Positions 1 through 64,000 of a stretch of 64,000 nt of DNA are shown here, in pieces. The DNA is from Pseudomonadota bacterium (GTDB lineage: Bacteria; Pseudomonadota; Gammaproteobacteria; Steroidobacterales; Steroidobacteraceae), in assembly GCA_021805865.1 (NCBI GenBank), contig JAJZDX010000002.1, forward strand, positions 62,001 through 126,000, written 5' to 3'. The first letter of the stretch is position 1; each line of letters starts with the position of its first letter. The notes under the pieces are model-generated. The model saw only the letters and a list, made by a program, of their open reading frames with translations, was not told where the DNA came from and did not search any database. The position numbers were made by a program, and so were the translations under genes.

Positions 1-58
1 CCGACCGAATATGAACTGCCGCCGGGCCCCCGTCAAATCGAGGCGGCAGGGGGACTTC

Positions 59-1063
59 TCAGCCGGACCAGACCCGCTTGAGGTAGTTGACCATCAGTGC
101 GCGCATGGAGGACATGGGGTCGGCGGTTGCGGCGAAGATGGGCGGACGGCGCCTGAGCAGCCGCCAGTTCTCGCTGCGCAGCACTTGGCGCAGGAAGGCG
201 ATATTGCGGTCGATGGCCTCCATGTAGGGATTGCGGCCGCCGTAGAGGATCTCCAGGTACCGATAGGCCGAGCGGAACTCCCCGTCCAGGCGCTTCCTGC
301 GGGTTTCCGCGGCGAAACCCGGGGTCTGGCGCAGCAGATCGAGGCCCGAGGCGTATCGGACCTGCCGATCGCCGGTGGACGAGACCGGCAGCGCCACCCC
401 GCCGAGGACGAACTCGGCATACAGCCGGTCGCGGCACTTCTCCAGGTAACAGCGGTCGGCCATCTGGGCGATCATGTCCGCCGTGCCGAGCAGGTGCCCG
501 ACGGCGATGTCGCGTGGATCGCTGAGTCGTGCCTCGATCTGGGCGCCCGGCAGCTCGTAGCCTGTGAAGTGAATGATCTCCCGCGCCACCGCCACCCAGC
601 GACCCAGGCCGACCACCGGCAGGAACTCCTCAAGGAAGCGCGCTCCTCTCGACACGTGCACGAGGGTGAATTCCGCGCCGTTGCGCGACTCGGGCTCGTC
701 GGTGCGGCGCAGGTAGCCTACATCGTGAAAGAGCCCGGTGATGAGGCCCGCCACCGCCCGCTCCCCGCCCAGGCGATCACGCGGCTCGGCCTGGCGCTCG
801 TAGCCCACCAGCAGCCGGGCCAGTGCGAGCGTGATGTCGAGCGTGTGCTGGCGGTCGTGGTAGACCGTGTCCACACCGTGATAGCCCGGGATCTTGCCGG
901 CGAACAGCAGCTCGAAGTGCTCGAAAGAGCGTTGCAGCGGCGACAGCGAGGTTTGGGGCCACGTGGACCGGAACAGCGCTTCGACGGCCTCGCGTACCGC
1001 GGAGGGGGAGCTTACCTGGACGGTATCGGTGACGTCGTAATCACTACGCCGGTCATTGGTCAT
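59..1063 (-). CDS. HD-domain metal-dependent phosphohydrolase
   Basis: A cytosolic protein of 334 residues with an HD-type phosphohydrolase signature: an early His cluster in YHDRQHTLD, then LFHDVGY with the paired His-Asp, then a later His in IIHFTGYE. HD proteins use these residues to bind metal and hydrolyse phosphomono- or diesters. The substrate cannot be read from sequence. The start is placed at the Met of MTNDRRSDYD because upstream in-frame sequence is antisense to prlC and reads as low-complexity Arg/Pro/Ser. It lies downstream of prlC on the same strand, but a long hairpin separates them, so it is probably its own transcript. HD family assignment is firm; the role is unknown. Confidence 0.8.
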   Translation of the reverse strand: MTNDRRSDYDVTDTVQVSSPSAVREAVEALFRSTWPQTSLSPLQRSFEHFELLFAGKIPGYHGVDTVYHDRQHTLDITLALARLLVGYERQAEPRDRLGGERAVAGLITGLFHDVGYLRRTDEPESRNGAEFTLVHVSRGARFLEEFLPVVGLGRWVAVAREIIHFTGYELPGAQIEARLSDPRDIAVGHLLGTADMIAQMADRCYLEKCRDRLYAEFVLGGVALPVSSTGDRQVRYASGLDLLRQTPGFAAETRRKRLDGEFRSAYRYLEILYGGRNPYMEAIDRNIAFLRQVLRSENWRLLRRRPPIFAATADPMSSMRALMVNYLKRVWSG

Positions 1064-1180
1064 TCTGTCACGCGGAAGGCAGGGCGGGCGGTCCGCACCC
1101 CAGAGTGATTTGAAGCACTCTAATTGGAGCTCGATCCGAAATCCGAGAGCCGCCGCGCATTTTTCATGGGCTGCGTGCAG

Positions 1181-1235
1181 GACATGCGGGGCTCGCCCAG
1201 GGCGAGCCCCGTATGTCAAACGGCGCAAAGCGCCG
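1181..1235. terminator. Two adjacent GC-rich hairpins between prlC and the HD gene
   Basis: Positions 1181-1217 form a near-perfect hairpin: GACAT, then CGGGGCTCGCC, a 3-nt CAG loop, then GGCGAGCCCCG and ATGTC, with one G-T wobble in a stem of about 17 bp. A second hairpin at 1221-1235 pairs CGGCGC with GCGCCG across an AAA loop. They sit between the stop of prlC (1269) and the start of the HD gene (1063), both on the minus strand. No run of T follows, so they are either a factor-assisted transcription end or an mRNA-stabilising element. Confidence 0.45.
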
Positions 1236-1268
1236 GGAGAAGCTGAGATCGGAGGACGGGGGGGTGAA

Positions 1269-3305
1269 TCAAGTGGCGGGGTCGCCGGGGGTGGGAATGC
1301 CGTGTTGCGCGAGCAGTGCCTGAACCTGCGGCGGGCGGCCGCGAAAGTCCACGAACGCCTCCATCGCATCCCGGCTGCCGCCCCGGGACAGAATGGCGTC
1401 GAGGTACCGCCTCGCCGTGGTCCGATCGAACACGCCGTGCTCCTCGAACGCCGAGAAGGCGTCCGCCGCCAGCACTTCGGCCCACTTGTAGCTGTAATAG
1501 CCCGCCGCGTAGCCGCCCGCGAACACATGCCCGAAGCTCATGGGGAAGCGGTTCCACTGCGGCACCGGCACCACCGCGACCTGGCGCTGCACCTCCTGCA
1601 GGAGTGTCAGGACGCGGCCGCCCCGCTGCGGGTCGTATTCGGCGTGCAGCCGGAAGTCGAACAGCGCGAACTGCAGCTGGCGCACCATCTGCAATCCGGC
1701 ATGAAAGCTTCGCGTGGCGCGCAGGCGCCGCTGCACCTCGGGCGGCAGCGGCTCCCCGCTCTGGAAATGGCCCGAGATCCGGCCGAGCACTTCCGGGTGC
1801 CAGGCGTAGTTCTCCATGAATTGGCTCGGCAGCTCCACGGCATCCCAGGGCACGCCGTTGATGCCGGCCAGGCTGGGGTAGTCCACCTTCGTGAGCAGGT
1901 GATGCAGGCCATGGCCGAACTCATGGAACAGAGTGAGCACATCATCGTGCGTCAGCAGCGCCGGGCGATCCTCCCCGGGCGGCAGCACATTCAGCACCAG
2001 GTAGGCCACCGGCCGGGTGTCCCCGGAGGGGAGGTGCTTGCGCCCGACGCACTCGTCCATCCACGCGCCGCTGCGTTTGTGGGCGCGCGCGTAGGCGTCG
2101 AGGTAGAAGCTGCCGACGGGCCGGCCGCTGGCGCTCTCGATCTCGAAGAAGCGCACGTCAGGGTGCCAGACCGGGGCGCCGGCGCGCTCCCGGATGCGCA
2201 CGCCGAAGAGCCGCTCGGCCACCTCGAACAGGCCCGAAAGCACCCGCGGCAGCGGGAAGTACGGACGCAGCTCCTCCTGCGAGATGGCGTGGCGCTGCTG
2301 CTGCAGCCGCTCGGCGTAGAACGGGACATCCCACGCCGAAAGCTCACGGCCGGCGAAGGAGCGCAACTCGTCGAATTCCCGCATCGCCGTGGGGCGGGAG
2401 GCGCGCGCGAGCTCCTCGAGGAATGTCATCACTTCTTCGCCGCTGCGCGCCATGCGCTTGACGAGCGCGTACTCGGCGAAGTTGCCGAAGCCGAGGATCC
2501 GCGCGGCCTCGTGCCGCTTGCGCAGGATCTGCTCCATCACCGGCGCGTTGTCCCAGCGGCCTGCCTGAGGACCCTGGTCCGAGGCGCGCGTGCTCCAGGC
2601 TTCGTAGAAGCCGCGCCGCAGCTCGGCGGATTCCGCGTCCGTCACCACCGCGACATAGGTCGGCTGATCAAGTGTCAGTATCCAGCCCTCGAGGCGCTGC
2701 TCGTGGGCGCGGCGGCGCGCCTGGTCGATGAGCACCTCGTTCAGGCCGCGCAGCTGTCCGGCATCGGTGAGGTGACGGCTCCAGGCGTTGGTTGCGTCCA
2801 GCACGTTTTCCTCGAACTTCGCCTGCAGCTGCGTGAGCTCCAGCATCACGGCCTTGAAGCGCTGCTTGTCTCCGCCGGGCAGCCCCACGCCCGCGAGGGT
2901 GAAATCCTGCAGCGCGTTCCCGATCACCCGGTGCCGCACCGGATCGAGCGTTCCGCTCTCGCTCTGCTCGATGGCGCGGTAGGCCCGGTACAGCGGCTCG
3001 TTCTGCGCCAGATCGGTCTGATAGGCCGAGAGCAGCGGCAGGCAGGCGTTGTAGGCATTGCGCAGCGCCTGGGAGTTGAGCACGGCGTTGAGATGGCTTA
3101 CCGGAGACCAGCGGCGCGCCACCCGGTGCTGCAGCTCCTCGAGCGGCTCGATCACCGTGGCGAAGGTCGGCGGATCGCAGGCCGCGATCTCATCGATGCG
3201 CGTGCGTGCATCGGCGAGCACCGCATGGATGGCGGGCTCGACGTGCTCGGGCCGGATCCGGGGGAAGGGGGGCAGCGGCTCGTCGCAGAGCAGGGGGTTG
3301 TCCAT
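1269..3305 (-). CDS. prlC: Oligopeptidase A (M3 family metallopeptidase)
   Basis: A cytoplasmic zinc oligopeptidase that degrades short peptides, including signal-peptide fragments after secretion. The 678-residue length is normal for PrlC/OpdA. The zinc site is visible as HEFGHGLHHLL (HExxH motif) at about residue 460, followed by a conserved Glu-containing segment. The N terminus (MDNPLLCDEPLPPFPRIRPEHVEPAI) is typical of the family. It is first in a block of minus-strand housekeeping genes reading away from gor, with a 114-bp gap to the gor stop. Nothing is missing from the catalytic core. Confidence 0.95.
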   Translation of the reverse strand: MDNPLLCDEPLPPFPRIRPEHVEPAIHAVLADARTRIDEIAACDPPTFATVIEPLEELQHRVARRWSPVSHLNAVLNSQALRNAYNACLPLLSAYQTDLAQNEPLYRAYRAIEQSESGTLDPVRHRVIGNALQDFTLAGVGLPGGDKQRFKAVMLELTQLQAKFEENVLDATNAWSRHLTDAGQLRGLNEVLIDQARRRAHEQRLEGWILTLDQPTYVAVVTDAESAELRRGFYEAWSTRASDQGPQAGRWDNAPVMEQILRKRHEAARILGFGNFAEYALVKRMARSGEEVMTFLEELARASRPTAMREFDELRSFAGRELSAWDVPFYAERLQQQRHAISQEELRPYFPLPRVLSGLFEVAERLFGVRIRERAGAPVWHPDVRFFEIESASGRPVGSFYLDAYARAHKRSGAWMDECVGRKHLPSGDTRPVAYLVLNVLPPGEDRPALLTHDDVLTLFHEFGHGLHHLLTKVDYPSLAGINGVPWDAVELPSQFMENYAWHPEVLGRISGHFQSGEPLPPEVQRRLRATRSFHAGLQMVRQLQFALFDFRLHAEYDPQRGGRVLTLLQEVQRQVAVVPVPQWNRFPMSFGHVFAGGYAAGYYSYKWAEVLAADAFSAFEEHGVFDRTTARRYLDAILSRGGSRDAMEAFVDFRGRPPQVQALLAQHGIPTPGDPAT

Positions 3306-3419
3306 GGCGGGCTATTCTGCCCGAGCCGCAGGCCCGGCGCATGTCCGGGTCCGGCGCCCGCTTCGGTCGCAAATTCCTCAAGATCGCTCAACGAGGGCGC
3401 GGGTCGCCGGCGCTCCCCA

Positions 3420-4766
3420 TCACCTCATGGTGACCAGCTCCTCGGCGGAGGTGGGGTGGATGGCCACGGTGTCATCGAACTCGGCCTTGGTCGCGCCCAT
3501 GCGCACCGCCACGGCGAAGCCCTGCATCATCTCGTCGGCTCCCGGACCGATGACGTGTATGCCCACCACGCGTTTCTCGGGCCCGACGGTCACCAGCTTC
3601 ATGTCGCAGCGCGGCTTGCGGGAGGTGAGCTGGTGGTACATGGGCACGAAGCCGGACTTGAACACGGTCACGTTGTCATCGCCGTAGTCTTCCCGCGCGG
3701 CCCTTTCCGTCAGCCCGACGGTGCCGATGGGCGGATGGCCGAACACGACCGTGGGGATGTTGTGATAGTCGAGATGCCGGTCGGCCTTGCCGCCGAACAG
3801 CCGATCGCTCAAGCGACGGCCGGCGGCGATGGCGACCGGTGTCAGCTGCGCCCGGCCGGTGACATCGCCGATGGCGTAGATGCCGGCGGTGCCCGTGACC
3901 TGATACTTGTCGGTCGTGATGAATCCGTCAGCGTCGCATGCGACGCCGGCGCGCGTCAGGTCCAGATCGCTCACCGCGCTGACGCGCCCGACGGCCCACA
4001 ATACACAGTCGAACGGGCCCAGGTGCCGGCCATCGCCGGTCGCGAGCCGAAGACCATGCGCCTCGCGCGCAAGCTCCTGCGGGACGGCGTGGGTGTCGAT
4101 CCTCACGCCCTCTTCGCCGAGGATCCTCAGCATCGATTCCCCGAGCATGGCGTCGAATTGCTTCAGCGCGGCGCCGGTGCGCAGAACCAGGCTCACCTCG
4201 GAGCCGAGCGCGGCGAAAATGCCCGCAAGCTCGACCGCGATGTAGCCGCTGCCGACCACGGCCACACGGCGAGGCCGCTCGGTCAGCTCGAAGAACCCGT
4301 CGGAGGTGATGCCGAGGCCGGAGCCTGCAATGTCCGGTATGACCGGCCGGCCGCCGGTGGCGATGATGATGTGGGGGGCGCAGAGCCGGGTGTCTCCCAC
4401 CGCGACGGTGCGGCGGTCGAGGAAGCGCGCCCGGCCGCGCAGGAGCGTGATGCCGCGTCTGGCGAGGTTGGTCTCGTAGATGCCGTTGAGCCTGAGGATG
4501 TAGGCATCGCGTGTTTCCTTCAGCCGACTCCAGTCGTGCGCGCCGGCCGGCACCTCGAAGCCATAGCCGGCCGCATCGCGCAGTCCCTCGGCCAGATCGG
4601 CCGCGTACCACATGACCTTCTTTGGCACGCAGCCGACGTTGACGCAGGTGCCGCCGAGCCGGTGTGATTCCGCCACGGCCACCCGTGCGCCATATTCCGC
4701 GGCGCGCTGGGCCGCCGCCAGTCCGCCGCTGCCCCCGCCGATCACGATCAGATCGAATTCGCTCAT
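3420..4766 (-). CDS. gor: Glutathione-disulfide reductase
   Basis: A 448-residue FAD flavoenzyme that reduces oxidised glutathione with NADPH in the cytosol. The FAD-binding [14 protein letters not shown] motif lies at the N terminus. The redox-active disulfide is [13 protein letters not shown]. The NAD(P)-binding motif [13 protein letters not shown] follows, and the C-terminal interface carries the catalytic HPTSAEELV. Length and motif order match bacterial Gor rather than lipoamide dehydrogenase or mercuric reductase. It lies between topA and prlC on the same strand, 45 bp from the topA stop. Confidence 0.93.
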
Positions 4767-4811
4767 GGCTCCATTCCAGCGCGCCCGTTTCGGCCCGGCC
4801 GCCGCGCCGGG

Positions 4812-7406
4812 CTACTTCGCGGCGCGCTTGCGTCCTGGTGAGGCTTTGCGCGCGGCTGCGCGCTGTGCGGTTTTGGCGCGCTTCTTCGGTGCCGCGGCCG
4901 CTCCTCGCTTGGGCGCCGGCGCGCTCTGCACGGTCCGCCTCGCCGGCGTCTTCTTGGCGCGTGCCGCGGCGCGAACACCGGCAGTGGTCTGCTTGCCGCG
5001 CACCGCCGCCGGGACCGGCGGGGTCTCGGGGGCCGGTGCCGATGCGGAAGTCTTCGCCGCAACGCGCTTGCCGCGGGCGAATCTGCCGCGGCGCACGGGT
5101 GCCTGCGCCAGAAGCTCCCGGCATTCCTCCAGCGTCATGGACTTCGGATCGCGGCCCTTGGGGATCTTCGCGTTCTTGACCTTGTCGGTGATGTAGGGAC
5201 CGTAGCGGCCGTTCAGCACCTGAATGGCGTCGACACCGAAGTCGGCAATGATGCGCTTGGCGTCGGCCTCCTGCTTCAGGCGGATGACCTCCAGCGCCCT
5301 CTCCAGGGTGACGGTATAAGGGTCGTCCTCCTTCAACGATACGTACTTGCTGCCGTACTTCAGGTACGGGCCGAAGCGGCCGATGTTGGCGATGATGATC
5401 TCGCCCTCGGCGTTCTCGCCGAGCGTGCGCGGCAGCTTGAAGAGCTCGAGCGCCTCCGCGAGTCCGATCGAATCCATCTTCTGCCCCGGCCGCAGGCCGG
5501 CGAACTTCGGCTTCTCGGCATCGTCCTTGGTGCCGATTTGCACGAACGGGCCGAATCGGCCCATGCGCACGGTGATCGGCTTGCCGCTCACCGGGTCGGT
5601 GCCGAGCTCGCGCGCCTGCGCGACCTGCTCGCGCGTGACGGTTTTCTCGGTGTGCTCGACCTGGTGGATGAAGGGCTTCCAGAACTTCTCGAGCGGAGTG
5701 GTCCAGACCTCCTCGCCGCGCGAGACGGCGTCGAGCTCGTCCTCCATCGCAGCCGTGAAGCCGTACTCCACGTAGCGGTGGAAATGCTCGGTCAGGAACC
5801 GGTTGACGATCTTGCCGATGTCGGTGGGAATGAAGCGCCGGTTGTCCATCTCGACATATTCTCGGTCCTGCAGGGTCGAGATGATGGTGGCATAGGTCGA
5901 GGGGCGGCCGATACCGTGCTCCTCCAGCGCCTTGACGAGCGAGGCCTCGCTGTAGCGAGGCGGCGGCTCGGTGAAGTGCTGATCGGCGTGCAGCGCCACC
6001 AGGTCGACCGGATCGCCCTCCCGCAGCGGTGGCAACGCGTGATCGTCCTCGTCCGCCTTCGCATCGTCCGTGCCTTCCTGGTAGACCGAGATATAACCGG
6101 GTTTCACCAGCGTCGAGCCGGTGGCGCGCAGCACGTGGCGCTCGGGCGAATCGGGGCCCGCCACCATGTCGGCCGCGACGGTGTCGAACACCGCCACCGC
6201 CATCTGCGAGGCGACGGCCCGCTTCCAGATGAGCGAGTACAGCCTGTACAGGTCATTGTCGATCTTGCTCTCGAGGTCCGCGGGCGTGATCGCCGCGGAG
6301 GTCGGGCGGATCGCCTCGTGCGCCTCCTGGGCGTTCTTCGACTTGGTTTTGAAGATACGCGGCTCCTCGGCCACCTCGTCCTGTCCGTACAGGCGTGCGG
6401 CCACCTCGCGGATCTCGCGCACGGCCTCGGCCGCCAGGTTGACCGAGTCGGTGCGCATGTAGGTGATCAGGCCGATGTTGCCCTCGCCCAGATCGACGCC
6501 TTCGTAGAGCTGCTGCGCGAGGCGCATGGTGCGCCGGGCATTGAAGCCGAGCTTGCGCGCCGCCTCCTGCTGCAGCGTGGAGGTGGTAAAGGGCGGGGCG
6601 GGCGTGCGCCGCCGCTGCTTGCGCTCCACGGACAGCACCCGCAGCCGGCCCGGCGCGCGGCCGCCGGCTGCCTCCAGGGCGGCGTTCCCGATGGCGCGCT
6701 CCACCTCGCGAGCCTGGGTCTCGTTGGTGAAGGAGAACTGCTCCACCTTGCCGCCGCGGTACTCGAGCAGTCTCAGCGGGAACGGCGCAGCGCTCGCGAC
6801 GGCCCCCTGCCCCTCGAGCGTCCAGTATTCCCGGGCGACGAAGGCCTCGATCTCGGCCTCGCGCTCGCAGATCATGCGCAGCGCCGGGCTCTGCACCCGG
6901 CCGGCGGACAGGCCGCGCCGGACCTTCTTCCACAGCAGGGGAGAGAGGTTGAAGCCCACCAGGTAATCGAGCGCCCGACGCGCCTGCTGCGCGTTGACCA
7001 GATCGAGCGACAGGTCCCGAGGCTGGGCGACCGCCTCGCGGATCGCGTTGCGCGTGATCTCGTAGAAAGCCACGCGATGGACGGCCTTGCCGTCGAGATC
7101 GCCGCGGGCCTTGAGGATTTCCCTCAGGTGCCAGGCGATGGCCTCGCCTTCGCGGTCCGGGTCGGTCGCCAGGTAGAGCGCCTTCGATTTCTTGAGCCCC
7201 CGCGCGATGCTCTCAATGTGGCGCTCGTTCTTCTCGAGCACCCGGTATTGCATGCTGTAGCCGTGATCGGGGTCCACCGCTCCTTCCTTGGGGATGAGGT
7301 CGCGGACATGGCCGTAGGAGGCCAGCACTTCGAAGTCCTTGCCCAGGTATTTCTTGATGGTCTTCGCCTTGGCGGGCGATTCAACGACGACCAGGTTTTC
7401 AGCCAT
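4812..7406 (-). CDS. topA: DNA topoisomerase I
   Basis: A type IA topoisomerase of 864 residues that relaxes negative supercoils. It starts with the Toprim fold (LVVVESPAKAKTIKKYLG, and DPDREGEAI for metal binding). The active-site Tyr lies in the TYMRTDSVNL region. The C terminus has repeated GRFGPY-type topoisomerase C-terminal modules in place of obvious four-Cys zinc ribbons. It ends in a ~90-residue Lys/Arg/Ala-rich tail from about residue 775, probably a nonspecific DNA-binding extension. It follows dprA by 21 bp on the same strand, the common dprA-topA order of related gammaproteobacteria. Confidence 0.95.
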   Translation of the reverse strand: MAENLVVVESPAKAKTIKKYLGKDFEVLASYGHVRDLIPKEGAVDPDHGYSMQYRVLEKNERHIESIARGLKKSKALYLATDPDREGEAIAWHLREILKARGDLDGKAVHRVAFYEITRNAIREAVAQPRDLSLDLVNAQQARRALDYLVGFNLSPLLWKKVRRGLSAGRVQSPALRMICEREAEIEAFVAREYWTLEGQGAVASAAPFPLRLLEYRGGKVEQFSFTNETQAREVERAIGNAALEAAGGRAPGRLRVLSVERKQRRRTPAPPFTTSTLQQEAARKLGFNARRTMRLAQQLYEGVDLGEGNIGLITYMRTDSVNLAAEAVREIREVAARLYGQDEVAEEPRIFKTKSKNAQEAHEAIRPTSAAITPADLESKIDNDLYRLYSLIWKRAVASQMAVAVFDTVAADMVAGPDSPERHVLRATGSTLVKPGYISVYQEGTDDAKADEDDHALPPLREGDPVDLVALHADQHFTEPPPRYSEASLVKALEEHGIGRPSTYATIISTLQDREYVEMDNRRFIPTDIGKIVNRFLTEHFHRYVEYGFTAAMEDELDAVSRGEEVWTTPLEKFWKPFIHQVEHTEKTVTREQVAQARELGTDPVSGKPITVRMGRFGPFVQIGTKDDAEKPKFAGLRPGQKMDSIGLAEALELFKLPRTLGENAEGEIIIANIGRFGPYLKYGSKYVSLKEDDPYTVTLERALEVIRLKQEADAKRIIADFGVDAIQVLNGRYGPYITDKVKNAKIPKGRDPKSMTLEECRELLAQAPVRRGRFARGKRVAAKTSASAPAPETPPVPAAVRGKQTTAGVRAAARAKKTPARRTVQSAPAPKRGAAAAPKKRAKTAQRAAARKASPGRKRAAK

Positions 7407-7427
7407 GTCTCGCTGGGGATCCTGTAT

Positions 7428-8525
7428 TCAGCGGTCGGTCCCGAGCCGGCCATACCGGCCGCCGGGGTACGGGGAGACGCGCCCCTGCAGCTCGAGAATC
7501 AGCAACATTGAGGCGATTGACTCGCCGGACAAGCCTGAGCGGGCCGCCAGGGTATCGAGCGTCACGGGTTCAAAGTCGAGCGCATCTAACAGCATTTCAT
7601 AATCCTTGTCCAATGGGGCGGCCGCCGGCGCACCGGGTGGATCGGTCATAAGAATTTGATTTTTTAGAGAAAAATGGATCTCCGGCAGCACCTCTGCCGG
7701 AGTCTCGACCAGATGCGCGCCGTCACGGATCAATTTGTGGCAGCCGCGTGACAGGGGGCTGCGGATGGGGCCGGGGATCGCGAACACCTCCCGGCCCTGT
7801 TCCCCGGCCCAGCGGGCTGTGATCAGCGAGCCGCTTTCCGCGGCTGCCTCGACGACCAGCGTGCCCAGCGCGAGTCCGCTGATGATGCGGTTGCGGCGCG
7901 GAAAGTTCTGCCGCGCGGGACGCGTCCGGGGCGGGAACTCCGACACCAGCGCGCCGCGGTCCCGGATGCGCCGGGCGAGGTTGGCGTTCTCCGGCGGGTA
8001 GATTCGGTCCAGCCCGCTGCCGAGCACCGCGATCGTGTCCCCGGCCTCGAGCGCCCCTTCGTGGCTGGCCGCATCGATGCCCGTCGCCAGGCCGCTGGTG
8101 ATCGTGAGGCCCCAGCGCGCCAGCGTGGCGGCGAATTCCCGCGCGATGCTCCGTCCGCCGGGAGTGGGGCTGCGCGAGCCCACCATGGCGAGCTGCGGGG
8201 CCATGAGTGCCTGCACCGATCCGAGCACGTACAATGCCGCTGGCGCGTCTCGTATGGCGGCGAGCTGGAATGGATAGGCCTCATCGATGCAGAGGAGGAC
8301 CTGCGCCCCGCTGGCCGCGCACCAGTCCAAGTCCGCGCGTAGCGCCGTCTGATCGGGCACCGTCAGGGATTGCCGCACAGCCGGCGGCAAGTCCACACGG
8401 GCAATGACCGCCGGATCGCACAGCCGCTCGAGATCGCCGCCTGCCTCGCGGGCGAGCCGGCGGAGGTGATCGGCGGTCAGACCGGAAACCCGCGCAAGCC
8501 TGGCGCACATGGACATTTTGCTCAT
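7428..8525 (-). CDS. dprA: DNA-processing protein DprA
   Basis: DprA (Smf) loads RecA onto incoming single-stranded DNA during natural transformation. The Rossmann-like core is visible as VGSRSPTPGGRSIAREFA, SGLATGIDAASHEGAL, AVLGSGLDRIYPPEN and the Arg-rich FPRRNRIISGLALGTLVVEA. The C terminus (TLDTLAARSGLSGESIASMLLILELQGRV) is the usual winged-helix DprA extension. The start is set at MSKMSMCARL, giving 365 residues; further upstream in-frame codons enter the divergent promoter region toward rlmJ. It is probably cotranscribed with topA. Confidence 0.92.
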   Translation of the reverse strand: MSKMSMCARLARVSGLTADHLRRLAREAGGDLERLCDPAVIARVDLPPAVRQSLTVPDQTALRADLDWCAASGAQVLLCIDEAYPFQLAAIRDAPAALYVLGSVQALMAPQLAMVGSRSPTPGGRSIAREFAATLARWGLTITSGLATGIDAASHEGALEAGDTIAVLGSGLDRIYPPENANLARRIRDRGALVSEFPPRTRPARQNFPRRNRIISGLALGTLVVEAAAESGSLITARWAGEQGREVFAIPGPIRSPLSRGCHKLIRDGAHLVETPAEVLPEIHFSLKNQILMTDPPGAPAAAPLDKDYEMLLDALDFEPVTLDTLAARSGLSGESIASMLLILELQGRVSPYPGGRYGRLGTDR

Positions 8526-8620
8526 CGCCGATGAGCTTAAGTCCATGCGCGCTCGATGGGTCCCCCTCAAATGCGGTGCGAACACCCGGAAATGCGATCC
8601 TTTTGCTACCGTTGGCGCAA

Positions 8621-9463
8621 ATGAAATACCGCCATGCCCACCATGCCGGCAACTTCGCGGACGTCCACAAGCACGTAACACTGCTGGCGTTGCTCGCGGC
8701 GCTGAAACGCAAGGACAAGGGCTTTCTTTACCTGGAGACTCATGCCGGTCGCGGCGTGTACGATCTGTCCGACTCGGCGGCGGAGGCCGCCGCCGGCATC
8801 ATGCGACTTGCAAGCGACGGCTGTGTGGCCGAGGAGCTGCGCCACTACCTGGCTTGCGTCGCGCAGCTGCGCCGGCAGTGGAGCTCGGCGCGGCTGTACC
8901 CCGGTTCCCCCTGGCTGGCCGCAGGCGAGCTGCGGGCCCAGGATCGCGCGGTGCTGATCGAGCGGCTGCCCGCGCAGGCGCGGGCATTGGAAAAGTCGCT
9001 GGCGGCGCTCTGCGGGCAACGCCGCATCCGTATCGACAGCGGCGATGGGTTCGAGCAGATGCGTGCGGCGCTGCCGCCGCCCGAGCGGCGCGGACTCGTC
9101 TTCATCGATCCTCCCTACGAGGAGAGCCGGCGGGACCTGGAGCGCGTGCGGACCGCCTGCTGCGACGCGCTGCGCCGCTTCCCCACGGGAGTGCTTGCAA
9201 TCTGGTATCCCATCAAGGACGAGCGCACAGGCGCCGGCTGGCAGGCGGGACTTGCCCGCGACATCGGCAGGGAAGTGCTGCTGGGCGAATTGTGGCTCTA
9301 TCCGCGCGATTCGCGAGTCGCACTCAACGGCTCGGGCATGCTGATCGTCAATCCCCCCTACCGGATGGAGGAAGGCATGGGATCGTGGTTGGCGGAGCTG
9401 CACCGGCACCTCGATGCCGGACACGGCGGCGGTACGGCGATTCGCCGTGTCGCGCCGGGGTGA
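8621..9463 (+). CDS. rlmJ: 23S rRNA (adenine-2030-N6)-methyltransferase
   Basis: A 280-residue S-adenosylmethionine-dependent rRNA methyltransferase that modifies A2030 of 23S rRNA. The N terminus MKYRHAHHAGNFADVHKH is a hallmark of RlmJ. The catalytic motif FIDPPYE is present, with YLETHAGRG in the SAM-binding region. It is divergent from dprA across 95 bp that must hold both promoters. aroE starts 33 bp downstream on the same strand, so the two may be cotranscribed. Confidence 0.93.
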   Translation: MKYRHAHHAGNFADVHKHVTLLALLAALKRKDKGFLYLETHAGRGVYDLSDSAAEAAAGIMRLASDGCVAEELRHYLACVAQLRRQWSSARLYPGSPWLAAGELRAQDRAVLIERLPAQARALEKSLAALCGQRRIRIDSGDGFEQMRAALPPPERRGLVFIDPPYEESRRDLERVRTACCDALRRFPTGVLAIWYPIKDERTGAGWQAGLARDIGREVLLGELWLYPRDSRVALNGSGMLIVNPPYRMEEGMGSWLAELHRHLDAGHGGGTAIRRVAPG

Positions 9464-9495
9464 CAGGCCCGCTCGCCAGGCGCAGAATCGATGCC

Positions 9496-10338
9496 ATGGA
9501 AGGGGCAGCGGATCAGTATGCCGTGGTGGGCCATCCGGTGGCCCACAGCCTCTCGCCTTTCATTCACTCCCTGTTCGCGCGCCAGACGGGCCAGTCGATG
9601 AGCTACCGTCTGATGGATGTGGCCCCGGAGGAGTTCACCCGGCGCATCGCCGGGTTTTTCGCCGACGGAGGCCGGGGCGTCAACATCACCGTGCCGCACA
9701 AGACCCGCGCCCTGCAGCTCGCCAACGAGCTGACCGAGCGGGCCCGGCAGGCCGGCGCGATCAACACTCTCGCGGCGCGCAGCGACGGGACCCTGCTCGG
9801 TGACAATACCGACGGGGCGGGCCTCGTGCAGGACCTGACCCACAACCGGCAGCTCGCGATCGCCGGCCGCCGGGTGCTGCTGCTCGGGGCAGGCGGCGCG
9901 GCGCGCGGCGTCATCGCGCCGCTGCTCGCGCAAAGGCCGCAATTCATCGTGGTTGCCAACCGCACGACCGAGCGGGCGCATGCGCTCGCGGCCTCGTTCG
10001 CAGCGCTCGGCGACGTCCGGGGCGCCGGCTTCGGCGAGATCGGCTACGGCGAGTTCGACCTGGTGATCAACGCCACATCGGCAAGCCTCACCGGCGAGCT
10101 GCCCGAAGTGCCCGCCACGGCGCTGGGCCCCGGGACCTTCTGCTATGACATGGCCTACGGCAAGGGCGACACGGCGTTCGTGCGCTGGGCGCTCGACTGC
10201 GGCTGCGCGCGCGCCGTGCCGGGCTGGGGAATGCTGGTCGAGCAGGCGGCGGAGTCCTTCCGCCTCTGGCGCGGCGTGCGGCCGCTCACCGCCCCCGTGT
10301 TGGCTGCACTGACCGGGCATGCGCCGGTCCCGGGCTGA
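9496..10338 (+). CDS. aroE: Shikimate dehydrogenase (NADP)
   Basis: It reduces 3-dehydroshikimate to shikimate in the chorismate pathway. The 280-residue protein opens with YAVVGHPVAHSLSPFIHS, the shikimate-binding region. The catalytic Lys is in NITVPHKTRA, followed by DNTDGAGLV. The NADP-binding GAGGAARGV and NRT motifs are intact. The Met of MEGAADQYAV is chosen because the homologous fold begins a few residues later; an ATG at 9491 is in another frame. It converges on the LysM gene. Confidence 0.93.
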   Translation: MEGAADQYAVVGHPVAHSLSPFIHSLFARQTGQSMSYRLMDVAPEEFTRRIAGFFADGGRGVNITVPHKTRALQLANELTERARQAGAINTLAARSDGTLLGDNTDGAGLVQDLTHNRQLAIAGRRVLLLGAGGAARGVIAPLLAQRPQFIVVANRTTERAHALAASFAALGDVRGAGFGEIGYGEFDLVINATSASLTGELPEVPATALGPGTFCYDMAYGKGDTAFVRWALDCGCARAVPGWGMLVEQAAESFRLWRGVRPLTAPVLAALTGHAPVPG

Positions 10339-10526
10339 CGGCGCTCGAGCCTCCACGGCAAGCCCGGCCGGCCCCACACAGCGCGAGGCCCAGGTTGGGC
10401 GCGGGCAACGCGCCGGGCGTGGACAGCAGGGGAAAGCCGGCACGTGCCTCATGCATGGCCGGCTCACCGACGGGGGCAGTCGGGCGGCCGCCCAAAGCGC
10501 CGCGGGTCTTTCGGGTCAGTCCAATC

Positions 10527-11795
10527 TTAAGGATTGTGAACCGGGTCCCCTTCGGTGATGGTGTTGGTGGCGGCCACGACCAACGCGAAGGACAGGCGCC
10601 GGTAGGCCTTGAAGACCAGGAGCGTCGCGGCGCGCTCGGCCGGCAATTTCACCCGCGGCGCGAAATCCCTGCCCAGGCCCCCGAAGGAACGGAACAGCCA
10701 CGCGAATGAGCCGTGTGTGTCGTGCACGATGCCCTGCTCATGATCGGCGGTGAGCACGTCCCCGGGCGCAAGGCCCGCGCGCGTGCCGCGATTGAGCACC
10801 ACGATGTCGTACTGACCGGCCAGATCCATCGCGCCCGTGCCGCCGATCACCCAGATGATCTTTCCGTGTATCGGCCGCGACGGCGCGCGGGGCTCGAATG
10901 TCAGGGGAATTCCGGTATCGCTCGAGATCAGCCGGTCGCCCGCGAACGTCTCGCGGGCGGCATCGGTGAGCACGGCCGTCGCCGGATCGCCCGGCGCGCG
11001 GATCAACGCGGTCGCCGCATAAGTGCCGAGATACCCGAACGTGTGCCCAAACAACCCCGGATCGCGCAGCTCCTCGCCCACGTGGACGACGCTGTAGCGG
11101 GTGTGCGGATGGCGGCCGAGGCTGCTCACATACGCCACGGACCCGGAGCCGCCGATCTGCTGTTGGTTGCGGAACGCGATGATGTGGGGCGCGCGGCGCA
11201 CCTGATCGGATGTGAGCACGGTGGGTCGCGCCAGAAAGCTCGCGATCGCCGCGTAGGGAATCGTCGGAATGGCGGCCGCCAGGGGCGTGCTGAGCAGCCG
11301 CGGTCTGAGCTTGAGCTCGGCTGCCTGACGAAGCGGGCCCGCGCGCAGCAGACGGATCTGCGGCCGACCGTTGCGGCCGTAGGCGAGCTGCAGCACGTCG
11401 CCGGGATAGATCCAGTGGGGATTCTTGATCTGCGGGTTGTTGTACCAGACCTCGGGCCAGTCCCACGGGTCGCGCAGGAACATCGAGGCGATCCCCCACA
11501 GCGTGTCTCCCGGTTTGACCGTGTAGGTCATGGGTGCGGTGGATCTGATGAGCGCAGAGGTCGCCGCGGCCGGCGCGGACGCGGGGGAAGCTGCACCGGC
11601 TCCCGCCGCGGCAATGGCCGCCTGGGTGGCGGTGAGGTTGGCGGCCGAGGGTGCCGGAGCGGCCGGGTGCACGCTTGCCGGAGCCGCAGAAGCGGCCGCC
11701 TGGCGCGCGCCATGCAGCGACGAACAGGCGGCCAGTACGGCCGCCGCCCCGCCCGCCAGCACGAGGCGGGCGCCTGGAATCTGTTTCGAGACCAT
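10527..11795 (-). CDS. LysM-domain lipoprotein
   Basis: A 422-residue envelope protein with a lipobox-like signal peptide ([14 protein letters not shown], acylated Cys near residue 24). An Ala/Pro-rich linker leads to one LysM peptidoglycan-binding domain, about residues 91-140 ([33 protein letters not shown]). The remaining ~280 residues are a conserved C-terminal region of unknown function found in LysM proteins encoded next to def. The divergent arrangement with def-fmt-rsmB matches related gammaproteobacteria. Probably a periplasmic or outer-membrane peptidoglycan-associated factor. Confidence 0.85.
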
Positions 11796-11802
11796 GGACG
11801 GG

Positions 11803-11808
11803 TATAAT
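11803..11808 (+). promoter_or_regulatory. Candidate -10 box for def-fmt-rsmB
   Basis: A perfect TATAAT hexamer on the plus strand in the 139-bp gap between the divergent LysM gene and def. The sequence 17 bp upstream (TCTGTT) is a poor -35 match, so the call rests on the -10 alone. It is about 125 bp before the def start, leaving room for a leader. Confidence 0.35.
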
Positions 11809-11934
11809 GGCACGCGAAGGGCCCCCCACGGCGCTTTATTGTCTAGTTTGTGCGTCCGGTCACGGCGGCGCCCGGGGCCCGACCTCAGGCGGCAGCCGCC
11901 GGAACCCATTGGCTCCACGCGACTCGAATTCCTC

Positions 11935-12471
11935 ATGGCGCTCAGAACGATTCTGGAGTTTCCCGATCCGCGGTTGCGTACCCGGGCGCAGCCGGTCACC
12001 GGTTTCAATTCCGACCTTCACCGGCTGATAGACGACATGCTCGAGACGATGTACGCCGCACCGGGCATCGGCCTTGCCGCCACCCAGGTGAACGTGCCTC
12101 AGCGGCTGATCGTCCTCGATGTCTCGGAGGAGCACGATCAGCCCCTCGTACTGATCAACCCGGAGATCCTCTCCAGCGAGGGGGACGCTGCCACCGAGGA
12201 AGGCTGTCTTTCGGTGCCCGGGGTCTTCGATGAGGTCCGGCGCGCCGCCCGCATTCGTGTGCGGGCGCAAGACCGCATCGGGCAGGCCTACGAGCGCGAC
12301 TGCGAGGGACTGCTGGCCGTGTGTGTTCAGCACGAGATGGATCACCTCGAGGGGAAGCTGTTCGTCGACTACCTCTCTGGACTGAAGCGCGAACGTATCC
12401 GCAAAAAGCTGGAAAAAGAGCGCAAGGCCCGGGCGGTGCGACCTGCCGCCGGTGCCCACCCCGCGCTTTGA
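11935..12471 (+). CDS. def: Peptide deformylase
   Basis: A 178-residue iron enzyme that removes the formyl group from the N-terminal Met of new proteins. All three motifs are visible: [18 protein letters not shown] (metal-ligand Cys) and [14 protein letters not shown] (two His ligands and catalytic Glu). The start [14 protein letters not shown] is standard. It heads the def-fmt-rsmB run, pairing removal of the formyl group with its addition by Fmt. Confidence 0.96.
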
Positions 12472-12484
12472 GCCGGGTGGTCCG

Positions 12485-13483
12485 GTGACCGGCCAGACCT
12501 CGCTCCGTGTCGCCTTCGCGGGAACACCAGAGTTTGCGCGGTCGGTGCTGCTCGAGCTGCTGCACTCTCCCCATGAGGTCGTTGGCGTATTGACTCAGCC
12601 CGACCGCCCCAAGGGGCGTGGCCAGCGCCTGAGTGCCTCGCCGGTGAAGCTGGCGGCACCGGCGCGAGTGCCCGTGGCCCAGCCGGCGGCGTTGAAGAGC
12701 CCCGCGGACTGGGCGCCGCTCATCGAATGGCGGCCGGATCTGCTGGTGGTCGTGGCCTACGGCCTTCTCTTGCCGCAGGCGGTGCTCGACCTGCCGTCGC
12801 TGGGCTGCCTCAACGTGCATGCCTCGCTCCTGCCCCGCTGGCGCGGTGCGGCCCCCATCGAGCGTGCCCTGCTCGCCGGCGATACCGAAACGGGCCTGAC
12901 CATCATGCGCATGGAGGCCGGGCTCGATACCGGCCCGATCCTGCTGCAATGCCCTGTCGCGATCGATTCGCGGGACACCGGAGGGAGCCTGCGCGACCGA
13001 CTCGCCGATCTGGCGGGGCCGCTGCTGCTTCAAGCCCTGGACGGCCTCGCGCGAGGCACATTGGTGGCGCGACCCCAGCCGGCCGAGGGAGTGACCTATG
13101 CCCGCAAGCTCGAGAAGCGCGATGCGCTGATCGACTGGCACCGTCCGGCGAAGGAGATCGAGCGGCAGATCCGCTCCCTGCAGCCCTGGGCCGTTGCCGA
13201 GACCACCCGGACCGATCCCGAGGACGGTGTCGAGGAGCGTCTGCTGGTGCATGCCGCCCGGCTGGGACCTCTGGAGGCGCCGCCGCAGCCGGATGCCAAG
13301 CCGGGCTGCATCCTCAAGACCCACGGCAGCCACAGTGAAGGCTTTATTCGGGTGCAGTGCGGCGGCGGGACTCTCGACCTGCTCACCTTGCAGCGGCCGG
13401 GCGGATCACGGCAGAACGCCGGCATGTTCGTGGGGGGTCGCCGTGGGCTTGCGCCTCGGATGATCCTGGGTCGACAGCATTGA
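12485..13483 (+). CDS. fmt: Methionyl-tRNA formyltransferase
   Basis: It formylates initiator Met-tRNA using 10-formyl-tetrahydrofolate. The catalytic region LNVHASLLPRWRGAAPIERALLAG and the later Asp in AGLDTGP are intact. The start is uncertain: GTG at 12485 begins VTGQTSLRVAFAGTPEF 14 bp after def, whereas an ATG at 12452 would overlap def and add 11 residues. GTG is preferred because the fold begins at LRVAFAGTPEFA. The stop overlaps the likely TTG start of rsmB, suggesting translational coupling. Confidence 0.92.
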   Translation: MTGQTSLRVAFAGTPEFARSVLLELLHSPHEVVGVLTQPDRPKGRGQRLSASPVKLAAPARVPVAQPAALKSPADWAPLIEWRPDLLVVVAYGLLLPQAVLDLPSLGCLNVHASLLPRWRGAAPIERALLAGDTETGLTIMRMEAGLDTGPILLQCPVAIDSRDTGGSLRDRLADLAGPLLLQALDGLARGTLVARPQPAEGVTYARKLEKRDALIDWHRPAKEIERQIRSLQPWAVAETTRTDPEDGVEERLLVHAARLGPLEAPPQPDAKPGCILKTHGSHSEGFIRVQCGGGTLDLLTLQRPGGSRQNAGMFVGGRRGLAPRMILGRQH

Positions 13484-14829
13484 CGCGCTCAGGTTCCGGT
13501 CAGGCCGCCACGGTACTCGCGCAAGCCTCGCGCGCCGTCGCCGCGATCCTTTCCGGTCAAACCGCCGACGAAGCGCTGTCGGCGTTCCAGGCGGGCCCGC
13601 ATCGCGCCGCGGTTCGCGCCATCACGTTGGGCACCGTGCGATGGTACCTGCGCCTGAAGCCGGCGGTGGAGAGCCTGTTGGCGCGGCCCCGGACCCTCCC
13701 GCGCGAGGTACGGGCCCTGCTCGCGGTGGCCGCCCACCAGCTCGAATACTCCCGCAACGCGCCGCAGCTGACAGTGCATGCGGCGGTGGACGCGGTGAAG
13801 ATCTTGGGTCACAAGCACGCTGGCGGCCTCACCAACGCCGTGCTGCGGAGACTGCTCGCGGAACGAAAGGACATCTTCGCGCAGGTGGACCGGGATCCGG
13901 CCCGCCGCACCGCTCATCCTCGTTGGCTGGCCGATGCGCTGTCGAGCGCATGGCCGCTGCACGGCTTGAGCTCCCTCGAAGCCGACAACGTTCACCCTCC
14001 CATGACACTGCGGGTCAATTGCATGCGGTGCACGCCCGCGGACTACCTCGGCGAGCTGGCCGCGGCGGGCACGGCTGGCCGGCTGGTCGAGTGGGGTGCG
14101 GAGTTCGCCGCCCCGCCCGCCGTGGTCCTGGAGCGGCCGGCACCCGTCGATGCGGTCCCGGGATTCCTCGAGGGACGGGTCTCGGTGCAGGACGCGGGCG
14201 CACAACTCGCCGCCCCCCTGCTCGATGTCCAGCCCGGCATGCGAGTGCTGGACGCCTGCGCCGCGCCCGGGGGTAAGGCGGCCCACCTGCTGGAGCTGAC
14301 CCGCGGGCAGGTGGACCTCTGGGCGCTCGACATCGATGCAGGGCGGCTCGAGCGGGTGCGCGAGAATCTCTCTCGTCTGGGGCTGCCGGCGCATGTTGTG
14401 GCGGCCGACGTGCGCGACCCGGGCACGTTCTGGGACGGCAGGCCCTTCGAGCGCATCCTCGTGGATGCGCCCTGCTCGGGCACGGGGGTCATCCGCAGGC
14501 ACCCGGATATCAAGCTGCTGAGGCGTCCCGAGGACATTCAGGCCTTTGCCGGCACCCAACTCGAGATCCTCGAAGCCGCATTCCAGATGCTGGCCGCGGG
14601 GGGACGGCTCGTGTACTCGACGTGCTCGGTGCTGCCGGCCGAGAACGAGGGGGTCGTGGAGCGGTTCCTCGCGCGCCACCCGCATGCCCGAGCCATTTCT
14701 CTCCCTGGGCGTCTCGCCCCCGGGGCGCTCGCCTGCCGGTGGGGAGTGCAGCTGCTGTGCGGGGGTGCGGCGCGGACCGATGGGTTCTATTATGCTTGTC
14801 TCGAAAAGACAACGTCCGGCACCATATAG
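13480..14829 (+). CDS. rsmB: 16S rRNA (cytosine-967-C5)-methyltransferase
   Basis: A two-domain RNA m5C methyltransferase of about 449 residues. The N-terminal NusB-like RNA-binding domain covers about residues 5-135. The SAM-dependent domain contains DACAAPGGKAAHLLE, VDAPCSGTGVIRRHPDIK (TC/PC motif) and YSTCSVLPAENEGVV (nucleophilic Cys). The TTG at 13480, overlapping the fmt stop, is the best start since no ATG or GTG fits closer to the NusB domain. DUF4390 follows in the same direction. Confidence 0.9.
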   Translation: MTRSGSGQAATVLAQASRAVAAILSGQTADEALSAFQAGPHRAAVRAITLGTVRWYLRLKPAVESLLARPRTLPREVRALLAVAAHQLEYSRNAPQLTVHAAVDAVKILGHKHAGGLTNAVLRRLLAERKDIFAQVDRDPARRTAHPRWLADALSSAWPLHGLSSLEADNVHPPMTLRVNCMRCTPADYLGELAAAGTAGRLVEWGAEFAAPPAVVLERPAPVDAVPGFLEGRVSVQDAGAQLAAPLLDVQPGMRVLDACAAPGGKAAHLLELTRGQVDLWALDIDAGRLERVRENLSRLGLPAHVVAADVRDPGTFWDGRPFERILVDAPCSGTGVIRRHPDIKLLRRPEDIQAFAGTQLEILEAAFQMLAAGGRLVYSTCSVLPAENEGVVERFLARHPHARAISLPGRLAPGALACRWGVQLLCGGAARTDGFYYACLEKTTSGTI

Positions 14830-14871
14830 CGTATGGAAGCAGGGGGCCTTACGCCATCTATCGTTGCATTC

Positions 14872-15501
14872 ATGCCACAAAAGTCCGCGCCGCCAAGCCC
14901 GATCTGCCGTCGGGGCAGCCGAAGACGCCTGAGCCGGTGGTGGGGGCTGCTGCTGGCCGCCAGCGCGCTGGGACTCGCGCCGACGACGCGGGTCCGGGCG
15001 AGCGCGCTCGATGGCGCGCTCGCGGTACGCTCCGCTTATGTCAATTTCAACCACGGCGTGATCGAGCTCAACGCGCGGATCACCTATCCGCTCAATCCCA
15101 TGATCCGCAAGGCGCTGGCGAACGGGGTGACGCTGTCTTTCGACATCGAGGCTGAGATCGATCGGGTCCGACGCTTCTGGTTCGACGCCGATGTCGTCGA
15201 TGTGACGCTGCAGCGGCAGCTTGCCTACCATGTGGTCACGAGGCGCTTCGTGGTCAGCAACGCACAAACAGGCGCCGAGCACAGTTTCACCACCGTGAAA
15301 AAGGCGCTCGACTATCTGGAGCAGGTCCGCAACTGGCCCATCCTGGTCGAGTCACAGCTTCAGGACCCCGGGTCGTACACCATCAGTGTCCGCGCCGGGG
15401 TGCGGCGCGGCGATCTGCCCGCATCGCTCCGGGCGCTGCTGTTCTGGACCGATGACTGGCAGCGGGAGAGCTCTTGGTACACATGGGCGCTGCCGGGGTG
15501 A
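14872..15501 (+). CDS. DUF4390 protein
   Basis: A 209-residue protein of the DUF4390 family, function not established. An N-terminal hydrophobic stretch (WWGLLLAASALGLAPTTRVRAS) suggests a signal peptide or anchor, placing the rest in the periplasm. The body has beta-rich repeats of aromatic and charged residues, ending in RALLFWTDDWQRESSWYTWALPG. The start at MPQKSAPP gives the signal-like segment; an in-frame ATG at 14833 would add 13 residues. It always seems to travel with rsmB and ntrY, and its 3' end overlaps the ntrY start, so it may act with that sensor. Confidence 0.75.
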   Translation: MPQKSAPPSPICRRGSRRRLSRWWGLLLAASALGLAPTTRVRASALDGALAVRSAYVNFNHGVIELNARITYPLNPMIRKALANGVTLSFDIEAEIDRVRRFWFDADVVDVTLQRQLAYHVVTRRFVVSNAQTGAEHSFTTVKKALDYLEQVRNWPILVESQLQDPGSYTISVRAGVRRGDLPASLRALLFWTDDWQRESSWYTWALPG

Positions 15502-17720
15502 GAGACACCGCCGCGGTGCGCCGGCGGATACGTGCCATCGCGGCCCTGGTGCTCTGGAGCGGCATCGGGCTCGGAGCGCTGCTGCTTCTGGCCAAAAGCG
15601 CGCAGAACTCCTCGGAGTTCAGCCGGCTGCAGCCGTGGATCGTGCTGTTCAACGTGATCGGCGTGTTGGCGCTGATCGTGATGCTCGCCCGGCGGCTGTG
15701 GCAGCTGGTGCGCGATTATCGCAATCACGTGCCCGGATCGCGCCTCACGGCGCGCACGGTGACGACCTTCGGGGCGCTGGTGGTGGCGCCGCTGCTCATC
15801 GTGTACTTCGCCTCGGTCGGCTTCCTGAACCGCGGCATCGACAGCTGGTTCCGGGTCGAGGTGAAACAGGGTCTGAAGGACGCGCTCGTGCTGTCGCGCT
15901 CGGCGCTCGATCTGCGCGTCCAGGACGAATCGCGTCGCGCTACGCTGCTCGCCCGCTCCCTGGCCGGGCACGGCGCGCTGAAGATTCAGGCGCGGCTCGA
16001 TCAGGCGCGCCGCTCGGACTCGGCCGAGGAGATCGTGGTGTACGGCGCCGACGAGCGCATTCTCGCGGCGAGCCTGCAAGATCCGCTGTCGGATGTCTCA
16101 CTCGCGCCGCCTGCCGACCTGGTGCGCCAGGTGAGCGAGCGGCGAACCTACGTCAATCTGGAGCCGCAGCCCGATGGGCGCTTCCTCATCCGTATCGGAG
16201 TCCCGCTCGATCAGTTTTCCGGTTCCGATGACCGCTACCTCATGGCCGTCTATCCGGTGCCTCCCCAGCTGTCGGCGCTGTCGGAGGTGGTCCAGCGAGC
16301 GTACTCGCAGTACGGCAATCTCACGACGCTGCGCGAGCCGCTGAAGTACAGCTTCATCCTGACGCTCACCCTGGTCTTGCTTCTCGCCATGCTGGCGGCG
16401 ATCCACGGGGCGATTCTCTCGGCGCAGCGCCTCGCACGGCCGGTGCAGGATCTGATCGCCGGCACGCGGGCGGTGGGCAAGGGCGATTTCGACACGCGTC
16501 TGGCTTTGCCCTCGCGCGACGAAATGGGCTTTCTGGTCCACTCTTTCAACGACATGACCAAGCGCCTGCGGCGGGCGCACGATGAGGCGACGCGCAGCCA
16601 GTTGGCGGTGGAGCGTGAGCGAGAGCGGCTGGCGATCATTCTCGCGCGGCTCTCCACGGGGGTGCTGGCGATCGATCGCAACCTGGTGGTGCGCATGGCC
16701 AATCAGGCGGCCGGCGCCATCCTCGGGCTCGATCTCTCCGCGGCCACCGGTCGGGCGCTGCCGGACCTCACGGCGGGCAACGAGCGGTTGGGTCAGTTCG
16801 TGGCGGCGCTCGCAGTGCGATTCGCGCGCGGCCGGCAGGAGTGGCGCGAGCAGATCGATCTCGGCAAGGCGGGGCGGATCCTCACCCTGATGTGCGCCTG
16901 TACGGCGCTGCCGGGAGAAAGCGGCGACATGGGCTATGTCATCGTTTTCGACGACATCACCGCGCTGCTGCAGGCGCAGCGGGATGCCGCCTGGGGGGAG
17001 GTCGCGCGGCGCCTGGCGCACGAGATCAAGAACCCCCTGACGCCGATCCGGCTGTCGGCCGAGCGGCTGCGCCGCCGGCTGCTCTCGACCCTGTCCCCCC
17101 CGGATGGGGAAATCCTCGAGCGCTCGACCCACACCATCGTGCAGCAGGTCGAGAGCATGCAGCAGATGGTGAACGCGTTCAGCGAATACGCGCGCGCGCC
17201 GGAGATGCATGTCAGCCGCTTCAGCCTCAACCAGCTGGTGACCGAAGTGGCCGACCTGTATCGCTCACAGGACCCGCGGGCGGGGATCGATCTCGATCTC
17301 GATGAGCGCCTCTCGGGCCTGGAGGCCGACCGCGGCCGGGTGCGCCAGATCCTCAATAATCTGGTGACCAACGCCCTCGAGGCGCTCGAGGGGTACGCCT
17401 CGCCCCGCCTGTCGATTTCCACCCGTCTCGAGGGAGACGCCCAAGGGGCGTTCGCCCTCGTTACAGTGTGTGACAATGGTCCCGGTTTCCAGCAGGATCT
17501 GCTCGGGCGGATCTTCGACCCCTACGTCACGAGCAAGCCCAGGGGCACGGGCCTGGGACTGGCGATCGTGAAAAAGATCGTCGAGGAGCACGGGGGACGG
17601 ATCGATGCCGACAACCGTCCCGAGGGCGGAGCCCGTATCCGGGTGGCGCTGCCGGTGGCGTTCGGCAGCCGGGGCGGGACGCGTGAGAGTCGAGAGTCAT
17701 TGCGGGGTGAGAAAGCATGA
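15483..17720 (+). CDS. ntrY: NtrY-type sensor histidine kinase
   Basis: A membrane sensor kinase of about 745 residues. Three hydrophobic segments in the first ~110 residues precede a periplasmic region. A transmembrane segment at about 295-320 is followed by HAMP (RLARPVQDLIAGTRAVGKGDF), PAS, and the HisKA/HATPase core. The phospho-acceptor His lies in ARRLAHEIKNPLTPIRLSAE. N, G1 and G2 boxes are intact (NNLVTNALEAL, VCDNGPGF, GTGLGLAIVKKI). ntrX starts 4 bp before its stop, a classic coupled pair. Nitrogen sensing is assumed from the name; the ligand here is unknown. Confidence 0.88.
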   Translation: MGAAGVRDTAAVRRRIRAIAALVLWSGIGLGALLLLAKSAQNSSEFSRLQPWIVLFNVIGVLALIVMLARRLWQLVRDYRNHVPGSRLTARTVTTFGALVVAPLLIVYFASVGFLNRGIDSWFRVEVKQGLKDALVLSRSALDLRVQDESRRATLLARSLAGHGALKIQARLDQARRSDSAEEIVVYGADERILAASLQDPLSDVSLAPPADLVRQVSERRTYVNLEPQPDGRFLIRIGVPLDQFSGSDDRYLMAVYPVPPQLSALSEVVQRAYSQYGNLTTLREPLKYSFILTLTLVLLLAMLAAIHGAILSAQRLARPVQDLIAGTRAVGKGDFDTRLALPSRDEMGFLVHSFNDMTKRLRRAHDEATRSQLAVERERERLAIILARLSTGVLAIDRNLVVRMANQAAGAILGLDLSAATGRALPDLTAGNERLGQFVAALAVRFARGRQEWREQIDLGKAGRILTLMCACTALPGESGDMGYVIVFDDITALLQAQRDAAWGEVARRLAHEIKNPLTPIRLSAERLRRRLLSTLSPPDGEILERSTHTIVQQVESMQQMVNAFSEYARAPEMHVSRFSLNQLVTEVADLYRSQDPRAGIDLDLDERLSGLEADRGRVRQILNNLVTNALEALEGYASPRLSISTRLEGDAQGAFALVTVCDNGPGFQQDLLGRIFDPYVTSKPRGTGLGLAIVKKIVEEHGGRIDADNRPEGGARIRVALPVAFGSRGGTRESRESLRGEKA

Positions 17721-19078
17721 GCGCTGCGCACATTCTGGTGGTCGACGACGAGGCCGATATCCGCGGCCTGCTGAAGGAGATCCTCTCGGAGGAGGGCTAC
17801 GCGGTGGACGTCGCGGCCAATGCGGCCCAGGCGCGCGCCTCGCGCGCGCGACAGACCCCGGACCTGGTTCTGCTCGACATCTGGATGCCGGATGTCGATG
17901 GCATCACGCTGCTGCGGGAATGGTCTTCCGCCACCTCGGAAGGCTGCCCGGTCGTGATGATGTCGGGGCACGGTACGGTGGAGACGGCCGTGGAGGCTAC
18001 GAGGCTCGGAGCGTTCGATTTCGTCGAGAAGCCCCTGTCCCTTGCCAAGCTCCTGCGCACCGTCGAGCGGGCGCTCGATGCCGGCCGCCGCCGGCGCCAA
18101 GGGGGCAAGCTGTTCGTACCGGGGGTCATGGGGCCTGCGGGCAAGAGCAAGCTCATGCAGCAGCTGCGCGCCGAGCTGCAGCAGATGGCCTCCCATGCCT
18201 CCCCGGTACTGCTCATCGGAGAGCCGGGCTCGGGCCGGGAGGTCTTCGCCCGCTACCTGCACGGCCGGGGGGCGCGGGCGGGCGGGCCGTTCGTCACCCT
18301 GGTCGCGAGCAGCCTGCGGGATGCGGATGCCGAGAGCCGCCTGTTCGGCTCAGAGGAGAGCGGCGTGCATCGCGCGGGCCTGCTGGAGCAGGCCGCGGAT
18401 GGGACGCTGTTCATTCAAGAGCTGGAGGATCTTCCGCCCGGTGCCCAGCGGCTGCTGGTCGGCACGCTGGAGTCGGGGCGCTTCACCCCGGTGGGGGGGC
18501 TCGAGCCGATCGAGCTGCGTGCGAGGCTCGTCTCCTCGGCGCTCCCCGGCATCGAGACCCGGGCCGGAGCGCAGTTGCGGCGCGATCTGCTGGGACATCT
18601 GAACACGCTCATCGCACGGGTGCCGCCGCTGCGTGATTACGCCGAGGACGTGCCGGATCTGCTCAAGCATCACGTCGATCGCATCGTCGACGCCGAAGGG
18701 CTGCCATTCAGGCATTTCAGCGTTGCGGCACAGAACCGGCTGCGCAACTACCCGTGGCCGGACAACGTGCGTGAGCTGAAAAACCTCGTGCATCGGCTGC
18801 TGATCCAGGGCGGTGGCGAGGAGATTGGTCTTGAGGAGGTCGAGCGCGAGCTCGCCGTGCAGGCGCCGCCGGGCGAGCCGCTGGTCAAGCAGGATCTGCT
18901 GGCGCTGCCGCTGCGCGAGGCGCGCGAGCAGTTCGAGCGCGCCTACCTGCAGCAGCAGCTGCTGCTGTGCAACGGCAAGGTGGGACAGCTCGCCAAGCGG
19001 GTCGGCATGGAGCGCACCCACCTGTACCGCAAGCTCCGCTCGCTGGGGCTGGATTTCCGCTCGATCGGCGAGGACTAG
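17717..19078 (+). CDS. ntrX: NtrX-like response regulator with degenerate AAA+ domain
   Basis: A 453-residue regulator: receiver domain with phosphoacceptor Asp54 in LVLLDIWMPDVDG, a central AAA+ domain of the NtrC family, and a C-terminal Fis-type HTH (KVGQLAKRVGMERTHLYRKLRSL). The AAA+ part is abnormal. The Walker A position reads GEPGSGREV near residue 168, with Arg where Lys is expected. The GAFTGA loop that contacts sigma-54 is replaced by ESGVHRAG. Walker B reads LFIQELEDLP, lacking the first Asp. It probably binds DNA under NtrY control without acting as an ATP-driven sigma-54 activator. Confidence 0.85.
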   Translation: MSAAHILVVDDEADIRGLLKEILSEEGYAVDVAANAAQARASRARQTPDLVLLDIWMPDVDGITLLREWSSATSEGCPVVMMSGHGTVETAVEATRLGAFDFVEKPLSLAKLLRTVERALDAGRRRRQGGKLFVPGVMGPAGKSKLMQQLRAELQQMASHASPVLLIGEPGSGREVFARYLHGRGARAGGPFVTLVASSLRDADAESRLFGSEESGVHRAGLLEQAADGTLFIQELEDLPPGAQRLLVGTLESGRFTPVGGLEPIELRARLVSSALPGIETRAGAQLRRDLLGHLNTLIARVPPLRDYAEDVPDLLKHHVDRIVDAEGLPFRHFSVAAQNRLRNYPWPDNVRELKNLVHRLLIQGGGEEIGLEEVERELAVQAPPGEPLVKQDLLALPLREAREQFERAYLQQQLLLCNGKVGQLAKRVGMERTHLYRKLRSLGLDFRSIGED

Positions 19079-19086
19079 TTCAATTG

Positions 19087-19114
19087 GCTGCAAGTCGCCT
19101 GCGGCGCTTGCAGC
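19087..19114. terminator. Hairpin between convergent ntrX and SPOR genes
   Basis: GCTGCAAG at 19087-19094 pairs with CTTGCAGC at 19107-19114. Inside it CGCC pairs with GGCG around a TGC loop, giving a 12-bp stem with one bulged T. It lies 8 bp after the ntrX stop in the gap before the convergent SPOR gene. No T-run follows on the plus strand, so termination is likely but not proven. Confidence 0.4.
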
Positions 19115-19233
19115 AAGACCCTGCACGGTGTCCGCGGACTCGGGACGGCCCGTCGTCCGCTGCGCGGCGCCAAGCGACCGGCAATTGCGGCACGGACACT
19201 GGCGCGCATCAGTGCGGCCGGCGGCCGTTTCGG

Positions 19234-19908
19234 TCATTTGCTCCTGACCGGTATCACCAGAGGGCGCATGCCGGCGGCGGCGAGCTCGTGCCGGATCCAG
19301 CGCAGCCCCGCCGCATCGACGGGGCCGATCTGCACGCGGTTGAGAACCATCCCGTGCTCCGTGCCCTGCCGTATCCGTGCGCTGATGCCCATCTGGCCGA
19401 GCCGCTGGCGAAGCCGCCGCGCCTGGGCATCGCTGGTGTAGGAGCCGACCTGCACGAGGTAGCGCGGTGGACCGGCCTTGAGCCTTGTCCAGTGGGACCG
19501 CGCCCGGGCGGCGGCGCGCTCGCCGGGCACCGGGACGGTCTGCTTGCGCAGCATGCTGTAGAAGTCATATTGCGGGGCCGGCGAGGCGGGAGCCGGTGCA
19601 GCGGCCTGCACGGCGGCGGCGGTCTCGGCTGGCGCACTGCCTTGAAGGAGTGGCGCAGGTTGAGGGGTCCCCGCCAGGACGCCCGACCCGGATCCGGTGG
19701 CGGCATTTCCGTGGGCTCCCGTGTCGCCCGATGTGGCGCAGACGGAGGAAGGCGGCGCCTGCCGGTGACGCCCATGCGCGGCGATCAGTGCGGCGATGCC
19801 GCCGGCGAGCAGCGCTCCGGCGAGCACGCCCAAGGCGAACTCCTTCATGCCGCCCGGCCTCAGGGGGTGGCGGCCCGTGCCCTTGTAATCGCGGGTCAGC
19901 TGGGACAT
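19234..19908 (-). CDS. SPOR-domain membrane protein (FtsN-like)
   Basis: A 224-residue inner-membrane protein. A short cytoplasmic N terminus (MSQLTRDYKG) precedes a membrane segment at about residues 20-45. An Ala/Pro-rich periplasmic linker leads to a C-terminal SPOR domain from about residue 145 (YLVQVGSYTSDAQARRLRQRL, VQIGPVDAAG). SPOR domains bind denuded peptidoglycan at the division septum. It follows argS by a few bases on the same strand, the usual place for ftsN-like genes in gammaproteobacteria. The division role is inferred from domain and neighbour. Confidence 0.82.
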   Translation of the reverse strand: MSQLTRDYKGTGRHPLRPGGMKEFALGVLAGALLAGGIAALIAAHGRHRQAPPSSVCATSGDTGAHGNAATGSGSGVLAGTPQPAPLLQGSAPAETAAAVQAAAPAPASPAPQYDFYSMLRKQTVPVPGERAAARARSHWTRLKAGPPRYLVQVGSYTSDAQARRLRQRLGQMGISARIRQGTEHGMVLNRVQIGPVDAAGLRWIRHELAAAGMRPLVIPVRSK

Positions 19909-19912
19909 GCGC

Positions 19913-21670
19913 TCACATCGAGTCGGGCGCCGAGACGCCAAGTAGGGTGAGACCGTTACGAATCACTTGCTGCACACCGATCACCAGCGCAAGCCGCGCA
20001 TTGCGCACCCGGGAATCCTCGACAATGAACTGCTCGGCGTTGTAGTAGGTGTGCAGGGTGTTGGCCAGCTCGCGCAGGTAGTGCACCAGAGCGTGCGGCG
20101 CGCGGTTGGCGGCCGCCTGCTCAAGCGCCTCGCCATAGCGCGCCAGCGAGGCGAGCACCGCCTGCTCGTGCGCACCGGTCAGAAGAGCGGCGTGAGCCAG
20201 ACCTTCGTCGCGATCGAAGGCGAGCCCCCGGGCGGTGAGCTGCTTCATGACGCTCGCCACCCGCGCGTGCGCGTACTGGATGTAGTACACCGGATTCTCA
20301 TTGGTGCGCGACTTGGCGAGCTCGAGATCGAAGTCGAGCGGCTGGTCGTGGCTGCGCATCAGGTAGAACAGCCGGCACGCATCGTTGCCGACCTCCTCGC
20401 GCAGCTGCCGCAGCGTAACGAACTGCGCCTCGCGCTTGCCCATCGGCACTTTCTCGCCGCCGCGGAACAAGCTCACGAACTGGATCAGGTTGACTTCCAG
20501 GCACTCGCCGGGCTCTCCCATGGCGGTGAGTCCGGCTCGCACGCGGGCCACATATCCGTGGTGATCGGCGCCGAGCACATCGATCAGCCGCTCGAAGCCG
20601 CGCTCGCGCTTCTCGAGATGATAGGCGATGTCGGAGGCGAAGTAGGTCTTCTGGCCGTTCTCGCGCACCACCACGCGGTCCTTCTCGTCACCGAACTCGG
20701 TGGCGCGGAACCAGATGGCACCTTCGCTGCGATAGAGCCGCCCCTCCCGCTCCAGGCGCGCGAGCGCGCGCTCGATGGCGCCGCTCTTCTCGAGTGCCTT
20801 CTCCGAATACCAGCGGTCGAAGCGGACTCCGAACTGCTCGAGGTCCTCGCGAATGTCGGCGAGCATCTCGGCGAGCGAGAGCTCGAGCACGTGTGTGAAA
20901 GCCTCTGCGCCGATCAGCTGCCGTGCCCGCGCGATGAGCGCATCGATGTAGATCTCCTTGTTGCCGGCGGGCGCGTCGGCGGGGAGCCCTGCCAGGACGG
21001 CGCCGGCTTCGCGCCGCAAGCCCTCGCCGCAGGTGGCGTGAAGCGTCTCGGCGATGCCGCGGACATACTCACCGCGATAGCCGTTCTCCGGAAACGGCAG
21101 CGCCTCGCCGCAGGCCGTGAGGTAGCGTACCCAGGCGCTGACGGCCAGGATTTCCACCTGGCGGCCGGCGTCGTTGATGTAGTACTCGCGCGCGACTTCG
21201 AAGCCGGTGGCCGACAGGATGTTGGCGAGCGTCGCGCCGTAGGCGGCCTGCCGCCCATGTCCCACGTGCAGTGGGCCGGTGGGATTGGCCGAGACGAACT
21301 CGAGCAGCACCCGCTCTCCCTTGCCGAGCATGCTGTGGCCGTAGCTTGCCCCAAGCTCGTGGATCGCGGCGAGCTCGCTGCCGAAGGCTGCGCGTGCCAG
21401 GAAGAAATTGATGAAGCCCTGACCTGCGATCTGCGTGCGCTCCACCAGGGGGCTCGCCGGCAGCGCGGCCACGATGCGCTCGGCGAGCTCGCGGGGATTT
21501 GAGCGCGCGGCCTTGGCCAGGCGCAGCGCGACATTCGTCGCAAAGTCCCCATGCTTCGCGTCGCGAGTGCGCTCCACCGTCGCAACGCCCGGTGCGGGGG
21601 CCTCGGGGAGGACGCTGCCGGCGAGAGAGGCGAGGGCGCTCGCGAGGAGCTGCTCGAGTTGCTGCTTCAA
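19913..21670 (-). CDS. argS: Arginyl-tRNA synthetase
   Basis: A class I aminoacyl-tRNA synthetase of about 585 residues. It shows the N-terminal Add1 domain, the SANPTGPLHVGHGR signature (HIGH-type), the GKREAQFVTLRQL region replacing a canonical KMSKS, and the alpha-helical anticodon-binding domain at the C terminus. The start is a TTG at 21670 giving LKQQLEQLLASAL, which fits ArgS N termini; no ATG is near. It is flanked by priA upstream and the SPOR gene downstream, all on the minus strand. Confidence 0.94.
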   Translation of the reverse strand: MKQQLEQLLASALASLAGSVLPEAPAPGVATVERTRDAKHGDFATNVALRLAKAARSNPRELAERIVAALPASPLVERTQIAGQGFINFFLARAAFGSELAAIHELGASYGHSMLGKGERVLLEFVSANPTGPLHVGHGRQAAYGATLANILSATGFEVAREYYINDAGRQVEILAVSAWVRYLTACGEALPFPENGYRGEYVRGIAETLHATCGEGLRREAGAVLAGLPADAPAGNKEIYIDALIARARQLIGAEAFTHVLELSLAEMLADIREDLEQFGVRFDRWYSEKALEKSGAIERALARLEREGRLYRSEGAIWFRATEFGDEKDRVVVRENGQKTYFASDIAYHLEKRERGFERLIDVLGADHHGYVARVRAGLTAMGEPGECLEVNLIQFVSLFRGGEKVPMGKREAQFVTLRQLREEVGNDACRLFYLMRSHDQPLDFDLELAKSRTNENPVYYIQYAHARVASVMKQLTARGLAFDRDEGLAHAALLTGAHEQAVLASLARYGEALEQAAANRAPHALVHYLRELANTLHTYYNAEQFIVEDSRVRNARLALVIGVQQVIRNGLTLLGVSAPDSM

Positions 21671-21719
21671 GACCGATCCAGTGCAAGACGATACGCGGGA
21701 AGCGGTGAATTCTACCCGA

Positions 21720-23972
21720 TCAAAACAGCTCGATCGGGTCCACATCGAGCGCCCAGCGGACCCGGCGTGCGCTCGGGAGCGACTCTACCTGCGGCAGCCA
21801 CGCATCGAGGAACCGATGCAGCCGGCTTCGATCGGCGCTCTCGACGAGCAGCTGCGCGTGGTGGCGGCCGGCCCGACGAGCCATGGCGGCCGGGACGGGC
21901 CCGAGCAGGCGCACGCCCTGAAGGTGCCCGGCGAGCGCGCGCGCCTCGGCGAGAAACGTCAGGGCAGCCTCGGCGGTGGCGGCCGAATCGCGCACCGCGG
22001 CGAGCCGGCTGAACGGCGGCCACGACGCCTCGCGCCGCTCCTTCAGCGCGGTTCGCGCAAAGCCCTCGTAGCCCTCGGAGAGCAGGCCGGTGAGCAGCGG
22101 ATGCGCGGGGAATTCTGTCTGGATGAGCACCTCCCCCGGCCGCTCGCCGCGGCCGGCGCGGCCCGCGACCTGCACGATGGTCTGGGCGAGGCGCTCCGGT
22201 GCGCGGAAGTCGGCGCTGAAGAGGCCCTGGTCGGCGTTGAGAACCACCACCAACGTCACGTTGGGGAAATCGTGACCCTTGGTGACCATCTGCGTGCCGA
22301 TGAGGATGCGGCCCTCACCCGAGGCGATCCGGCGCATGGCCGCTTCCATGTCGCCGCGGTGCCGCACGACATCGCGGTCGAGTCTGACAGAGGGCAGGCC
22401 GGGGAACATCGCCGCGAGCGTCTCTTCGATCCTCTCGGTGCCTTGGCCGACCGGCTTGACCGCGAATCCGCATTGCGGGCAGCGCGCGGGCAGCTGCGAA
22501 TCGGCGCCGCAGTGGTGGCAGCGCAGGCGTTGAGCGGCCAGATGGACGGTGAGGCGCGCATCGCAGTCCGTGCACGGGGCGACCCAGCCGCAGGCGGTGC
22601 ACAGCAGCGTCGGCGCATAGCCCCGGCGGTTGAGGAACACCAGCACCTGGCCGCCAGCGCCGAGGTGCCGCTGCATCGCCTGCACGGCCGGTGCGGACAG
22701 TCCCGAGTGATGGGCGCTGGCGCGCAGATCGATGAGCGCTATCCGCGGCGGGGTCGCCCGAACGGCCCGCCGTGTCAGCCTCAAGCGGGCGTAGCGGCCG
22801 CTCTCGAGGTTGTACAGGGTCTCGATCGCCGGAGTCGCCGATCCCAGCACGACGGGCACCTCGGCCCGCCGGGCGCGCACCAGAGCCAGATCGCGCGCCG
22901 AGTAGCGGAATCCGCCCTCGTGCTGCTTGAAGGAGGCATCGTGCTCCTCGTCGACGATGATGGCGCCGAGCTTCGGCAGCGGGGCGAACACGGCCGAGCG
23001 GGTGCCGAGCACGATTCGCGCCTGGCCGCTGAACGCGTCCCGCCAGGCTGCGAGCCGCTCCTGATCGGTGAGCGCGGAGTGAAGCACGGCCATGCCCACC
23101 CGGAAGCGCTCGCGGAACCGCTCGACCAGCTGCGGGGTGAGCCCGATCTCCGGCACCAGCACCAAGGCGCTGCGCCCCAGCGCGAGCACCCGCTCGGTCA
23201 CTCTCAGGTAGACCTCGGTCTTGCCGCTGCCGGTGATCCCCTGCAGGACAAAGGCGCCGAAGGTATCGAGCGACTGGCAGATCCGCTCCGTGGCCTGCCG
23301 CTGCTCCACATTGAGCTCCGGTCCCTCGATCCGGATCCGGGGCAGGGCGGCCGGGTCGGCGGCAATCACCGGCGCGGGCGCGAGCGGAACCTGCACCGAC
23401 ACGATCCAGCCTCGCGCCTGGAGCGCCCGGGCCGCTTCTCGCCAAGCTCCTCGGCCGCGGCGGTCACCGGCGGTCGTTTCCTGCGCCGCCAGCTCGGCCA
23501 GCAGCTGGCGCTGCCGAGGGGCTCGCCGGGGCTCGCCTTGCGCCCAGGCCTCGCTGCCCGCAGGAGTGATCTGCCAGCGCTCCTGCATCGCCTCGAGGGG
23601 GGCCCCCAGACGCAGCGCCTTGGGCAGTGCGGCGGAGAGAACCTCTCCGGGCGGGTGGTGGTAGTAGCCGGCCGCCCAGGTGAGCAGCGCCAGCATGGCG
23701 GGATCGAAGATCGGCTGGCCGTCGAGGGGCGCGACCACGGCCTTGAGCTTTTCCTCGGACAATTCCGTCCGGATTGCGGTCTCCATGACCACTCCCACCA
23801 GGCGCCGCCGCCCGAACGGCACCCACACCCGCGTCCCAGGCTCGATTCCTCCGGGACAAGGTGGGGCGGTTCCGGCTGAGTCAGTGCCGGGAGAGCGATA
23901 GTCGAACAGGCGGCGCACAGGCGCCGGCAGTGCTACGCGCAATATGGGGCCGATATCGGATTTGCCGGTCAT
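21720..23972 (-). CDS. priA: Primosomal replication helicase PriA
   Basis: A 750-residue 3'-5' helicase that restarts stalled replication forks. The N-terminal DNA-binding domain covers about residues 1-105. Helicase motifs are GITGSGKTEVYL (Walker A), VDEEHDASFKQ (DEEH), GSATPAIETL and QVAGRAGRGERPG. Between them lie paired Cys zinc-binding motifs (CTACGWVAPCTDC, CHHCG, CPQCG). All key residues are present. It is divergent from the sigma factor gene. Confidence 0.96.
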   Translation of the reverse strand: MTGKSDIGPILRVALPAPVRRLFDYRSPGTDSAGTAPPCPGGIEPGTRVWVPFGRRRLVGVVMETAIRTELSEEKLKAVVAPLDGQPIFDPAMLALLTWAAGYYHHPPGEVLSAALPKALRLGAPLEAMQERWQITPAGSEAWAQGEPRRAPRQRQLLAELAAQETTAGDRRGRGAWREAARALQARGWIVSVQVPLAPAPVIAADPAALPRIRIEGPELNVEQRQATERICQSLDTFGAFVLQGITGSGKTEVYLRVTERVLALGRSALVLVPEIGLTPQLVERFRERFRVGMAVLHSALTDQERLAAWRDAFSGQARIVLGTRSAVFAPLPKLGAIIVDEEHDASFKQHEGGFRYSARDLALVRARRAEVPVVLGSATPAIETLYNLESGRYARLRLTRRAVRATPPRIALIDLRASAHHSGLSAPAVQAMQRHLGAGGQVLVFLNRRGYAPTLLCTACGWVAPCTDCDARLTVHLAAQRLRCHHCGADSQLPARCPQCGFAVKPVGQGTERIEETLAAMFPGLPSVRLDRDVVRHRGDMEAAMRRIASGEGRILIGTQMVTKGHDFPNVTLVVVLNADQGLFSADFRAPERLAQTIVQVAGRAGRGERPGEVLIQTEFPAHPLLTGLLSEGYEGFARTALKERREASWPPFSRLAAVRDSAATAEAALTFLAEARALAGHLQGVRLLGPVPAAMARRAGRHHAQLLVESADRSRLHRFLDAWLPQVESLPSARRVRWALDVDPIELF

Positions 23973-24123
23973 CCGCCGGGTGGCTTCATCGTTGTCTCAT
24001 GGAAAGCAGGGAGGTCCCGCAAGGGCCTCCATCGTCACCGTTACCGTCGCTGTCAACCGACAGTGGCGGCGGCACGTTGTACCCACTATGCCCGAGTCTG
24101 CTACGCTCGCCTCGCCTTATAGC

Positions 24124-24705
24124 ATGTCGGCTGCTCGCGGCGACGTGGATCAGTTGGACCCCAATGCCAATCTCGGAGGTCGGGCGCTCGGCCAGTTCCT
24201 GGCGAGCGTCGAGCTCAGAGCATTCAAGATCGCCCAGGCGGCGCTGCGTCACGAGGACGATGCGCTGGATGCGGTTCAGGACGCGATGCTGCAGCTCGCC
24301 CGGGCTTACGCGCATCGGCCGGCCGAGGAATGGAGGCCGCTCTTTTACCGGATCCTGGAGAACCGGATCCGCGACATGCAGCGGCGGCGCACCGTGCGCG
24401 ACCGGGTGATGTCATGGTGGCCTTTCGCCCCCGATGGGCAGGAGGGGGCCGACCCGATCGCAGAGGCGGCCGCTGAGGAGCTGCCGCCCGCGCGGCGCCT
24501 GGAGCTCGATGAAGCCATGAGCGCCCTGGAGCGGGCGGTGGGAGAGCTGCCGCGGCGCCAGCAGCAGGTGTTTCTGCTGCGCACCCTGGAAGGGCTCGAT
24601 GTGGCGCAAACCGCCCGGGCCATGGGCTGCTCGGAGGGCAGCGTCAAGACACATTACTTTCGGGCGTTGCGGACCCTGCGCGCGCAACTCGGTGAGCACC
24701 TGTGA
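24124..24705 (+). CDS. ECF-type RNA polymerase sigma factor
   Basis: About 193 residues with region 2 (ALRHEDDALDAVQDAMLQLARAY and WRPLFYRILENRIRDMQRRR) and region 4 HTH (LPRRQQQVFLLRTLEGLDVAQTARAMGCSEGSVKTHYFRAL). It directs RNA polymerase to a specific promoter set. ATG at 24124 or at 24088 (12 residues longer) could be the start; neither has a clear ribosome-binding site. Its stop overlaps the GTG start of the next gene (ATGA-type overlap), so the sigma and probable anti-sigma are cotranslated. Confidence 0.85.
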   Translation: MSAARGDVDQLDPNANLGGRALGQFLASVELRAFKIAQAALRHEDDALDAVQDAMLQLARAYAHRPAEEWRPLFYRILENRIRDMQRRRTVRDRVMSWWPFAPDGQEGADPIAEAAAEELPPARRLELDEAMSALERAVGELPRRQQQVFLLRTLEGLDVAQTARAMGCSEGSVKTHYFRALRTLRAQLGEHL

Positions 24706-25130
24706 CTTCGGCCGATGACACGACATTGTTCGAGCAGCGGCTGCGGGCGCTTCTCGAAGAGCATGCACAGCGAGCCAGCGGCCGTATCCGCTCGCACCTG
24801 ACTCAGGCGCGCCATGCGGCGGTGGCGCAGATGATTTCGGGCGGCGCGCGTGGGCTTGCCCTGCGCGGCCGGCGCCTGTGGGTGCCGGCCACCGGGGTGG
24901 TCGCCGCGGCGGCCGTTCTGGCTCTTGTGGTGCGGCTGCATCAGCCGCAGACGACCCCGGCGGCGGCGGCGGCCAATGCGATTGCGAGCGGCGATCTGGA
25001 CTTGCTCACCGATCATGACGGGCTGACTCTCGTCGAAGGCGGTGACGGGGAGTTCTACGAATGGGCCGTCTACGAGGCGCAGGCGGAGCCGGGGCAGGGC
25101 TCGGGAGGTGCCGCCGGGCATGCCCACTGA
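24702..25130 (+). CDS. Probable anti-sigma factor, single membrane segment
   Basis: A 142-residue protein with a charged cytoplasmic N-terminal half and one membrane segment (VPATGVVAAAAVLALVVRL) near residues 60-80, then a short acidic periplasmic tail ending in GGAAGHAH. Topology, size and the 4-bp overlap with the sigma gene suggest a DUF3619-like anti-sigma or sigma-associated membrane protein. No zinc-binding HxxxCxxC motif is seen, so it is not a ZAS-type anti-sigma. Translation starts at GTG. Confidence 0.55.
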   Translation: MTSADDTTLFEQRLRALLEEHAQRASGRIRSHLTQARHAAVAQMISGGARGLALRGRRLWVPATGVVAAAAVLALVVRLHQPQTTPAAAAANAIASGDLDLLTDHDGLTLVEGGDGEFYEWAVYEAQAEPGQGSGGAAGHAH

Positions 25131-25440
25131 GCGTTGGCGTACGTGCCTCTCTGCAGCGGTTCTGGCCGCTCTGGTCGCTCTCACGAGCGGCTGCGCCAAC
25201 GATCTCTCCAAACGCTCCGCGCGTCCGCGGCCGGTCGACATGGGGCTGCTGCAATTCCTGGGCAGCGCCGATCCCACGTCCGACAAACAGCACGCCGCCG
25301 GCGGAAGCTGGATGGGCTACCTGTCAAAACTCAGGTTGGGCGCGGCGGCCAAGGCAAACAAGGCAACGGGAGGGCCCGCCTCGAGGTCGACGAGCAAGTC
25401 CGTTGCCGGGCCGAGCACCTCCGGAGTGGGCAACCGATGA
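25120..25440 (+). CDS. Small hypothetical lipoprotein
   Basis: A 106-residue protein with an N-terminal hydrophobic helix ending in LVALTSGCAND, a lipobox-like site with Cys near residue 26. The mature part is short, basic and low in complexity. The start MPTERWRT overlaps the end of the upstream gene by 11 bp, and its stop overlaps the start of the DUF3106 gene, so it belongs to the same operon. No family recognised. Confidence 0.6.
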   Translation: MPTERWRTCLSAAVLAALVALTSGCANDLSKRSARPRPVDMGLLQFLGSADPTSDKQHAAGGSWMGYLSKLRLGAAAKANKATGGPASRSTSKSVAGPSTSGVGNR

Positions 25441-26057
25441 TGAGCGGATGGCGATCGTTGGTACTGGCGCTGCTGCTGGCGGCGCCCCTGGGCGTCTCGG
25501 CGCAGCAGGCCCAGACCGCGGTCTCGGCTCATGCCGGGGTGACCTGGACCCACCTCACACCGGCGCAGCGGCGGCTGCTCGCGCCGCTTGCCGGCAAATG
25601 GGTGAGCCTGCCGGCGGCGAGACAGCGTGCCCTGGCCCGCGGCAGCCGGCGCTGGCTGCGCATGACGCCGGCCGAGAAGTCCAAGGCCCGGGAGCGCTTT
25701 CACGAGTGGAAGCGGATGACACCCCGGCAGCGCGCGCTCCTGCGCCGGCGCTGGCGGCAGTTTCAGACGCTGCCTGCGCGGCAGCAGGCAACCATCCGTC
25801 GCAGCTTCCGCGAATTCCAGCGGTTGCCCACCTGGCGGCGCAGGATGCTGCGCCGGCGCTGGCAGGACGCTACCCCGGTACAGCGGCAGCACATGATCGA
25901 GCGGATGCAGCGGCAGATCAGGATGCAGCGGATGCAGCACCGGATGGAGCAGCAGCAAGGGGAGCAGATGCGCCAGATCCGGCGCATGGCCGAGCCGCAT
26001 ATGCCCGAGATGCCCGACGGCGACCGAGACGGCGGACGCTGTTGCGGCAGGCCCTGA
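25437..26057 (+). CDS. DUF3106 exported Arg-rich protein
   Basis: A 206-residue protein with a signal peptide (SLVLALLLAAPLGVSAQQ). It then has repeated amphipathic units of the form LTPAQRRLL, LPAARQRAL, MTPAEKSKA, MTPRQRALL, LPARQQATI and TPVQRQHMI, each about 20-25 residues and spaced by basic Trp/Phe helices. This is the DUF3106 pattern. The C terminus is Gln/Met/Arg-rich and ends in CCGRP. As the last gene of the sigma/anti-sigma operon, it is a plausible envelope-stress or metal-related effector, function unknown. Confidence 0.72.
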   Translation: MMSGWRSLVLALLLAAPLGVSAQQAQTAVSAHAGVTWTHLTPAQRRLLAPLAGKWVSLPAARQRALARGSRRWLRMTPAEKSKARERFHEWKRMTPRQRALLRRRWRQFQTLPARQQATIRRSFREFQRLPTWRRRMLRRRWQDATPVQRQHMIERMQRQIRMQRMQHRMEQQQGEQMRQIRRMAEPHMPEMPDGDRDGGRCCGRP

Positions 26058-26121
26058 GCTGCATTAGTCCGAGCCGTCCGGCGATATCACGTACGGCGAT
26101 GTCTCTGGGGCACGGCGCGTG

Positions 26122-27513
26122 CTATTCCAGCGCTTTCACCGCCTGGATCAGCTCCGCACCGGCTTTCTGCGCATCGCCGTACAGCATGCGGGTGTTGTCG
26201 AGATAGAACAGCGCGTTCTCGATCCCCGAGAACCCCGCGCCCTTGCCCCGCTTGATGACGATGACGTTCTTCGCCTTGTCGGCGTTCAGGATGGGCATGC
26301 CGTAGATGGGGCTCGACTTGTCGGCGCGCGCCGCGGGGTTGACGACGTCGTTGGCGCCGATGATGAGCGCGACATCCGCGGTCTCGAATTCCGCATTGAT
26401 TTCATCGAGGTCGCTGATCAGATCGTAGGGTACACCCGCCTCGGCGAGCAGCACGTTCATGTGGCCGGGCATGCGGCCCGCGACCGGGTGGATGGCGAAG
26501 CGGACCGTGACGCCCCGATCCATGAGCAGCTGACACAGCTCCCAGATCTTGTGCTGCGCCTGTGCGACCGCCATGCCATAGCCGGGCACCACGATCACCT
26601 TGCTGGCGTAAGCCATCATCACGGCTGCGTCGGGCGCCTCGATCGGCTTCAGGCTCCCGGTGACTTCGCCTGCGGCGGCGGCGGTCTCGCCGAAATTGCT
26701 GAACAGCACATTGGCGAGCGAGCGGTTCATCGCCCTGGCCATCAGCTGCGTGAGGAGCGTGCCAGCCGCTCCCACCACCATGCCGGCAATGATCATCGCG
26801 GCGTTGCCCAGCACGAAGCCCTCGAAGGCTACCGCGAGGCCGGTGCAGGCGTTGTAGAGGGAGATGACCACCGGCATGTCGGCCCCGCCGATGGGCAATG
26901 TGATGAGAATGCCCTCGAGCAGCGCCAGCGCGAAGAACGCGGCCACCACCGACAGGGGCGCCGCGCCGTGCCGCGCGACGATCCACCCTCCCAGCGCGAG
27001 GGTGGCGAGCAGCACGAGTGAGTTGACCGCCTGCTGGGCGCCATAGCGCAGCGACCTGCTGATCAGGCCCTGGAGCTTGGCGAAAGCGATGAGGCTGCCG
27101 GAGAAGGACACGGCGCCGATGATGGCGCCCGCCACCGCGAGCACCACCGGGGCGGGTGCGAACGGCCGTCCGTGAACGAGCTCCTGGCAGGCGATGGCGG
27201 CCGCCGCGCCGCCGCCCATGCCGTTGTAGAGCGCCACCATCTGAGGCATGGCGGTCATGGGCACCCGCTTGCCGCTCCACCAGGCCGCAACGCCGCCCAC
27301 GAAGATGGCGACGATGATGAGGATGTCGTTGCGCATCCCCGGCGAGAGGAAGGTGATGAGGCCGGCGATCAGCATGCCGATGCCGGCCCACACGATGCCC
27401 CCGCGAGCCCCCTTGGGCGAGCTCATGCGCTTCAGACCGATGATGAACAGGAGCGCCGCGATGAAGTACGCCGCCTGGATGAGCTCGTGCGTGAGGGAGG
27501 CGGACGCGCTCAT
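26122..27513 (-). CDS. pntB: NAD(P) transhydrogenase subunit beta
   Basis: Membrane beta subunit (463 residues) of the proton-translocating transhydrogenase that moves hydride between NADH and NADP. It carries eight or nine hydrophobic helices, then a C-terminal NADP-binding domain III with VIVVPGYGMAVAQAQH and the GANDVVNPAAR and GMPILNADKAKNVIVIKR motifs. Its start overlaps the stop of pntAB. It converges with the DUF3106 gene over 64 bp. Confidence 0.95.
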   Translation of the reverse strand: MSASASLTHELIQAAYFIAALLFIIGLKRMSSPKGARGGIVWAGIGMLIAGLITFLSPGMRNDILIIVAIFVGGVAAWWSGKRVPMTAMPQMVALYNGMGGGAAAAIACQELVHGRPFAPAPVVLAVAGAIIGAVSFSGSLIAFAKLQGLISRSLRYGAQQAVNSLVLLATLALGGWIVARHGAAPLSVVAAFFALALLEGILITLPIGGADMPVVISLYNACTGLAVAFEGFVLGNAAMIIAGMVVGAAGTLLTQLMARAMNRSLANVLFSNFGETAAAAGEVTGSLKPIEAPDAAVMMAYASKVIVVPGYGMAVAQAQHKIWELCQLLMDRGVTVRFAIHPVAGRMPGHMNVLLAEAGVPYDLISDLDEINAEFETADVALIIGANDVVNPAARADKSSPIYGMPILNADKAKNVIVIKRGKGAGFSGIENALFYLDNTRMLYGDAQKAGAELIQAVKALE

Positions 27514-27812
27514 GCCTGGCCGCCTTTCCTCTTGTCCTGGCTGGTCTTGAACATCTCGAGCATGCGCTCGGTTGAGACGTAGCCGCCGACCACGTTGCCG
27601 GCCGCGAGCAGCACGCCGATGAAGCCGATGGTCTTCTCGAGCGGCGTGTGCGCATTGCCGAGCGCCACCATGGCCCCGACCAGCACGATGCCGTGGACGA
27701 AGTTGGAGCCTGACATCAGCGGGGTGTGCAGGATCACCGGTACTCGCGAGATGACCTCGTAGCCGGTGAAGGCCGCGAGCATGAAGATGTAAAGCGCGAT
27801 GATTCCAGTCAT
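27510..27812 (-). CDS. pntAB: NAD(P) transhydrogenase subunit alpha 2 (membrane part)
   Basis: A 100-residue membrane subunit with three hydrophobic helices (IIALYIFMLAAFTGYEVISRVP, VHGIVLVGAMVAL, TIGFIGVLLAAGNVVGGY) corresponding to the C-terminal membrane part of E. coli PntA. The split into three genes (pntAA, pntAB, pntB) is typical of many Gram-negatives. It is 4 bp from pntAA and overlaps pntB, so all three are coupled. Confidence 0.93.
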   Translation of the reverse strand: MTGIIALYIFMLAAFTGYEVISRVPVILHTPLMSGSNFVHGIVLVGAMVALGNAHTPLEKTIGFIGVLLAAGNVVGGYVSTERMLEMFKTSQDKRKGGQA

Positions 27813-27816
27813 TGAC

Positions 27817-28938
27817 TCACCCTTCGATCGCCTTGCGGGTCGGCTCATGGCGGATCTCGCCGGCGTGCGTCAGGCACGACTGGGCGAACACCTCGTCGTT
27901 CCAGTCGATGGCGAGCTCGCCCCCCTTCAGCGCCGGCGTCAGGAAGTTGAGCAGATTTCTGGCATACATCTCACTGGCGTTGTAGGCGAGCTGGGCGGGC
28001 AGGTTCACCGGCCCGACGACGTCCACGTCACGGTGGGTCACCGTCTCCCCGGCCCGGGTCAGCTCGCAGTTGCCGCCCTGCTCGGCCGCGATGTCGACGA
28101 TGACCGACCCCGGACGCATCCGCTCGAGCGCCGCGCGCAGGATGATCTTCGGCGCCGGCCGCCCCGGGACCGACGCGGTGGTGATCACTGCGTCGGCGGC
28201 CGCAATGCGCGCATCGAGCACCTCTTGCTGCTTGCGCTTCTCCTCTTCCGTCAGCTCGCGCGCATAGCCGCCGTTGCCTTCCGCACTGACCCCGGTTTCA
28301 ACGAATTTCCCGCCGAGCGACTTCACCTGCTCTCGCGTGGCGCTGCGCACGTCGTAGGCCTCTACGACGGCCCCGAGGCGTTTCGCCGTGGCAATCGCCT
28401 GCAGCCCCGCGACGCCGGCGCCGATGACGAGCACCTGCGCGGGGCGGATGGTCCCGGCGGCGGTGGTGAGCATCGGCAGGAACTTCTGCAGATGGTTGGC
28501 CGCGATCAGAACCGCCTTGTACCCCGCGATCGCCGCCTGTGAAGACAGTGCATCCATCGATTGCGCGCGCGAGATGCGCGGCACGAGCTCCATCGCGAAG
28601 CTGGTCACGCCGCGCTCGCGGAGCGCGCGGACCTCTTCGCGTCGGGCGTAGGGCTGCAGGAACCCGATCAGCACCGTGCCGGACTTGAGCAGCGCGATCC
28701 GCTCGAGGTCGAGGGGCTGCACCGTGAGCAGCACCTGCGCCTCCTTCAGCACGCCGGCTGCATCCGTCCACTGCACCCCCTGATAGGCGCTGTCGGGGAA
28801 GCGGGCGCCCTTGCCGGCGCCGTGCTCCATCAGCACCTGCGCGCCGGCGCGGATGAGCTTCCCGGCCACCTCGGGCACCAAACTGACACGCATCTCTCGG
28901 GGCGCGCGCTCGAGCAGCGCGCCGATCATGGCTGGCAT
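27817..28938 (-). CDS. pntAA: NAD(P) transhydrogenase subunit alpha 1 (NAD-binding)
   Basis: Soluble domain I (373 residues) binding NAD(H). The alanine dehydrogenase/PNT N-terminal region is followed by the Rossmann motif VLVIGAGVAGLQAIATAKRLGA and the conserved ITTASVPGRPAPKI and VDIAAEQGGNCE. It is first of the pnt operon, with the promoter presumably in the 321-bp gap toward the divergent HNH gene. Confidence 0.94.
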   Translation of the reverse strand: MPAMIGALLERAPREMRVSLVPEVAGKLIRAGAQVLMEHGAGKGARFPDSAYQGVQWTDAAGVLKEAQVLLTVQPLDLERIALLKSGTVLIGFLQPYARREEVRALRERGVTSFAMELVPRISRAQSMDALSSQAAIAGYKAVLIAANHLQKFLPMLTTAAGTIRPAQVLVIGAGVAGLQAIATAKRLGAVVEAYDVRSATREQVKSLGGKFVETGVSAEGNGGYARELTEEEKRKQQEVLDARIAAADAVITTASVPGRPAPKIILRAALERMRPGSVIVDIAAEQGGNCELTRAGETVTHRDVDVVGPVNLPAQLAYNASEMYARNLLNFLTPALKGGELAIDWNDEVFAQSCLTHAGEIRHEPTRKAIEG

Positions 28939-29259
28939 CTGCGGTCCTCTTCGGATCCCGGGTGTGGGGAGCCTGTCTGCCCAAGGTTAGCCTGCCGCGG
29001 CCTCCTCTGCAGCGCGCTTTCGGCGTCTCGCCTCAGCCTCTCCTGGCGGCAGGCCGCCGTTTCCCGGCACCGCCCCGGCGGTGCGGGTCTCGAGGGCCCA
29101 TCGTGCGCGGGGGCTCGGCGCTGCGCGCCGGGCCCCCGCCATGACGCCTTTGAGACAAACAGGCTTCCTCGGTCTGCCATGGTCCGATCCGGAGCGTTGC
29201 GATTCAGAACATCGAGATTGTTGAAGTTTCGCACAATATTGTCTTATCTTACAGACGTC
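28939..29259. other. Divergent intergenic region with three hairpins
   Basis: The gap between pntAA (minus) and the HNH gene (plus) has no gene I can support. It contains three strong inverted repeats: GGCGGC/GCCGCC at 29045-29058, GCACCGCC/GGCGGTGC at 29067-29084, and a long one at 29107-29139 pairing GCGGGGGC with GCCCCCGC and CGGCGC with GCGCCG around a TGC loop. The last 50 bp before the HNH start are AT-rich (ACAATATTGTCTTATCTTAC) and look like that gene's promoter. Confidence 0.45.
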
Positions 29260-29934
29260 ATGATGGGCATAGACCTCGATCGCACCGGCCACGGCCTGGC
29301 GGAAGATCTGCGCATCGTCCCGACAGGGAACGTGCGTGGGCTCTCCCAGCTCGTGCTGCGCACGGACGTGTCCGGCATGCCGCTGGAGTGGATCGATTAT
29401 AAGGAGGCCGCCCGACTCTATACCCAGCAGCAGGTAGCTTATACCTGCGGCTCCGCTCTCTATACCCTCTTTGGGGGGGTGAATGCCCTCACCGGCCGGC
29501 GCACCGTGCTCGAGATCAATTCCATTGTCGCCACCATCGGCCACACCGGCAATCCCGGCAGCACCCGCCACGACTACGTGCCCCCCCTCAACAACCAGAC
29601 GCTGTTCCGGCGGGATGCGCACCTGTGCATGTATTGCGGCATGCGCTTTCCGACCCGCGAGCTCTCGCGCGATCACATCCGACCTTTCAGCCAGGGCGGC
29701 CAGGACACCTGGACCAACGTCGTCACGGCGTGCCGGCGCTGCAACAACCAGAAGGCCTCGCGCACTCCGGAGCAGGCGAAGATGCAGCTGATCGCGGTGC
29801 CGTTCACTCCGACCTACGCGGAGTACGTTTTCCTCAAAGGGCGGCGCGTGCGCGCGGACCAGATGGAGTACCTGCTCGCGCACTTTCCCCGAACCAGCCC
29901 GCTGCACGATCGCATCCAGCGTTGGTTGGCGTGA
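29260..29934 (+). CDS. Stand-alone HNH endonuclease
   Basis: A 224-residue protein whose middle carries a zinc-supported HNH fold: CMYCG, then SRDHIRPFSQGGQDTWTNVVTACRRCNN. Both Cys pairs, the catalytic His and the Asn are visible. No transposase, integrase or intein motifs are attached, and it is not next to a restriction or phage gene, so it is a free-standing nuclease of unknown substrate. The start is the first of two tandem ATGs at 29260. Confidence 0.8.
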   Translation: MMGIDLDRTGHGLAEDLRIVPTGNVRGLSQLVLRTDVSGMPLEWIDYKEAARLYTQQQVAYTCGSALYTLFGGVNALTGRRTVLEINSIVATIGHTGNPGSTRHDYVPPLNNQTLFRRDAHLCMYCGMRFPTRELSRDHIRPFSQGGQDTWTNVVTACRRCNNQKASRTPEQAKMQLIAVPFTPTYAEYVFLKGRRVRADQMEYLLAHFPRTSPLHDRIQRWLA

Positions 29935-29972
29935 GGCCCGAGGGGCTGCGACAACCTGGGTCAGACCGTGCC

Positions 29973-30860
29973 GTGATCTATCTCATCGACGCCTCGGTCT
30001 ACGTCTTTCGCGCGTATTACTCGCAGCTGCCCGGCATGGTCGATCGGGAGCAGCGTCCCGTGCACGCCGTGTTCGGCTTTGCACGCTTTCTCGGGGATCT
30101 GCTCGAGAAGACCCGGCCGCCGTTCGTGGCCGTCGCCTTCGATCAGCGGCTCGCGACCTCTTACCGCAATGGCATCTACCCGCTGTACAAGGCCAACCGC
30201 GAGCCGGCACCCATGGATCTGGCGGCGCAGTTCGACTACTGCCGCGAGCTCTGTGCTCATCTGGGCCTCGCCACCTTCATCGACCCGCAGTATGAGGCCG
30301 ACGATCTCATCGGCACGCTGTCGTACCTGATGCGTGGGCACGGTGTGCGCTCGGCGTTTATCACGCGCGACAAGGATCTTGCCCAGCTCGTTCGCGACGG
30401 GGACCTGTACTGGGATTTCGGCGCCCGCGGGCCGCTCGGCTACGGGGACGTCCATCGTCGTTTCGGGCTGCCGCCGGAGCGCTTTGCGGATTTTCTCGCG
30501 CTCACCGGAGACGCCTCGGACAACATTCCCGGTGTGCCGGGAGTGGGTCCCAAGACCGCTGCGGCGCTGATGCGGGCCTTCGGCTCGATCGATGACCTGT
30601 ATGGCCAGCTCGGCCGTGTGGGCTCGCTCGGGCTGCGCGGCGGCCGCGAGCTGCGCCAGCGTCTGCTCGAGCACCGTGAATTGGTCTACCTCGCCCTGCG
30701 TCTGACCCGCATCGTGTGCGACATGCCGCTGGCGGTCGCGCCGGAGGACCTGCGCCCCCGGTCGCCGGATCTGGCGGCCCTGGGGGCGTTCTACGACCGA
30801 TTGGGCTTCGGACCGCTCCTGCGCCGTCAGGGCGAGCGGCTCGCCACCCGCCCGTCCTAA
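29973..30860 (+). CDS. 5'-3' exonuclease (PolA N-domain or Xni type)
   Basis: A 295-residue metal-dependent flap/5' exonuclease without a polymerase domain. Acidic metal ligands are in [28 protein letters not shown] and TRDKDLAQL. The helix-hairpin-helix is [25 protein letters not shown]. This matches the N-terminal nuclease of DNA polymerase I, or Xni (exonuclease IX). GTG at 29973 is the start. Role in repair or primer removal is inferred. Confidence 0.85.
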
Positions 30861-30987
30861 AGGCCCGTGCGGCCCGCGCCAGCCGGCTTCAGGCCCTCGC
30901 AGGGGCGCCACATTGGTCTTGCATGAATATTGCAACGACCCGGCTATTCTCCGGAATCATCCAATGTTGAGATCGTGGGGGGTCACC

Positions 30988-33021
<2,034 letters not shown>

Positions 33022-33102
33022 TCCGCCCCTGAGGCCTCGGGCGTGCCTGGGGCCCTGCCCGGCCGCAGGGGTTGCAAATCTACACATTCGCACCCGAAAT
33101 GC

Positions 33103-33121
33103 CCCCTGCCGAAGGCAGGGG
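33103..33121 (+). terminator. Hairpin after acs
   Basis: CCCCTGCC at 33103-33110 pairs perfectly with GGCAGGGG at 33114-33121 around a GAA loop, 82 bp after the acs stop. No T-run follows. It is the only strong structure in the 294 bp before the next gene. Confidence 0.4.
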
Positions 33122-33315
33122 CAGCGTCCTATTCTCGGCCCATCCTATGCCGGCACGCGCATGGCCCACGACATCCGCTTCCCCGGGCCTTCGTCCGGGT
33201 CCCCCGCCCCGCCTGGAACACTGCAGGCACTCGATCGGTGGGCGCGGCGGAGGCGGAACTTAGTGAAGGCGGGCGCGGCCGAATTGATGAGGGTCTGGAC
33301 GGCGGAGGAGCGCTC

Positions 33316-33675
33316 ATGGGTGAGATCATCCGCGTGACTTTCGGTACCGAGCGCGAGTGGGAACGCACACGCGCGCAGTGGGCTGAGGGTCTCAGCGCCA
33401 TCGGGGCGATGTTCGGCGACGACGAAGGGCTGATGCGCGCCAAGGCGGATTGCGTCTATCGGGTCCTGCGGCGGATCGTCGAGGACGTTCCCGCGGTGAA
33501 GATCGTCGCCAAGCTGCCGGACGATTTGCCGGCCGAGCACGTCGAGTTCCTGACCGGCGCGATCCGCGAGGCGGCGCTGAAGGGCATCGAGGCCAGCATG
33601 AACCACTCCGTGCGGGTGGTCATGGCCGCGATCTATGACCTGTGCACATCGAAACTGCGGGAGCGCCCGTCGTAG
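33316..33675 (+). CDS. Small hypothetical cytoplasmic protein
   Basis: A 119-residue acidic-basic helical protein (MGEIIRVTFGTEREWERTRAQW, IREAALKGIEASMNHSVRVVMAAIYDLCTSK) with no signal or membrane segment and no family I recognise. Coding support comes from its ordinary amino-acid mix and from the stop lying exactly adjacent to the stop of convergent yceI. Upstream in-frame sequence is open for about 270 bp but reads as low-complexity Pro/Arg, so ATG at 33316 is chosen. Confidence 0.55.
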   Translation: MGEIIRVTFGTEREWERTRAQWAEGLSAIGAMFGDDEGLMRAKADCVYRVLRRIVEDVPAVKIVAKLPDDLPAEHVEFLTGAIREAALKGIEASMNHSVRVVMAAIYDLCTSKLRERPS

Positions 33676-34257
33676 TCAGCGTCCGCGGGCAGGGAGGAGC
33701 TCGAGCGCGTAGCGGAGCGTCACGGCGTTTCCCACCCACTCGGTGGAGTGCCACTGACCCTGGCCGATGCCGAAGGCCAGCCGTCGTATCGTCGTCCGCC
33801 CTGTCAACAGGCCGACCTCGCGTCCGTCGATGTCGGCAGTACGCCAAGTGAAGGGAATCACGACGGTGCGCGTGATACCCCGCAGGGTCAGCGCTCCGAC
33901 GGCCCGATAGCCGTGGGCTGTCCGGATCAGGCGCCTGGCCGTGAAGCGTGCCTGCGGGTACTGCGCCACGTCGAAAAAATCCTTTCCTCCCAGGATCCTG
34001 TTGCGCTGGCTGTCGCCCGTGTCGAACGAGCGCATGTCGACCACCACCGCGAGCCGGCCGGCAGCCGGATCGAAGCGTACGGCGAAGGTGTTGAACCGGC
34101 CGTGATTGGCCGCGCCCGCCTGTGTGAAGGTGTAGGTCAGGGAGCTGTGCGCGTGCAGCAAGGTGTAGGGGATGGCGCGCCCGCCGGCATGGGCAGACGC
34201 GGGGACTGATACGGCGGTGAGCAGTGTGAGCGCGCTGGCGGCGCGGAAAGCGGGCAT
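33676..34257 (-). CDS. YceI family periplasmic protein
   Basis: A 193-residue lipocalin-like YceI protein that probably binds isoprenoid lipids such as ubiquinone. It has a signal peptide (ALTLLTAVSVPASAHAGG) and typical segments AHSSLTYTFTQAG, FDVAQYPQARFTARR and GALTLRGITRTVVIPF. Its start overlaps the stop of the cytochrome b561 gene, the common b561-yceI pair thought to act together at the membrane. Confidence 0.88.
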   Translation of the reverse strand: MPAFRAASALTLLTAVSVPASAHAGGRAIPYTLLHAHSSLTYTFTQAGAANHGRFNTFAVRFDPAAGRLAVVVDMRSFDTGDSQRNRILGGKDFFDVAQYPQARFTARRLIRTAHGYRAVGALTLRGITRTVVIPFTWRTADIDGREVGLLTGRTTIRRLAFGIGQGQWHSTEWVGNAVTLRYALELLPARGR

Positions 34258-34856
34258 CAGCAGGATTTCCTCGGTGAATCGGCGGCCGCAACGGAGCGGT
34301 CCGCGGCCGGGGCGCAGCCGGGCAGCATGCGCCGCAGCGTGTCGTCCTTCAGCACGAAGTGATGTTTGAGCGCACCGGCGATGTGCAGCGCCAGGATGAG
34401 GCCCAGCGCAATCGCCAGTGTCGCGTGCACCTCGATCATGGCGTGGTACAGCGTGCCGCTTTTAGATACCAGGTTCGGCAGTTGCATCAGGTTGAACCAG
34501 CTCACCGGAAAGCCGCGCGCTGATGACATGATCCAGCCGGTGAGCGGCAGCGCGAACAGCAGCACGTACAGGCCCGCATGGGTGAAGCGTGCGAGAAAGC
34601 GCTCGATGGGCAGCAGATTGCCGGGCAGTGCCGGGGTGGGATTCATCCAGCGCCACAGCAGGCGGATCGCCGCGAGGGCGAGGATGGTGATGCCGATCGA
34701 TTTGTGCCGCGCCAGGGCGGCGAGCTTTTCCATGCCGAGCGGCAGCTCGAGCCCGATGAGCCCAAGGGTCACCTGCACGGCGATGAGCGCCACGATGAGC
34801 CAGTGAAGCAGCTGCGACACGGCGCCCCAGCGGACGGGGGTATTGCGAAATATCAC
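34257..34856 (-). CDS. Cytochrome b561
   Basis: A 199-residue inner-membrane di-heme b-type cytochrome with four membrane helices. Heme-ligand His residues are in SQLLHWLIVALIAVQ, AALARHKSIGITIL, FTHAGLYVLLFALPLTGW and IEVHATLAIALGLILALHIAGALKHHF. The YHAMIEVHATLA and LKHHF patterns are those of the CybB type. First gene of a two-gene operon with yceI, 39 bp downstream of hemH on the same strand. Confidence 0.88.
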   Translation of the reverse strand: MIFRNTPVRWGAVSQLLHWLIVALIAVQVTLGLIGLELPLGMEKLAALARHKSIGITILALAAIRLLWRWMNPTPALPGNLLPIERFLARFTHAGLYVLLFALPLTGWIMSSARGFPVSWFNLMQLPNLVSKSGTLYHAMIEVHATLAIALGLILALHIAGALKHHFVLKDDTLRRMLPGCAPAADRSVAAADSPRKSC

Positions 34857-34895
34857 CCCGCTAGCTTAGGCGAGCGGGGTGATATTGACGAGTGG

Positions 34896-35969
34896 TTACA
34901 CCGATGTGCCCCGCGGCCGCGCGGCGGGATGCAAGCCCAGATCGACCTGGGTCCAGCCCTGGCAGTGCCGGGCGATGTGGCTGGCGAGGAGCTTGGTGTG
35001 CTCGGGCCGAGCGTTCAACGCGGGCACGTATTCGAAGCGCTCCCCGCCGGCGCGCAGGAAGGCGGCGCGATTCTCGACATCGATCTCCTCCAGCGTTTCC
35101 AGGCAATCGACCGCGAAGCCCGGACACACGACCGTGACGTCCCGGATGCCGCGGCCCGGCATTTGAGCCAGCACCTCGATGGTGTAAGGCCGCAGCCATT
35201 CGGTCGGCCCGAAGCGGGATTGGAAGCTGACACTCCAGCGGCCGCTCTCGAGCAGCAGCTCTTCCGCGAGCAGGCGTGCGGTCTTCTGACACTTGCAGAA
35301 GTACGGATCACCCTGGTGGAAGTAGTGCTCCGGAATGCCGTGGAAGGAGATCAGCAGGTGCTGAGTGCGTCCGTGCGTGTGCCAGTGCTGGGTCACGCTC
35401 TCGCGCAGCGCCTCGATGTACTCCGGCTGGTCGTGGTACTCGGCGACGAAGCGCATCTCCGGCAGCCAGCGCCAGCGCGAGAGCTCGGCATTCACGCGAT
35501 CGTAGACCGCGCCGGTCGTGGCGCCGCAGTACTGTGGAAACAGCGGCAGGACGAGAATCCGTTGCGCGCCCGAGCTGCGCAGCCTCGAGAGTGCCTCGGG
35601 CACGCTCGGACTGCCGTAGAGCATGCCGAGCTCCACGGAGAATGGGGCGAGCGTCCGCTGGGCGAGCGTGCTCACGAGCGCAGCGCGCAGCCGCTCGGAC
35701 TGATCGAGGAGCGGCGAGCCGTGGACGGACCAGATCTTGCGGTACTTGGGCGCCACTTTCGAAGGGCGCAGCGGCAGGATCAGGCCGTGGAGAATCGGCA
35801 GCCACAGGATGCGCGGCAGCTCCACCACGCGTGGATCGCCGAGCATCCGGGCGAGGAAGCGGCGCACGTCGCGTGGCCGGGGCGAGTCCGGCGTGCCGGA
35901 GTTGACCAGCAATATGCCGATGCGCTCGGCCGAATCGCGGTGGAAATCCGGGGAGCTCTGGTAGCGCAT
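34896..35969 (-). CDS. hemH: Ferrochelatase
   Basis: A 357-residue enzyme that inserts Fe(II) into protoporphyrin IX, the last step of heme synthesis. The N-terminal GILLVNSGTPDSP, the catalytic His in LLISFHGIPEHYF, and the Glu-rich VVCPGFAVDCLETLEEIDVENR are intact. The Met of MRYQSSPDF (35969) is chosen because upstream in-frame sequence is Arg-rich noncoding. It sits beside a b-type cytochrome gene, which needs heme. Confidence 0.94.
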   Translation of the reverse strand: MRYQSSPDFHRDSAERIGILLVNSGTPDSPRPRDVRRFLARMLGDPRVVELPRILWLPILHGLILPLRPSKVAPKYRKIWSVHGSPLLDQSERLRAALVSTLAQRTLAPFSVELGMLYGSPSVPEALSRLRSSGAQRILVLPLFPQYCGATTGAVYDRVNAELSRWRWLPEMRFVAEYHDQPEYIEALRESVTQHWHTHGRTQHLLISFHGIPEHYFHQGDPYFCKCQKTARLLAEELLLESGRWSVSFQSRFGPTEWLRPYTIEVLAQMPGRGIRDVTVVCPGFAVDCLETLEEIDVENRAAFLRAGGERFEYVPALNARPEHTKLLASHIARHCQGWTQVDLGLHPAARPRGTSV

Positions 35970-36024
35970 ACGATTCAAGATACCCCAGGGTGCACGCGCG
36001 CGGCCAGGGCGCTGCGGCAAGTCC

Positions 36025-36219
36025 CTATTCGAAGCGGCGTACCCTGGCATCGCGCCCGGCCCGCCGCCTAGCGGCCGCGTCCCGGGCGGGTGCGGCGCCC
36101 AGGCGCTCGCCCGTGCCGGGGTGGATCACCGGCCCGGCGGCCGCACCGTCTGCATCCACCCGCTGCCCGCCGATGCACCCCCGCATGCGCGGCAGCTGCG
36201 GATCAGTGAGTGTGGGCAT
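36025..36219 (-). pseudogene. N-terminal fragment of an aldehyde dehydrogenase
   Basis: A 64-codon open frame whose first ~45 residues (DPQLPRMRGCIGGQRVDADG, then GPVIHPGTGERLGAAP) read as the N terminus of a succinate-semialdehyde dehydrogenase-type enzyme. The rest of the ~480-residue enzyme, including the catalytic Cys and NAD site, is absent and the frame ends in Arg-rich noise. It is a relic, starting 4 bp after the dienelactone hydrolase stop. Confidence 0.6.
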
Positions 36220-36222
36220 GGC

Positions 36223-36918
36223 TCAGCTCTCGTCCTCTTCTTCGTCCGCCCGCGCGCCGGTCAGGTGTCGGGCGAGGAATTCCAGGGTGCGCTGGCGGGC
36301 AAGCGCGGCGGCGGCTGCGTCGTAGCTCGGGCGCAGGTCGCAGTTGAATCCGTGTCCGGCGCCTTCGTACAGGTAAAAGATGCCCGCGGAGTGCAGGGCC
36401 TTCATCCGCTCCACCTCAGCGAGCGGGATGCTCCGGTCCTCGGTGCCGAAGTGATACATCACGGGGCATTGGGGTGGCACGCCGGCGTCCTGCGCCTTGC
36501 CGTAGTACACCACGGCGCAGTCGACCGTCAGCAGGCAGGCGGCGCGGTAGGATTGCGCGCCTCCCCAGCAATAGCCCACCGTGCCCACGCGCCCGGAGTG
36601 GCGGACCGCCGCGACCGCCGCGGCCAGGTCCTTCAGCGTCTGCTCCGGCTGAAGCTGCTGCATGTAGCCGCGCGCCTCGTCGATGTCCGGGGGAGAGTAG
36701 CCGAGCTCGATTCCCCTGCGGATGCGGTCGAACATGCTCGGCGCGATCGCCGTGTAGCCTGCCTGGGCGAAGCCGTCGGTCACGGCGCGGATGTGGGCGT
36801 TGACGCCGAAGATCTCCTGGATCACGACCACGGCGCCGTGCGGTTTGGCGGCCGGGGCGGCCAGATAGGCCTGAAAGTCATGCCCATCCCGGGCCATGAG
36901 GGTGGTGAATTCGCCCAT
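36223..36918 (-). CDS. Dienelactone hydrolase family protein
   Basis: A 231-residue alpha/beta hydrolase. The nucleophile Cys is in GYCWGGAQSY and the Asp and His of the triad are in GTEDRSIP and GAGHGFNCD. QEIFGVNAHIRAVTDGFAQAGY is the DLH signature. ATG at 36918 has GAGG five bases upstream and is preferred over the in-frame ATG at 36939. The substrate is not known; an acidic tail (DEEEDES) ends the protein. Confidence 0.87.
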   Translation of the reverse strand: MGEFTTLMARDGHDFQAYLAAPAAKPHGAVVVIQEIFGVNAHIRAVTDGFAQAGYTAIAPSMFDRIRRGIELGYSPPDIDEARGYMQQLQPEQTLKDLAAAVAAVRHSGRVGTVGYCWGGAQSYRAACLLTVDCAVVYYGKAQDAGVPPQCPVMYHFGTEDRSIPLAEVERMKALHSAGIFYLYEGAGHGFNCDLRPSYDAAAAALARQRTLEFLARHLTGARADEEEDES

Positions 36919-37081
36919 GAAAACCTCGCGATCAGTCACGAAAGGCGGGACTCGGCAGGATACCGCCTGCGCCCAGGGGCTGGGAAGCGCCGGCGCGCAG
37001 GAGCCGTCCCGGCCCCGTGGGAAGCGGCCCGTGATAGCCTAGGCTCGACTGGCACACAAGAGCTTTCCGGGGAGGGGGTTC

Positions 37082-38368
37082 ATGCTCGTCGGCTCGGCCG
37101 TGCGTCGCGTCGCCATCGTCGGGGGGGTGCGCATCCCGTTCGCCAGGGCGCATACGGCGTACGCGAACGTGGGCAACCAGGAGATGCTCACCGCCGCCCT
37201 GCGCGGCGTGGTCGAGCGCTTCGAGCTTCACGGTGCGCGACTGGGTGATGTCATCGCCGGGGCGGTCATCAAGCATTCCCGGGATTACAACCTGACGCGC
37301 GAGAGCGTGTTGTCCTCGGGGCTCGACCCGCAGACCCCGGGTCTCGACGTGCAGCGCGCCTGCGGCACCAGTCTGGAGGCCGCCCTCGCCGTCGGCAACA
37401 AGATCGCTCTCGGGCAGATCGATTGCGGCATCGCCGCCGGCGTCGACACGATCAGCGACCCGCCGGTCGCCTACCCACGTGCCTACCAGCGGCTGCTGCT
37501 GGCGAGCCACCGGGGCAAGGGTCTCGGGGAGCGCCTCTCGCCCTGGCTCGGACTGCGCCCTGCGCACTTCAAGCCCGAGCTTCCCGCGGTCATCGAGCCG
37601 CGCACGGGACTGTCCATGGGCCAGAGCGCCGAGCAGATGGTCGAGCGCTGGCAGATCTCGCGCACGGACCAGGACCGGCTCGCCTACGAGAGCCACATGA
37701 AGGCCGCCGCCGCGTGGCGCGAGGGATTCTACGACGATCTGGTCATCCCATTCCTCGGCCTGAGAGCGGACAACAACGTCCGCCCCGACACCTCCACCGA
37801 AAAGCTTGCCCAGCTCCGCCCGAGCTTCGATCCGCACGCGGGCACGCTGACAGCCGGCAACAGCACGCCGCTCACCGACGGGGCAAGCGCGGTGCTGCTC
37901 GCCTCGCCGCAGTGGGCCGAGCAGCGCGGGCTCCCGGTGCTCGCCTACCTGCGCTACGGCAAGGTGTGGGCCGTGGATTTCGCGAGCGGCCGGGAAGGGC
38001 TGCTGATGGGGCCCGCGTACGCGGTACCGGCGATGCTGCGGGATGCGGGCCTGACACTGAAGGACTTCGATTACTACGAGATCCACGAAGCCTTCGCCGC
38101 GCAGGTGCTGTGCACGCTCGCGGCCTGGGAGTCGGCCGAATTTTGCCGCGAGACCCTTCGCCTGGAGGAGCCGCTCGGCGGCATCGAGCGCACGAGGCTC
38201 AACGTCAAGGGAGGAAGCGTTGCCATCGGTCACCCCTTCGGCGCCACCGGCACGCGCCTGGTCGCGACGCTGGCCAAGGTTCTCGCGGCAGATCGGGCGG
38301 CGCGGCGCGGACTGATTTCCGTGTGCACCGCCGGCGGGATGGGAGTGGCGGCCATTCTGGAGAAGTGA
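37082..38368 (+). CDS. fadI: Acetyl-CoA acyltransferase (FadI-type thiolase)
   Basis: A 428-residue thiolase for the last step of fatty acid beta-oxidation. The nucleophilic Cys is near residue 94 in RACGTSLEAAL; EIHEAFAAQ, GHPFGATGTR and CTAGGMGVA supply the remaining active-site residues. The long form with LRADNNVRPD and KLAQLRPSFD resembles FadI rather than FadA. A GGGGAGGGGG purine run a few bases before ATG acts as ribosome-binding site. No fadJ partner is adjacent. Confidence 0.85.
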   Translation: MLVGSAVRRVAIVGGVRIPFARAHTAYANVGNQEMLTAALRGVVERFELHGARLGDVIAGAVIKHSRDYNLTRESVLSSGLDPQTPGLDVQRACGTSLEAALAVGNKIALGQIDCGIAAGVDTISDPPVAYPRAYQRLLLASHRGKGLGERLSPWLGLRPAHFKPELPAVIEPRTGLSMGQSAEQMVERWQISRTDQDRLAYESHMKAAAAWREGFYDDLVIPFLGLRADNNVRPDTSTEKLAQLRPSFDPHAGTLTAGNSTPLTDGASAVLLASPQWAEQRGLPVLAYLRYGKVWAVDFASGREGLLMGPAYAVPAMLRDAGLTLKDFDYYEIHEAFAAQVLCTLAAWESAEFCRETLRLEEPLGGIERTRLNVKGGSVAIGHPFGATGTRLVATLAKVLAADRAARRGLISVCTAGGMGVAAILEK

Positions 38369-38468
38369 GGGCCTCTCCCGCGCCGGTCGCGCGCGAGATG
38401 GTTTGGGTGAGATCAAAGGAGGAGGAAAGCCGGACGACCGGTATTGACTTGACGGTACGGGGGGCCGA

Positions 38469-40268
38469 ATGGGTCAGACTCCTTTTGAGGACAGCGAGGC
38501 CCTGCGCTCCGATCTCGGGGTCCTGCTGGGGGAGACGCCGCTGTTTCGCGGGCTGGATCCGGGGCTGCTTCGCCGGATCGCGGCCGCGGCGCAGTGGCTG
38601 TCTTTGCCGGGGGGGGCGACACTGTTTTCCGCCGGCGAGACGGCCGATGCGTTCTACGTCGTGTTGAGCGGCTCGCTCGGCGTACTGGCCGCCGAGGGCC
38701 GGGCCCAGAGCCGGTTCGTGGCGCGTCTCGCCGCCGGGGAGTCCGTGGGCGAGATGGGCCTGATCTCGGGCCGGCCACGCCTGTTCAACGTCGTGGCACT
38801 GCGCAACACCGAACTCGCGCGCATCTCGAGCAAGGCATTCAACGAGGTGCTGCGGGGCGAGTCCGAGGCGATGCTGCGCATCGCGCAGATGATGGTCGAG
38901 CGCTTGGCGCGGGTGGAAGGCGCTCCCCGGGTGCATCCTCGAGGAGCGTACACCTTCACGGTGCTGCCGCAGAGCCTGGAAGTCGACTTCGCCGCCTTCT
39001 CGACCGCGCTAGTCAAGGCGCTGTCGGAACTGGGACGGGCGGAGCTGGTATGGAGCGTACGGGCCCGGACGCACACCAGCCAGTGGTTCAACAGAATCGA
39101 GGCTGCCAACGACTACGTTGTCTACGTGGCAGACCCCACCCCGGACCGCTGGACCAAGCTGTGCGAGCGGCAGGCGGATGCGCTGCTGCTGTTGGCCCGG
39201 GCCGAGAGCCCGTCCGGCAGCTGGGCGGCGCTGCGATGGCCGCACGATCACAGCCTGACCCCACGGCGCTGGGAGCTGGTCCTGGCGCATGACAGCGCGA
39301 TCGAGACCGGGGCCGCGGCCCGCTGGCTCGGCATTCTGCCGGACATTCCTCACCACCACGTCCAGACGCCGGCGGATCACGCGAGGCTGGCCCGCATTCT
39401 GACCGGCCGAGGCGTGGGCCTGGTGCTGTCGGGTGGCGGGGCACGGGGGTTTGCTCACATCGGCGCGGTCAGGGCGCTGCGCGAGGCCGGTATTCCCATC
39501 GACCTGGTGGGCGGTACCAGCATGGGGGGCATCCTCGGGGCCGGTGTGGCGTTGCGGTGGAGTGTGAAGGAGCTGAGCGAGCGGTTCAGGCATTACTTCG
39601 TGGAATCGAAGCCGCTGCGCGATTACACACTGCCGTTCGTCTCGCTGGTCTCCGGCCGCAGGGTGAGCGCCATGCTCTACGAGGCGTTCGCCGACGTGGC
39701 CATCGAAGACCTGCCGCTCGCCTTCTTCTGCATATCGTCCAATCTGACGTCGGGCCACGCCCAGGTCCACCGACGAGGAGAGCTCTGGCGCGCCCTGCGA
39801 GCGTCCGTCTCCGTTCCCGGTGTGCTGCCGCCCGTCGTGCACGGCGGCCAGGTGCTGGTCGACGGCGGCGCAATGAACAACCTGCCGGTCGACGTCATGC
39901 TGGAGTTGGGCCGCGGGCCTGTCATAGGCTGCGACGCCGGCGCCGACCGCGCGTTCGCCACCCACGGCGACGATATCGATGTGCCGCTGCCCTGGCAGCT
40001 CATGCGCTGGATCAGGACCCGGCACCACCTGCCCAACATCTTCCAGATCCTCTGGCGCACCGGCATGATCAATAGCAACGCCATCACCGCCGGCCAACGC
40101 GTCAAGACCGACCTGCTGCTGCAGCCGCCGCTCGCCGAGATCGACATGCTCAACTGGAAGGCCTTCGACCGCGCCGTCCAGGCGGGCTACGAGTACACCA
40201 GCCGGCGCCTGGACGCGCTGCCGCCGGACTCGCCGCTGTGGAAAAGCGCGGGGGTGAGCGGGAGTTAG
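38469..40268 (+). CDS. Cyclic-nucleotide-binding patatin phospholipase
   Basis: A 599-residue NTE-like protein. A cNMP-binding domain at about residues 20-135 (LFSAGETADAFYVVLSGSLGV, GESVGEMGLISGRPRLFNVVA) precedes a linker. A patatin domain follows from about residue 315: oxyanion SGGGARGFAHIG, nucleophile Ser in GGTSMGG and the Asp in DGGAMNNLP. The combination suggests an esterase/phospholipase gated by cAMP or a similar nucleotide. The canonical phosphate-binding RxA is not obvious (RPRLFNV), so the domain may not bind cAMP. Confidence 0.88.
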   Translation: MGQTPFEDSEALRSDLGVLLGETPLFRGLDPGLLRRIAAAAQWLSLPGGATLFSAGETADAFYVVLSGSLGVLAAEGRAQSRFVARLAAGESVGEMGLISGRPRLFNVVALRNTELARISSKAFNEVLRGESEAMLRIAQMMVERLARVEGAPRVHPRGAYTFTVLPQSLEVDFAAFSTALVKALSELGRAELVWSVRARTHTSQWFNRIEAANDYVVYVADPTPDRWTKLCERQADALLLLARAESPSGSWAALRWPHDHSLTPRRWELVLAHDSAIETGAAARWLGILPDIPHHHVQTPADHARLARILTGRGVGLVLSGGGARGFAHIGAVRALREAGIPIDLVGGTSMGGILGAGVALRWSVKELSERFRHYFVESKPLRDYTLPFVSLVSGRRVSAMLYEAFADVAIEDLPLAFFCISSNLTSGHAQVHRRGELWRALRASVSVPGVLPPVVHGGQVLVDGGAMNNLPVDVMLELGRGPVIGCDAGADRAFATHGDDIDVPLPWQLMRWIRTRHHLPNIFQILWRTGMINSNAITAGQRVKTDLLLQPPLAEIDMLNWKAFDRAVQAGYEYTSRRLDALPPDSPLWKSAGVSGS

Positions 40269-40463
40269 GGGACCGGGCTCGACGGAATAAGACTTTGATT
40301 TCCCGTGCATTTGTGGCGGATCAGCCATCGGCGGCCGTGGGGGCGGAGCTCGCGAAAACATCCATGACACCGCCACGCGTTGGAGGTTGACAGCAACTCA
40401 GGAGCGGGTGCATCCTGCGGCGAAACAAACAGTCTTGGGTCGGTGCCTGGCAGGGGAGGATGA

Positions 40464-41474
<1,011 letters not shown>

Positions 41475-41559
41475 GGCGGATGTCGGAAGAATTGCCGGGT
41501 GCTCGCGCGTTTTGCGAGTCCACCCTCGCAGAATGTCAGTCGTGAGAACAAAGTCACCG

Positions 41560-41934
41560 AGGAGTCACCCGATCAAGGTCTTTGAGATCTCGACGCTCAA
41601 AGCCGGCCACGCCAAAAAGGCGGGAATTCGAGAGAGGCTCGCCGAGGTCCTCCGCCGGGGATGCGGCCAGGGCCTAACGGCCAGAAACCTCCAGAATTTC
41701 CGCCACGTGGCGCTGGCGTATCCGAAACTCGACCCAGTGGACCTGAGCCGACACCGCGGATTTTCCGATGCTCGAATTCTGCCGGCGCCAGCCGAAGCTT
41801 CCGCCCGGCCTTTCCCGAGGATCGCTACACGTGCGTCGGCGGAAGAATTCCCATGGTGGGCTGCCAGTTGGATGGCTCGACTCTTTACCACCCTGACGTT
41901 TGCCAAATTGGGTGAGTTATCACGAACAGAATAG
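41560..41934 (+). pseudogene. Degraded DUF1016 (YhcG-type) N-terminal domain
   Basis: An open frame just before cas3. The stretch KAGHAKKAGIRERLAEVL, then RGCGQGLTARNLQNFRHVALAYP, matches the N-terminal helical domain of DUF1016 proteins, which carry a C-terminal PDDEXK nuclease. A later WWAASWMARLFTTLTFAKLGELS resembles the end of that domain. The nuclease half and a clean start are missing. It is probably the remnant of a defence gene replaced at this position. The match is from memory of the family. Confidence 0.4.
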
Positions 41935-41944
41935 GTAGCTGAAA

Positions 41945-44356
41945 GTGGATTATCGCGATTTCTTCATCGAGGCCTACGGCAAGTCCAACGACCCAAGCTT
42001 TGGGCCATACGACTACCAAAGTCGTCTGGCCGAAGCAGCGTGGCCTGACCTCTTGGATGTCCCGACCGGCATGGGCAAGACTGCGGCCGTGGTCCTTGCC
42101 TGGCTCTGGAAGCGCGGCTGGCGCAAAGGTCGCAGGGAATCACAATCAGACGCCGATACACCGAGGCGTCTCATATTTTGCCTGCCGATGCGCGTGTTGG
42201 TCGAGCAAACAGTCACCAATATTGAAGGCTGGCTTGAGGCGCTCGGTCTCCACGCCAAACCCGGTGATGGAAAGATCGACGTCAACATCCTGATGGGTGG
42301 TGAAGAGGATGTCCGTAAGGCCGACTGGGCGAGCTATCCGGAGGAGGACGCCATCCTCGTCGGCACGCAGGACATGCTGCTTTCCCGCGCCTTGATGCGC
42401 GGCTATGGAATGAGCCGCTACCAGTGGCCGATCCATTTCGCGCTGCTGCACAGCGATACGTTCTGGGTGTTCGACGAAGTGCAATTGATGGGTGCAGGGC
42501 TGGCCACATCCGCACAGCTGGAAGCGTTCCGCCGCGCGTTTCCGCGCGCCAAAAGCAGTCGCACGCTTTGGGTATCCGCCACCTTGAATCGGGCCTGGCT
42601 GGATACGGTGGACCTTCATCCGCACGTATCTGCGCTCACCACCCACACGATCAACGCTCGAGACAGGGAGCAAGCCAGTGATCGACTGCGGGCGGACAAG
42701 TCGCTCATCAAAGCCTCTCTGTCGCTATCGAAAGACGCTGAAAACAAAACGGGTCTACAGGCGTATCTGCAAGAACTGCGCACTCTGGTGCTGGATGCCC
42801 ACGAACCCCGGACGCAAACGCTGGTCATCGTCAATCGTGTCGAGCGGGCGCAGCAATTATTCCGCCTGTTGCGTGAAAAGCGCCCGGACAAAGCCGATCT
42901 GCTGATCCACGCCCGCTTCCGTGCTGCCGAGCGTGTGGCGCAGGCGCGTCTTTTGCGTGATGAAGATGGCGCCGACCGCATCATAGTCGCCACCCAGGCT
43001 ATCGAAGCGGGTGTCGATATCTCCTCGAAAACCCTGGTGACCGAGCTGGCGCCCTGGACTTCCATGGTGCAGCGTTTCGGCCGCTGTAACCGCAATGGGG
43101 AACATAATCAAGGCGGCGCGCGCATCCTGTGGCTGGACATCGAGGATGAGGCTGATGCGCTACCCTACACGCACGAAGCACTGGCAATTGCCCGCCACAA
43201 GCTGGGGGAACTCAGCAGCGCCAGTCCGCAGAGCCTCCTTCCCAGCGACGAGACACGCCCCTTGACCGCCGTGCTGCGCCGCAAGGACCTGCTCGATCTA
43301 TTCAATACCGATCCCGACTTGTCCGGTTTCGACGTGGACATCTCCGACTACATCCGCGGCAGCGGCATGCCCGGCGTGCAGGCATTCTGGCGCGACTTCA
43401 AGGAAGATCCCAATGTTCCCAACATCCAGGGAAGACCGGACCGCCGAGAGCTATGTCCGGTATCCATCGCACAAGCGAAGGATTTCGGCAAACGCAAGGA
43501 CACCGCGCTTTGGCGCTGGGATACGCTGGACGAGCGCTGGGTCAAACTGGACCGCGAGCCACGCCCTGGCATGACGCTACTGCTGCGCGCAGCCGATGGC
43601 GGCTACGACGAGGCCATCGGCTTCGATGCCGCGCTCAAGAGGCCACCGGTGCCGGCTTTCACACCGGAGACGTCCCTGCCCGAGGATGCCTACGGCGAGG
43701 ACAGGCGTTCTCAGCAGCCAAAGCCCGTGGCGCTGCCCGAACACCTTGCTGATGTCGCCCGGCACGCCGCCGACCTGTGCGAGAAGGTGGGTGAGACGTC
43801 GCACAGGGACGCGCTGATCCGCGCCGGCCGCTGGCACGATCTCGGCAAGGCGCACGCGGTATTCCAGAAATCCATGTATCGCTGCAAGAAAACCGTCGGC
43901 GAGCAGCTGCTGGCCAAATCCGACTGCCGCGGCGCGATGCGCCATGAACGCCCGTACTTTCGCCACGAGTTCGCTTCGGCGCTCGCCTGGCTCGACCAGC
44001 ACGACGCCGAAACCGACTCCGACCTCATCGCGTATCTGATTGCTGCCCACCACGGCAAGGTTCGAATGAGCCTGCGCTCGATGCCCACCGAGGAGGCGAC
44101 GCAGGGCGTCAAGCGTTTCTCCCGTGGCGTCTGGGAAGGCGACACGCTGCCCGCACTGGACTTCGACGGCGAGCACAGCCGTGAGACCACGCTCAATTTG
44201 GCCTTGATGGAAATCGGCGAAGGGGATCAAGGGCCATCATGGACCGAGCGCACCTTGAGACTGCTGGACCAGCATGGCCCGTTCAGGCTGGCGTGGCTGG
44301 AAACCCTGGTACGTCTCGCCGACTGGCGCGCCTCGGCCGAGGAGCAGGAGCCATGA
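41945..44356 (+). CDS. cas3: CRISPR-associated helicase/nuclease Cas3, type I-G
   Basis: An 803-residue effector nuclease recruited by Cascade to unwind and shred target DNA. The helicase comes first: Walker A TGMGKT at residues 41-46, DEVQ box near 177, motif VATQAIEAGVDIS and the RFGRCNRNGE motif VI. The HD nuclease is at the C terminus (LADVARHAADLC, then RWHDLGKAH near 632, AHHGK), the reversed order typical of type I-G (I-U) Cas3. The start is GTG at 41945. Its stop overlaps the next ATG (ATGA), coupling it to the nucleotidyltransferase. Confidence 0.93.
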   Translation: MDYRDFFIEAYGKSNDPSFGPYDYQSRLAEAAWPDLLDVPTGMGKTAAVVLAWLWKRGWRKGRRESQSDADTPRRLIFCLPMRVLVEQTVTNIEGWLEALGLHAKPGDGKIDVNILMGGEEDVRKADWASYPEEDAILVGTQDMLLSRALMRGYGMSRYQWPIHFALLHSDTFWVFDEVQLMGAGLATSAQLEAFRRAFPRAKSSRTLWVSATLNRAWLDTVDLHPHVSALTTHTINARDREQASDRLRADKSLIKASLSLSKDAENKTGLQAYLQELRTLVLDAHEPRTQTLVIVNRVERAQQLFRLLREKRPDKADLLIHARFRAAERVAQARLLRDEDGADRIIVATQAIEAGVDISSKTLVTELAPWTSMVQRFGRCNRNGEHNQGGARILWLDIEDEADALPYTHEALAIARHKLGELSSASPQSLLPSDETRPLTAVLRRKDLLDLFNTDPDLSGFDVDISDYIRGSGMPGVQAFWRDFKEDPNVPNIQGRPDRRELCPVSIAQAKDFGKRKDTALWRWDTLDERWVKLDREPRPGMTLLLRAADGGYDEAIGFDAALKRPPVPAFTPETSLPEDAYGEDRRSQQPKPVALPEHLADVARHAADLCEKVGETSHRDALIRAGRWHDLGKAHAVFQKSMYRCKKTVGEQLLAKSDCRGAMRHERPYFRHEFASALAWLDQHDAETDSDLIAYLIAAHHGKVRMSLRSMPTEEATQGVKRFSRGVWEGDTLPALDFDGEHSRETTLNLALMEIGEGDQGPSWTERTLRLLDQHGPFRLAWLETLVRLADWRASAEEQEP

Positions 44357-44851
44357 AGCTCGCCGCCTTCGATGAGGTCGCCAAGGCTTTGGATGCTGCG
44401 CAAGTACGGTATCTCGTGGCCGGAGGTCTCGCCGTCAATGCGCATGGATACATCCGCCTCACGATGGACATCGACTTGGTGATCGCGCTCGACGCCGGCA
44501 ATATACGGTTGGCTTTCAACGCCCTGGCAAAAATCGGCTATCGTCCCACCGTGCCAATCGACGCCGACGCCTTTGCGCTGCCCGAACAACGCCAACGCTG
44601 GCGGGAAGACAAGGGCATGCAGGTGCTCAATTTTCACAGCGATGTCTTCCCCGGAACCTCCGTGGACGTTTTCGTGTACGAGCCATTCGACTTCGCGCAC
44701 GAATACGAAATCGCCATGCGCGGCGAGCTGCTGCCAGGCATCCTCGTGCGCTTTGTGTCTGTCCCCACCCTGATTCGTATGAAACAGGCGGCCGGCCGCC
44801 CTCGCGACTTGGATGATATCCAGCACCTCGAGTGGCTGCAGGAGAAATCCG

Positions 44852-44859
<8 letters not shown>
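44353..44859 (+). CDS. Nucleotidyltransferase embedded in the cas operon (AbiEii/MNT-like)
   Basis: A 168-residue nucleotidyltransferase with a pol-beta fold signature: GGLAVNAHGYIRLTMDIDLV, giving Gly24-Gly25, Asp39 and Asp41, and a third acid at Asp105 in SVDVFV. The end (LIRMKQAAGRPRDLDDIQHLEWL) is typical of small AbiEii/DUF1814-like enzymes, which transfer nucleotides to proteins or tRNA ends. It overlaps cas3 by 4 bp and csx17 by 8 bp, so it is translated with the effector genes. No HEPN/HepT or other toxin gene is beside it. It is not a known type I-G core component; the substrate is unknown. Confidence 0.85.
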
Positions 44860-48371
<3,512 letters not shown>

Positions 48372-48374
48372 GCC

Positions 48375-49868
48375 GTGCTCGCTCTGTCGTTTACCTTTCC
48401 CGCGGGACGTTATCACGCCACGCCCTGGGACCGCCATGTCAACGAAGGCGCCGTAGCATGGCCGCCGGAGCCGTGGCGTATCCTGCGAGGGTTGATCGCC
48501 ACATGGCACCACAAGGTCAAGCACGACGAAAAGTATGACGAAGCGGCGATGCTGGGCCTGATCGAATCGTTGACACAGGAATTACCTGCGTACGGTTTGC
48601 CGGCCGCGAGCCACGCCCATACCCGTCATTACATGCCGCAGTTTGCTGCGGGCAGGACCTCGCTGGTCTTTGATGCTTTCACGGCTATCAGGCGCAATGA
48701 CCCTCTAACCGTGATGTGGCCGAGTGTCGAGCTGCCGGACGGCCAGCGCGACCTGCTGGACGCGCTGCTCGCCGTCATGGGCTACCTTGGTCGCGCCGAA
48801 TCCTGGGTGGAGGCCAAACGTCTCACCGAAGCACCGACGGTCAACTGTATACCGGGCATAAAGGCGCTGGAAGCTAAAACCGGCGAAATCGGAGGCGAAC
48901 TCGTCACCCTCTACGCCCCGTTGCCCGCCGACGAATACCAGTCGCTGCGCCAGGGATTCCTTGCCGAAAAAAAGCGGGGGAAAAAGCTGGCCAGGACGCT
49001 TCCTGACAATTTGCTTGACGCACTCAGCGTGGACACTGCCGAGCTGCGCAAGCAGGGCTGGAGCCAGCCGCCCGCCGCGCGCAAGGTGAGCTACGTGCGT
49101 CCCTTCGATGCGCTGCGGCCACGCTACGCCACCCCCAGCGCCGAGGTGTCTGGCGCCACCACCGCGAGCTTCCTCGTGGTAGGCAGACCCCTGCCTCGCG
49201 TCGAGGAGACGTTACGCATCGGGGAGCTGATGCGCATGGCGGTGATGAGCCGGGCTAAGCGCGTATGTGGTGAGGACAGGGTCCCTTCCGTCTTCTCCGG
49301 ACACGACATGCCCAAAGGCAGCCGACACCGTCACGCTTTCTACCTGCCCTGGGATGCTAACCAAGACGGGCTGATCGACCGTGTGTTGCTGCACGTGCCC
49401 GGCGGCATGCGGGGCGAAGGGCGACCGATCGTAGAGGGAATGAGAAAACTCTGGAGCCGCGATGACGGTGAGTGGCGGCTTGTATTAGAGAGCATCGGCG
49501 GTTCGGATGTCGGGCAGGCCCTGACACAACCCAGCACGGAGTGGGAGTCCGTCACACCCTATCTGCATCCGTGGCATGTCAAAAGGCATTTCGATGTCGC
49601 GGCACAGATCAAACGCGAATGCCGAGAGCGCGGCTTGCCTGAGCCCGCGATGCTGGAACCGTTCGCCGAAGTAAAGGCGGGCAAGAACCGTAAACGCCGC
49701 CCGATTCATTATCGGCGCTTCCGCAGTCGCCAGGGACCCGCTCAGCCCGATCGTCTAGGCAGCTTTTGGCACCTGACGTTCCCCGAACCCGTTCGAGGCC
49801 CGCTGGCCCTCGGCTTCGCTTGCCACTTCGGCCTTGGCCTTTTCATTCCGACCCGAAGCGCGCGATAA
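48375..49868 (+). CDS. csb2: Cas5-Cas6 fusion (Csb2) of type I-G
   Basis: A 497-residue Csb2 (GSU0054 family) protein combining the Cas5 role at the crRNA 5' handle with Cas6 crRNA processing. The N-terminal FPAGRYHATPWDRHVNEGAVAWPPEPWRILRG is diagnostic. The Gly-rich C terminus GFACHFGLGLF resembles the Cas6-type RNA-binding loop. The start is GTG at 48375, 3 bp after csb1. It is the last gene of the effector operon; a ~1-kb decayed segment separates it from the adaptation genes. Confidence 0.92.
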   Translation: MLALSFTFPAGRYHATPWDRHVNEGAVAWPPEPWRILRGLIATWHHKVKHDEKYDEAAMLGLIESLTQELPAYGLPAASHAHTRHYMPQFAAGRTSLVFDAFTAIRRNDPLTVMWPSVELPDGQRDLLDALLAVMGYLGRAESWVEAKRLTEAPTVNCIPGIKALEAKTGEIGGELVTLYAPLPADEYQSLRQGFLAEKKRGKKLARTLPDNLLDALSVDTAELRKQGWSQPPAARKVSYVRPFDALRPRYATPSAEVSGATTASFLVVGRPLPRVEETLRIGELMRMAVMSRAKRVCGEDRVPSVFSGHDMPKGSRHRHAFYLPWDANQDGLIDRVLLHVPGGMRGEGRPIVEGMRKLWSRDDGEWRLVLESIGGSDVGQALTQPSTEWESVTPYLHPWHVKRHFDVAAQIKRECRERGLPEPAMLEPFAEVKAGKNRKRRPIHYRRFRSRQGPAQPDRLGSFWHLTFPEPVRGPLALGFACHFGLGLFIPTRSAR

Positions 49869-49934
49869 GCAAGTGCGTAGATGGGTGCCTCTACATTCCG
49901 ATGGCTTCGCATCGGTCGCCGCCTGACGCTGAAT

Positions 49935-50322
49935 TTAGGACGTTCTGTGTATGGCGCAATTCGTCGTGGTCATTCGAGCCGCTTTGATTTTGCGTTGCTT
50001 TAATCGAGAAGCAAGCCTACGCATCAGTTCTCTTAGGGAAATCGCGGTTATCCAGCCCGAGACCGGAAAAGTCTCGCTGACATCGTGCGCCAGATAGGCC
50101 TCGCGCGATGCGAGGACTTCCAGCGCAAGCGCAAAGCTCGGCGAGAGCGTCAGTTGCTGTCGAGCTCGTGATCTCCATGGCCGTTCGACGGCGCCGCCAT
50201 ACTCGCCTCTCCGCGGCTATCTGACACGTCAGAGTCTCTTTGCCTACCTGGCGCGGGCCGAGCAGAACCACGCAGGGTGGGTGGCGGAGGCGATCCTCAA
50301 TGAGGACGTGGAGGCGTCAGGC
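49935..50322 (-). pseudogene. Internally deleted AAA (DUF4143-type) ATPase remnant
   Basis: The minus strand shows the N-terminal end of an AAA_14/DUF4143 ATPase (LIEDRLRHPPCVVLLGPRQVGKETL), where the Walker A now reads GPRQVGKE, losing the normal Thr. About 50 codons later, after a frameshift, the C-terminal end of the same family appears (SPSFALALEVLASREAYLAH, SETFPVSGWITAISLRELM) and stops at TAA. Roughly 350 residues between them are gone. It is a clear relic lying between the effector and adaptation genes. Confidence 0.5.
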
Positions 50323-50964
50323 TATTATATTAGCGAATGCCGGATTTTTAATATAGACGTCAAACTGGCGGTATTCCACGGCCAGACTCCCTTATCCCGG
50401 GGGGGCGGGACTCGGCCAGGACAGAATCAGGTTGTGCTCGACCACCTCCCATGTGATCTCCAACTCGCCGTCGGTCGCGGACGACTTCTGTGCTTCTCTC
50501 GAAAAGAGAGTGTCGCTAGTAGTGCTGCTCGTCGTTTTGCCAGAGCAACGGCGTAACGTCGAACTGCGTCGCTGTAATCAGCCGATGGCATGCGCAATTT
50601 TCAAACATAAGTCCGTTCTTTGATGCTTTCTCCGACGGGACGCAGATGGCTTCGAATTCGAACTCCTGTTCGAGAGGTGGTTTTGGCGCGTTACTGCTGG
50701 CACGCTAGATGACACTTCCGACACTGCCTGAATTCACGTAGCACATGTCCGTCCGCATGTCAGCGTTGCCGGCAAGGAGACTTCTAGGGTGTGCCCATCG
50801 GCACTGTCGCGGGTAGTAGAATGGGAGTCATAAAGTGACGGAACTTAAGAGAAATGTGCGTTGGGTCGCATCTGAACACTGTGCGGCTGTTTGAGATGCG
50901 AACCGATCCACATACCATGTCTGCCTTTTGCCGTTATTCTGACAACCCTTGTGCAACGCGGGTT
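50323..50964. other. Degenerate spacer region before cas4-cas1
   Basis: No intact gene. On the minus strand a short frame ending at TAA near 50396 reads SATDGELEITWEVVEHNLIL, which vaguely resembles the end of an HWE-type histidine kinase. Another minus frame from about 50709 to 50516 is open for 64 codons with protein-like composition (EQEFEFEAICVPSEKASKNG) but has no recognised family. Both are low-confidence relics. The promoter for cas4-cas1 must lie toward the right end, but no clear boxes are seen. Confidence 0.3.
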
Positions 50965-52680
50965 ATGGGTGTTGCCGTGAACGCCGTGCAGCCGGATGCG
51001 TTTTCGCCGCCGCCGGAGCAGTCTGAGGTGCCCCTGCTGCCCGCCCGGATGGTCAACGAGTATCAGTACTGCCCTCGACTGGCCTACCTGGAATGGGTGC
51101 AGGGAGAGTGGGCGGAGTCCGTCGATACCGTGGAGGGGCGACATGCTCACCGGCGCGTCGACCGCCGTGGCGGAGATCTTCCCATCGTTGGCGATGGCGC
51201 GTCCGAAAAGGTGCACGCGCGCTCAGTGACCCTGTCTTCTGCGCGATTGGGTCTCATAGCTAGGATGGACTTGATCGAAGGGGAAGGCGAGCGGGTGACG
51301 CCGGTCGACTACAAGCGTGGCAAGCGGCCGCACGTCACCCGCGGTGCGTACGACCCCGAGCGGGTCCAGCTCTGCATCCAGGGAATGATTCTGCAAGAGC
51401 ACGGCTATACCTGTGAGGTCGGGATTCTCTACTACGTTCAGGGTCGCGAGCGAGTGGAAATTCCGTTTGACGAGGAGTTGCGCGTCCTGACACGGCAGGC
51501 CATAGCGGGTTTGAGGGGTATGGCCGCAGGAGGTCAAATTCCCCCTCCCCTTGAGGATAGCCCGAAATGCACTCGATGCTCGCTAGCTGCCATATGCCTC
51601 CCTGATGAGGTGAATTTCTTTCGCAGGATGGATGCTCCGCCCCGTCCGCTCGCGGTACCGCGCGACGACGCCTTGCCGCTATATGTCCAGGCACGTGGCG
51701 CGAAGGTCGCCAAGAATGGCGAGACCTTGGACATATATGTGGAGGATGAGAAGACACAGTCCATAAGACTCATCGATGTCTCACAGCTCGTCGTGATGGG
51801 TCAAGTCTACGTCACGACACCCACGTTGCACGAATTGATGAACAGGGAAATTCCTGTTTCTTGGTGCTCATTCGGTGGTTGGTTTTTAGGGCATACCGTC
51901 GGTGTTGGCCACAAGAACGTCGAAGTCCGCACGGCCCAGTACCGGGCGAGCTTCGATCCCCAGCATTGCCTGGGCCTCGCCAAGAGTGTCGTCGTTGCCA
52001 AAATTCAAAACCAGCGGACACTCCTGCGGAGGAACTGGAAGCTGGGTGAGGTGCCGGAAGACTTGATCGAAGGCTTCCAGCAAGATGTCCGCCGGGCGCA
52101 GCGCGCAGCGGACCTGGGGGAACTGTTGGGAGCGGAAGGACAGGCGGCAGCACGCTATTTTGGTACTTTCTCCGCGATGCTAAGCCGTACCGAAGGGGAG
52201 AAGGAAATGCGGTTCGACTTCACGACACGTAACCGCCGCCCTCCGACAGATGCCGTTAATGCGTTGCTGTCCTACGCCTACGCCCTGCTGGTTCGTGCCT
52301 GGACGATGGCGCTGACGGCGGTAGGCTTTGATCCTTATCGGGGATTTTACCACCAGCCTCGCTATGGCCGCCCGGCCCTTTCCCTCGATCTGATGGAGCC
52401 ATTCCGGCCGTTGATTGCGGACTCTGCGGTCATTCAGGCGATCAACAACGGAGAAGTCCGTCCATCTGACTTCACCAGTGCCGCGGGCAGTGTCGCATTG
52501 GATGACGGTGGTCGAAAGCGATTTATCTCCACCTACGAGCGACGAATGGACCAGGAGATCACCCACCCGGTATTTGGTTATAAGGTCAGCTACCGACGAA
52601 TCTTTGAGCTGCAAGCCCGGCTTCTTGCTCGGCACCTCCTGGGAGAGATCCCGGAGTATCCGAATTTCACGACCCGGTAG
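50965..52680 (+). CDS. cas4-cas1: Cas4-Cas1 fusion, CRISPR adaptation integrase
   Basis: A 571-residue fusion that trims prespacers and integrates them. The Cas4 half carries the first cluster Cys in NEYQYCPRLAYLEWV, RecB-type residues in TPVDYKRGKRPH, and the C-terminal Cys triad CTRCSLAAIC. The Cas1 half shows LYVQARGAKVAKNGETLDI, the catalytic Glu region and NRRPPTDAVNALLSYAYALL, and the catalytic His in FYHQPRYGRPALSLDLMEPFRPL. Cas4-Cas1 fusion is a hallmark of type I-G. ATG 50965 is preferred; in-frame ATGs at 50854, 50896 and 50917 would add up to 37 residues not matching the family. Confidence 0.93.
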   Translation: MGVAVNAVQPDAFSPPPEQSEVPLLPARMVNEYQYCPRLAYLEWVQGEWAESVDTVEGRHAHRRVDRRGGDLPIVGDGASEKVHARSVTLSSARLGLIARMDLIEGEGERVTPVDYKRGKRPHVTRGAYDPERVQLCIQGMILQEHGYTCEVGILYYVQGRERVEIPFDEELRVLTRQAIAGLRGMAAGGQIPPPLEDSPKCTRCSLAAICLPDEVNFFRRMDAPPRPLAVPRDDALPLYVQARGAKVAKNGETLDIYVEDEKTQSIRLIDVSQLVVMGQVYVTTPTLHELMNREIPVSWCSFGGWFLGHTVGVGHKNVEVRTAQYRASFDPQHCLGLAKSVVVAKIQNQRTLLRRNWKLGEVPEDLIEGFQQDVRRAQRAADLGELLGAEGQAAARYFGTFSAMLSRTEGEKEMRFDFTTRNRRPPTDAVNALLSYAYALLVRAWTMALTAVGFDPYRGFYHQPRYGRPALSLDLMEPFRPLIADSAVIQAINNGEVRPSDFTSAAGSVALDDGGRKRFISTYERRMDQEITHPVFGYKVSYRRIFELQARLLARHLLGEIPEYPNFTTR

Positions 52681-52684
52681 TCCG

Positions 52685-52978
52685 ATGAGGGACGAGCACC
52701 TGTACATCGTGACCTACGACATCGGTGATCCAAAACGATGGCGCCGCGTATTCCGGCTCATGGAGGGCTTCGGGGATTGGCTCCAGCTCTCCGTATTTCA
52801 GTGCCGTCTTTCTGCCCGACGCCATGCTGAGCTCGTGCAACTCCTGGATGGGATCATCCATCATGACGACGACCACGTCTTGCTCATAGACATTGGGGTA
52901 GTCGAGAACGTCGTGCCGAGGATCATCAGCCTGGGAAAGGCGTATAATGCAATCGAGCGCACTGCCGTGATTGTGTAG
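52685..52978 (+). CDS. cas2: Cas2 adaptation protein
   Basis: A 97-residue ferredoxin-fold protein forming the Cas1-Cas2 integrase complex. LYIVTYDIGDPKRWRRVFRLMEGFGDWLQLSVFQCRLS contains the conserved first-strand Asp and the characteristic FQC segment. ATG starts 4 bp after the cas4-cas1 stop. The frame is open further upstream inside cas1 but Cas2 homology begins at MRDEHLYIV. It lies directly before the array leader. Confidence 0.94.
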   Translation: MRDEHLYIVTYDIGDPKRWRRVFRLMEGFGDWLQLSVFQCRLSARRHAELVQLLDGIIHHDDDHVLLIDIGVVENVVPRIISLGKAYNAIERTAVIV

Positions 52979-53185
52979 GAATCCCTGCCGTGGTGGTGCG
53001 AGCGCTCCGATGATGCCGGCATCGCCGGGGAGCGCTCGCGATGCGTAGCTCTTTAAAAATCAAGAGATTTTTTCCGTGACCAGAGCAAACCACACTCGAT
53101 CCGATGGTGATATCGTTCCCTGGATAGTGAGGTCTCGCGAAGAGGATGGTAAGGTCTGGTCAACCAAGGAATTTTTCTAGGGACC
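52979..53185 (+). promoter_or_regulatory. CRISPR leader
   Basis: The 207 bp between cas2 and the first repeat. An AT-rich patch at 53048-53073 (CTCTTTAAAAATCAAGAG then ATTTTTT) is the usual leader landmark, and with its 5-bp CTCTT/AAGAG stem and T-run it could also end the cas transcript. A second AT-rich stretch (GGAATTTTTCTAG) lies just before the first repeat, where integration occurs. The array is read on the plus strand, away from cas2, as the repeat 3' end ATTGAAGC also indicates. Confidence 0.65.
52998..53039. repeat. Perfect inverted repeat at the start of the leader
   Basis: GCGAGCGCTCC at 52998-53008 is exactly mirrored by GGAGCGCTCGC at 53029-53039. The 20 bases between contain the perfect palindrome GATGCCGGCATC at 53012-53023. 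It lies 20 bp after the cas2 stop. It could form an 11-bp hairpin ending the cas4-cas1-cas2 transcript, or a protein-binding site controlling the leader or adaptation. Confidence 0.6.
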
Positions 53186-55677
53186 GTTTTCCCCGGCGTT
53201 ATGCCGGGGCCTCATTGAAGCGAAAAAGAGTGGGAGAAAATCGGTGGTCTAGGCGGCAACGTTTTCCCCGGCGTTATGCCGGGGCCTCATTGAAGCCCTT
53301 CAACGCCGGTGGCGGATCGCTTCAGAACGCGGGTTTTCCCCGGCGTTATGCCGGGGCCTCATTGAAGCTGGTCAGAATCCATCATTTCCGACTTTGGCGA
53401 TGTGGTTTTCCCCGGCGTTATGCCGGGGCCTCATTGAAGCCTCCTACCCTCACGACGGGCCTCGCACGATCCTTCACGTTTTCCCCGGCGTTATGCCGGG
53501 GCCTCATTGAAGCGCACCGATCACGCACATCCATTTCCACGCGCGCAGCGTTTTCCCCGGCGTTATGCCGGGGCCTCATTGAAGCTTTATATGACGCCGT
53601 TTCGTCGCAGGGATCGAGCTGTTTTCCCCGGCGTTATGCCGGGGCCTCATTGAAGCTGGAATGTCGTAATCATGCTTCAGTTCCTTGAGTGGTTTTCCCC
53701 GGCGTTATGCCGGGGCCTCATTGAAGCTCCGCTACCCGTGCGTCCCGATATAACAGCGCGTTGTTTTCCCCGGCGTTATGCCGGGGCCTCATTGAAGCAA
53801 GCAAGGTACCGTGATGAAACTCAACCCACAAAAGGTTTTCCCCGGCGTTATGCCGGGGCCTCATTGAAGCATCTGGAGCGCGGTGAGGCATTTTTCAAGG
53901 TGGTGCACGTTTTCCCCGGCGTTATGCCGGGGCCTCATTGAAGCATTGACTGTTCCCCCGTGTCCATTTCAGCGCTCCAGTTTTCCCCGGCGTTATGCCG
54001 GGGCCTCATTGAAGCTTCCTGCCGGCGACCGCGCTTGCGCGCCGTCACCTCGTTTTCCCCGGCGTTATGCCGGGGCCTCATTGAAGCGACCGCAGGCAAC
54101 AGACCCAAAAGCCCCACGGTCATGTTTTCCCCGGCGTTATGCCGGGGCCTCATTGAAGCAGCGCTCCCCGTTAGTTTCGTTACGGCATCCCCGACGTTTT
54201 CCCCGGCGTTATGCCGGGGCCTCATTGAAGCCTGAACGGTGTTCCCGGTAAAACGGGCTTGCAAGACGTTTTCCCCGGCGTTATGCCGGGGCCTCATTGA
54301 AGCCTGCTGGGTGATCTTAGACTCCAGCAACCGCTGGGCGAGTTTTCCCCGGCGTTATGCCGGGGCCTCATTGAAGCTAATGAACTCCGGGTACCAACCG
54401 CGTACTCGCCGGCCGTTTTCCCCGGCGTTATGCCGGGGCCTCATTGAAGCTAGCGACGCCGCAGGACCTTATGCAACGTATACTGTTTTCCCCGGCGTTA
54501 TGCCGGGGCCTCATTGAAGCGATGTTGCGTCCGGCGCTAGCGAACTGCGATCCGAGGTTTTCCCCGGCGTTATGCCGGGGCCTCATTGAAGCCGGCTGCA
54601 GCTCACGCAGATGCTACTCAAATGGGACCGGTTTTCCCCGGCGTTATGCCGGGGCCTCATTGAAGCGTTGCGCTCCCCCTTCGGCCTTCGCAATCACCGC
54701 GCGGTTTTCCCCGGCGTTATGCCGGGGCCTCATTGAAGCCGGCGATCGTAGGCCTCGTCTACCCGGTCGCCGAAGTGTTTTCCCCGGCGTTATGCCGGGG
54801 CCTCATTGAAGCCCACCTGGTGAATTCCTAAAAGACGAGCTTGAGGCCGTTTTCCCCGGCGTTATGCCGGGGCCTCATTGAAGCTGCTCGGCGGGTACGA
54901 GGCCGTCGGCTTCCTCGCCGTTTTCCCCGGCGTTATGCCGGGGCCTCATTGAAGCGAAGGCCGGAAGCCCATTGTCCGAGCTGTCCATGGCGTTTTCCCC
55001 GGCGTTATGCCGGGGCCTCATTGAAGCACGATGTCCTCGCGCTCCGCCTCGGTGAGGCCGGCCCGTTTTCCCCGGCGTTATGCCGGGGCCTCATTGAAGC
55101 GGTGTCTCGTAGTGCTTGGACTGGCTGTAGGGAGTCGTTTTCCCCGGCGTTATGCCGGGGCCTCATTGAAGCCCATATCACATCCTTGCCGCTCGTGCCG
55201 ACCTTATGGTTTTCCCCGGCGTTATGCCGGGGCCTCATTGAAGCCTCGAGGAGGACGATCGGGTCCACAGTGTGCATGCCGTTTTCCCCGGCGTTATGCC
55301 GGGGCCTCATTGAAGCGTGTTCGAGGCGTGGAGGGTCGGCACCACGCGGGAGGTTTTCCCCGGCGTTATGCCGGGGCCTCATTGAAGCGCGGTGGCCCAC
55401 TGCGCGAACGCCTCGCGCTCGGCGAGTTTTCCCCGGCGTTATGCCGGGGCCTCATTGAAGCATGTGCAGTCCCGGAGCGCCACGCTGCATTCCGCTGGTT
55501 TTCCCCGGCGTTATGCCGGGGCCTCATTGAAGCGTCGCAGCAACCGTGACTCCCTCGATGGCCTTGCCGAGTTTTCCCCGGCGTTATGCCGGGGCCTCAT
55601 TGAAGCCACCGATCGCCTCACCGCCAGGCGCGCCGCCGCCGGTTTTCCCCGGCGTTATGCCGGGGCCTCATTGAAGC
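53186..55677 (+). CRISPR. CRISPR array, 35 repeats and 34 spacers
   Basis: Thirty-five copies of a 36-nt repeat that begins GTTTTCCCCGGC and ends CCTCATTGAAGC. The centre folds as CCCCGGC/GCCGGGG with a GTTAT loop. By eye all copies are identical, including the leader-distal last one. Starts run 53186, 53261, 53333, 53405, 53478 and onward to 55642. Spacers are 34-39 nt, mostly 35-37; the first, next to the leader, is 39. No duplicated spacer was noticed. The array lies 207 bp after cas2, with the leader at its left. Confidence 0.98.
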
Positions 55678-56132
55678 CTCGGCAGACGCTCCGCGTCCAG
55701 CGGCCGCGTTCTACTCTAGGCACCACGGCCGGAGATGGGCCGGCGCGCATCCCTGGCAGATCGTATTCGGCTACCGGCACGGCATCCTGATTTCTCCGTC
55801 GCATGATTCCGTGCGGAACCATTGGGCCCGTTGCCTTTCGGCCGACTCGGAGGATTGGTATGCGAGTGCCGCGAGCATGGCTGTTGCACCGGCTGCGTCT
55901 GACGTTCCGTGTGAGTTCTTCGCCTGGGGCAAGGTGACGAGCGCCCTTGCTGGCGCTGAGGAGGGGGAGGTGGGGGCGGGTCCGAGGCGGCTCAGTGGCG
56001 AGGAATCGCAGGGCGCCTCGCCGGATGCGCTGCAGGCAATCCGCAATCGGCTTTGGCATTCCGTCTCGGAACCGGTGCGCATTGCGTAAGCGTGACCTGG
56101 GCGGGAGGGTTTCAAGATCCGTAAGACCCTTT
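55678..56132. other. Intergenic stretch after the array, no gene recognised
   Basis: About 455 bp from the last repeat to the TetR operator. Short open frames exist on both strands (such as plus 55811-56089) but none has a ribosome-binding site, recognisable family or protein-like composition. GC rises back toward the chromosomal level, so this may be the right edge of the CRISPR island. No transposase, tRNA or att-like repeat was seen. Confidence 0.4.
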
Positions 56133-56137
56133 GAATG

Positions 56138-56151
56138 AGTGAGTACTCACT
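56138..56151. promoter_or_regulatory. TetR operator palindrome
   Basis: AGTGAGTACTCACT is a perfect 14-bp palindrome 21 bp before the tetR-like start at 56173. The location and the TGAGTGAGTACTCACTT core are typical of TetR-family operators, so the regulator probably represses its own operon with the ABC exporter genes. Confidence 0.65.
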
Positions 56152-56172
56152 TGCATGTGGTAGGCTGTGCCC

Positions 56173-56802
56173 ATGCAATCCTCCCCACACGCTCCCGGTC
56201 GTCGCGCCAGGCCCCTGCCGCCGGAGGCCCGCCGCGAGGCGCTGATCGCGGCGACGCTGCCGCTGCTGCGCGAGAGCGGACTAGACGTCAGTACCCGGCA
56301 GATCGCGGCGGCGGCCGGTATCGCCGAGGGCACGATATTTCGCGCCTTCGCGAATAAGGACAGCCTGATCCGCGCCTCGATCGAGGCGGCCTTCGATCCG
56401 GCACCCGTGGTGGCCAGGCTCGGGAAGATCGACACCTCGGCGCCTCTAGAGGCCCGGCTCGTCGCCGCGGCACACGTCGTGCAGGGGTGGCTCGCGACCG
56501 TCATCGGGCTCATGACTGTGCTGCGCAACGCGCGGTTCGCTGACGAGAAGCCCGGCTGGCGGCGGCAGCACACGCTCAAAGCGATCAACGCGGCCCTCAC
56601 CCGGCTGATCGAGCCGGACTGCCATCGGTTGCGCGTCTCACCCGAATACGCGGCGAGGCTCCTGCACCTGCTGCTCTTCTCCGGATCCCACCCGGGCATG
56701 ACCGACGGCAAGCTGCTGAAGGCCGAGGAAGTGGTGAGCGTCATTCTGGATGGCGTGCGTGTCCAGGACGGGCCGCCACGGAAGGGCAGACGGCGATGCT
56801 GA
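56173..56802 (+). CDS. TetR family transcriptional regulator
   Basis: A 209-residue repressor with the N-terminal HTH (ALIAATLPLLRESGLDVSTRQIAAAAGIAEGTIFRAFANKDSLIRASIEAAF) and a variable ligand-binding C-terminal domain. ATG 56173 is chosen over the in-frame GTG at 56167. Its 3' end overlaps the first ABC gene by 7 bp, and the palindrome upstream marks autoregulation. It likely controls the efflux pair in response to an exported compound. Confidence 0.88.
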   Translation: MQSSPHAPGRRARPLPPEARREALIAATLPLLRESGLDVSTRQIAAAAGIAEGTIFRAFANKDSLIRASIEAAFDPAPVVARLGKIDTSAPLEARLVAAAHVVQGWLATVIGLMTVLRNARFADEKPGWRRQHTLKAINAALTRLIEPDCHRLRVSPEYAARLLHLLLFSGSHPGMTDGKLLKAEEVVSVILDGVRVQDGPPRKGRRRC

Positions 56803-58529
56803 TCCGGGTCCTGCGCACGTATCTGCGACCTTATGGGCGCTGGCTCACGGCCGTCGTCGCGCTGCAGCTATTCGGCACGATCGCCTCGCTGTATCTGCCG
56901 AATTTGAACGCCGACATCATCGATTACGGCATCGTAAGGGGGGATACGGCGTATATCGTGGGGACCGGCGGCTGGATGCTCCTCATGACCCTCGGCCAGA
57001 TCGCCTGCTCGGTCGCGGCGGCCTACTACGGCGCACGCGCCTCGATGAGCTTCGGGCGTGACCTGCGGGCGGTGCTGTTCCGGCGCGTCATGAGTTTCTC
57101 GGGGCGGGAAGTGGCGCAATTCGGCACGCCCTCGCTCATCACGCGCGGCACCAATGACGTTCAGCAGGTGCAGATGCTGGTGGCTGTCAGCAGCAGCGTG
57201 ATGATTGCCGCTCCGATCATGGGCATCGGTGCCATCATCATGGCGGTGCGCGAGGACCCGGGTCTCTCGTGGCTGTTGGGAGTGAGCGTGCCGATTCTCG
57301 CGGCCGTCGTCGGCGTCGTGGCGTGGCGCATGATGCCGCAATTCCGCCACATGCAGTCCTTCACCGATGTCGTCAACCGCATCCTGCGCGAGCAGATCGG
57401 CGGCATGCGCGTCGTGCGCTCATTCGTTCGGGAGCCGCAGGAGACGCGCCGCTTCGAGCAGGCGAATGCGGATCTGACGGGCACGGCGCTGCGGGCCGGG
57501 CGGCTGATGGCGCTGCTCGTGCCGGCAGTCGTCCTGATCCTCAACGGCTCGAGCGCCGCCGTACTGTGGTTTGGTGCGGTGCGCATCAACGCCGGACAGA
57601 CGCAGATCGGCGATCTGACCGCGTTCCTGGTGTATCTGACACAGATTCTCATGTCGGTGATGATGGCGACCTTCATGCTGATGATGATCCCGCGCGCGGC
57701 GGTGAGCGCGGATCGCATCGGTGCGGTCCTCGGTACGGAACCGTCCGTCGTGCCGCCGCCCGAGCCGGTGAAGTCCGTCGGGACACGGGGCCAGGTCGAG
57801 TTCAGGGGGGTGACGCTTCGGTATCCGGGCGCGGCGGACCCGGTCCTGCATGACATTTCCTTCAGCGTCTCCGCCGGACAGACGTTGGCGATCATCGGCA
57901 GCACCGGCGCCGGCAAGACCACACTCGTGTCGCTCATCCCCCGGCTGTTCGATGCGACGAAGGGCAGCGTGCTGGTCGACGGCGTCGATGTTCGTGCGCT
58001 CGACCCCGACCTGCTCTGGACTCGCATCGGATTCGTCCCGCAGCGCTCTTATCTCTTCTCCGGCAGCGTGGCGAGCAACCTGCGCTACGGCAACCCGCAT
58101 GCGACGGAGGAGGAGTTGTGGCGGGCGCTCGAGGTCGCCCAGGCGAGGGACTTCGTCGCGGCGATGCCGGGCGGGCTCGATGCACCGATCTCCCAGGGCG
58201 GAACGAATGTCTCCGGCGGGCAGCGGCAGCGCCTCGCCATCGCCCGCGCGCTGGTTCGAAAGCCCGAGATCTACCTCTTCGACGAATCTTTCTCCGCACT
58301 CGACCTCGCCACCGACGCACGGCTGAGGGCCGCGCTGCGCCCCGTCACGCGACACGCTGCGGTAATCATCGTTGCCCAGCGCGTGTCGACGATCCAGGAG
58401 GCGGACCGGATCGCGGTGCTCGAAGGCGGGACTTTCGTCGGGTTCGGGCGTCACCACGAGCTGCTTCGCAGCTGCCCCACGTACGCGGAAATCGCCGCCT
58501 CGCAGCTCTCGGCGCAGGAGGTGGCGTGA
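56796..58529 (+). CDS. ABC exporter half-transporter (first subunit)
   Basis: A 577-residue fusion of six membrane helices and an ATPase domain, one half of a heterodimeric multidrug-type exporter. Nucleotide-binding motifs are GSTGAGKTTLV (Walker A), NVSGGQRQR (signature) and IYLFDESFSALD (Walker B with catalytic Glu). The H-loop reads VAQRVSTI, with Gln in place of the usual His, as in the degenerate-site subunit of such pairs. Its stop overlaps the GTG of the partner gene. Confidence 0.9.
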   Translation: MLIRVLRTYLRPYGRWLTAVVALQLFGTIASLYLPNLNADIIDYGIVRGDTAYIVGTGGWMLLMTLGQIACSVAAAYYGARASMSFGRDLRAVLFRRVMSFSGREVAQFGTPSLITRGTNDVQQVQMLVAVSSSVMIAAPIMGIGAIIMAVREDPGLSWLLGVSVPILAAVVGVVAWRMMPQFRHMQSFTDVVNRILREQIGGMRVVRSFVREPQETRRFEQANADLTGTALRAGRLMALLVPAVVLILNGSSAAVLWFGAVRINAGQTQIGDLTAFLVYLTQILMSVMMATFMLMMIPRAAVSADRIGAVLGTEPSVVPPPEPVKSVGTRGQVEFRGVTLRYPGAADPVLHDISFSVSAGQTLAIIGSTGAGKTTLVSLIPRLFDATKGSVLVDGVDVRALDPDLLWTRIGFVPQRSYLFSGSVASNLRYGNPHATEEELWRALEVAQARDFVAAMPGGLDAPISQGGTNVSGGQRQRLAIARALVRKPEIYLFDESFSALDLATDARLRAALRPVTRHAAVIIVAQRVSTIQEADRIAVLEGGTFVGFGRHHELLRSCPTYAEIAASQLSAQEVA

Positions 58530-60559
58530 GCGGCGCTTCGCGCAAGACTTTCCCCGGGCGCCCTCCCGGCGCCGGGCAGTCCGCGGGCCGCGGACCGCCC
58601 TGGATGAGCCTCGGCACCCCGGCCGAGAAGTCGATGAGCTTCTGGCCGTCGGCGCGCCGCCTGCTCCGCCGGCTGCGGCCGCAGCGCCTGCGCATGGCCT
58701 GCGTCGTGGCACTCTCGGTCGCGAGCGTTGCGTTTTCGGTGGCCGGCCCGATCCTGATCGGCCGTGCCACCAACATCATCTTTTCCGGCGTCATCGGCAA
58801 GCAGCTCGCGCCCGGGACGACGAAGCGCCAAGCCGTGGCCGCCGAGCGGGCCGCCGGACGCATTCATCTGGCGGAGATGTTCGCCCGCATGCATCTGGTG
58901 CCCGGGGCGGGGATCGACTTCAAGGCGCTCGCGATCACGCTGCTCGAGGTGCTCGCGCTCTATCTCGCCTCAGCGACCTTTCTCTGGGCGCAGGGTTATC
59001 TCCTGAACGACGTGGTCCAGGCGGTGGTACGCCGGTTGCGCTCGGAAGTGGAGGAGAAGATTCACCGGTTGCCGCTGCGCTACTTCGATCACCAGCCGCG
59101 CGGAGAGCTCCTGAGCCGAGTCACCAACGATATCGGCAATCTCTCCCAGAGCCTGCAGCAGTCCCTCAGCCAGCTGCTGACCGCGCTGCTGACGCTGGTG
59201 GGCGTCGTCTCGATGATGATCGTCATCTCTCCGCTCCTCGCGCTGATCGCGCTCGTGACGATCCCGCTTGCGCTGCTGCTCACCCGGCTGATCGCCCATC
59301 GCTCGCAGCGGCACTTCGTCGCCCAATGGAAGCACACCGGGGATCTGAACGCCAAGATCGAGGAGGCATTCACCGGCCACGAGCTCGTCAAGGTCTTCGG
59401 CCGGCAGCCGGAAGTCGCACGTGACTTCGATGCGAAGAACGACGAGCTCTTCACGGCCAGCTTCGCCGCGCAATTCATCTCCAGCCTCATCATGCCCGCG
59501 GTGATGTTCGTCGGCAGCCTGAACTACGTGCTGGTCGCGGTCATCGGCGGCCTGCGCGTCGCAACCGGCGGCATGACGCTCGGGGCTGTCCAGGCCTTCA
59601 TCCAGTACTCGCGCTCGTTCAATCGGCCGCTCACCCAGGTGGCGTCGATGGCGGGCACCATGCAGTCGGGCGTCGCCTCCGCCGAGCGCGTCTTCGATCT
59701 GCTCGATGAACACGAGCAGACCTCAGAGCCCGAGGCGCCCGCCCGGCCGGTCGCTCTTCAGGGACGCGTCGAGTTTCAGCACGTCTCTTTCCGGTACGAG
59801 GCCGACAAGCCGCTGATCGAGGATCTTTCCCTCACGGCCGAGCCCGGTCACACGGTCGCGATCGTAGGGCCCACCGGAGCCGGTAAGACCACGCTCGTCA
59901 ACCTGATCCTGCGCTTCTACGAGCTCGACGGCGGCCGCATCACCCTGGACGGAGTCGATATCGCGACGATGCGCCGCGACGATCTGCGCTCGCGCATCGG
60001 CATGGTCCTGCAGGACGCGTGGCTCTTCCACGGCACCATCCGGGACAACATCCGGTACGGGCGGCCTGACGCCACCGATGAGGAGATCCTTGAGGCCGCC
60101 AGGGCGACGTTCGTCGACCGCTTCGTGCGAAGCCTGCCGGACGGGTACGATACGGTGATCGACGAGGACTCGGGCAACGTCAGCGCGGGCCAACGGCAAC
60201 TCATCACGATCGCGCGCGCGTTTCTCACCCGTCCGGCTCTGCTGATTCTCGATGAGGCGACGAGCTCCGTCGATACCCGCACGGAGGCCCTCGTTCAGCA
60301 CGCCATGGCGGCGCTGCGCTCGAATCGCACCAGCTTCGTCATCGCGCACCGCCTCTCGACGATTCGAGACGCCGATCTCATTCTCGTCATGCGCGATGGC
60401 CGCATCGTCGAGCAGGGCGCGCACGGGGCGCTGCTGCAGCGGCAAGGCGCCTACTACGACCTCTACAGTGCGCAGTTCGGCGGCGCGGAGGCCGAGGACG
60501 AGGACGAGCAACGGCTCGCCGACGGCGGCAGTCCGCTGCAGTCCGCGGCCGGAGCCTGA
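58526..60559 (+). CDS. ABC exporter half-transporter (second subunit)
   Basis: A 677-residue partner subunit. A ~35-residue Pro/Gly-rich N-terminal tail precedes the membrane domain (six helices to about residue 400). The ATPase has GPTGAGKTTLV, NVSAGQRQL (Ala in the signature), LLILDEATSSVD and a canonical IAHRLSTI H-loop. GTG 58526 gives a 4-bp overlap with the first subunit; MSLGTPAEKS 29 codons in is an alternative start. The tail ends in an acidic EAEDEDEQ region. Substrate unknown. Confidence 0.9.
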   Translation: MSGASRKTFPGRPPGAGQSAGRGPPWMSLGTPAEKSMSFWPSARRLLRRLRPQRLRMACVVALSVASVAFSVAGPILIGRATNIIFSGVIGKQLAPGTTKRQAVAAERAAGRIHLAEMFARMHLVPGAGIDFKALAITLLEVLALYLASATFLWAQGYLLNDVVQAVVRRLRSEVEEKIHRLPLRYFDHQPRGELLSRVTNDIGNLSQSLQQSLSQLLTALLTLVGVVSMMIVISPLLALIALVTIPLALLLTRLIAHRSQRHFVAQWKHTGDLNAKIEEAFTGHELVKVFGRQPEVARDFDAKNDELFTASFAAQFISSLIMPAVMFVGSLNYVLVAVIGGLRVATGGMTLGAVQAFIQYSRSFNRPLTQVASMAGTMQSGVASAERVFDLLDEHEQTSEPEAPARPVALQGRVEFQHVSFRYEADKPLIEDLSLTAEPGHTVAIVGPTGAGKTTLVNLILRFYELDGGRITLDGVDIATMRRDDLRSRIGMVLQDAWLFHGTIRDNIRYGRPDATDEEILEAARATFVDRFVRSLPDGYDTVIDEDSGNVSAGQRQLITIARAFLTRPALLILDEATSSVDTRTEALVQHAMAALRSNRTSFVIAHRLSTIRDADLILVMRDGRIVEQGAHGALLQRQGAYYDLYSAQFGGAEAEDEDEQRLADGGSPLQSAAGA

Positions 60560-60705
60560 TGGCGCGCGGGCTCGGGTGCGACCGGGGGCGGGGCAACCGA
60601 TACGACGGAGTGAGGTAAGGTGCAACGCCGGGGGTCGGTAGAATTTACCGGGCGCCTCGCGAGATCTGCGGGCGCGCCGGCGCAAACTCGCGGCCGTGAC
60701 ATCGG

Positions 60706-62238
60706 ATGAGTGGAGGATTCGCTCCTGTGGAAAACGTGCTGATCGCTGTTCTTGCCGCCGCGACGGGCGGTATCGCCACGTGGGTGCTCATGCACGCTCT
60801 GCGGCGGACCGCGGTCGCTGCCGTGGAATTCCAGCTGGCCGCGGCGCGTGAGCAGCTGGCGGCCGCAGCGGAGCAACTGCGGGTGGAGCGGGACAAGGCT
60901 TCCGAGGCTCTGCGCGCCGAGACCGAACGGCGCGCCACCGCCGAGGCCGGCGCCGCGCGCGCCGCGGGCCTGGATGCGGCCGTGGCGCAGTTGAACGGCG
61001 AGCTGTCTGCGCTCAAGGCCAGCCTCGCGGCCGGAGAGGCGAGGCTCGCCGCCGAGCAGCAGACCGCGCGCCAGAATCTGCAGCTTCTGGAGGAGGCGCG
61101 GGCAAAACTCTCCGACGCCTTCAGGGCGCTGTCCTCCGAGGCGCTCAAGAGCAACAACCAGGCGTTTCTCGAGCTCGCGCGGACCACGCTGGAGAGATTC
61201 CAGCAGAGCGCGGCAGGGGATCTCGAGGCGCGCCAGAAGGCCATCGAGCAGCTCACCCTGCCGATTCGAGAGCGCCTGGAGAAGTTCGACGGCAAGCTCG
61301 ATGAGCTGGAACGGGCGCGCCACGGGGCCTATCGCGCGCTCACCCAGCAGGTCGACGACCTGCTCAAAGTGCACCTGCCGCAGCTGCAGCGCGACACCGC
61401 GGGTCTCGTCAAGGCATTGCGCCAGCCCCAGGCGCGCGGGCGCTGGGGCGAGGTGCAGCTGCGGCGCGTGGTCGAGATGGCCGGCATGCTCGAGCACTGC
61501 GATTTCAAGGAGCAGGTGAGCCAGACTCTGGAGGACGGCGGCCGCCTGCGTCCCGATCTCATCGTATACCTGCCCGGCGCACGCCAGGTGGTCGTGGACG
61601 CCAAGGCGCCGGTCGATGCCTACCTGGAGGCTGTCGAGGCGCAGGATGAGCCCGCGCGCGCTCAGGCACTGACACGGCACGCACGGCAGGTGCGCGACCA
61701 CATCGCCGCGCTTGCCAAGAAGGCGTATTTCGATCAGTTCGATCCGACGCCCGAGTTCGTCATCCTGTTCGTGCCGGGAGAGGCCTTCTTTTCCGCCGCG
61801 TTGGCCCAGGACCCCTCGCTGATCGAGTATGGAGCGGAAAACCGCGTCATTCCCGCCAGCCCAACCACGCTGATCGCGCTGCTCAAGGCGGTGGCCTACG
61901 GTTGGCGCCAGGAAGCCCTGGCCAAGAACGCGCAGGAGGTCGCCGCGCTCGGCAAGCAGCTCTACGAGCGCATCGCGACCCTCGCCGGACACTGGGCCGA
62001 AGTGGGGGATCGGCTCGGCAAGGCGGTGGAGTTCTACAACAAAGCGACCGCGAGCCTCGAGGCTCGCGTGCTCGTTTCGGCGCGCAAGTTCGCGGAGCTG
62101 AAGGCGGCTCCGGTGGGCGTGCAGATCGCAACGGCCGGCCCGATCGAGCACTTGCCCCGGCAGCCGCAGGCGGGGGAGCTGTTGCCCTCGCCGGATGGCA
62201 CGCGCAAGCCGGAGGGCGGCGAGGGTGGGGCCACGTGA
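60706..62238 (+). CDS. rmuC: DNA recombination protein RmuC
   Basis: A 510-residue RmuC that limits DNA inversion at short inverted repeats. One N-terminal membrane helix ([22 protein letters not shown]), a long coiled coil at about 35-230, then the RmuC nuclease-like domain with [44 protein letters not shown] and [14 protein letters not shown]. All domains are intact. It stands alone between the ABC pair and the GST gene. Confidence 0.92.
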
Positions 62239-62397
62239 GGCCGTAGCGACTTCACCTGACGCGAGCCGGCGTGGACCCGCGCTCGAATCCGATAGTGAGC
62301 CAGCGGCCAGGGGAGGCGCGCGACTCGACCGAAGTTGCCATTTGCCACTTCACGGCCGTATCGTCATGCAGTTTCCGCACGCCACGGGAAAGCCGCC

Positions 62398-62994
62398 ATG
62401 ATTACGCTGTTCCACCACCCCAACTCCCGCTCCTCGCGCTTCATCTTCCTGCTCGAGGAGCTGGAGGCGGCGTACCAGATCCGCCTCGTCACGATTCGCA
62501 AGCGCGACGGCACGGGCACCGTGGATCCGGCGAATCCTCACCCTCACGGCAAGGTGCCCGCGATCTGCGACGACGGGGTCATCGTCTTCGAATCTTCCGC
62601 CATCGCGCTCTACCTGACGGACCGTTTTCCGAAAAACGGGATGGGACCCCTGGCGGGCGATCCCGATCGCGGAGCCTACCTGTCCTGGCTCGCCTACTAC
62701 AGCGGCGTGCTGGAGCCGGCGTTCGTGTCCAAATTCCTGAGCCACGACGTTCCGCGCGGCACGGCCGGCTGGGTTGCGGTGGAGGAGGCGATGACCGCCG
62801 TCATCCAACGGCTCGCGCGCGGACCGTATCTGCTCGGCGAGCGGTTCAGCGCCGCGGACATCCTCTTCGGCACCACGTTCGCGATGTTCGCGCAGAGCCC
62901 GCTGATGGAAAAATCCCCGGTCATTGACACCTATGCGCAGCGCGTCGTCGGCCGCCCGGCCTTCGAGCGCGCCCGGGTGCGGGAGAAAGGCTGA
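62398..62994 (+). CDS. Glutathione S-transferase family protein
   Basis: A 198-residue two-domain GST. The thioredoxin-like N-terminal domain has the start LFHHPNSRSSRFIFLLEELE, with Ser in the region that activates glutathione, then PHGKVPAICDDG and ESSAIALYLTD. The helical C-terminal domain ends with GERFSAADILFGTTF. ATG at 62398 is used. Substrate class cannot be read. Confidence 0.88.
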   Translation: MITLFHHPNSRSSRFIFLLEELEAAYQIRLVTIRKRDGTGTVDPANPHPHGKVPAICDDGVIVFESSAIALYLTDRFPKNGMGPLAGDPDRGAYLSWLAYYSGVLEPAFVSKFLSHDVPRGTAGWVAVEEAMTAVIQRLARGPYLLGERFSAADILFGTTFAMFAQSPLMEKSPVIDTYAQRVVGRPAFERARVREKG

Positions 62995-63122
62995 GGGATG
63001 CGCCGCGGAGCCGGGCTGGCGCACCTCTCATCGCACTCGGGGCGGCGCAATGATGGCGATGCCATGCCGCGTCAGGGTCTGGCACACTACCGCTACGTCG
63101 AAATGCACCGGAGGGCGATCCG

Positions 63123-64000
63123 ATGAGACATCAAGCGGCGCGAGCGCTTGCGCTGACCATCATGGCTGTGTGCATCGGCCTGCCGGCGGCACAGGCGGCG
63201 GGGCGGCCGTCGCCTGCGGCGCGGATCGTGATCGACGGTGCCGCCCCGGAGCAGCCGTTCCCCCACTTCTGGGAGCAGATGTTCGGCTCGGGGCGTGCGA
63301 TTCTCGCGCTGCGAGCCGATTACCAGCGCGACATGCGGGAGGTCAAGCGCGTCACCGATTTCCGCCTGGTGCGCTTCCACGGCATCTTCGATCGGGGGGT
63401 CGGCGTTTTTCATCTCGATGCGCACGGCAGGCCGGTCTACAACTTCACCTACGTCGACGAGATCTACGACGCGCTGCTCAGGCAGGGCGTGCGGCCGTAC
63501 GTGGAGCTGAGCTTCATGCCGCCGCAGCTCGCCTTGCGCAAGGTGACCAACGGCTTCTGGTACAAGCCGAACATCGCGCCCCCCAAGAGCTGGACCCTCT
63601 GGGCGGGGCTGATCCGCCATTTTGCGCGGCATCTCATCGCGCGCTACGGCATCCGGGAAGTCTCTCACTGGTACTTCGAGGTCTGGAACGAGCCCAACAT
63701 CGGGTTCTGGGCGGGCAAGCCGAAGCAGGCGACCTATTTCCACCTGTACGAGGTGACGGCGCGGGCGCTGAAGAGCGTGAGCCCGCTGCTGCGGGTGGGG
63801 GGGCCCGCGACCGCGCAGGCGGCGTGGATCCCGGCTTTCATCCGCTTCTGCTCGGCCCACCACGTGCCCGTGGATTTCCTCTCGACTCATGTGTACGGTG
63901 ATGACACTGCGGAGAACGTTTTCCACCGCCATGAGAAGATCTCCCGCCGGAACATGGTGATCCGCGCGGTGGAAAAGGTCCACCGGGAGGTGCTGGAATC
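63123..64000 (+). CDS. Glycosyl hydrolase family 39 (beta-xylosidase-like), partial
   Basis: A secreted glycosidase running off the right edge; 292 codons are visible with no stop. A signal peptide (ALALTIMAVCIGLPAAQAAG) is followed by FWEQMFGSGRAILALR, typical of GH39, and the acid/base Glu190 in WNEPN. FLSTHVYGDD follows. The nucleophile region beyond residue ~290 is missing only because the window ends. Likely acts on xylan-type oligosaccharides in the periplasm or outside; substrate inferred from family. Confidence 0.85.
   Translation, partial: MRHQAARALALTIMAVCIGLPAAQAAGRPSPAARIVIDGAAPEQPFPHFWEQMFGSGRAILALRADYQRDMREVKRVTDFRLVRFHGIFDRGVGVFHLDAHGRPVYNFTYVDEIYDALLRQGVRPYVELSFMPPQLALRKVTNGFWYKPNIAPPKSWTLWAGLIRHFARHLIARYGIREVSHWYFEVWNEPNIGFWAGKPKQATYFHLYEVTARALKSVSPLLRVGGPATAQAAWIPAFIRFCSAHHVPVDFLSTHVYGDDTAENVFHRHEKISRRNMVIRAVEKVHREVLE

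Follow-up and report, generated by a model that had tools for sequence, protein, structure and literature searches.

Results

The ntrX locus

The window, a 64,000-nucleotide stretch of a genome from the Steroidobacteraceae (contig JAJZDX010000002.1, positions 62,001 to 126,000), carries the gene order rsmB-DUF4390-ntrY-ntrX (Table 1). The ntrY gene lies immediately 5' of ntrX, and the ATG start codon of ntrX and the stop codon of ntrY share four nucleotides (ATGA). The open reading frame upstream of rsmB is presumably fmt, to judge by its sequence and synteny; fmt homologs precede rsmB in several named loci of relatives. Of the 64 named loci that offer over 4.5 kb of upstream sequence, 49 have rsmB, a DUF4390 gene and ntrY upstream of ntrX; overall, all three are present in 54 of 80 loci and none of them in 6 of 80. 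This is the PlrP-PlrS-PlrR type of order (rsmB-DUF4390-kinase-regulator). In Bordetella, PlrP is described as the third component of the PlrSR system, and genetic evidence is reported that this DUF4390 protein governs the phosphatase activity of the kinase (PMC13001219).

The best curated equivalog match of the window protein is NF051870 NtrX (8.3e-114), which is matched by all 36 members of set A2, and its best PDB sequence match is Brucella NtrX (280 bits). We conclude that the protein is the NtrX of an NtrY-NtrX (PlrSR-like) two-component system. Its NF051870 score of 380.9 bits lies below the equivalog cut-off of 600.

Table 1. Genes at the ntrX locus and features of the window NtrX (positions in the window)
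Feature	Position	Strand	Remarks
fmt (presumed)	12452..13483	+	open reading frame upstream of rsmB; name from sequence and synteny
rsmB	13357..14829	+	PRK10901, 445.4 bits vs cut-off 375
DUF4390 protein, PlrP homolog	14833..15501	+	PF14334, 1.1e-39
ntrY (PlrS-like) sensor kinase	15474..17720	+	HAMP, PAS, HisKA (HEIKNP), HATPase_c
ntrX	17717..19078	+	453 aa response regulator with receiver, AAA+ (degenerate), lid and Fis-type HTH
Receiver domain	17726..18079	+	residues 4-121
Phospho-acceptor D54 codon	17876-17878	+	inside receiver
AAA+ core	18140..18631	+	residues 142-305; fold predicted, catalytic motifs degenerate
Walker A / P-loop GEPGSGRE	18218..18241	+	Lys position is Arg174, codon CGG 18236-18238
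L1 region	18329..18403	+	residues 205-229, without GAFTGA
Walker B acids	18416..18421	+	Q234 (CAA at 18416, Asp lost), E235 retained
AAA lid	18632..18874	+	residues 306-386
Fis-type HTH	18908..19057	+	residues 398-447

Motif states of the window NtrX

Pfam matches cover the receiver (Response_reg, 4.8e-29), the AAA+ domain (Sigma54_activat, 6.4e-28) and the HTH (HTH_8, 1.6e-07). The receiver has D54, S83 and K105, and ERTHLYRKL is likely the recognition segment of the HTH. The AAA+ domain has lost its Walker A Lys; its Walker B reads GTLFIQELED, in which the second acid is present and the first is Gln; and its L1 segment, AESRLFGSEESGVHRAGLLEQAADG, contains no GAFTGA. We take R288 and H294 as the Arg finger positions and R352 as sensor II; by alignment, R288 and R352 are retained, while the second finger position (YYRL) is His. 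Of the features of a DNA-binding response regulator, D54, K105, Response_reg and HTH_8 are all found, and of those of a sigma-54 enhancer-binding protein, GAFTGA, the Walker A Lys, the full Walker B Asp-Glu pair and the full pair of Arg fingers are not. The preliminary description had listed the Walker A, Walker B and GAFTGA defects together with an intact receiver and HTH, and each of these is borne out by our analysis, the latter two domains also being under strong constraint.

Distribution of the losses

We compared 314 NtrX rows: 95 from the order, 185-187 from the rest of the class, 4 beta-like and 28 from other classes, the last accepted as NtrX on best score. These groups were inferred from named loci and sequence, and correspond probably to Steroidobacterales (order), to Gammaproteobacteria in the GTDB sense (class) and mainly to Alphaproteobacteria (other classes). 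D54 and K105 occur in all 312 distinct rows. GAFTGA itself occurs in none of the 314, and GAFTGA-like forms are found in 0/95 order, 0/187 rest-of-class, 0/4 beta-like and 1/28 other-class rows, the single near form being GAFPGA; among the other activators of the window genome, 11 of 13 rows have such a motif. The absence has already been stated for Caulobacter NtrX (PMC10274813), and the NtrX of Acidithiobacillus ferrivorans lacks GAFTGA as well. Recent comparative work, that on Acidithiobacillia being one example, continues to count NtrX among the sigma-54 activators of nitrogen metabolism (PMC12194929).

The ATP site is distributed differently. Lys, Asp and Glu/Asp are all retained in 26 of 28 other-class rows, 58 of 185 in the rest of the class and 0 of 95 in the order; the other activators of the window genome, aligned as 13 rows from 12 distinct proteins, keep all three residues in every row. 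Alignment of the clade, which the preliminary description had proposed, places Arg at the Walker A Lys position in all 36 rows of the window's family and in 93 of 95 order rows, one order member (L234) having a normal P-loop Lys. The Walker B Asp is absent from 84 and the second Arg finger from 81 of the 95 order proteins; the finger is also gone from most NtrX of the class, and P-loop Lys loss is seen elsewhere in the class, outside the order. Loss of GAFTGA is therefore general to NtrX, and the lineage-specific part is the erosion of the ATP site. The three losses had been treated as one; all are present here, but that of GAFTGA is far wider than that of the ATP site. In our literature search, which was mostly open-access and mostly short of full text, we noticed no description of a Walker-A-degenerate NtrX or of a stepwise route.

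Genomes without detected rpoN

The window genome has rpoN. Among NtrX-positive drafts, some of them rather incomplete, the gene was not found in 3 of 94 from the order and in 9 of 170 from the class. Six of these were followed up; G200, G247 and G416 carry other activators, so their rpoN was probably just not assembled. In G145 (99% complete), G339 (98%) and G095 (88%), no rpoN was detected and, weak partial matches aside, PF00158 picks up NtrX alone. Their P-loops read GEAGTARV, GEPGCEFL and GEAGTDKE, respectively, and the G095 protein matches PF00158 with 24 bits only. Genomes lacking rpoN offer a natural test of the sigma-54 independence of NtrX. Given this persistence and the sub-threshold equivalog score, we agree with the earlier warning that the label of nitrogen sigma-54 activator would mislead.

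Selection and fold

Across 11 hand-picked pairs, dN/dS of the AAA core ranges from 0.046 to 0.324, and no internal stop was seen in ntrX among the order matches listed. Sequencing error at the motif sites, named in the preliminary description as grounds for refutation, or a pseudogene, is practically ruled out, given the Arg conserved across the order and an omega far below 1. In the predicted structure, 15 of 17 ten-residue blocks (residues 141-310) have a mean pLDDT of at least 90, and the AAA part superimposes on FleQ (5exp) with a Z of 28.8 and an rmsd of 2.2 over 242 residues. Positions conserved at 90% or above number 24 in the order versus 36 in the ATP-intact rest of the class for the AAA core (of 164), 30 versus 18 for the lid (of 81) and 40 versus 17 for the HTH (of 50). 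As judged from these alignment counts, constraint in the order has moved away from the AAA core to the lid and HTH.

Beta forms and a proposed evolutionary route

Two beta proteins, L121 (230 aa) and L122 (221 aa), are AAA-less, with no AAA family match listed up to E 10, and nest with AAA-bearing, Lys-less beta proteins (SH-type support 96 and 97). A 316-row FastTree, to which a long-branch warning applies, needs 22 changes of the Lys state, six of them forced by well-supported branches; one Fitch reading gives 13 losses and 9 regains. A mixture-model tree built on 82 rows that we selected to be diverse needs 12, nine rows having been barred beforehand (seven long in the FastTree, and L160 and L223 by choice). 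The NtrX of the order seems to be a halfway stage toward related bacteria that dropped the AAA+ domain.

Discussion

We consider it likely that the window NtrX binds DNA as a regulator under the control of phosphorylation, independently of sigma-54, and that its AAA+ domain is a folded pseudo-ATPase. We infer a phosphorelay, a promoter class and a role for the pseudo-ATPase as follows. NtrY would phosphorylate D54, and the phosphorylated dimer or oligomer would contact DNA through its Fis-type HTH and act on sigma-70-type promoters, either through ordinary contact or by occluding them. Its AAA+ domain has lost the sigma-54-contacting loop, as in NtrX generally, and, within the order, the ATPase site; it probably bears dimer contacts and passes the receiver state to the lid and HTH. 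Erosion of the same kind probably went on to deletion of the domain in the beta lineage.

That NtrX still activates sigma-54 promoters, perhaps in mixed rings with an intact activator, is highly improbable. Both rpoN and intact activators besides NtrX are encoded in the window genome, but GAFTGA, the P-loop Lys and the Walker B Asp are all gone, and NtrX is kept in drafts without detected rpoN or another strong activator. Within sigma-54 independence, the AAA+ domain could be a tolerated spacer, a passive remnant en route to deletion, which we regard as unlikely. Divergence of the AAA core does outpace that of the receiver (at a matched receiver distance of 0.1-0.2, the core stands at 0.450, compared with 0.248 in other classes), beta relatives have lost the domain, and Bordetella PlrR is reported to function without it (PMC13001219). 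Such a remnant is hard to reconcile with the low omega, the lack of internal stops among the listed order matches, the confidently predicted fold and a lid whose conservation exceeds that seen in ATP-intact relatives.

The motif losses predict loss of ATP hydrolysis. Since the P-loop retains its glycines and an Arg that is almost invariant, nucleotide binding without hydrolysis is possible, and of the earlier proposal of an ATP-independent DNA-binding regulator we retain, on sequence and distribution, that this is no sigma-54 activator, but not its ATP-independence. An Arg P-loop that binds ATP or ADP without hydrolysis and thereby sets the oligomeric state would be a nucleotide-gated switch, dependent on ATP but not on its hydrolysis, itself compatible with sigma-54 independence and in our estimate rather doubtful. 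G168, E169 and G171 are each present in 95/95 order rows and G173 in 90/95, beside Arg174; elsewhere in the class, Arg accounts for 33 of the 40 non-Lys residues at this position, many of them from related rows, which suggests a constraint on positive charge; Brucella NtrX, without GAFTGA, has been solved with ATP and with ADP (5m7n and 5m7p, by their titles); and Rhodobacter capsulatus NtrC reportedly requires ATP binding, not hydrolysis (PMC10274813). Against it stand the widespread losses of the Walker B Asp and second Arg finger in the order, and the broken P-loops of G145 and G339, so nucleotide binding cannot be essential in all.

A fuller version of our preferred reading, which we offer tentatively and would lean against as a whole, is that of a stable pseudo-ATPase transcription factor: Lys-to-Arg would have frozen the P-loop as a non-hydrolysing, possibly nucleotide-sensing, selected pocket while constraint shifted to the lid and HTH, making the order an intermediate from a sigma-54 motor to a two-domain sigma-70-type regulator through loss first of GAFTGA, next of the ATP site and finally of the whole domain.

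As to targets, we rejected the alphaproteobacterial NtrX site GCA-N9-TGC at mraZ as evidence for a shared envelope regulon: the site lies upstream of mraZ in 2 of 23 order members versus 1.97 expected (first-order Markov), that is, without enrichment. The 23 loci come from 30, seven being left out where the start codon was not located; one carrier (G016) and one non-carrier (G064) have no NtrX match.

Three easily confused losses are now told apart, each with counts, and extant forms that bridge NtrX with and NtrX without the AAA+ domain are supplied, which makes the role of a dead AAA+ domain in a transcription factor directly testable within one ortholog series. Canonical NtrC-type activators share with the window NtrX the domain order, fold, sensor-II Arg, first Arg finger and E235, but differ in GAFTGA, the Walker A Lys, the Walker B Asp and the second Arg finger. 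The activator-like regulators R. capsulatus NtrC, Vibrio VspR and Caulobacter NtrC have likewise lost GAFTGA, and sigma-70 promoters are reported for them, as we would expect for the window NtrX; ATP binding is reportedly needed by R. capsulatus NtrC, and the AAA residues by Caulobacter NtrC (all PMC10274813), whereas NtrX of nearly the whole order has Arg for the P-loop Lys. Alphaproteobacterial NtrX (Brucella 5m7n/5m7o/5m7p; Caulobacter) has the same receiver-AAA-HTH architecture and NtrY partner and also lacks GAFTGA, in Brucella by alignment and in Caulobacter by that same report. However, Brucella NtrX, crystallised with ATP and ADP, has the P-loop Lys and the Walker B Asp-Glu, of which Lys and Asp are both replaced here, and the alphaproteobacterial locus is ntrBC-ntrYX rather than rsmB-DUF4390-ntrYX. 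Betaproteobacterial PlrR/NtrX (Bordetella) shares the rsmB-DUF4390(plrP)-kinase-regulator order and a related receiver and HTH; PlrR-type proteins are without the AAA+ domain (L121 and L122; PMC13001219), whereas the window NtrX retains its predicted fold.

Results

Motif states of the window NtrX

The preliminary description held that the Walker A lysine of NtrX is an arginine, that Walker B lacks its first aspartate and that the GAFTGA loop is gone, and all three claims were borne out. Walker A reads GEPGSGRE, with R174 at the lysine position, Walker B reads GTLFIQELED, with Q234 at the aspartate position and E235 retained, and the L1 loop contains no GAFTGA. H294 occupies the second arginine finger position, and D54, S83, K105, R288 and R352 are retained. 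The ntrY stop and the ntrX start overlap by four bases.

Features of the ntrX locus and domains of NtrX
Feature	Position	Strand	Remark
rsmB	13357-14829		upstream of ntrX
DUF4390 gene	14833-15501		between rsmB and ntrY
ntrY	15474-17720		directly upstream of ntrX
ntrX ORF	17717-19078	+	453 aa
NtrX receiver	residues 4-121
NtrX AAA+ core	residues 142-305
NtrX lid	residues 306-386
NtrX Fis-type HTH	residues 398-447

Distribution of the losses

The window protein was searched against overlapping samples of 60 family, 117 order, 274 class and 200 phylum genomes, and a subset of the matches was read. These comprised 320 loci with a match (318 seemingly distinct), from which 314 NtrX rows, including the window, were aligned, excluding four as short (cut fragments L123 and L125, AAA-less beta proteins L121 and L122); dropping two more duplicates left 312. 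The 13 rows of other activators from the window genome represent 12 distinct proteins, as two loci yield one ORF, leaving one of 13 activators unread. Family orthologs scored above 500 bits in 55 of 60 genomes, with no internal stops. Among named assemblies, the closest relatives belong to Steroidobacteraceae and Woeseiaceae, alongside several that carry no family name.

In this alignment, a check that the preliminary description had proposed for clade NtrX proteins, R174 is present in 36/36 family and 93/95 order rows. The P-loop lysine is found in 145/185 rows from the rest of the class, 28/28 from other classes of the phylum and 13/13 own-genome activator rows, and lysine, aspartate and Glu/Asp co-occur in 0/95 order, 58/185 rest-of-class, 26/28 other-class and 13/13 own-genome rows. 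GAFTGA-like loops, counted before duplicate removal (hence 187 rather than 185 rest-of-class rows), were seen in 0/95 order, 0/187 rest-of-class and 0/4 beta-like NtrX rows, once among 28 other-class rows (as GAFPGA), and in 11 of the 13 own-genome activator rows. D54 and K105 occur in 312/312 rows, the second arginine finger in 14/95, 32/185 and 28/28 order, rest-of-class and other-class rows, respectively. These counts indicate that GAFTGA loss is general in NtrX. Loss of the P-loop lysine has a narrower distribution; the trees show it recurring, and in the order it is close to fixation. Two order rows have lysine in the P-loop column, L234 (normal P-loop) and L215 (GEAGTDKE), and 11/95 combine arginine with the Walker B aspartate (e.g. 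L060, L066), which fits a lysine change preceding the aspartate change. The contig-end-cut L123 (genome G350) carries a further ATP-site variant, GPPGSAKR. Separately, two closely related activators of the window genome (L012, C65; L013, C8) have an AcoR-like N-terminus, a Fis-type HTH and an intact ATP site without GAFTGA, and are possibly another sigma-54-independent pair.

Order rows fall in a supported group (95) of 100 rows, five of them from elsewhere in the class, including L272, which duplicates an order row. Two genomes with a DUF4390 gene encode, downstream of it, a receiver plus HTH protein of 230 or 221 aa; both genomes lack an NtrX match at 1e-66, and neither protein matched AAA families up to E 10. 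In a tree built from the receiver and HTH columns, the two proteins nest with the AAA-bearing, lysine-less beta proteins L313, L314 and L320 (support 96), a grouping that recurs on an 82-row mixture-model tree (97; with L319, 98). The loop-less AAA domains of these three beta proteins score 110-147 bits against PF14532 (the short Sigma54_activ_2) versus 33-60 against PF00158, the reverse of the window NtrX (68 versus 98 bits). This preference may flag loop-less members. Judged by NtrX type and identity, the assembly titles of L320 (AAA-bearing beta-type; "Bordetella parapertussis", given no weight), L253 (Klebsiella pneumoniae) and L318 (Rhodospirillales) are probably wrong, the NtrX of the latter two sharing 68% and 62% identity with the window protein.

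Constraint and fold of the AAA+ domain

In 11 hand-picked pairs, some with common members, pairwise dN/dS ranged from 0.046 to 0.324 in the AAA core and from 0.010 to 0.155 in the receiver. Together with divergence and conserved-position counts, these values indicate that selection on the core of order NtrX is relaxed but not absent, and that constraint now lies more on the lid and the HTH.

Divergence at receiver distance 0.1-0.2 (357 order, 118 ATP-intact rest-of-class and 22 other-class pairs) and positions at least 90% conserved; values are order / ATP-intact rest of class / other classes, groups of unequal breadth for the conserved positions
Domain	Divergence	Conserved positions
AAA core	0.450 / 0.364 / 0.248	24 / 36 / 48 of 164
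Lid	0.248 / 0.356 / 0.308	30 / 18 / 18 of 81
HTH	0.064 / 0.313 / 0.115	40 / 17 / 32 of 50

An AlphaFold2 model (36 sequences) has a mean pLDDT of 84.8, with at least 90 in 15/17 ten-residue blocks of residues 141-310; its pTM of 0.57 leaves the domain arrangement unsure. The predicted AAA part matches FleQ (5exp; Z 28.8, rmsd 2.2, 242 residues), and the whole chain Brucella NtrX (5m7p; Z 29.7, rmsd 17.5, 426 residues, 38% identity).

NtrX in genomes without detected rpoN

In the window genome, which has rpoN, 13 proteins besides NtrX match Sigma54_activat strongly (at least 146 bits). rpoN was undetected in 3/94 NtrX-positive order genomes (G095, G117, G145) and 9/170 NtrX-positive class genomes, and six such genomes were examined further. 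G145 (same order, 99% complete), G339 (98%) and G095 (88%) gave no rpoN model match above cut-off, G095 having one below it (E 0.06, 11 bits). Setting aside weak partial matches of at most 26 bits, NtrX is their sole PF00158 protein, at only 24 bits in G095, with P-loops GEAGTARV, GEPGCEFL and GEAGTDKE, respectively. The other three, G200, G247 and G416, contain other strong activators, so their rpoN may be missing from the assemblies. NtrX itself can be lost too: four order genomes (G016, G064, G116, G161) with rpoN gave no match to it at 1e-66.

Discussion

The established motif states, their conservation, the fold prediction and the occurrence of NtrX where rpoN is undetected are most likely explained by a regulator that NtrY would phosphorylate at D54 and that would then act as a conventional DNA-binding protein at putative sigma-70 promoters, with the AAA+ fold as a probable pseudo-ATPase scaffold. 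The strongest rival is a pocket that binds nucleotide without hydrolysing it; the P-loop frame around R174 is preserved in the order (G168, E169 and G171 in 95/95, G173 in 90/95), and Brucella NtrX has structures with ATP and with ADP, going by PDB titles. A search upstream of mraZ for the alphaproteobacterial NtrX site, GCA-N9-TGC, was negative.

In the literature searches, no description was noticed of order-wide ATP-site loss or of a stepwise NtrX series. According to published accounts, Caulobacter NtrX lacks GAFTGA and certain NtrC-type proteins without it work at sigma-70 promoters (PMC10274813), nitrogen control is not among the conserved functions of NtrX (PMC7240162), and beta NtrX has no AAA+ domain (PMC13001219). 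The last source also describes Bordetella PlrP, the DUF4390 protein, as a third component. Three class genomes (G247, G301, G370) have two DUF4390 matches each, which may reflect an additional PlrP-like gene or one that is split. Among named public loci, rsmB, DUF4390 and ntrY precede ntrX in 49/64 of those extending more than 4.5 kb upstream (54/80 overall), and the window locus shows the same arrangement as rsmB-plrP-plrS-plrR, an order described in Bordetella and other beta- and gammaproteobacteria (PMC13001219).
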